Positions 1 to 34,426 of a stretch of 34,426 nucleotides of DNA are shown piece after piece (the stretch's first letter is position 1; each line of letters begins with the position of its first letter). Location: contig JAPKXR010000102.1 of NCBI GenBank assembly GCA_026394715.1, positions 1-34,426 of the forward strand. The letters run 5' to 3'. Under the pieces are notes generated by a model. That model was not told where the DNA came from. It was given only the letters and a program-made list of their open reading frames with translations, and did not search any database. A program made the position numbers and the translations under genes. The stretch comes from Methanomicrobiales archaeon. GTDB lineage: Archaea; Halobacteriota; Methanomicrobia; Methanomicrobiales; Methanospirillaceae.

Positions 1-425
1 TTCCATGTTGCTGATTCAAGAATTGTAAACCATGGAGTGGAAATAGCTTAATTTCTACTGAAATTTTGAGGATGGAGTTTTGATTTTACCTATACAAGTG
101 ACATATCCATCCATTAAATCTGCATTGAATAACGGTAGGGTTCAAATCCAGGAACTCTATTACGACCTCTCGACCGGTACTCTCTCGAGAGTCACGTGAG
201 AACAAAGACCAGATCTAATCTTCGTTTTTGGACTGATGGTCCCCATGTTCGGTCAGCCAATCATCCAGAATAGATTTCGTCTGGATTCGAGATCCCATAT
301 TTAGGAATTTTGTTGTCAGAAGATTGACAATCCCGATAGATTTCAGAAAAAGATCTAAAAGACCCGGACGAAACCCCATTAATCTATTCGATACCCAAAA
401 AAATTAGGATTGTTAAATGGTCCAA

Positions 426-2330
426 TTACATTTTACGTTGGGAGCCAGCCATCGCAATTATTCCAATAATTGCCAGAGCCAGGATCGCCCCGAGAGGACT
501 TAACGGAGCTTTCGTTGTGGGCGCGGGTGTCGCAATTGGTGAAAGTGCAGCATTTATCTGGAGTGCCTGTCCAGCACTAATCTGCAGCGTACTCGTATAT
601 GGATTGTATCCCGCCAGTGAGATTTTGACCGTGGAAGACCCGGGCTGCACGTTCTGGGCGGTTAGTGGTGTAATGCCCACGTAACCATTATTGATGAGTA
701 CATCTGCCCCGCTTGGATCAGATGTAATCTGGACACTTGCGGTGGTGGCAGGCTGCCCCGATGGAGCAAGTGTGGCTACCACCTGTACCGTCTGTCCTGC
801 ACGGATATTCGCGGTCGTGGTATAATCATTGTAACCTGATTTTTTCAAAACAACCGAGTGGGTACCAGCCGAAAGCGCAACAACGTCCAGAGGGCTTCCT
901 GGAGAGGTTACACCCTGGTAGTTGGTATCGACATACACCGCTGCACCCGAAGGGGCCGATGTAACTTCAAGGTCACCGGTTGTCGGGTTTGAAACAGGGG
1001 TAAGCTGGGGATTAACATAGGTAGTCTGGCCCGAATAAACGGTATATTGCATCGACCATGTCTGGTACCCTGCTTTTTTGAGGGTTACCGTATGGGAACC
1101 TGTTGCGAGATTGCCGATAACCTTGTTAGTCTCACCCTGGTAGAATGTGTCGACATAGATACCAGCCCCGCTCGGGGTAGAGCTGACCGATATGCTCCCC
1201 TGTTGTGAAATTTGAGCAAGGTTGGCGGACACAGGGGTCGTACCTGCAGAATTAACCTGGACATCGATTGCATAAGGCTGGTAACCGGATTTTGTCACCC
1301 GGACATTGTGCCACCCTACGGCAACTGATGAGAATGTCCCCGGAGTGACAAGGGAATACTGACCATTGTCAAGGACCGCATATGCACCCGACGGGGAGGA
1401 CATCACCTGGATATTTCCCGCCTGGTAAGATGGAGATAACGCTGCATTAACATATACCGTCGATCCTGCAGGTGGGTTCCCTGGGTAGTACTGGCTCCAT
1501 GACTGGTACCCGGGCATCGCAACACCAATGGTGTGGCCCGGCGTACCGGTGGAACTTACATCAAGAGTGACGGGGGTCGTCCCCTCGTTTGTCCCGTCAA
1601 GGGAGACAGTTGCGCCACTCGGGCTGGACGTGACATAATAATACCCCTTATCGCCACCTACTGACGTGGGCGGAAGCGTTATTGGTATAAACACAAGATT
1701 TGCGTCAACATAGACCGTCTCTCCCTCAAATGGATTACCCGGTTCACTCGTGCTCCAGGTCTGGTACCCTGATTTAGAAATGCTGATCGTATGACCGGGA
1801 GTTCCGGAGGTGCTTACTTCAACGGTAAGGGGTGTAAGCCCCTTGTTTTTACCATCAAAAATAACAGTTCCACCTTCGGGGTTAGACGAAATATCATAAT
1901 ACCCTTTTCCACCACCAATAACCGTCGGAGGTAAGGTAGTCGGGTAGAAAGTGGGCGGTTCGGTCACGGGTATAAACACCAGATCCGCATCAACATAAAT
2001 CGTTTCTCCTTCCAATGGGTTACCGAATTTAGAGGTGCTCCACGTGTTGTACCCAGCTTTAGAGATGCTGATGGTATGACCGGGACTCCCGGTGGAACTT
2101 ACACTAACGGTAACGGGGGTAGTACCCTTATTTTGGCCGTCAAAGATAACCATCCCCCCTTCAGGGTTGGATGAAATGTCATAGTATCCCTGTCCGCCGC
2201 CAATATTTTCAACAGGAAGGATTTCAGCTGATACAAAACCGATAGTCATCATCCCGATGACGAGGGCAAAAATTAAAAGATAATACATTTTCGTAATAAT
2301 CACCTGTAGATTTTCATTCTTTTGTAACAT
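426..2330 (-). CDS. Secreted/surface protein with about seven tandem PEGA-like domains, N-terminal signal/TM segment and C-terminal TM anchor
   Basis: Repeated xxxSxPxGAxVxxDGxxxGxTP...GxHTIxxxKxGYxxW units; hydrophobic N-terminus (YYLLIFALVIGMMTIGFVSAE) and C-terminal LGAILALAIIGIIAMAGSQRKM. Confidence 0.88.
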   Translation of the reverse strand: MLQKNENLQVIITKMYYLLIFALVIGMMTIGFVSAEILPVENIGGGQGYYDISSNPEGGMVIFDGQNKGTTPVTVSVSSTGSPGHTISISKAGYNTWSTSKFGNPLEGETIYVDADLVFIPVTEPPTFYPTTLPPTVIGGGKGYYDISSNPEGGTVIFDGKNKGLTPLTVEVSTSGTPGHTISISKSGYQTWSTSEPGNPFEGETVYVDANLVFIPITLPPTSVGGDKGYYYVTSSPSGATVSLDGTNEGTTPVTLDVSSTGTPGHTIGVAMPGYQSWSQYYPGNPPAGSTVYVNAALSPSYQAGNIQVMSSPSGAYAVLDNGQYSLVTPGTFSSVAVGWHNVRVTKSGYQPYAIDVQVNSAGTTPVSANLAQISQQGSISVSSTPSGAGIYVDTFYQGETNKVIGNLATGSHTVTLKKAGYQTWSMQYTVYSGQTTYVNPQLTPVSNPTTGDLEVTSAPSGAAVYVDTNYQGVTSPGSPLDVVALSAGTHSVVLKKSGYNDYTTTANIRAGQTVQVVATLAPSGQPATTASVQITSDPSGADVLINNGYVGITPLTAQNVQPGSSTVKISLAGYNPYTSTLQISAGQALQINAALSPIATPAPTTKAPLSPLGAILALAIIGIIAMAGSQRKM

Positions 2331-2544
2331 TATATATTATCCGGTTTTTTAGGACCAGAGCTGTGGAAGACTAGAACTAAAAGACTCTAAATTTTGGACC
2401 ATCCGGGACGTGGTGGCTCATCCAGTTTTGAATAAAAATCACGCGGCATAACCATGGGCCGGATTATAGGTCTTATCAACCTGAATTTTTTTGGTGGAGA
2501 ATAATAATTTCAGGCCAGGGAAACGAGAACCTGTTTTTCGCTAG

Positions 2545-4167
2545 TTAATTGTCCCCTGTTCCATTGTCCGCTGACAATGAGGTTTTCCAGGAAAGGACAA
2601 GATCCAATAACTCCTGGGGCGTTTCATAGGTGTTACTGACGACACCGAGGTATACCGACCCGGTATTTCCGTCCAATGAAATAGTATCTCCTTCCCGGAT
2701 AACCTGGCCACCCAGTTGACATTGGTTGTGAAATAGGTCAATCTCCAGGCCTGCACAATTTACGATACAGACCTTCCCCATATGGCGTGCAACGACTGCT
2801 GCATGCGAGGTACGTGCTCCTTTCGCGGTCAGCAACCCCGAAGCAGCCCGTATTCCCTCGATATCATCAGGTGATGCCGTTTCCCTGACCAGGACCACCG
2901 ATCCTGAAGAAACTTCATTTACTGCACGTTCAGTTGAAAATACCACACTTCCCGTCGCAACGCCCCCGGATGCAGATGTCCCTGTCGCAACCGGATAATC
3001 CATGGTGGAAACACGCCGGACCTTGATCGATTCGAGATTGAGACCTTCTACCTGGGATAATGCGGTATCCGGCGTAATGATTCCTTCCCGCCACATATCA
3101 ATAGCGATCCTGATTGCAGACAGGGGGGAGCGTTTCCCATTACGGGTTTGGAGGAGGTAGAGCTTTCCCTCCTGGACGGTAAATTCCAGGTCCTGCATAT
3201 CATTAAAATGTGATTCAACCATTTGCCCTATATGCCTGAGCTCCTCGTAAACAGAGGGCATTGATCTCTTTAATTCACTCTGTATCGTAGCAGAATGGTT
3301 CCCGGATACTACATCTTCCCCCTGTGCCCCAAACTTAAAATCGATGACCGGTTCATTCTCTCCACTCCAGGGATTCCGGGTAAACGCAACTCCGGCACCT
3401 GAATTCAGGCCCATATTCCCAAATACCATCGCCTGTATGGTAATGGCGGTACCACGCAGGTTTTTTACCGGGTACATCCGGCGGAATGAATCAGCCCTTG
3501 GATTTGTCCATGAATGGAGCACGGCAACGGAAGAGATCTGGAGCTGTGTTTTCACATCCTCGGGGAATTCTAACTTTTCAGCGGAAAAAAAGGTCCGCTG
3601 ATATTGAAGGGCCAGTCTCTTTAGGCTTCCCGAATCCATTTCCACCACATCATCTATCCCCTCCGCTTCCATTATTTCTGACAGTATGACCCTGTACGGG
3701 TCAGGGTTCTGGCGGAAAACGATCTCCGCCATATTCTCAAAGAGGCGCCGGTAGGAATCCCAGGCAAACCGGGGGTTGCCGGTTAAAAAAACCAGGCCTC
3801 GTATCGTCTCATGGTTTAGTCCCACGTTCAGGATAGTATCCATAATACCCGGCATCGATACCGGGGCACCAGACCGAACAGATACAAGGAGAGGTTTCCT
3901 TGCACTTCCATACTGGAGACCTGTTGCTTGTTCGAGGTACGAGATACCTTTCTCAAGGAGTTCCGGGAGATAGGATGGGGCCTTCATCCCGTTTTTATAA
4001 TAATCTTCACATATTGACACATCTAGCGCAAAACCCGGTGGTATAGGGATACCAAGCGAGGACATGATCCCAAGCCCTGCAGCCTTGCTGCCAAAATCTT
4101 CAGGAGGTATATCAGCCCTTATTCCAGGCCCGAAAAACACGATGCGTGCGGATAAGTCTTTTGTCAT
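2545..4167 (-). CDS. Pyruvate phosphate dikinase-like protein: ATP-binding domain plus phosphohistidine swivelling domain, no PEP/pyruvate TIM barrel
   Basis: ORF track begins at GTG 4242, but ATG 4167 (MTKDLSARIVFFGPG...) is the better start because it follows the stop of the frame-corrected upstream gene. GSKAAGLGIM..G.PIPPGFAL, SVRSGAPVSMPGIMDTILNVGLN and GARTSHAAVVARHMGKVCIVNC are PPDK-type motifs. The protein ends soon after the swivel domain. Confidence 0.85.
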   Translation of the reverse strand: MTKDLSARIVFFGPGIRADIPPEDFGSKAAGLGIMSSLGIPIPPGFALDVSICEDYYKNGMKAPSYLPELLEKGISYLEQATGLQYGSARKPLLVSVRSGAPVSMPGIMDTILNVGLNHETIRGLVFLTGNPRFAWDSYRRLFENMAEIVFRQNPDPYRVILSEIMEAEGIDDVVEMDSGSLKRLALQYQRTFFSAEKLEFPEDVKTQLQISSVAVLHSWTNPRADSFRRMYPVKNLRGTAITIQAMVFGNMGLNSGAGVAFTRNPWSGENEPVIDFKFGAQGEDVVSGNHSATIQSELKRSMPSVYEELRHIGQMVESHFNDMQDLEFTVQEGKLYLLQTRNGKRSPLSAIRIAIDMWREGIITPDTALSQVEGLNLESIKVRRVSTMDYPVATGTSASGGVATGSVVFSTERAVNEVSSGSVVLVRETASPDDIEGIRAASGLLTAKGARTSHAAVVARHMGKVCIVNCAGLEIDLFHNQCQLGGQVIREGDTISLDGNTGSVYLGVVSNTYETPQELLDLVLSWKTSLSADNGTGDN

Positions 4168-4169
4168 GA

Positions 4170-5593
4170 TTACCAGTTCAGGCCCTCGAGGATATTGTTC
4201 CTCAATCCGAATGCGGCTTTCATCAGGGAATTTGTTGAACACTCAATAATACGTGCTATCTCGAAGAATACCCGTAATTCCTTGTAATCAGTTGTCTCTG
4301 CAAGGATTATCCTCTCTGCATTTCTGAGCGCGTCATCGCTTCCCGTTCCATGCTGATCACACCATCGATTGCCCGGATAAAGTCCTGCATCTCCTCACGG
4401 CTGTATCCTTTGTGCACGTACTGGGAAGAAATAACCGCTTTCAAATATTCCTGGCTACCTTTGACCGCAATCTCCCCGAGCATTACGAGAGCGTGCAACA
4501 TCTTTTCGGAATGGGTACTTTTTGGGACCAGAGTCGAAAAGAAACATGCCTCTTCAAGAAAATCGAGTGCATCATCTGCCACGTTTATTAAATCAGTATA
4601 TTGCCGGGCAGCTTCGAAGCGAAGTGAAAGCGACCGTACTTTTGAGACGAGACTGTCGGCCTCACGCTCCCATATTTTTGCACGTCTTGCCGTCCTCTCT
4701 GTGAATTGATTGATCTCCTTCCTCTGTATATGGAGTAAGGCATCCCGGAGTGACATGGCGACTTCAACCGTCAGGGTTGCGTGTTGTTCGCAAATTTCCA
4801 TCAAATTCTCTTGGGCCGAATGGAAATACCTGAGCAATTCTGCTTTAATTTCATCCTGGATAAGTAACAGGGAGTGATGTGCAAGCAGTCCGGTCGTCGC
4901 TGCATTAAAAACCCAACTGAAATACTCAATGGTCTTCTCCCTCCCAAGTATCTGGTACAGGGGTTCGCCATATCGTAAGGGGATCCTGGCCGCCATTTCA
5001 AGACCATCATAGACCAGCTTTTCTCCACCGACCTGGAGGAACCCGACATGCCCGACTTCATGTTCCGCTGCCCACCTGAGCACCGTAACGCAGTCTTTAT
5101 TTGGCAGAAAACTCATGAGCCGTTTCCTTGCGCGGTTCCAGTCAATTAAAAAGACGATCCTTGATCCAAGAAATTCTAGAAATTTCCTCTGTTCTTCCTC
5201 GTCCTTCGCATGGTAACTTCCGATCGAAAGGTGAAAGAGTCTCTTTTCGAAGTTCTCATCCCCTTTCCTGGAGCGGGTATCTTCCCAGGTCACATCCCAG
5301 GAATCAAAAAGGGCCTGGAAAAACTGCAGGCGGGGCATATGGATATCGGTATACGTGATATTGATCTCTGTCGGCCCGGCATGGATGACAAGGACATGCG
5401 CATCAGTTAACCCGATATCATTCTGGAGGACAAGCTGGCCATTTGACCTCGTGGCCGTTGTGCCAAGGCCGGGGTGGTCGAATTTCAACGGAGCGGTCCT
5501 GTTCAGACCCGACATGAAAGCCAGGAATAGGTGTTTGTCCAGCTCCTGGAGGTTGTAGGTCATCGCACCGGGAATATTTTCAGTGGATATCAT
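4170..5593 (-). pseudogene. PhoU/DUF47-like helical protein with an additional N-terminal domain; apparent 1-nt frameshift near 4337-4342. The uninterrupted ORF is 4307..5593.
   Basis: The 428-aa ORF ends ...SMEREAMTRSEMQRG*. The neighbouring frame continues from 4337 as DDALRNAERIILAETTDYKELRVFFEIARIIECSTNSLMKAAFGLRNNILEGLNW* (stop 4170-4172), giving a typical PhoU-like EREADD... helix. Start overlaps the upstream gene's stop (ATGA). Confidence 0.75.
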
Positions 5594-6051
5594 TTTTGGA
5601 GCCGGTTCAACGACTTATGCATGTCCATCAGGAGGAGATGGAGGCTGTCCGGCCCACCTGGGTCACCCCTGGTGATATCCGCAATCGCACTGCCGCTTAT
5701 CTCCTCACCCTGAGGGTTGGGCAATTCATCCAGAAGCTTTTTCGTCCTCTTATCGAAGTCTTCCGCTTCAGGTAGGCCACCCTTGGCAATGGGGAGCTGC
5801 ATCGCAAGGAAGCAACGTTTAACCTCACCGAGTATAGTATCGAGCTCCGGCACCCGGTACATTTGAGGCCCGGTCTTTTTTGACCCTGCTACCACACGAT
5901 CGAAACAGTCAGAACCGATGCCGGCAACTTCACGTTCCCTCGAAAGATTAGTGTCTTTAAGGTCTGGAAGATCTGCATGTGCCTGTGCCGCCTGGAGCAG
6001 GGTGAAAAAATATTTTGCCTGGTCATTCGCAGTTAGCCCGTCGTTTACCAT
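5590..6051 (-). CDS. Small uncharacterised protein, first gene of the PPDK-like/PhoU-like cassette
   Basis: 153-aa ORF with 4-nt ATGA overlap with the downstream gene. Coding-like sequence also continues upstream in frame (see findings), so the start is uncertain. Confidence 0.65.
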   Translation of the reverse strand: MVNDGLTANDQAKYFFTLLQAAQAHADLPDLKDTNLSREREVAGIGSDCFDRVVAGSKKTGPQMYRVPELDTILGEVKRCFLAMQLPIAKGGLPEAEDFDKRTKKLLDELPNPQGEEISGSAIADITRGDPGGPDSLHLLLMDMHKSLNRLQK

Positions 6052-6367
6052 TCCAGGTAAGAGAAGGCCGGTTTCGCCTAGTTCACGTATGATACTGAAT
6101 TTCCCTACAATAATTCATTCCAGCGTGATGCACGGTAACAATAACTGACGGTGAGGCCCAGATATTCTGTACCTATATTTTCCGCTTCCCTACAATATTC
6201 TAGCGGTCACCCGGTACTGGAATTTATTCATCCAACTGCTGCCAGGTGCTCCTGGATGAAAATATTCAGGTCTTTTCACAAGCCAATCCACATCCTGGAC
6301 AGGACTCCGGGAGGAACTCCGAAAAAATGTACTATGAGGGATTTGGTGAATAAAAAATATGGGTGGT

Positions 6368-6610
6368 TTATAGTGTGACGGGGGGTTTCTGGTCCATGGC
6401 GGAATATACTTCACGGAACAGGCTGCGTGTCTCAAGTCCCTCTTCCCTAGACATTTTTTGTATGGCGAAACCAACGTGAATCAGAACAAATTCCCCTACC
6501 TCAACATCAACAAGGTCAAGGCGTATCTCCTGTTTTAAATCACCAAAATCAACGACTCCAATATTTCCTTCCTTAATTTCAATTACTTCAGCGGGAATTG
6601 CAATACACAC
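6368..6610 (-). CDS. hypC: Hydrogenase assembly chaperone HypC/HupF
   Basis: MCIAIPAEVIEI...GVVDFGDLKQEIRLDLVDVEVGEFVLIHVGFAIQKMSREEG is the classic HypC signature. Confidence 0.95.
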   Translation of the reverse strand: MCIAIPAEVIEIKEGNIGVVDFGDLKQEIRLDLVDVEVGEFVLIHVGFAIQKMSREEGLETRSLFREVYSAMDQKPPVTL

Positions 6611-6886
6611 GATAGGACTCCGTTTATCTACCTACTATCTGTACTTGGGTTAATAAAAAAATTATGATCGTATACTATGTGGCACGGCGCAATATACAAA
6701 CAAATCAAATGAATTCAGCCAAGCATTACCACATGATCTGAACACCATGATTTTTTTGATGTGAAGGGAGACCGGGGCCCCGGTTTTTGTTTCAAGATAT
6801 AACCGTTGGGCGGATTCGTTATGGAATCCCTACATAAGCCAAGGCGTTTGTTTATTTTTTTCTGCGAGTCAAAATGCGTCGGCGCA

Positions 6887-6906
6887 CCCCGCTGCAAGCA
6901 ACGGGG
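6887..6906. repeat. REP-like hairpin copy 1: CCCCGCTGC-AA-GCAACGGGG
   Basis: 9-bp stem with one mismatch and a 2-nt centre; sister copy at 6986-7005. Confidence 0.6.
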
Positions 6907-6985
6907 CATGATTCGCACCTCCGCCTTGTTGTTCTTCCGCCACGTTAGGTCATGGTTCATCTTAAGACTAGATTGCCTCCCTTAT

Positions 6986-7005
6986 CCCCGCAGCAAGCTG
7001 CGGGG
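6986..7005. repeat. REP-like hairpin copy 2: CCCCGCAGC-AA-GCTGCGGGG
   Basis: Perfect 9-bp inverted repeat followed by TATTCGG; differs from copy 1 by a compensatory A-T for T-A change in the stem. Confidence 0.65.
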
Positions 7006-7074
7006 TATTCGGATAAAATAAAGCCATGATGTACCAGGCCAGGATTAATACACCAGGGGTATAACCTATAACCC

Positions 7075-7995
7075 GTGGATAGTATTACCCATGCATTGTT
7101 GATTGCCTCCCTGCTCACGGCAATCGGTGCACCCGCACTGATCCCTTTCGGTATCCTTGGTGCGGTGGTCCTTGATGCAGATCTCCTTTTTCACCTGGTC
7201 TCTTCGAAAAGGCCCCCGTTGTACATGCTCATACACGGGGGCGCATCGCACAGTATTGCCGGTGCTGCCTGCATGGCAGCAATAGCATATGGAGCAATGT
7301 ACTTTCTCGCTCTCGCAGGAGAGGATTTTTTACATCTCACACCCCCCTTCACCTTTACTATTTTCGCACTCACTGCGGTAATTACAGGAGCCATGCTGCA
7401 TGTAGCACTTGATTTTCTTGCCAGTCCCGGCATCCCTTTATTCTGGCCGTGGAAAGACACCAAGTACACACTTGGGGTCTTTGCAGGACCGAGCGCCGTC
7501 ATGATTTTCATCAGCTGGACTTTTCTTATCCTGTTTATTGCCGGTATCGTACAAGTTTCAGATCTGACATTCTATGGGGCCCTTTTCCTTGTCTATCTCG
7601 CCATCAGTTTAACTTTCAGGATAGCTGCCGCAATGAAAATACACGGGATGGTACTCCCGACAATGAACCAGCTCCGCTGGTTGGCAATTGAAAATGCTCA
7701 AAATACCTGGAAATTAAAATTTGTTAACATCCTTAGCGGATCTGAGTCAGGTAACCGGAGCTGGCCTGCATTCAGTGGAGTTTCCGATGAAGAGATAGAT
7801 CGGATTTCTGCGATGCCTGTGGTCAGGAGAGTCAGGTACCATTCATGCTTCACGATTGCCAGTTGCCTGGAGAACGGGGATATTGTTATCCAGGACCCCT
7901 CACGGGTAGAAGGGCTCATAAGGTATCCACCATACTATACACAGGTCATCCTGAGACAAACAGAAGGTGCAGAATGGGAAGTTATTGCTGAATAG
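7075..7995 (+). CDS. Membrane-bound metal-dependent hydrolase (YdjM/DUF457-like)
   Basis: GTG start; MDSITHALLIASLL...GAVVLDADLLFHL...HGGASHSIAGAACMAA with His/Asp motifs in multiple TM segments. Confidence 0.75.
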   Translation: MDSITHALLIASLLTAIGAPALIPFGILGAVVLDADLLFHLVSSKRPPLYMLIHGGASHSIAGAACMAAIAYGAMYFLALAGEDFLHLTPPFTFTIFALTAVITGAMLHVALDFLASPGIPLFWPWKDTKYTLGVFAGPSAVMIFISWTFLILFIAGIVQVSDLTFYGALFLVYLAISLTFRIAAAMKIHGMVLPTMNQLRWLAIENAQNTWKLKFVNILSGSESGNRSWPAFSGVSDEEIDRISAMPVVRRVRYHSCFTIASCLENGDIVIQDPSRVEGLIRYPPYYTQVILRQTEGAEWEVIAE

Positions 7996-8112
7996 CTCGA
8001 CAATTTTATCCATGCGTTACCAACCCTGCGAAAAAAGTTCGTAGAAAATAAAAGGAGGGTCCCATTACCGGATTGCGGGCGAGTGCCCTTCAACCCTTAC
8101 CGTTTTTCCCGG

Positions 8113-10047
8113 CTAACAGGACGAATACATCCCGGATCCAACGATATAGTCATTCCCGTCACTGCCCTTTGCATACTGAAAATATGCGGATTTCTTAAAT
8201 ATTCCCGGCTCTGCCGGGTTTGCATAGATATAATCTACCCAGCCTGTTCGGTTTTCCAGTGCCCGGTTCACCATCTGGTCCCTGAAGGGATTTCCCGCAA
8301 CGTCTGTCTTGCCTTTAAGGTTACTACCAACAGTGGATAATGTGTCCGCTTCAGCAACAAGTGTTACATTCCGATCATAAACATAGACATATAGTGCTCG
8401 ATTATCCTTGTCCCAGTAGGGGTGTTCCCCTTTATTGATACGGTTTAATGTTCCCTTAGCATCTTCTGATAAACGGGTTGCCGTGTATGAAACGAGCCCG
8501 ATTACCTGATCAGGCGGTATTGTTTCCTTTGCACACGAAATCCCGAGGTTCCGGTACATTATCTCGTCGTACTTCGTCACCCCGGTTTCATTCTTTTCAC
8601 TACGCACCGCAGTTATACCATCCTGGAACGCTTCCACAAGTGTATCAGGGGTATCAGGGCTGAATGCATAGTAAAAGTCAGCCGGCGGGAAGCGGTATAT
8701 TACTTCATACCGGTCAGGATCACCAGCAAAGATATCAAGGAAGTGTGCCCCTGTCATTTCTCCAGTCGCCCAGGCATCAATGGTACCGGACTCTAGCAGT
8801 GAGACCATCGCCGCACCATCATGACCTGTTACCAGTGAACTTTCAGGTATGCCGATATCTTTTAAGGAAGTGATTGAACTGGTATTTTCAATAATGCCTA
8901 ACCGGAGGGATTGCATGGCAGTCGAATTCTGAATGGTGAGATTGCGACTCCGTGTGGAAAATATCACGTTCCTGCTGCTTGCAAAAGGACCTGCCCATTT
9001 GAAGATCTTTTCCCGGTCCGGGGTGCGGACAACCGAAAACAGTACGGCCCTCGGTCCTTTTTTTGCCATCTCATATCCTTCTGACCAGGGGAGGAGAATG
9101 ACAGGGTTTTGTGTCAGGTTTGTACGGTAACCTGCCATGACTGCATCGAGGATCTCGATTGAAATGCCATGTAATTCATTATTGTCCCGGTAATTTAGCG
9201 GTGGAAATTCCTCGGTATAGTAATGCAGGGTGGAAAGTCCGAGTGAGGGAAAATAGTCAGCCCTGATACGTTCATACGTGCTCATTCCACCATTCAATGG
9301 CTTCTTTTGCAGGTCGTCTAATGAAAGTTGGAATGACCGGACAGTATCAGGAGAAGTCCCCCTGGAGAATGCATAATACAACCCGGTGGAGTTCAAGGTG
9401 TACACCGGGATGAAAATGCCCGCCCGCCCCGTTTCATGGCGGGACAGGTAATCGCCGGATAATTGTTCATATGCCCATAGATCGACGGCCCCGCTCTCAA
9501 GTGCATGTATTGCACCGGCCGTATCCGGATACGTGACGATCCGGGATTCAGCTACCCCGAGAGAACGGAGCTGGATGCCGGCCATATCGTCCTTGATCAC
9601 CGCAATTTTATAGTGTTCCAGGTCGTCTGGCATCTTCACCTCAATACCACTCCCCCTTGTTGCAAAAAGAACGGTATTAGCTGATTCAAATGGACCGACC
9701 CACTGGAATAATTGTTCCCGCTCAGGTAAACGGGATGTAGAAAACAAAACGACATCGGGTTCGTTGAGAGCTTTTTGGTACGCCTCGTTCCATGGGATTA
9801 CCGAAAAATCCCCTGGTGATGCGTCCCGGCCTGCGTTCCTTGCAGTTTCACGGATGAGATCTACGGCAAAGCCCTTTGCAGTACCATTTTCCAGGTAATT
9901 ATAGGGCGGTGACTGCTCAGTGAGATAGGTCAGAGGATGAACGCTGGATTTTTGTAAGGGGCCCGGTGCACTACACCCGGATAAAAAAATAAGCACCACC
10001 AGGAGAGCGCATAACAGGCAGACAGCAGATGATCTCGAAATTACCAT
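8113..10047 (-). CDS. Lipoprotein with two tandem SBP_bac_3-like solute-binding domains and a C-terminal single-cache (sCache_2-like) domain
   Basis: Lipobox LIFLSGC; two copies of (L/H)YxTEExPPLNYxxN...G(F/I)xxxxxxxxxx...PWxEgY; C-terminal SYTATRLSEDAKGTLNRINKGEHPYW...VYVYDRNVTLVAEAD...GSGMYSSC. Confidence 0.8.
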   Translation of the reverse strand: MVISRSSAVCLLCALLVVLIFLSGCSAPGPLQKSSVHPLTYLTEQSPPYNYLENGTAKGFAVDLIRETARNAGRDASPGDFSVIPWNEAYQKALNEPDVVLFSTSRLPEREQLFQWVGPFESANTVLFATRGSGIEVKMPDDLEHYKIAVIKDDMAGIQLRSLGVAESRIVTYPDTAGAIHALESGAVDLWAYEQLSGDYLSRHETGRAGIFIPVYTLNSTGLYYAFSRGTSPDTVRSFQLSLDDLQKKPLNGGMSTYERIRADYFPSLGLSTLHYYTEEFPPLNYRDNNELHGISIEILDAVMAGYRTNLTQNPVILLPWSEGYEMAKKGPRAVLFSVVRTPDREKIFKWAGPFASSRNVIFSTRSRNLTIQNSTAMQSLRLGIIENTSSITSLKDIGIPESSLVTGHDGAAMVSLLESGTIDAWATGEMTGAHFLDIFAGDPDRYEVIYRFPPADFYYAFSPDTPDTLVEAFQDGITAVRSEKNETGVTKYDEIMYRNLGISCAKETIPPDQVIGLVSYTATRLSEDAKGTLNRINKGEHPYWDKDNRALYVYVYDRNVTLVAEADTLSTVGSNLKGKTDVAGNPFRDQMVNRALENRTGWVDYIYANPAEPGIFKKSAYFQYAKGSDGNDYIVGSGMYSSC

Positions 10048-10210
10048 GATACAAAATTGTCAGGACAACTATGTAGGTATTGCCCTTTCGATGTTAATTA
10101 CCGAAAAAAAACGTCCTCATACACATACCTCCGGTTGGCAGGTGTAAGGTAAAGGATTAACGTCCATAGAGAACCAGAAAATAAGGTCCCAATCGATCAA
10201 AATGTTAGAA

Positions 10211-10295
10211 CGCCGAGGAAGAGATTTGAACTCTTGAGGTGCCAGGCACCAGTGGCTGTCAAGGCCACCGCCTTTCCGGACTAGACTACCTCGGC
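10211..10295 (-). tRNA. tRNA-Ser, anticodon UGA by position
   Basis: Minus strand folds as GCCGAGG TA GTC-TAGTCCGGAAA-GGC G GTGGC-CTTGACA-GCCAC TGGTGCCTGGCACCTC AAGAG-TTCAAAT-CTCTT CCTCGGC G; long variable arm and G73 are typical of tRNA-Ser; no encoded CCA. Confidence 0.92.
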
Positions 10296-10437
10296 CCGCT
10301 CTATAGTATTGTGGATTCGGTATAAAAAAGGTATCCAAATGACCAGGGGTTACTGGTAAGAATTACCTGGGGTCGATGCCTCTTGCGAACCCGGGTAACA
10401 AAAAACACAGGTTCGGTCCTGATAAATGGATAAAGAA

Positions 10438-11556
10438 TTATTTCCTTTGCCAGAACAGGGCAACCAGGCCGATGGAAATAACAACAATTACTGCAGGGAA
10501 CATAGCCTGAGTTGTGGGGGCCTGAGGCACCGTAGTAGTCACCATAAAACCCGGTGGCGCTATCAGGCTTGCGGCAATACTTTTTGCATTCTCTGCAAAC
10601 ACGGTGACGTTGGCCGTATCTGAATACTTATTCGGGTAGACCATGAAGTATTGGGTCTCTCCGTTACCAAATGTTGTGATCTCCTCTGGGAATCCGGGCC
10701 CCTTGGTATTTATTTTCACCCGTTGCCCTAACGGGTCGGTATACTCGATGACCCAGTCAGTACCTGTTGAAGTATAAATTCTTCCAGGACCCGTTTTGGT
10801 CGCAACCGAAAAATAAGCGGGTTGATCACGGGTCGATAACATCGACGCGGACGGGGTTGATGACGAGGTATCGGGAGTCTGGGTAGTCGGGGGGGGCGTC
10901 ACTACAGGGACTGTACTGATGTCCTGATCAAGGACGCTGATGTTGTAGGTACCAATAGAGCCTTTCCGGTCACTGATTTTAACTTGGTAGACCCCGGTCT
11001 TTCCTATTGTAAAATCCTTTGAGAAGATGCCGTCAATATTGGTTGGGACGAATGAAGGACCGAAGAGCCGGCTCCCGTCCGGATTATCAACCTGTATCTC
11101 GATAGCATCATTCCTGACATTATTTGCATTCCCTGTCAGATGGAGCTGACCGTTCAGATATTGTCTTGGTAATGAGGTGATCTTTACCTCGTCAGACCGG
11201 TCAACGAGAGTCACAACCCTCATCGTGATAGAATCTCCAAGATACCGGAATTCCCCGGTCGGTAATATTTCAACTTTATAGATGCCCCGTGTGTAACCGG
11301 TAGTGGGGAACTCCACGGTGAAATTCTTGTCTCCCTGGACAATTACGTGCTTTGTTGCCTTCACCTCGCTCGTATATTCTGAGCGGGTGAGCATGATATC
11401 AAATGAAACACCGGCTGGAAGGCTCGTGGTCCCGTTCACCACAATAGTCTCACCTAATTTAATGGACTGGGGTGCATCGATCCGTATTTCATACGCGGAT
11501 ACAACCCCGGTAATGAGAAGGCAAAATATTGCGAAGATGAGGATCTTTTTCATCAT
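10438..11556 (-). CDS. Secreted surface protein with Ig-like domains and C-terminal TM anchor
   Basis: Signal peptide MMKKILIFAIFCLLITGVVSA; beta-rich body; Thr/Ser/Pro linker; C-terminal AMFPAVIVVISIGLVALFWQRK. Confidence 0.75.
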   Translation of the reverse strand: MMKKILIFAIFCLLITGVVSAYEIRIDAPQSIKLGETIVVNGTTSLPAGVSFDIMLTRSEYTSEVKATKHVIVQGDKNFTVEFPTTGYTRGIYKVEILPTGEFRYLGDSITMRVVTLVDRSDEVKITSLPRQYLNGQLHLTGNANNVRNDAIEIQVDNPDGSRLFGPSFVPTNIDGIFSKDFTIGKTGVYQVKISDRKGSIGTYNISVLDQDISTVPVVTPPPTTQTPDTSSSTPSASMLSTRDQPAYFSVATKTGPGRIYTSTGTDWVIEYTDPLGQRVKINTKGPGFPEEITTFGNGETQYFMVYPNKYSDTANVTVFAENAKSIAASLIAPPGFMVTTTVPQAPTTQAMFPAVIVVISIGLVALFWQRK

Positions 11557-11581
11557 ATAACGTTCAACTAGTACGCTGTTA

Positions 11582-12568
11582 ATGCTTACTAATGAGGAGG
11601 AAAAGCCGCTTGCCTTCTGGCAGGGGACCGATCGACATGAAGGCCGGGAACAAAAAACACTGACGATAATTTTAAAGTCCGGTGGATGTTCCTGGAATCG
11701 TTGCCTGATGTGCAGTTACCGGCATGAACGGTATATGGGACTTTCAAAGAAAGAACTGGCAGACCGCCTCATCCGGCAGCTCAGGTTTGTCACCAATGCA
11801 ATCCCGATCAAAGACGTGGAAATCATCAAACTTTATACTTCCGGGAGCTTCTTTGATCCCGACGAAGTCCCGCATGCCGTGCTTGAAGAAGCGGGCGCCT
11901 TATTCCGGGGTAAAATTATCATCGCAGAAACACGGCCTGAATACGTACAGGACGAAGTCCTCGAAGATTTCATCGCGAGATTCGATGATGGGACAAACGC
12001 AAAACCCCTTTATGTTGCTATCGGCCTTGAAACAACGAACGACCGGATCCGGGAGAAGTCTATTGACAAGGGTTTTTCGTCAGAAGATTTTAACAGGGCA
12101 GTAAGGGCAGCGAGGAACACCGGGACGGGAATTAAAGCATATCTCCTGATGAAACCTCTTTTCCTGACTGAGAAAGAAGCAATGGCAGATATGAAGCAGT
12201 CACTGGCTGACCTTTGCGGTGTTGCGGATAGTATCTCGATGAACACCTGCACGGTCCAGCGGGGCACGGATATGGAACGGTATTGGAAACAAGGTGCCTA
12301 TCGTCCGCCGTATCTCTGGAGTGTCGCAGATGTCCTGGCAACCGCACCAATGGAAGTACTGTGCGACCCACTCGGAGGGGGACAATCACGAGGAGCACAT
12401 AACTGTGGTGAATGTGACAGGGATATTATTGATGCGATAAAATTTTACTCGCTGTCTGGCGACAGGTCGGTAATAAAAGCCGTATCAAACATGGAGTGCC
12501 CCTGCAGGGATGAGTGGGAACTTGTCCTGTCGCAGGAAATGCCCTGGTGCATGCCGCTTACGCGGTAG
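11582..12568 (+). CDS. Archaeosine biosynthesis radical SAM protein RaSEA
   Basis: Radical SAM motif GGCSWNRCLMCSYRHER after FWQGTDRHEGREQKTLTIILKS; TIGR01210-like with C-terminal CGECDRDI. Confidence 0.88.
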   Translation: MLTNEEEKPLAFWQGTDRHEGREQKTLTIILKSGGCSWNRCLMCSYRHERYMGLSKKELADRLIRQLRFVTNAIPIKDVEIIKLYTSGSFFDPDEVPHAVLEEAGALFRGKIIIAETRPEYVQDEVLEDFIARFDDGTNAKPLYVAIGLETTNDRIREKSIDKGFSSEDFNRAVRAARNTGTGIKAYLLMKPLFLTEKEAMADMKQSLADLCGVADSISMNTCTVQRGTDMERYWKQGAYRPPYLWSVADVLATAPMEVLCDPLGGGQSRGAHNCGECDRDIIDAIKFYSLSGDRSVIKAVSNMECPCRDEWELVLSQEMPWCMPLTR

Positions 12569-12796
12569 GGACAGACCCCTGGCCTTCCCCGAGGGTTCTC
12601 CTTCACCCATTTAGCCAGGAATCATAAAAAAATTAGATCAGGTAATTTATACCTTCCGGATGGAAATGGTATGTCCCCGTTTGGCAGGCCCCGCTGATTC
12701 GCATCCACACATGAGGACGATCTTAAAGAAACGGTCTTGTTTCTAATGGGAAGAGTTGGGTTCTCTAAAAATGTATGGATCAGTGATATGAAAAAA

Positions 12797-13834
12797 CTAT
12801 TTAATGGTAAAGCCGGGTTTTGTTACCGTCTTTCCATCAGGCCCTGCGACGACAACAGACCAGGTTTTACCTGATGGTAATTCTTTACTGAGTGGTATGG
12901 TGCATACAATTTTTGTTTCAGTAAGCGAAGTAATGGAACCAGACTGATTGGGGTACCCGGAAAGAGACAGACATACGGCTGTATTTTTTGCATCATAAAA
13001 CCCAGTTCCAATAATCTGCAATATAACCGTATTTCCCCTCATACCCGATTTGGGAGTAAATGAAGTGATGCTTAATGGCGGCAGCCCCGCGAATGTCGTT
13101 GAAATTAAATGGGGGGCAATCACATTCTTGAAGATATAAGAAGTCATTGCTCCTTTTGAGACACCATCTACCTTCACATCCGAGATCTTGAATCCGGGTT
13201 CCGGCGTAATGATAAATTTCTGGCTCGCTCCCGAAGAAACCGATATGGACCCTAATGGACTGATTGTCCCACCTGTCCCCGCAGTAGACGTGATGATATA
13301 GAGAATTGCGGGAGATGTCGTGAATGTCGCTGATATGGTATGAGTTGCCAGAACATTCGTGAAGGTATAGGACGTTATTGCACCTTTTGAGACACCATCC
13401 ACCTTCACATCCGAGATCTTGAATCCGGGTTCCGGCATGATGATAAATTTCTGGCTCCCCCATAAAGCAACGGGGACAGCTCCTGTTGGACTGATTGTCC
13501 CTCCTGTACCTGCAGTAGCAGTGATAGTATAGGACCTTACAAATGTCACCGTAATCGTATGGACCGCCAGAACATTTGTGAAGGTATAGGACGTTATGGC
13601 ACCTTTGGAAGACCCATCCACTTTTACATTCGAGACGATATATTCTGATTGCGGTGTAATGGTAAATTGCTGAATTCCACCTGAAGGGACCGACACAGCC
13701 CCATATGGACTGATTGTCCCCCCTGTCCCGGCTGTTGCAGTGATGGTATAACTTTTCGCTGCGGCAACTGCCGGACTAACAGTCAGGACGATCACTATAA
13801 GCATCAGGACAAACAATAGAACCGATTTTCGCAT
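12797..13834 (-). CDS. Secreted protein with three InlB B-repeat-like (Flg_new_2) domains and a C-terminal IPT/TIG-like domain
   Basis: Signal peptide; three YTITATAGTGGTISPxGxVxVxxGxxQxFxIxPExGxxIxDVKVDGxSKGAxTSYTFxNVxAxHTIxxTF units; SITSFTPKSGMRGNTVILQIIGTGF start of the TIG domain. Confidence 0.85.
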   Translation of the reverse strand: MRKSVLLFVLMLIVIVLTVSPAVAAAKSYTITATAGTGGTISPYGAVSVPSGGIQQFTITPQSEYIVSNVKVDGSSKGAITSYTFTNVLAVHTITVTFVRSYTITATAGTGGTISPTGAVPVALWGSQKFIIMPEPGFKISDVKVDGVSKGAITSYTFTNVLATHTISATFTTSPAILYIITSTAGTGGTISPLGSISVSSGASQKFIITPEPGFKISDVKVDGVSKGAMTSYIFKNVIAPHLISTTFAGLPPLSITSFTPKSGMRGNTVILQIIGTGFYDAKNTAVCLSLSGYPNQSGSITSLTETKIVCTIPLSKELPSGKTWSVVVAGPDGKTVTKPGFTIK

Positions 13835-14117
13835 ATGTCCTCATTTATTTACGGGATATATTTATTTTGCGGTTAGATTTTTGCTTCGCCTCTGTATGAT
13901 ATGATGGTGAAACACGATTGGAGTTAAACAGGATACCTAATGGATGGAGAGGAATTAGATAAAAGAATGATAACCTATACATTATCACATAAGTAACCCC
14001 CTGAATTTAATACGGAAGGCCAATGGATGTAATTCATGTAGGAATGTTAAAAACAACTCCCCAAAAAATACACATCCACAGAGGAATATTAATAAAATAA
14101 AGGATACAGGATAACAA

Positions 14118-15359
14118 TTAGATTTCGCTGAATCCACTCTGGAGATCCAGTTGTTTTGCGAGGAGTGGCAGGAATGTACCCGCATCGCTGACCACACTGA
14201 TTGCCTGCATCGTCCCCCGATCCATTAATTTAGTCACGGATGACGGATTAATATCAACACAAATGGTCTTGACATACGAGGGAAGACAGTTACCCACTGC
14301 AATAGAATGGAGCAACGTTGCCACCATCAGCACCATGCTGCATGACTGGGTATAATCACGCATCCGATCCTGTGCCTCAAGAACATCCGTAATCACATCC
14401 GGCAGGGGGCCATCATCCCTGATGGAACCTGCCAGGACGAATGGTACATCGTTTTTCACACACTCGTACATGATACCCCCCGTAATGATACCCATGTCAA
14501 CTGCCTTTTTAATTGACCCGGCGCGCATAACTTCACTGATTGCGTACAGGTGATTTTTGTGCCCGCCAGTAACAGGTTTACCAGTTGACAGGTCCATCCC
14601 TAACGAGGTCCCGAAAAGATTATATTCGATATCATGGGTAGCAAGCGCATTCCCTGCAAAGAGTACATTAATATAACCGTTCCTGATAATTTTTGCCAGT
14701 GCTTTGTCCGCACCGGTGTGAATGATTGCAGGCCCTCCCACGAGTGCAATTTTTCCTCCGTCCCTGTGAACCTCGAGGATCTCTTTCGCAACCCTTGCAA
14801 TGATCGTTTCACTGGGACGTTCTGAAGATACCGTGCCGTGCATGAATTCGAAGTTGGTCTCTTCTCTTGGTCGTTCGGGAGGAACAATCCGTACACCCTG
14901 TTCACCGACCACCACCATGTCGCCTTTCTTCAGTTTAGACAGGGGGGTGCTTTTTGCAACAAGCCCCTCTGTATCAAGCACGATCAGGCAGTCCATCTCT
15001 ATCGCCTGGACAGGGACCCACGACTCAAGGTATTTAACGGATGTCGGATAGTTGGTCGTTGAATAGAAACCCTTAGGGACAACACGGTCCGCCTCGGCAG
15101 GTATTATTCTGACATCGGCAATTACCAGAAGACGGGCGCCATGACGGTGGATCTCAGAGATAATGGCATCGACTCTTTCATCATTCGCCGCATTTACTTT
15201 CAGGCGCGCATAACTGGGGTCGGTCTTCTGTTTCCCGACATCAAATACAAGGATCTCAAAATTGCCCCCCATATCCATAATTTTATCAAAGATCTGAGTC
15301 ATGATGCCCGAGTCGATGATATGGCCTTCAAGCTCAATCTCCCGCGATGCTTCCATCAT
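14118..15359 (-). CDS. TIGR00300-type LOR/SDH bifunctional-enzyme conserved-domain protein (possible ornithine cyclodeaminase-type enzyme)
   Basis: REIELEGHIIDSGIMTQIFDKIMDMGGNFEILVFDVGKQKTDPSYARLKV N-terminal LOR/SDH domain and GGPAIIHTGADKALAKIIRNGYINVLFAGNALATHDIEYNLFGTSLG core. Confidence 0.8.
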   Translation of the reverse strand: MMEASREIELEGHIIDSGIMTQIFDKIMDMGGNFEILVFDVGKQKTDPSYARLKVNAANDERVDAIISEIHRHGARLLVIADVRIIPAEADRVVPKGFYSTTNYPTSVKYLESWVPVQAIEMDCLIVLDTEGLVAKSTPLSKLKKGDMVVVGEQGVRIVPPERPREETNFEFMHGTVSSERPSETIIARVAKEILEVHRDGGKIALVGGPAIIHTGADKALAKIIRNGYINVLFAGNALATHDIEYNLFGTSLGMDLSTGKPVTGGHKNHLYAISEVMRAGSIKKAVDMGIITGGIMYECVKNDVPFVLAGSIRDDGPLPDVITDVLEAQDRMRDYTQSCSMVLMVATLLHSIAVGNCLPSYVKTICVDINPSSVTKLMDRGTMQAISVVSDAGTFLPLLAKQLDLQSGFSEI

Positions 15360-15640
15360 AGAATATGGGCTCTGCTGCTATTTTATTTTATTTTATCTTT
15401 AATCTGGCCGTAATTTTTTAACCGCGAAATTCGGGACAGGCCGGGGAGCTAGGGTCAGGTGCCCACACATACGGTTAACGGGGAATTCATATAAGGCCTC
15501 GAAAGAAATTTTGTTTCACGAAAAATTACCATTGTGATGTTGTCACGACAGCGTCGACCAGAAGCACAATACATACCATGGGGTTATCATCGGATCTAAA
15601 AAATCAGGGATTGGACGGAGAGGGGTCCAAAACTACAATC

Positions 15641-16240
15641 TTACCTTTCGGGTGAAAGGAAGAGGGACCGCCGCAATTTTTCCAGATCCGCCCTGGTATT
15701 GATATTATAGGCGAGATCCCGGTCCATAATGAGAAATTTTTCTTCTTTCTGGGACCGGTCGATAAAATCCCCCCGAAGGATATTAATTCCTGCAGGGCAG
15801 GCCGCAACCCCGCAGATGCACTCCTCATAAAGCACGTCAACCCCTTCACTCCGGCATGGCGCAGGTACCCAGGTTGAAAGGGCCTCCTTTCCCGAAATTT
15901 CGTATGCAGCGCGTATTTGCTGGATATGCGACACAGTGAGACAGGGAAGGTCCGCTACGCAGGAAAAAAAGCTACCGGTTTCTTCGATGGTCTTCACAGC
16001 CTCCTGTAGGTCCTGGATATATCCATGCCCCAATGCGCTTACACATTCAAACCCATGCGCCCGCGCCCAGTTCATGGTGAACGGTGTCTGCGGGGAAGCA
16101 ACGATAATGACGTCGTACCCGCTTTTTATGAATGCTGAAATCACTAGAGAGATCATTGGAATCCCTCCTACGGTTACCAGTGGTTTTTCACCCAAGCCGA
16201 GGCGGGTTCCGGCCCCGCCAGCCATAATCATTGCACGCAT
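15641..16240 (-). CDS. cobY: Adenosylcobinamide-phosphate guanylyltransferase
   Basis: NTP-transferase start MRAMIMAGGAGTRLGLGEKPLVTVGG..PMI; CVADLPCLT; overlaps the cobD-like gene. Confidence 0.85.
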   Translation of the reverse strand: MRAMIMAGGAGTRLGLGEKPLVTVGGIPMISLVISAFIKSGYDVIIVASPQTPFTMNWARAHGFECVSALGHGYIQDLQEAVKTIEETGSFFSCVADLPCLTVSHIQQIRAAYEISGKEALSTWVPAPCRSEGVDVLYEECICGVAACPAGINILRGDFIDRSQKEEKFLIMDRDLAYNINTRADLEKLRRSLFLSPER

Positions 16241-17226
16241 ACACGAAGTGCCTCGGCGAGAACTTTATTCTCGGAACTGGTCCTGACAGATATCCGGATT
16301 GAATGGGGGAGACCGAACGATGTGCAGTCGCGGACGAGGATTCCATGACAGGCCAGGGAGTTACAAAGGGCACCAGCGTCCTTGCCAATGTCGGCAAGGA
16401 TAAAGTTCGCAGATGGCGGTCTAACCAAAAATCCCAGGTCCTGAAGAGATTTTACAAGGAAATTGCATTCAGCCCTGATTTTCCTCCGTGATTCTTCCAG
16501 TTCCTGGTATTTTTTAAAGGCCTGAATCGCAAAACATTCTGCAAAGGCATTCACACTCCAGGGGGGACGCAATACCTCAAGTGCGCGCACAAGTTCCGGG
16601 TTCGCAAACGCATACCCAAACCGGAGACCGGGGACTGAAAAACACTTGGTCAACGAACGAAGGAGACAAAGGTTAGTCTCCCGTTTATCAATCAGACTTT
16701 CCCCGGGGTCTGACAATTCAATAAATGCTTCATCGAGGAACATGCAGGTACCCTGTTCCGCGTACGATTTAAGACGGGTAGTAACCTCTTTTTTCCCTAA
16801 TAACTGCCCTGTAGGATTATTAGGGTTGCACAGGAATGCGGCAATTGGAATTTCACCTTCTTTCATCAGGTGCCCACCCGCGAGCTGCACTGAAAGGTGG
16901 TATTCCCCAAACGTGGGAGGGTCTATCTTTGCAGCTCCGTTGTTCCGGAACATCGCCTGGCAAAATGAACGAATTAATTCTATTGACCCATTCCCTACGG
17001 CAATTTCTTCAACATCCCGGTGGAACTGCCGGCCGATTACTTCTTTTAGCTGCAGATACTCGTCGTCGGGGTAATGATCCAGAAGGTCAGGGGGAAAATG
17101 CCATTCCATTGCCGGGGGGAAAGGATTCAGGCTTGCACTGAAATCAATAGCTGTCTGCCCCGTATTCTCGAGGTGTTGTTTTACCTTCCCCCCATGCCTC
17201 ACTTTCTCAGGAAGTCCTGGTCCCAC
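16228..17226 (-). CDS. cobD: Threonine-phosphate decarboxylase / class I-II aminotransferase-like (CobD type)
   Basis: HGGKVKQHLENTGQTAIDFSASLNPFPP, AAFLCNPNNPTGQ, SLTKCFSVPGLRFGYAFA; overlaps cobY. Confidence 0.85.
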   Translation of the reverse strand: MGPGLPEKVRHGGKVKQHLENTGQTAIDFSASLNPFPPAMEWHFPPDLLDHYPDDEYLQLKEVIGRQFHRDVEEIAVGNGSIELIRSFCQAMFRNNGAAKIDPPTFGEYHLSVQLAGGHLMKEGEIPIAAFLCNPNNPTGQLLGKKEVTTRLKSYAEQGTCMFLDEAFIELSDPGESLIDKRETNLCLLRSLTKCFSVPGLRFGYAFANPELVRALEVLRPPWSVNAFAECFAIQAFKKYQELEESRRKIRAECNFLVKSLQDLGFLVRPPSANFILADIGKDAGALCNSLACHGILVRDCTSFGLPHSIRISVRTSSENKVLAEALRVCVQ

Positions 17227-17321
17227 AATTTCGTCCTCATTTATGGATTTATATTGAATATTGGGGCTTAAATTCGTTACGAGTCCACCCTCTTCGTAGG
17301 GGTGCAGAGGAGGATGAAAAG

Positions 17322-17330
17322 ATATAAATA
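17322..17330 (+). promoter_or_regulatory. Candidate TATA box for the RHH-ftsZ transcription unit (ATATAAATA)
   Basis: AT-rich ATATAAATA upstream of the repeat array; predicted TSS about 25 nt downstream. Confidence 0.45.
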
Positions 17331-17360
17331 GATAAACGTAATATTGTGGAATATCTGCTT

Positions 17361-17423
17361 TGTCAGACTATAATGATCTTAATGTCTGTCATTTGTCTGT
17401 CAATTGTCAGACAATTGTCAGAT
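17361..17423 (+). promoter_or_regulatory. Phased operator-like array of TGTCWGWC repeats
   Basis: TGTCAGAC 17361, TGTCTGTC 17383, TGTCTGTC 17394, TGTCAGAC 17405, TGTCAGAT 17416; start spacings 22, 11, 11, 11 bp. Confidence 0.75.
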
Positions 17424-17436
17424 TGAGGAGAGAGTT

Positions 17437-17616
17437 ATGATGAAACGAATCACACTCCGGTTACCCGAACAACAGATCGAATTGCTAGAGCAGATGGTAG
17501 ATGCCGGAGAATTTCCGACAGTATCAGAAGCAGTGCGGGATGCGGTTCGTCAACTCATCGAACGGCGATCAGGCCGTATAATCAGAGACAGCGACCAGGT
17601 TTCATTCAAGGTTTAG
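17437..17616 (+). CDS. cdrS: Ribbon-helix-helix transcriptional regulator (CdrS-like), upstream of ftsZ
   Basis: [47 protein letters not shown] fold; start moved from 17404 to ATG 17437 preceded by GGAGAGAG; directly upstream of ftsZ2 as described for haloarchaeal cdrS. Confidence 0.8.
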
Positions 17617-17630
17617 GAGGGTATGAAAAG

Positions 17631-18785
17631 ATGCAGACTATTATCAACGAGGCATTAAAAAATTCAGAGATTGAAAAGGAGATGAAAAACGGGGGTGCAA
17701 TTGATGATGATTTTGTCGGGCAACCACGTATTGTAATTATCGGATGTGGTGGTGCAGGAAACAACACCGTCAACCGGTTACACCACATGGGTGTAAACGG
17801 TGCTGAAACTATCGCGATCAATACCGATAAACAGCACCTTGACATGGTCCAGGCAGATAAAAGAGTCCTGATAGGAAAATCTCTGACCCGGGGACTTGGT
17901 GCAGGCGGTTACCCTGATGTGGGTAAACGTGCAGCGGAGATGGCCAGGCCAACACTCGAAGCACTCCTCGAATCCGCAGACCTCTGTTTCATTACAGCAG
18001 GAATGGGAGGCGGTACTGGAACTGGTTCTGCGCCGGTTGTCGCCCAGATAGCAAAAGAACAGGGCGCAATCGTTGTAGCAATGGTAAGTTACCCGTTCCA
18101 GGTGGAAAAAGCGCGCCTGATCCGGGCAGAAGAAGGACTTGAGGCACTATCTGCCGCATCAGACTCAGTAATTGTTCTTGACAACAACAGGCTGAAAAAT
18201 TTCGTACCGAACCTGCCCCTCGGACAGGCATTCTCGGTAATGGACCAGTTAATCGGAGAGACGGTAAAAGGCATCAGCGAAACGATCACTGAACCGTCAT
18301 TGATCAATATCGATTACGCAGATGTGCGCGCGATTATGAGCAAGGGCGGAGTTGCCGTGATGCTTGTCGGTGAAAGCAAACAGCAGAACAAATCAGAGAG
18401 TGTTGTTCGTGAATGTCTTTCTAACCCGATGCTCGACATTGATTACCGCGGCGCCACGGGGAGCTTGATCCACATCACGGGTGGAAGCGACCTTACTCTT
18501 CAGGATGCGGAGGAGATTGCCACTTCGCTCACGTACGAACTCGATCCCCATGCAGATGTTATCTGGGGTGCCCGTGTACGGAACGATATGGAAGGCAAGG
18601 TGAGGGTTCTCGCAATCATGACCGGTGTCGAAAAAGCCGCACTTCTTGGAAACCGCCAGACCTACAAGTCTATGATCGAGGATATGGATCTGAAAAAAGC
18701 AAACCCAAAGATGGTAGAAATGACAAAAAACAGAAAATCCCGCGATATGACAAGTGGCGGAAGTCTTCTGGAATGGGTTGGGTAA
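17631..18785 (+). CDS. ftsZ: Cell division protein FtsZ (FtsZ2-like)
   Basis: Tubulin signature [73 protein letters not shown]. Confidence 0.95.
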
Positions 18786-19423
18786 TCAAATAATCGGTTA
18801 TACCTCAACACTTCCATTTTGAAATAATTTGTTCTGTCCAGCCTCTATTTTCTAAAAATTGTAGTGATCTCACCTCAGTCGCACTGACATAACAATTTCA
18901 AATATTGTAAATTGAATGACAGGGTTAATGTAAACCAATAGAATATTCATCGATATTCTTCCCGGTTGACATCTTTTTTATATTTCCAGACTGCAGGACA
19001 TCTACCAAGGTGGGCATAAAAAGATAGCTCCCTGCATCTCATCCGGCGTGGCGAATTTCGACGAAACGCTTAATAGTTCCGATGTCTTTTAAATGATAGA
19101 AAGTCTTTCAGATAATCCCTCATCTGGAATGCTTGGGTATCTGACTGGAGTCAACCACCACGGAAGGCTCAAACGTCAGATTGGTATCGGGAGTTGAACA
19201 TCATGAACAGACAGATGAACAAGGGCAACGCAGGTTGCGCTACAGATTTATCGTTTCTACGGGTTTTTTCAAGGTTAGCTTCTTTTGAAGATCTTTGGGG
19301 AAACTGCCGGGTATTAAGCTGTTATTGTCCTAATCCTCCCTCATCCTGTTTGCCGTTATTACACAAACCTATCTTTCCTTTCCGAGGGTATTACCGAAAT
19401 CGATTATCGAGGATGAGTAGTGC

Positions 19424-20284
19424 ATGTTGAACGAATTAATTGAGAAGAGAAAAAAGATTCTCGCCGAGTCTGAACAGCATAAAAACAGAAGAAATGAGCT
19501 AAATGCAGCTGCAAGTAAGTATGCTAAAGAGCGGAACGCCTTAAACAACAAGACGCGGGAGTATGTCGAAGAGGCGCAGACCAACAAGGACCTCCGGGAT
19601 AAATCAAACAATGAGGTCCAGTCATTTAAGGACCGTCGAAATGACTTAAATGAGAAAGCCAACGAGTTTTTCGATGAAATTGAGTCCTTCAAAAAGGAGC
19701 ATGGCGGCGTAAAAAACCGGGGCATCAAGGAGCTTCAGAAACAAATTGAGCTCCTTGAATTCCGCCAGCAGACCGAAGTCATCAGCACCGATAAAGAGCG
19801 CGAGCTGATCGACAAGATCAAGCAGATGAAGTCCTCAGTTCGGGAACAGGAGGCAGAATTAGAGCAGAACAAGGAGATCAAGACGAAGATCACCTCTGCG
19901 CGCGAAAATAGAAAAGAAGCATCTGACATTCATGCGAAAGTCACCGAGATGGCAGAGCTCGCCCAGAAACACCACGACCTGATGGTGGAGTTCTACAGAA
20001 AAGCGGACAAGTCGCGTGAAGAGGCTGATGCACAGCACAGGCTCTTTGTTGAGGCTCAGGAAACTGCCGATGCTGAACACAAATCCTTCATTGCATGCCA
20101 AAAAGAGCTTCGTGACTACGACAAAGTTATTTCCGGGCTCCGCAAGAAGACCAAGAAAGTCAAAGTTACCAAGGAGCAGAAAGCCGTCAGGAAAGAAGCT
20201 GAGCATATCTTCAAGATGTTCCGTGCCGGGGAGAAACTTACAACAGACGATCTCCTGCTTCTACAGCGTTCAAAAATGCTCTAA
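19424..20284 (+). CDS. Uncharacterised archaeal coiled-coil protein (COG1340-like)
   Basis: Almost entirely charged heptad-type helix; C-terminal EAEHIFKMFRAGEKLTTDDLLLLQRS. Confidence 0.75.
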   Translation: MLNELIEKRKKILAESEQHKNRRNELNAAASKYAKERNALNNKTREYVEEAQTNKDLRDKSNNEVQSFKDRRNDLNEKANEFFDEIESFKKEHGGVKNRGIKELQKQIELLEFRQQTEVISTDKERELIDKIKQMKSSVREQEAELEQNKEIKTKITSARENRKEASDIHAKVTEMAELAQKHHDLMVEFYRKADKSREEADAQHRLFVEAQETADAEHKSFIACQKELRDYDKVISGLRKKTKKVKVTKEQKAVRKEAEHIFKMFRAGEKLTTDDLLLLQRSKML

Positions 20285-20359
20285 TCCTAAAATATTTATT
20301 CTTTTTTTTCCCTGCACGGGCAATTATTTAATAGATTCATGCCCAATTCGTATACTGAA

Positions 20360-21496
20360 ATGGCGCTTGGGCGAACACTTGTCCTCTCCGTGGACCGTGA
20401 CGATGATATCGGATACAAGGCAGGGATAGTTAGTCCGGTAATCGGTCGTGAAGAATGCCTCAATGCTGCAGTGAACCTGGCCCTCGCCGATCCCGAAGAT
20501 TCCGATGTGAATGCAATATTTCAGGCGGTAAAGACCTACGACGAGCTAAAAGCCGCCGGCGAGGACGTCGAGGTTGCACTGATTTCAGGTAACCACATGC
20601 ATATGATCGAGGGTGATCGCCGAATCGCAGATCACCTGGAAATGGTAGTTTCGCAGACCGGTGTAACAAGTTGCATCATGATTGCCGATGGCGCAGAAGA
20701 TGAATTTGTTATCCCGATTATCCAGTCAAAACTCCCGGTAGCGAGCATCCGTCGTGTTGTTGTATCGCAGATCGCAAACCTTGAAGGCACCTATTATACC
20801 ATCAAGAAACTCCTGAATGACCCGAAATTTTCAAGGATCTTCCTGGTCCCGCTCGGACTCGCGATGCTCCTGTATGCGGGGGCAAACCAACTTGGCAATC
20901 CACAAATTGCGACCATCATTGTCGTCGGAGTCATTGGTATGTATCTCCTGTACCGCGGGTTTGGTATTGATGATTCATTCAGGGGATTTGTAAGAGCCCT
21001 CCAGACATCATTAAAACGGAACAGGTTTTCATTTGCTACCTATATCGTAGGTATACTGCTCTTCGTCGTTGGAATAGTACTGGGACTGATGAGAATTCTC
21101 GAGTATTATCCCTCAGACGGGTCCTTCGGAATACTCCAGTACCTGATGACCTTTATCTATGGCTCGGTACTCTGGTTTACCCTTGGGGGTGTTGTTTCAT
21201 CAATTGGGATTATCATAGATAACTTCTTTTATGAACGCGAAGGACTGGCAAAGGTCATTGTGTTTCCTTTCTTCATCAGCGCAATCGGTTTGATCGCCTA
21301 TGGCGCCAGTATCTATGCCATGTCAGTTTTAAAAGTGGCCGAGTTCCCCTATTCAACCGACACAGCACTCCAGTATATATTCTACGGAATTATCGGTGGG
21401 TTTGCCTGTGTATTCGCCGGTGTAGGCATCCAGCGTTACATTAATAGGTGGATGGTAGGTCACCAACCGGATGAAGAATTTAGCGAAGTTGCTTAA
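20360..21496 (+). CDS. DUF373 family membrane protein
   Basis: MALGRTLVLSVDRDDDIGYKAG..SPVIGREECLNAAVNLALADPEDSDVNAIFQAVKTYDEL; C-terminal TM helices. The ORF opens at 20339, but ATG 20360 lies about 25-30 nt from a TTTAATA box. Confidence 0.85.
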   Translation: MALGRTLVLSVDRDDDIGYKAGIVSPVIGREECLNAAVNLALADPEDSDVNAIFQAVKTYDELKAAGEDVEVALISGNHMHMIEGDRRIADHLEMVVSQTGVTSCIMIADGAEDEFVIPIIQSKLPVASIRRVVVSQIANLEGTYYTIKKLLNDPKFSRIFLVPLGLAMLLYAGANQLGNPQIATIIVVGVIGMYLLYRGFGIDDSFRGFVRALQTSLKRNRFSFATYIVGILLFVVGIVLGLMRILEYYPSDGSFGILQYLMTFIYGSVLWFTLGGVVSSIGIIIDNFFYEREGLAKVIVFPFFISAIGLIAYGASIYAMSVLKVAEFPYSTDTALQYIFYGIIGGFACVFAGVGIQRYINRWMVGHQPDEEFSEVA

Positions 21497-21879
21497 ATGT
21501 CCCAAAAACCCAAGGCAGAATGAATGTAAAAAGTCTTTTTCCCGTATTTTTGCATCGCCTCTTTTGGGGTTCGGTTGACGACACACGTATAGGCCCTCAT
21601 AATAATCCTCGGAACCTCTTTACCCACTTCCAGCACAGGAATACGAGGTGACAGAGAAAAACGATACGAAAAATACGTGCATAATGATAACTCATGTGCA
21701 CGAAAGGGTAAACGATTGCGTTGACCAGGTATTTTCAGTTGAAAATTAGGAATATGGCGTATTCTCACAAATTTTAGTTTTTCCCTGACTATCGGACGGT
21801 GACGAAACCAAAAAAAATTATCTTTTTTACAACCGGATATAACAAATACTTGTGTCAGCCAGAAAACGGACAGTAATTG

Positions 21880-22326
21880 TTACCGGTCAAAAAAACCCAT
21901 ACCATCAGAAAAATTTTTGGTATTCCGGTATTCCCGCGCGACCTGTGGCGACACAACCCGCAGATTCGGGATTACAACATTAAACTCGTGTTCCGGGAAC
22001 CAGTAGATCCCTTTACCATAATCATACGAAATATCATTAACCTGGAACTCTGCACTATTCATCTCCACATTTTTTACCGTGGCATCTTCATAATTTAACA
22101 CTTTTAATAATTTGACTTTCAGGTCCTGTTTTCCGAGCAGGTATACGATAAGCTGGGTACCGGGATCAATAGTATAGTTAACCTTGATATTTGCCTGATC
22201 CCTCTCGAGATTGATCGTCATATCATTAATCGTGATATAACTATAACGCTCATCATTCGCGGCCAGGACTGGCACCGCCATACCGATAATAAATATGCAT
22301 AGTACAGCGATGGCTCTTATTCTCAT
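21880..22326 (-). CDS. Small secreted protein of unknown function
   Basis: Signal peptide MRIRAIAVLCIFIIGMAVPVLAA followed by a soluble domain; start trimmed from 22347. Confidence 0.6.
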   Translation of the reverse strand: MRIRAIAVLCIFIIGMAVPVLAANDERYSYITINDMTINLERDQANIKVNYTIDPGTQLIVYLLGKQDLKVKLLKVLNYEDATVKNVEMNSAEFQVNDISYDYGKGIYWFPEHEFNVVIPNLRVVSPQVAREYRNTKNFSDGMGFFDR

Positions 22327-22464
22327 CACTACTATATTTCGATGCAAATCTTATATCCTTTCTGGTATCTCTGAAACCTAAAACCAATATTTGCTTTACA
22401 ATTTCAATAATAACGACAATATATCGGTTAATACTGAATTAATGTCATACTGGGTTAAAATTGA

Positions 22465-22773
22465 TTATGGGTCTGTGAATTCGCTGCCCTGTACACGGAG
22501 GATGATCTCGATGCTGGAGACATTTGTCTTTCCACTATCGGTATCAATCACCTCCGTGCAGGTAATGATCTCTTTTTTAATGACACCTTCCAGGAACCGG
22601 TTTAATGAAATCTCCACTGTATCTACCGCACGTGATATCGCCTTCCCCCTCGCCTTGATAGCAACTTCCTGTGCTCCGTTGTTGAACTGGGTTACGACTG
22701 CCAGAACGTAGTTCATTACGGGTTTGTTTCCCACGAATACAGTATTGTCTTTGATCATGTCCTCGGTCACCAT
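22465..22773 (-). CDS. albA: Alba-family DNA/RNA-binding protein
   Basis: [47 protein letters not shown] Alba core. Confidence 0.92.
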
Positions 22774-23789
22774 CAGAGGTATTTTTTGGTGTATATTAGT
22801 TCAGCATTAAGGACTGATGCTCCAGCGGCCCCGCGGATTGTATTATGCCCCATTGTCACATACCGAAGCCCTTCTCGGACCCTCCCTACTGATACGGTCA
22901 TCCCATCCCCGCGAAGCCGGTCAAGCCTTGGCTGGGGGCGGTCAGATTCATCAAACAGGTGAACAGATTTCTTGGGCTGGGTGGGAAGACCACTGATAGG
23001 GGGAACATAGAATCGGTATGATTCGATGACTTTCTCAACCTCTTCCCTGATATCAATCCATACTGCCATGGTATGACCATCAATTACAGGCACCCGGTGA
23101 CAGCTTGCGCTTACCGTAAAAGGGGCATTCTTCACTTCAGAACCTTCAAGTGTCCCCATAATCTTTAGGGACTCGGTCTCCATTTTCTCTTCTTCACCCC
23201 CGATATATGGGATGATATTGTCATAGATCGCCATGGCCGCTACACCCTGGAAACCGGCACCTGAAATGGCCTGCATCGTTGCAACTCTCACATCTGAGAA
23301 TGCATAGGACCTGATGGGAGCAAGAGACATTACCAGCATAATTGTCGAGCAGTTTGGATTTGTAACGATAAACCCATCTCTTCCATTGTCCCGCTGCACA
23401 TCGATAAGTCCCAGGTGATCAGGGTTTACCTCGGGGACGACGAGCGGGATATCCTTCTCCATACGGTGTGAACTTGCATTGCTGCAGACAGCGATACCCG
23501 CATCAGCACACATCATCTCCACATCGCCTGCAATCTCTGCAGGCAATGCAGAAAAGACCAGGTCAACATCTTTCAGGCTCGCGGTGGATGTCGGGCTTAT
23601 GCATATATCACCAAAAGTTTCAGGAAATGGCGCATCCAACCGCCAGTTTACAACATCCCGGTACAACTTTCCTGCACTCCTGTCTGAGGCAGTGAGAGTT
23701 TTGAGATTAAACCAGGGATGATCAGCGAGTTGTTGTACAAATCGCTGACCTACAGCGCCCGTCGCGCCTAATACACCTACATTGATCAT
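22773..23789 (-). CDS. asd: Aspartate-semialdehyde dehydrogenase
   Basis: [20 protein letters not shown]; catalytic [21 protein letters not shown]; stop overlaps the Alba start (TGATG). Confidence 0.95.
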
Positions 23790-23835
23790 AGATAGAAAAT
23801 AGCTACATCAGTAAAGTAATTAAATCGTTTGATTT

Positions 23836-24009
23836 TTATTCGAGATGGATTGCCTCTGACGGGCATACATCGACACAAGACCCACAATCCACGCAGAGTT
23901 CTTTGTCTACCTTTGCCTTTTCGTTATTCATCATAATTGCCTGGGCCGGGCACTCATCGACACATGTCTCACAGGCCGTGCATTTTTCTTCATCAACAAT
24001 TGCAGTCAT
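23836..24009 (-). CDS. 2x[4Fe-4S] ferredoxin
   Basis: CTACETCVDECPAQAI and CVDCGSCVDVCPSEAI. Confidence 0.93.
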   Translation of the reverse strand: MTAIVDEEKCTACETCVDECPAQAIMMNNEKAKVDKELCVDCGSCVDVCPSEAIHLE

Positions 24010-24084
24010 AAATACAATCACTAATTCCTGTACTAAATTGCTTAAAAATATAAATAAGGTATCGGTACTACCAGAATAATACGA

Positions 24085-24864
24085 TTAATGGGATGATTTT
24101 CCGGCAAGGTCCAAAACTTCGTTCATCCCATAGATACCCGGTTCCCGGGAGATGACCCAGCGTGCCGCCCGTAGCGCTCCCTGGGCAAATACCGACCTGT
24201 CGTACGCACGGTGGGACAGCGTAATCGTTTCAAAATTGCCGGAAAACATTACTGAGTGGTCTCCAACAATATCTCCGCCCCTGATAACATGGACACCAAT
24301 CTCGGATTTTTCTCTCTCCTTCATTCCTTCACGACCATATTGTTTCCTGCGCTCTCCGAGTTCCTCATCAAGGATCTGCAGGATGGTACGGGCAGTACCA
24401 CTTGGGGCATCCTTCTTATACCGGTGGTGCGCCTCGGTAACCTCAATATCATAATCAGCTAACAACGGGGCTGCTTCACGGATAAGCTGCCAGAATATAT
24501 TCACCCCGATGCTATAGTTGCTCGAGATGACTGCCGGAACATTCCCTTTTATCGCAACCTCCATTTCAGCTCGCTGGGCTGGTGTGAACCCGGTAGTACC
24601 GATTACAAGAGCAGTGCCGGCTTTCGCACCGGCCTTCACATTCTGAACTGCCGCATCTGCGACGGTAAAGTCTATCAATATATCAGGTCGCTTCTCTTCA
24701 AGCAACCCTGGTAACTGCGAAGATTCAACAACCCCGACACCAAAAAATGAACCGGGTTTGATATCGATGCCCCCGACAAGGTCAAGATCTTCCGATTCGT
24801 TTACCATCCTTCCGATTGTCATGCCCATTCGCCCAAGCGCCCCGCACACAACAACGCTAGGCAT
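24085..24864 (-). CDS. dapB: 4-hydroxy-tetrahydrodipicolinate reductase
   Basis: VVVCGALGRMGMTIGRMV; EAHHRYKKDAPSGTA signature; start trimmed to MPSVVVCG, overlapping the dapA stop. Confidence 0.94.
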   Translation of the reverse strand: MPSVVVCGALGRMGMTIGRMVNESEDLDLVGGIDIKPGSFFGVGVVESSQLPGLLEEKRPDILIDFTVADAAVQNVKAGAKAGTALVIGTTGFTPAQRAEMEVAIKGNVPAVISSNYSIGVNIFWQLIREAAPLLADYDIEVTEAHHRYKKDAPSGTARTILQILDEELGERRKQYGREGMKEREKSEIGVHVIRGGDIVGDHSVMFSGNFETITLSHRAYDRSVFAQGALRAARWVISREPGIYGMNEVLDLAGKSSH

Positions 24865-25732
24865 AGGTATCAAGGACCTCCTGGAGTTTTTTTGTCTTTT
24901 CAGCATCCAGGTCATCGAGGGGCAACCTTACCGGGCCTCCCGCCATGCCGCGCAGTGCAACAGCCTTCTTGACCGGGATAGGGTTGGTATCGGTGAAAAG
25001 CCCTCGGAACAAGGGGGATAACGTGTAATGAAGGTCAAGTGCCTCCTCAAGCTCTCCCTCACAGAAATGGTCGAACATTTTAACCATCAGGGCCGGTTCA
25101 ATATTTGCAGCGACCGATATTACACCACTTCCGCCCAGGCAAAGGATTGGCATGGTGAGACCATCATCACCGGATATCACCATGAAATCCTCATCCAGTG
25201 TCCCTTCGATAATACGGGAAACCTGACTAATATCCCCGCTAGCCTCCTTGATCCCCACGATATTTGGGTGGCGGGCAAGTTCAATAACAAGATCGGGCTG
25301 AAGATTCTGTCCCGTTCGACCGGGAACGTTATACACGACAACCGGGATATCGATATCAGCTATCCTTGTGTAATGCTTGATCAACCCTGACCGGTTCGGC
25401 TTGTTGTAATACGGACTTATGACGAGCGCGCCATCCGCACCGAGGTCCTTGGCAGCTTCTGTGAACCGGATCGCTTCAGCAGTGTTATTCGACCCGGTAC
25501 CTGCAAGTACCGGGACCCTGCCACCTACTTCATCCACCGCGGCCTCGATTACCAGCTCATGCTCTTCAAAGCTGAGCGTGGCTGATTCACCAGTCGAACC
25601 GCAAGGTACGATGCCATGCACACCCTGTTCCAGGAGAAATGCGATGTTCGATCTCAGGCCCTCAAGGTCAAGATCCATCGTAGAATTTCTTTTAAAAGGG
25701 GTTATAATCGCAGGAAGTACTCCCTCAAACAT
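24857..25732 (-). CDS. dapA: 4-hydroxy-tetrahydrodipicolinate synthase
   Basis: GVLPAIITPF; GIVPCGSTGESATLS; YYNKPNRSGLIKHY; YNVPGRTGQNL; GIKEASGD. Confidence 0.95.
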   Translation of the reverse strand: MFEGVLPAIITPFKRNSTMDLDLEGLRSNIAFLLEQGVHGIVPCGSTGESATLSFEEHELVIEAAVDEVGGRVPVLAGTGSNNTAEAIRFTEAAKDLGADGALVISPYYNKPNRSGLIKHYTRIADIDIPVVVYNVPGRTGQNLQPDLVIELARHPNIVGIKEASGDISQVSRIIEGTLDEDFMVISGDDGLTMPILCLGGSGVISVAANIEPALMVKMFDHFCEGELEEALDLHYTLSPLFRGLFTDTNPIPVKKAVALRGMAGGPVRLPLDDLDAEKTKKLQEVLDTYA

Positions 25733-25740
25733 AATAAGTT

Positions 25741-25932
25741 TTATGAGTGTCTTCCGGTATTTATTTTCCGCGTAATGTACCCGGCAACCCGGTTCCTTAC
25801 ACGTTTACTGGATATTGAAGTCATATCAGTGACGACCTGCTTGTTCTCATCAAAACTATTGGACATTTTATCGCCGAATCTCGTAATAAGCTCGGCACCG
25901 GTTGATTTGATATACGATGGCTTGATTCCCAT
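25741..25932 (-). CDS. rps17e: 30S ribosomal protein S17e
   Basis: MGIKPSYIKSTGAELITRFGDKMSNSFDENKQVVTDMTSISSKRVRNRVAGYITRKI. Confidence 0.92.
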   Translation of the reverse strand: MGIKPSYIKSTGAELITRFGDKMSNSFDENKQVVTDMTSISSKRVRNRVAGYITRKINTGRHS

Positions 25933-25963
25933 ATTGACACCTTTTGGTTTGTGCTAATATTAT

Positions 25964-26494
25964 TCACATTGATAGCATAAGAATATTATTTGCGATTCCC
26001 TGAGGTTCTTCTCCAAAAAGCCGGATTATTGCCTCGTTATCTCCGGTGCGCCGGCTGTAAATCGCATCCGGTACACCATTGCGGCAGCACTGGGCAACAC
26101 CCCAGTCCATAGTCTTTAGTCCGGGGGGTTCCTTCCGGGGATCAAAAGAACAAGTTTCAAAAAATCTGGTATCCATCGTTTTCACCGCCGCCGGTGTACA
26201 GGCAACAATCGCTGCGCTCCGAATACGGGGGTCAAATTTCATTACCGTCAGAAGAACCGTCGCAATCATTCCTCCACCGCCAAATTCGACAGTACATGTA
26301 TCAAAATCCCTGTATTGTTGGCATAGTCCTCCACGCACGCAGGCGATATCAGTATCATCCCTTGCGCCTTTCCGTGCATACCCCAGCTGCGCACCCCCGG
26401 ATGGAATAAGGCTTTCGGGAATTTTACCAGTAAGGTGTGATGCAGCATCAGACAATTTTTGAAGTAAGGCGGCCTTTTCATCGTTTTGAATCAT
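25964..26494 (-). CDS. Stand-alone ThiN-like (thiamine-phosphate synthase family) domain protein
   Basis: KFDPRIRSAAIVA..., SFDPRKEPPGLKTMDWGVAQCCRNGVPDAIYSRRTGDNEAIIRLFGEEP resembles the ThiN C-terminal motif. Start may be 26494 (MIQNDEK) or 26596. Confidence 0.7.
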   Translation of the reverse strand: MIQNDEKAALLQKLSDAASHLTGKIPESLIPSGGAQLGYARKGARDDTDIACVRGGLCQQYRDFDTCTVEFGGGGMIATVLLTVMKFDPRIRSAAIVACTPAAVKTMDTRFFETCSFDPRKEPPGLKTMDWGVAQCCRNGVPDAIYSRRTGDNEAIIRLFGEEPQGIANNILMLSM

Positions 26495-26598
26495 CCGAAC
26501 CCCCGAACACTCTGGAAGATGGCAGGATATTGCGGTATCCTGCTCTTTTGTGAATAGTCCATGGTTAAAGATATAGGACGCCCCGTCGAATATCATAT

Positions 26599-26775
26599 AT
26601 GGACTTAAGACTTCTCGATATACTCGTAGGCTTATCAGGACTGATTTTTTTTATTGTTCTCCTGGTTATGCTCCCCCTGCTGATGCCCGCGGGAATCGCG
26701 TATATTTTCGCCATTGCATGCTTCCTTCTCGCCATGAGCGCCGCCGGCGTTACGATCAACAAGCATATTACCTGA
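26599..26775 (+). CDS. 58-aa predicted two-TM small membrane protein, antisense to the 3' end of priL; not in the ORF track
   Basis: Translation MDLRLLDILVGLSGLIFFIVLLVMLPLLMPAGIAYIFAIACFLLAMSAAGVTINKHIT*; TATA-like AAGATATA about 27 nt upstream of the ATG, compatible with a leaderless transcript. Confidence 0.55.
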   Translation: MDLRLLDILVGLSGLIFFIVLLVMLPLLMPAGIAYIFAIACFLLAMSAAGVTINKHIT

Positions 26776-27801
26776 TTGTGCAGTGAATTTCTTTTTATCG
26801 TTTCTTTTCTTTTGCTTGTAGTAGCTGAGTGGGTGACTTACACGTTCACACAGCTGGTCTTTTTTCACACAGACAGCAGTTGTCCTCATCGCTGCACACG
26901 ATGGCGCTGTATATTCGGTTCCACCTCGCCCGGATATATGCTGGACCTGGTACATCGTACGGCTGAGATCAAAATCAGGGGCCCGGCAATAGAGCCCGAT
27001 AATATCAGAAGAGTTCATCCCGATATTGTGTAGAAATGCAGTAAGTGCGAAACGCCCGGGATGCGAGATATTTGTTCCGGCGGAAAGGGCCAGAATCAGT
27101 GCCTGCATGCACGGGGGGAAACTTGACTCTTCTACGGAACCGAACTGTTCAAGCAGGTGCTGCTGCTCTGCTTCGCTGATTTCTTTCACGACAGGCGCAA
27201 GTACCTCACAAATTCCCAGGGGAATAGGAAGTGGGAGATTACGGCTGATGGTAACCCTGATAGACTCACGCAATATCTCATCAGTCTCATTTTTTTTCAC
27301 TTTCACCATCCCGCGTTCAATATCCCGGTTCACCAGTCTCCAGCGTTCTTCCCGCATCCCTGCCGATAGTTCGACGTAGGAGACAAGAGGCACCACATCC
27401 GCGTCAATATCAATTCCAAGACTGGTTGCGACAAAAACTTTTTTTCCAGGTTCCTCATCAATAAGGCACTCGTACGCATTTTGTGCCTCACTACGAGAGA
27501 AACGATCAATAATCATCCGGTCTTTCATGCAGGAAATAATCACCCGGGCGAGGGCATACCCGGAAACAATCACCTTGATACCCTGACTATCTGTCGGAAT
27601 TGCCGCGCGGTCTGCCGCCTTCAGTCCGGATTTTCCGGCAATCGAAGACAAAATCCGATCTTTAGCATGGGCAAGGGCTGCTTTACCCGTTGATGTTAAA
27701 AGGAAGCGCTCAGGCGAACCCGCGTAACCACTCACAAAATTTTGTGACTCTTTTAAAAATGGATAGTTAATAAAATCTTTTTCATCGATCCTAACCCTCA
27801 T
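26635..27801 (-). CDS. priL: DNA primase large subunit PriL
   Basis: RVRIDEKDFINYPFLKESQNFV; Fe-S region PPCMQALILAL...GRFALTAFLHNIGM...QVQHISGRGGTEYTAPSCAAMRTTAVC...HPLSYY; start overlaps the PCNA stop (TAATG). Confidence 0.9.
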   Translation of the reverse strand: MRVRIDEKDFINYPFLKESQNFVSGYAGSPERFLLTSTGKAALAHAKDRILSSIAGKSGLKAADRAAIPTDSQGIKVIVSGYALARVIISCMKDRMIIDRFSRSEAQNAYECLIDEEPGKKVFVATSLGIDIDADVVPLVSYVELSAGMREERWRLVNRDIERGMVKVKKNETDEILRESIRVTISRNLPLPIPLGICEVLAPVVKEISEAEQQHLLEQFGSVEESSFPPCMQALILALSAGTNISHPGRFALTAFLHNIGMNSSDIIGLYCRAPDFDLSRTMYQVQHISGRGGTEYTAPSCAAMRTTAVCVKKDQLCERVSHPLSYYKQKKRNDKKKFTAQSGNMLVDRNAGGAHGEKEACNGENIRDSRGHQQGEHNQENNKKNQS

Positions 27802-28547
27802 TAATCGGCCTCAATCCGTGGCGCGAGGAGGTACTCGACATGCCCGTTGCCCCCGGCAATATTGAATGAAAACTTTGCCGGATGATCGATCCCAAGGTGA
27901 ATTTCCACCTCTTCAGCACGGCTCATTACTTTACCCATGTCTTTCATATAATCCAGCGAGAAGAGAGACTTGGCTTCCACACCGTTGATAAAGCTGACTT
28001 CATCCTTACCAAATTCACGCCTGATATGGTCCGTATCGCCCTCAGCGGCCATAAAGAAAATCTGCTTCGCGGCATCGATACCAAGGGCTATCTTATCGGA
28101 TACAACCGCTGCTGCCTTAATTGCAGAGTTAAGTTCGGCCCCGGGAATTGCTACCTTTCCTGGTAATTCTATCGTGGGTGGATTTGGGTCTTTTCGTATC
28201 GTATTCTCATCGAGGAGGGTAATTGAATATTTGTACCCCTGGAAACTGACCTGCAGCTTATGGATATCATCGGTCAATTCGAGGGTAATCATATCGTTCT
28301 TCGCCATCATCCCGAAAATATTCTTCATCTTCGCAATATCAATCCCAAGCTCGCTTCTTGTCGCGGCAAAAGACGAAAACGCCTCTTTTTTCAGAAGTAA
28401 GGAGATCATCGCGACGTTTGCTGTATCAACCGCGCGTGTGCTGATCCCATTCTCATCGGTATGGAGCCTGCACTCGGTAACCAGTGCCGAGATGGCATCT
28501 ATAGATTCTTTAAGGATATCTGCATCAATCGTTGCTTTTAACATCAC
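27801..28547 (-). CDS. pcn: DNA polymerase sliding clamp (PCNA)
   Basis: MLKATIDADILKESIDAISALVTECRLHTDENGISTRAVDTANVAMISLLL; C-terminal YLLAPRIEAD. Confidence 0.95.
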   Translation of the reverse strand: MMLKATIDADILKESIDAISALVTECRLHTDENGISTRAVDTANVAMISLLLKKEAFSSFAATRSELGIDIAKMKNIFGMMAKNDMITLELTDDIHKLQVSFQGYKYSITLLDENTIRKDPNPPTIELPGKVAIPGAELNSAIKAAAVVSDKIALGIDAAKQIFFMAAEGDTDHIRREFGKDEVSFINGVEAKSLFSLDYMKDMGKVMSRAEEVEIHLGIDHPAKFSFNIAGGNGHVEYLLAPRIEAD

Positions 28548-28644
28548 GCACCCCGAATATCACTAATATAAACTATCGCTCATATTTTTAATAATATCTG
28601 ATTTAACTTTAAGCCCTTAAAGAGGGCAGACATGGACGGACACA

Positions 28645-29283
28645 ATGGGTTCACAATGGGGCAGGGATAAGGTCTATGTGCGGGCATTGAAAGAGGGTTA
28701 CCGCTCGCGAGCAGCATATAAGTTGCGTGAGATACAGGAGCGGTACAACATTATCCGCGAAACTGACAATATCGTAGACCTTGGGGCATCACCGGGAAGC
28801 TGGCTCCAGGTAGAGCGTGAACTCACTGCAGGGATTGTGGTTGGTATTGACCTTTCGTATATTCCCCCAATAGAAAATGTTTTTACTTTTATCGGGGATT
28901 TTATGGATCCCCATACGCTTGAAGAAGTTCGGCCACTCCTGCCTTCTACCAGCGTTGTGGTATCTGATGCCTCTCCAAAATTATCAGGACAAAGGACATA
29001 CGACCAGGCCCGGGCAATTAACCTCGGTGAGAACGCTCTTATATTTGCAGAAAAAATCTTAAAACCGGGCGGTAATTTTGTTGTTAAATCATTCCAGGGA
29101 CAGGACTTCAATACCCTCCTCTACCAGGTGCGTGACCATTTTCTCTCCGTGAGAACGTTCCATCCGAAATCCTCACGAAAGGGCAGTACCGAGATCTACA
29201 TCGTTGCAAAAAATTTTACCGGACGCGAATGGAACAGCGGAACCGGAAATATCGGGACAAATGAAACTGAAGGACCCATATAA
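28645..29283 (+). CDS. rlmE: Ribosomal RNA 2'-O-methyltransferase RlmE/FtsJ
   Basis: AYKLREIQERYNII...VDLGASPGSWLQVE...SDASPKLSGQRTYDQARAINL...FVVKSFQG...SRKGSTEIYIVAKNF. Confidence 0.94.
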   Translation: MGSQWGRDKVYVRALKEGYRSRAAYKLREIQERYNIIRETDNIVDLGASPGSWLQVERELTAGIVVGIDLSYIPPIENVFTFIGDFMDPHTLEEVRPLLPSTSVVVSDASPKLSGQRTYDQARAINLGENALIFAEKILKPGGNFVVKSFQGQDFNTLLYQVRDHFLSVRTFHPKSSRKGSTEIYIVAKNFTGREWNSGTGNIGTNETEGPI

Positions 29284-30139
29284 CAGGCCGGTCAGCAACC
29301 TTCGCGTAAGTGTGACCCCGAAATGCAACCTTTCCTGCATCTATTGTCACCGTGAGGGAGAGACCGCACCAAAGGGTTTGCTCAGTACAATTGAAATAGG
29401 GGATGTCCTTTCAACCGCTGCAAAATTTCATATCAAAAGTGTCAAGTTCACGGGTGGGGAGCCGTTGCTACGGGAAGACCTCGTCGATATTGTCGACCTG
29501 GTCCCGAATTCAATGGAGAGTTCAATTACAACCAACGGGATTCTCCTGGCTGACTATGCCGGGGAATTAAAAGAAGCTGGCCTTTCAAGGGTGAATATTT
29601 CGCTTGATAGTCTCAACCCGGACACCTATAAAAAAATCACCGGCAGCGACAGGCTCTCGGATGTGCTCCATGGTATCGATGTGGCTCTCGAGGCAGGCCT
29701 CACACCGATCAAACTGAACATGGTAATGCTCCGGGGGATCAATGATCACGAACTGGAGGATTTTTACGCGTATATCAGGGATAACCGGCACCTTATCCTC
29801 CAGTTAATAGAACTGATGGGGCTGGGGGGGTGTGAATGTCATTCTGATCTTCTGGCCCTCGAAGAGGACCTGGCCGGAAGGTCTACAGTAATTCTTACCC
29901 GCCGGATGCATCACCGGAAAAAATACTGCCTGGACGGGGCTGAGATTGAGGTGGTCAGACCACTCCACAATACCGAATTCTGCGCATTCTGCAACAGGTT
30001 ACGTGTCACGTCGGATGGAAAACTCAAGCCATGCCTCCTACGGACAGATAACCATGTCAATATCCGGGGTAAATCTGGGATCGACCTTGAGAATGCCTTC
30101 ATTGAAGCGGTTAAACGGCGTGCCCCTTTTTACCAGTGA
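29261..30139 (+). CDS. moaA: GTP 3',8-cyclase MoaA
   Basis: DPYNRPVSNLRVSVTPKCNLSCIYCHREG; KFTGGEPLLREDL; TTNGILL; second cluster CAFCNRLRVTSDGKLKPCLL; start trimmed from 29204. Confidence 0.93.
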   Translation: MKLKDPYNRPVSNLRVSVTPKCNLSCIYCHREGETAPKGLLSTIEIGDVLSTAAKFHIKSVKFTGGEPLLREDLVDIVDLVPNSMESSITTNGILLADYAGELKEAGLSRVNISLDSLNPDTYKKITGSDRLSDVLHGIDVALEAGLTPIKLNMVMLRGINDHELEDFYAYIRDNRHLILQLIELMGLGGCECHSDLLALEEDLAGRSTVILTRRMHHRKKYCLDGAEIEVVRPLHNTEFCAFCNRLRVTSDGKLKPCLLRTDNHVNIRGKSGIDLENAFIEAVKRRAPFYQ

Positions 30140-30251
30140 ATGAGGGATCCATGCAGGGGATTCTTCGACCTGGAAGGCCCTGGTTGGCCATATTGTTTCC
30201 CGGGAAAATATCCGGAATTTTTATACAATTCGAAAGGCTAATAGCAAGCGT

Positions 30252-30770
30252 ATGAGTGATGAAAAAGAGTATGCAAATGTCATGGAGTATCTCTACAATA
30301 AGAACCTGGTCCTCCATGATACCGCTATGTTCCACCCGGTCCTTAAATTTTATTTTATTGATGCCCTGGCCCATATCGACTATACACTCGGCCTCCTGAC
30401 CTATACCTATACATCCCCGAGGAATGTCATGTCCGGTGAATACCTCCGGTGGAGAATAGACGAAGAGAAAATAGGTGACCGTGCTCGTTTCAGCAGTTTC
30501 ATCAACTGGTTAAAAGAGACCCACCCAGACAGGTTTGATCGGCTTCCTTTTCTCTGGCAGGTTATCTATGACCGCAATACCAGGGCAAATTACCGGAGTT
30601 TTCGGATTGTTATTGACCCTGACCAGACCACCCCGCTTCCTGCTGCGTTTTTTGCAAAGGCTATCGATGAGTTTTTCAATAATGACTTTTTAAAGAGCCT
30701 CTACAGCGACGCATCCCTCAGCATGCTCTTTGAAGAATTTAAACGGGACGTAATCACCACAGGAAAATGA
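30252..30770 (+). CDS. Conserved-looking hypothetical protein
   Basis: 172-aa ORF ending 1 nt before the M20 gene start; no recognised motif. Confidence 0.65.
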   Translation: MSDEKEYANVMEYLYNKNLVLHDTAMFHPVLKFYFIDALAHIDYTLGLLTYTYTSPRNVMSGEYLRWRIDEEKIGDRARFSSFINWLKETHPDRFDRLPFLWQVIYDRNTRANYRSFRIVIDPDQTTPLPAAFFAKAIDEFFNNDFLKSLYSDASLSMLFEEFKRDVITTGK

Positions 30771-30771
30771 T

Positions 30772-31950
30772 ATGGACGTTGTGCACCTCACCAGGGAACT
30801 CGTGAAGATTAAAAGTGAAAATCCCCCCGGAAATACCGAGGAGGTCATTCATTATATCAAGGGATTTCTTGACAGCCTTGGCGTCCGGACAGATATCATC
30901 AGGAACAGGGGGGGAAGGGACAACCTTATCAGTGCACACCTGAACCATCACCTGCTGCTCTGCGGGCATGTGGACGTCGTGCCGGCAATGGCAGATGGGT
31001 GGCGGCACCCACCATTCTCGGGGGAGATCGAGGACGGGCACCTCTATGGGAGGGGTTCTACGGATATGAAAGGTGGATGTGCGGCACTCCTGTCCTCGTA
31101 CAAACAGCTTCTCGATAAGGGAGTGGAACCTGGTGCAGACTTTCTTTTCGTGTGCGATGAAGAGACAAGCGGGACATATGGGATCAGGTGCGTTCTCTCC
31201 AAGGACCTCCTCCGCCCCTGTGATGTCATTATTGCAGAACCATCCCCTGAGCTACACCCGAATATCGGCGAGAAAGGGCTCTGCAGGATCGATTTGCATT
31301 TCCGGGGAGAACCTGGACATGGTTCATTATACCCAACCCGCGGTGTCAGTGCCGTGATGGAGGCCTATAGAACCCTCGATTATTTGCGCAAAGTACACCG
31401 GCATGAGTACCATGTGGAAGGAGAAGTGGACGAGATTATTGAGCGGTCTTCTGCAGTCCTCCGGGATATCCTGGCCGTTGATGAGGCAAAACACGTACTA
31501 CGGCGGGTCATGTTCAACCCGGGCAGGATCGAAGGGGGGGAAAAAGCCAACATTGTCGCCCAGCATTGCGATCTCCAGCTTGATATCAGGGTCCCGTGGG
31601 GGTGCTCTATACCAGACCTCATCGCAGATATTGCCCGTCATTCACCGGGTGCGGCAATCCAGGAGGTGAGTATTAGTGAGCCCTCGATGACATCCCCGAA
31701 TTGCCGGCTTGTTGGCGTTACCTGCAATGTTATCTCACGGGTTTACGGACTGCCAGCCCAGCCAATTGTCCAGTGGGCTGCAAGCGATGCAAGGTACCTC
31801 CGGGCCGAGGGGTTCCGGGTGGTCGAATACGGGCCCGGGGAAATTATTTCGCTCCATGCCGTTAACGAAAGGGTTTCGATCGAGGCTCTCAGGAAAGCGA
31901 CTGCCGTCTTCGAAGGGATTATCAGCGATTTTAGTGCACCTGAAAACTGA
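30772..31950 (+). CDS. M20-family metallopeptidase (DapE/ArgE-like deacylase)
   Basis: LLLCGHVDVVPAMADGWRHPPFSGEIEDGHLYGRGSTDMKGGCAA; FVCDEETSG. Confidence 0.9.
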   Translation: MDVVHLTRELVKIKSENPPGNTEEVIHYIKGFLDSLGVRTDIIRNRGGRDNLISAHLNHHLLLCGHVDVVPAMADGWRHPPFSGEIEDGHLYGRGSTDMKGGCAALLSSYKQLLDKGVEPGADFLFVCDEETSGTYGIRCVLSKDLLRPCDVIIAEPSPELHPNIGEKGLCRIDLHFRGEPGHGSLYPTRGVSAVMEAYRTLDYLRKVHRHEYHVEGEVDEIIERSSAVLRDILAVDEAKHVLRRVMFNPGRIEGGEKANIVAQHCDLQLDIRVPWGCSIPDLIADIARHSPGAAIQEVSISEPSMTSPNCRLVGVTCNVISRVYGLPAQPIVQWAASDARYLRAEGFRVVEYGPGEIISLHAVNERVSIEALRKATAVFEGIISDFSAPEN

Positions 31951-32063
31951 TACAGGCTCATGTTTACGACAATGAAAAAACATCAAAAATTCCCTTCAGG
32001 CTTTCAGGGATAACCGGTCATTTTTCAGTTGTATCAGCTAAAAAGCGGTACCGATGGATGATG

Positions 32064-33747
32064 AAATTAGGCTGCCAAAAAATTAGGAAGTCACAAAATT
32101 TTTCACATCAGGAGACAGGGATAAGGTGTCGAGAATTCCTCGCTGTTTCTTACCGATTTCTGTAATTAGAAATTTTCCATCTGGCAGAACAAACCATCTG
32201 ATTTTCTCGAGTTCCAAGATTAGTCGAGAGAACGAACACTTTTTCAATAACCCAGTAGTCTGAAGTTGTCTCAGGATATGCATTCTGATAAGCAAACTGA
32301 GGAATGAAATGAACAGGAGCCCTAAGAGAGACTCGCGTTTCTTCACATTGATGGGCATAATCTCAAGATCATTTTTGATAATGTCAAATGCCATTTCAAC
32401 CAGTTCCCGGCTACGGTAGAGGGAGATGCACTCATCCCATCTGAAATCACCCTTATAAATAAGAATAAATAGTCCCATACTATTCACCCGTTGCGACACT
32501 GCATCTTCCTTTACAGTAATGACAAAACGATCATCCACAACATCCCATGAAAGATACGTTGAACACTTATCAGCATGCTTCAAAAAAATTGATGCTGGTT
32601 TCATCTTGGGCTTTAATTCAATTTTTTCAAGAGAAGTAATCACTTCCCGTAGTTTTTGGTAGAACCGTTCCCGGTCATCCTGTTCTCGTGAGGGGCTGTA
32701 ATACCCATAGCCCTTGAACTGTATGCCCTCAATGGTTAGGGATAATGGCTCGACAAATAAGGCCTTGTCATTGAAACTCTGGAGATTATTTATCCGCTTA
32801 ATAGTGCTCTGTATCGCTGATAGTGTCTGCTTCACCACTTTGAATGTACGTGATACAGGCATGATGAACGGGAGCTGATGTTTGGTCAGTGCCTTCAGGT
32901 TTGCTCCTGAACAGAACCCTCTGTCCATGATCAATGTCGATCCACTTATCCCCAGTGTTTCGATTTTTGTGAGAGTATTTTTCAAGGTTGATACATCCAC
33001 AATGCTTCCCGGATACATGTCATAAAAAATTGGAATTCCTCGTTCTTTATCCACAACAAGCGATACATTGACTTGGGGTAAACGGACACCATCCCGGTTG
33101 TGACCATATTCAAAGAATGATATTGCAGAAGTGTAAGAGGAGATCGATGTGATATCATAATAGAGTGTGTTGAGAGGAGAGAGATCCGTGATCAAATCCT
33201 GAAAAAATTTGAAGGGTATACCTTCTTGCCCAATTTTTACGAGCAAGTTACTAAGATATTGCGATGATAGGGGTGTGTCTGGGTATTTGGCAGAGAGGAT
33301 AGTTCCTTCATACCATGATCCAATCTGATTCATCGCTAAAGGTCGGAGCACCCTGTTAAAGGCCAGGGTTAAAACCGCATTAACTTCTTTTTCAGTAAGG
33401 GAATGACCAAGTTGATTTTTGAGATTGTATGCTTCTGCTGTTGCAAAGCAGGGAAGAAACTCCCCATAATTCAATGCCATCTTGGGCACTCCGGAAATTT
33501 CTCTCACTTTGACTGGTTTTCCATCCACAGATTTTCCCAAGTATTTGCTATGCTGTCGTGTTCTTTTTGAAGCTTTATCGTAGTAGTAGGTGATCTCATA
33601 CAGATAATCAATTCCTTTGATCTTTTTGGTCCTGATCACCGTTTTCATATAACAGTATAATTAGGCGGTCTACTATGTATACCTTTCTGGACTCCTTTTT
33701 AAAATTCAAATCCAAATATCAAAAATCTAATCTTGGCAGCCTAATTT
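32064..33747 (-). mobile_element. IS1634-like insertion sequence with perfect 15-bp terminal inverted repeats
   Basis: AAATTAGGCTGCCAA at 32064-32078 and TTGGCAGCCTAATTT at 33733-33747 flank a single transposase. Confidence 0.88.
32083..33648 (-). CDS. IS1634-family (IS4-superfamily, DDE) transposase
   Basis: DITSISSYT...GYNRDG-like GHNRDGVRLPQVNVSLVVDKERGIPIFYDMYPGSIVDVSTLKNTL; LIMDRGFCS; FRWDECISLYRSRELVEMAFDIIKNDL. Confidence 0.9.
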   Translation of the reverse strand: MKTVIRTKKIKGIDYLYEITYYYDKASKRTRQHSKYLGKSVDGKPVKVREISGVPKMALNYGEFLPCFATAEAYNLKNQLGHSLTEKEVNAVLTLAFNRVLRPLAMNQIGSWYEGTILSAKYPDTPLSSQYLSNLLVKIGQEGIPFKFFQDLITDLSPLNTLYYDITSISSYTSAISFFEYGHNRDGVRLPQVNVSLVVDKERGIPIFYDMYPGSIVDVSTLKNTLTKIETLGISGSTLIMDRGFCSGANLKALTKHQLPFIMPVSRTFKVVKQTLSAIQSTIKRINNLQSFNDKALFVEPLSLTIEGIQFKGYGYYSPSREQDDRERFYQKLREVITSLEKIELKPKMKPASIFLKHADKCSTYLSWDVVDDRFVITVKEDAVSQRVNSMGLFILIYKGDFRWDECISLYRSRELVEMAFDIIKNDLEIMPINVKKRESLLGLLFISFLSLLIRMHILRQLQTTGLLKKCSFSRLILELEKIRWFVLPDGKFLITEIGKKQRGILDTLSLSPDVKNFVTS

Positions 33748-33846
33748 AGTGGGGAGTGAGGATGAAAACGTAACGGTCTCAACCCCTCCGGGTTCTACCG
33801 CGGAAATTTTCGTAAAAAAATAATATGGTCTGAATTAACAATACTT

Positions 33847-34426
33847 TTAATAATCTTCCCTCAACATCCGGTCAATTGCCCTGGCAGCTGTTTTTGCATG
33901 ACCCATCGCCAGAATCACTGTTGCAGCACCTGTTGCCACATCGCCGGCTGCGAAGATACGTGGAAGCCGGGTCTTTCCTTCTCCGTCCACCACGACATTT
34001 CCCTTCTTCGCCCGTTCCAACCCCTTAATTTCAGATATTAGGAGCGGGTTTGGTCCCTGGCCGATAGCTTCGATGAACATGTCTGCATCAATGGTGAAGG
34101 TCGCCCCATCTACGGGACGGCTGGTTGGCCTCCCCGTTTCATCCAACGCGCACATCTCCATCTGTATACATTCAACCCCGGTGACACATGAGTCCCCTGT
34201 AATACGAATGGGATTTGCACAGGGCAGGATTTCAACGCCTTCTTCCTTGGCATGAATGACTTCGTTCATCCTTGCCGGGAGGTCCTCCTCGCGACGGCGG
34301 TATACCAGCGTTACCTTCGCACCAAGGCGCCTAGCCACCCGTGCTGCGTCCATGGCGACATTCCCCCCGCCGGCAACCACTACACGACTTCCACTTTTCA
34401 CAGGGGTATCGTGATCGGGAAACTGG
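33847..34426 (-). CDS. NADPH-dependent glutamate synthase small-subunit-like / SudA-type FAD-NAD(P) oxidoreductase, C-terminal part (runs off window)
   Basis: RVVVAGGGNVAMDAARVARRLGAKVTLVYRRREEDLPARMNEV; FAAGDVATGAATVILAMGHAKTAARAIDRML; frame open to the window edge. Confidence 0.9.
   Translation of the reverse strand, partial: QFPDHDTPVKSGSRVVVAGGGNVAMDAARVARRLGAKVTLVYRRREEDLPARMNEVIHAKEEGVEILPCANPIRITGDSCVTGVECIQMEMCALDETGRPTSRPVDGATFTIDADMFIEAIGQGPNPLLISEIKGLERAKKGNVVVDGEGKTRLPRIFAAGDVATGAATVILAMGHAKTAARAIDRMLREDY

Follow-up and report, generated by a model that had tools for sequence, protein, structure and literature searches.

Pyruvate, phosphate dikinase (PPDK) forms a phosphohistidine from ATP, and its chemistry handles both Pi and PPi; PhoU proteins are regulators. 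A PPDK without the PEP/pyruvate barrel has been described as VadK, which autophosphorylates its catalytic histidine (His422) with ATP and Mg (PMC13400623). Here, we describe another barrel-less PPDK-like protein, encoded next to a PhoU-domain partner in a stretch of 34,426 nucleotides (the window) that represents contig JAPKXR010000102.1 of a Methanomicrobiales archaeon (assembly GCA_026394715.1). A literature search, with subscription literature mostly outside its scope, found no description of this pair.

The PPDK-like gene (2545–4167, minus strand) is intact and encodes 540 amino acids, with its ATG at 4167 lying 2 bp past the stop codon of the partner gene. As proposed from the sequence alone, the protein carries the ATP-binding domain (PF01326, E 5e-40) and the swivel domain (PF00391, E 3e-20) with GARTSHAAVVARHMGK, and its C-terminus falls at the point at which the barrel of PPDK would start. 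The solved PPDK structures 1kbl and 1vbg align over residues 8–527, and a full archaeal PPDK is ~40% identical over ~500 residues. Against TIGR01828 the protein scores 541 bits over profile positions 18–524 of 865, which is below the cut-off of 843. The motifs GxKA, SVRSGAPVSMPG, GTA..QxMVFGN, SGxGV.FTR.P, QGEDVV.G, D.QD.EFT, LQ.R and RTSHAAVVAR are kept; all nucleotide-site and swivel motifs of PPDK are retained. Compared with full PPDK, we found just two near-fixed substitutions, Gly to Ala (position 29) and Glu to Asp (position 276), the Asp being present in 27/27 cassette proteins. Alignment to the PPDK structures places the predicted phospho-accepting histidine at H455 of RTSHAAVVAR (codon 2803–2805, minus strand), which is invariant in the family.

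The sequence-only reading had pointed out that a barrel encoded by a separate subunit would make this an ordinary split PPDK or PEP synthase. Such an interpretation draws on the closeness of the protein to canonical PPDK (maize PPDK, E 6e-122) and on the fact that full PPDK and the cassette never occur together among 61 relatives. Full PPDK, with open frames of 920–1008 aa, was found in eight relatives, and the cassette in 0/8 of these; expressed in the other direction, full PPDK occurs in 0/21 cassette genomes vs 8/40 others, a difference that is suggestive only (Fisher p 0.04). However, the only two barrels of the window's genome sit in complete PEP synthases (758 and 816 aa, each with its own barrel), and no free-standing barrel gene was detected in this genome or in the cassette. 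The cassette proteins are, moreover, monophyletic across phyla and have a fixed non-barrel partner. An ordinary split enzyme with its barrel elsewhere is therefore largely refuted, and we regard it as very improbable.

In the phylogenetic tree, the PPDK-like proteins of the cassette fall into a single clade (bootstrap 100), apart from full PPDK and VadK, and the VadK-type proteins group on the other side of the tree, together with the full PPDKs. Since VadK-type proteins fall outside the cassette clade, the barrel of PPDK appears to have been lost at least twice, in the cassette apparently independently of VadK.

The minus-strand open reading frames at 2545–4167, 4307–5593 and 5590–6051, which had been taken for a cassette of three genes, are all found in the window. 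The middle frame ends at 4307, and another frame carries on as ...DDALRNAERIILAETTDYKELRVFFEIARIIECSTNSLMKAAFGLRNNILEGLNW up to the stop TAA at 4170–4172, directly before the ATG at 4167; the stop previously proposed for a corrected middle gene is therefore right. The three-gene arrangement, however, did not survive the comparison with relatives, which have two genes. In a relative of the same genus, a 647-aa open reading frame (L024, the same locus as L004) encodes the small and the middle protein together with the corrected tail, and a tblastn comparison of this partner with the window gave three collinear blocks in three frames (74–87% identity). The middle protein was present in 21 of the 61 relatives, including the window's own genome; in the 20 others, the alignment ends at query residue 419–420, and most of them have an open frame of ~640–700 aa. 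The partner frame of the relatives is a single one of ~645–670 aa.

According to the DNA alignment, the partner gene (4170–6111, minus strand; one protein of ~648 aa in relatives) is broken in the window by two 1-base deletions. The A-run at 5592–5598 is one A short (CAAAAATGA vs CAGAAAATG), and restoring it joins the small and the middle frames; one base is also lacking at 4336–4340, at ~4338 (GC-GATGAC vs GCAGACGAG, that is, GC-GATG vs GCAGACG). The homologous start position, 6111, is ATT in the window and ATG in the relatives, and the first in-frame ATG of the window gene is at 6051. The ATGA-coupled junction at 5590–5593, which coincides with the deletion in the A-run at ~5593, and the separate small protein were not confirmed. 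The small protein is the N-terminus of the partner, and the cassette consists of two genes.

Two 1-base deletions and the loss of a start codon within one gene may mean that the system is being lost in the lineage of the window, leaving a pseudogene beside an intact PPDK-like gene; in the same contig, the overlapping pairs DapA/DapB and FtsJ/MoaA are intact distinct genes. On the other hand, the corrected partner gene shows a dN/dS of ~0.13 against its nearest relative, similar to intact pairs and indicative of purifying selection, and the gene is intact in two relatives of the same genus (G001 and G002). The low dN/dS implies that the breaks are either very recent or sequence errors. We consider decay a serious possibility, if somewhat short of an even chance; it concerns the window copy only and is compatible with any of the functional readings. 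Programmed frameshifting was also considered, and it is unsupported because both shift sites are absent from the relatives, whose genes read through.

Several further features of the window were recorded. A HypC/HupF gene (6368–6610, minus strand) lies upstream of the cassette, as it does in the same genus (L004:494–736), and is apparently functionally unrelated. The minus-strand gene at 8113–10047 encodes a 644-aa chain with two SBP_bac_3 stretches followed by a Cache domain, and a DDE transposase gene (32083–33648, minus strand) is located close to the end of the contig.

The PPDK-like gene and its partner lie on the same strand in 67/67 testable loci, separated by −20 to +38 bp (median 5); 69 distinct loci were collected, and those including the DNA downstream of the partner were testable. 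The paired loci span archaea, Proteobacteria, Acidobacteria and Planctomycetes, and hence the co-conservation of the genes in relatives, on which the original proposal depended, is borne out. The trees of the two proteins are correlated (r 0.91, 61 loci), for which shared organismal history accounts in part. A genome-wide scan revealed 51 loci, chiefly in Methanomicrobiales, as well as in Methanoperedens and in bacterial MAGs labeled Proteobacteria, Rhodospirillales, Acetobacteraceae, Rhodocyclaceae, Granulicella, Planctomyces and Thermoleophilia. The MAG labels may be wrong, above all Thermoleophilia, whose sequence branches with the archaeal ones. In addition, Methylocella tundrae (WP_322847396/WP_322847397) and Aquabacterium olei (WP_109038593/WP_109038592) carry the cassette on plasmids; like Methanoculleus sp. 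FWC-SCC1, they are cultured hosts with an intact pair. Its spread is patchy: 21/394 genomes of the phylum, one of these with a divergent protein of G015 only, and 10/385 and 2/369 genomes of two bacterial classes. Long open reading frames that might have been natural fusions of both proteins (L085 and L086) proved to be other-frame extensions. Neither protein matches a PADLOC model, and we rejected the reading as a known anti-phage defense system.

The PhoU/DUF47-like character previously assigned to the C-terminus of the middle gene (4170–4866, minus strand) was confirmed by both profile and structure comparison. PF01865 matched 8/17 partner members (best E 2.9e-6), and in Foldseek the C-terminus matched 3l39 (E 8.9e-5, TM 0.82 of target); together with 2iiu and 4q25, the TM values of 0.76–0.84 of target indicate the PhoU helical-bundle fold. 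The PhoU-type acidic motifs (E/D-xxx-D), which are predicted metal motifs, comprise D486, D513, D517, E520, E589 and D593 and are invariant in 43 sequences.

The N-terminal domain of the partner (~415 residues; 4867–6111, minus strand) matched neither a family nor a fold. The Pfam search of this domain gave nothing above chance, and the best match in a PDB sequence search was hemagglutinin HA2 with a meaningless E of 0.08. Its AlphaFold2 model is confident (pLDDT 87, pTM 0.79), and a Foldseek search of this model against the PDB gave no fold match (influenza PA, TM ~0.13, meaningless). We therefore rejected a relationship to influenza PA or hemagglutinin HA2. Over 43–47 archaeal and bacterial sequences, the residues D155, H158, D163, H165, H213, Q230, N231, D232, H239, D256, H258, R261, D324, N326, R329, K330 and H355 (L024 numbering) are invariant. 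So many invariant polar residues suggest an active site more than one lone phospho-accepting residue. The EHEVGH stretch pointed out in the sequence-only reading does contain HEVGH, but its first His is variable, and only G354 and H355 are conserved. As HExxH is not conserved, we discarded a zinc metallopeptidase (zincin) assignment. One genome (G015) encodes a solitary divergent relative of the N-domain (L101:3665–4669 on contig C33; 334 aa, hhalign probability 97%) without PhoU and with nearly all of the invariant residues, including the His/Asp set, lost, even though the two still match in sequence. No cassette PPDK-like gene occurs near it within the 9-kb stretch, and the genome has a full PPDK instead of the cassette.

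Genes for PPK1, PPX or CHAD were located within ~8 kb of the cassette in 12/69 loci (L033, L035, L053, L054, L056, L057, L061, L062, L063, L065, L066 and L094), with domains checked for a selection. At about one such cluster per genome, 1–2% of loci would be expected by chance (binomial p ~1e-8 or less), the loci being phylogenetically non-independent. In L035, PPK1-PPX are upstream of and co-directional with the cassette; the order PPK1-CHAD-PPX-cassette, likewise co-directional, occurs in L061; PPX follows the cassette after a 3-bp gap in L062; and L065 and L094 have the order PPK1-CHAD-phosphoesterase-cassette. The polyphosphate genes are divergent in L054, L063 and L066 and convergent in L057. 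The remaining 57/69 loci have no polyphosphate gene in the available stretch, many contigs being short, so the link to polyphosphate rests on a subset. At the genome level, PPK1 occurs in 16/16 cassette genomes that are at least 90% complete vs 21/34 genomes without the cassette; in the window's genome, PPK1 and CHAD are on other contigs.

In two alphaproteobacterial genomes, the gene immediately upstream of the cassette encodes PstB (TIGR00972 equivalog; L135:8022–8846 and L087:2230–3072), and no other pst genes were recognized beside it. A PstB-like and a PhoU-AbrB-like gene also precede the cassette in L050 and L093. As separate observations, the phosphoesterase of L065 (4265–5779) and L094, located between CHAD and the cassette, is an unusual calcineurin-like protein fused to a Ppx/GppA domain III / HD domain and may be a polyphosphate-related phosphatase, and in a proteobacterial MAG, a gene for a P-type cation-transporting ATPase (L081:11633–14257) begins right after the cassette.

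Overall, the pair looks like a phosphate-handling system and not like ordinary PEP metabolism. The general idea that a barrel-less phosphohistidine enzyme and a PhoU-like partner serve phosphate biology together is well supported, given the universal pairing and the polyphosphate/Pst neighborhood; what changed is the gene count, together with the standing of the small protein. We propose, with about even confidence, that the two proteins are a split dikinase that passes a phosphoryl group from its phosphohistidine to the partner and serves phosphate/polyphosphate homeostasis. The PPDK-like protein would bind ATP with its ATP-grasp domain and phosphorylate the swivel histidine, which we infer because this histidine is completely conserved and VadK has been shown to do so. 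With the PEP/pyruvate barrel lost, the swivel domain would dock on the obligate partner instead. The N-domain of the latter may supply the acceptor site through its invariant His/Asp/Asn/Arg/Lys set, and the phosphate would move to this domain or to a substrate that it holds. The PhoU domain, as a sensor or regulator, might tie the reaction to phosphate status. In favor of the split dikinase, we count the kept motifs, the end at the barrel boundary, the strict pairing, the correlated trees, the separate clade, the PhoU fold, the polyphosphate/PstB neighbors and the co-occurrence with PPK1, as well as the G015 relative, which has no PPDK-like neighbor and has lost the invariant residues. Against it, we count the broken window copy, as sequenced, and the presence of polyphosphate genes in a minority of loci.

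As a special case of the split dikinase, whose confidence therefore overlaps with that of the general proposal, the phosphohistidine could donate phosphate to polyphosphate or take it up from there, so that chains would grow or be degraded in step with the ATP + Pi / AMP + PPi reaction. This would agree with the co-localization with PPK1, PPX, CHAD and PPK2, with the use of Pi and PPi already inherent in PPDK chemistry, and with PPK1 in every near-complete cassette genome of the order. Nevertheless, these genomes already have PPK1 and usually PPX, a neighborhood is not a substrate, and most loci have no polyphosphate gene in the available stretch; we consider this variant rather unlikely. It is equally doubtful that the pair is a new polyphosphate (or phosphate) phosphotransferase, in which PPDK-derived phosphohistidine chemistry would act on polyphosphate by means of a partner whose catalytic fold has not been seen before, connecting ATP/AMP/PPi with polyphosphate by another path than PPK1 and PPK2. 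The PPDK-like protein may also be a regulatory histidine kinase in the manner of VadK: after autophosphorylation, it would bind or phosphorylate the PhoU-like partner, or act on phosphate transport in this way, and so exert control with no turnover of a small molecule. PhoU family members are regulators, and PstB adjoins the cassette in L087 and L135; VadK itself has been reported as a regulatory kinase that binds enzymes of the methylcitrate cycle (PMC13400623). However, the cassette clade is apart from VadK, its members score under the NF004531 cut-off, and the many invariant polar residues of the partner N-domain look like an active site, so that a purely regulatory kinase seems possible but not probable.

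Such proteins currently carry annotations of two kinds, “pyruvate, phosphate dikinase” and “PEP/pyruvate-binding protein”, and either would imply an unlikely PEP-forming step. As a fixed two-protein unit of archaea and bacteria that combines a catalytic-looking domain with PhoU, the cassette is a testable candidate for a link between ATP and phosphate/polyphosphate storage. Alongside VadK, it also provides a second, apparently independent example of a PPDK that has lost its barrel.

In comparison with the known systems, the cassette protein shares with PPDK (TIGR01828; EC 2.7.9.1) the nucleotide-site motifs and the phosphohistidine motif RTSHAAVVAR, but PPDK has ~870–960 aa with a C-terminal barrel (PF02896), which is absent from the 540-aa protein. 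VadK (Rv1127c of Mycobacterium tuberculosis; NF004531/PRK05878) is likewise PPDK-derived, with ATP-grasp and a swivel domain bearing the catalytic His and no barrel. However, its relatives are without ~60 residues of the N-terminal half that the cassette proteins have; two cassette members score 414 and 400 bits against the NF004531 cut-off of 456, compared with 664 for a VadK-type protein; and the cassette clade, with a support of 100, is separate. No PhoU-domain partner appears among the neighbors seen of VadK-type genes or in the VadK paper. Rifampin phosphotransferase and other swivel-domain dikinases are generally known to combine ATP-grasp and a His swivel with an unrelated acceptor-binding module in place of the barrel (see also PMC4844700); unlike in rifampin phosphotransferase, the acceptor module proposed here is a separate protein and has no recognized relation to the RIF-binding domain. 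Finally, the C-terminal ~230 residues of the partner share fold and acidic motifs with PhoU/DUF47 (PF01865, TIGR00153), but in contrast to these regulators, the partner has the ~415-residue N-domain in front and is linked to a dikinase instead of a Pit transporter.
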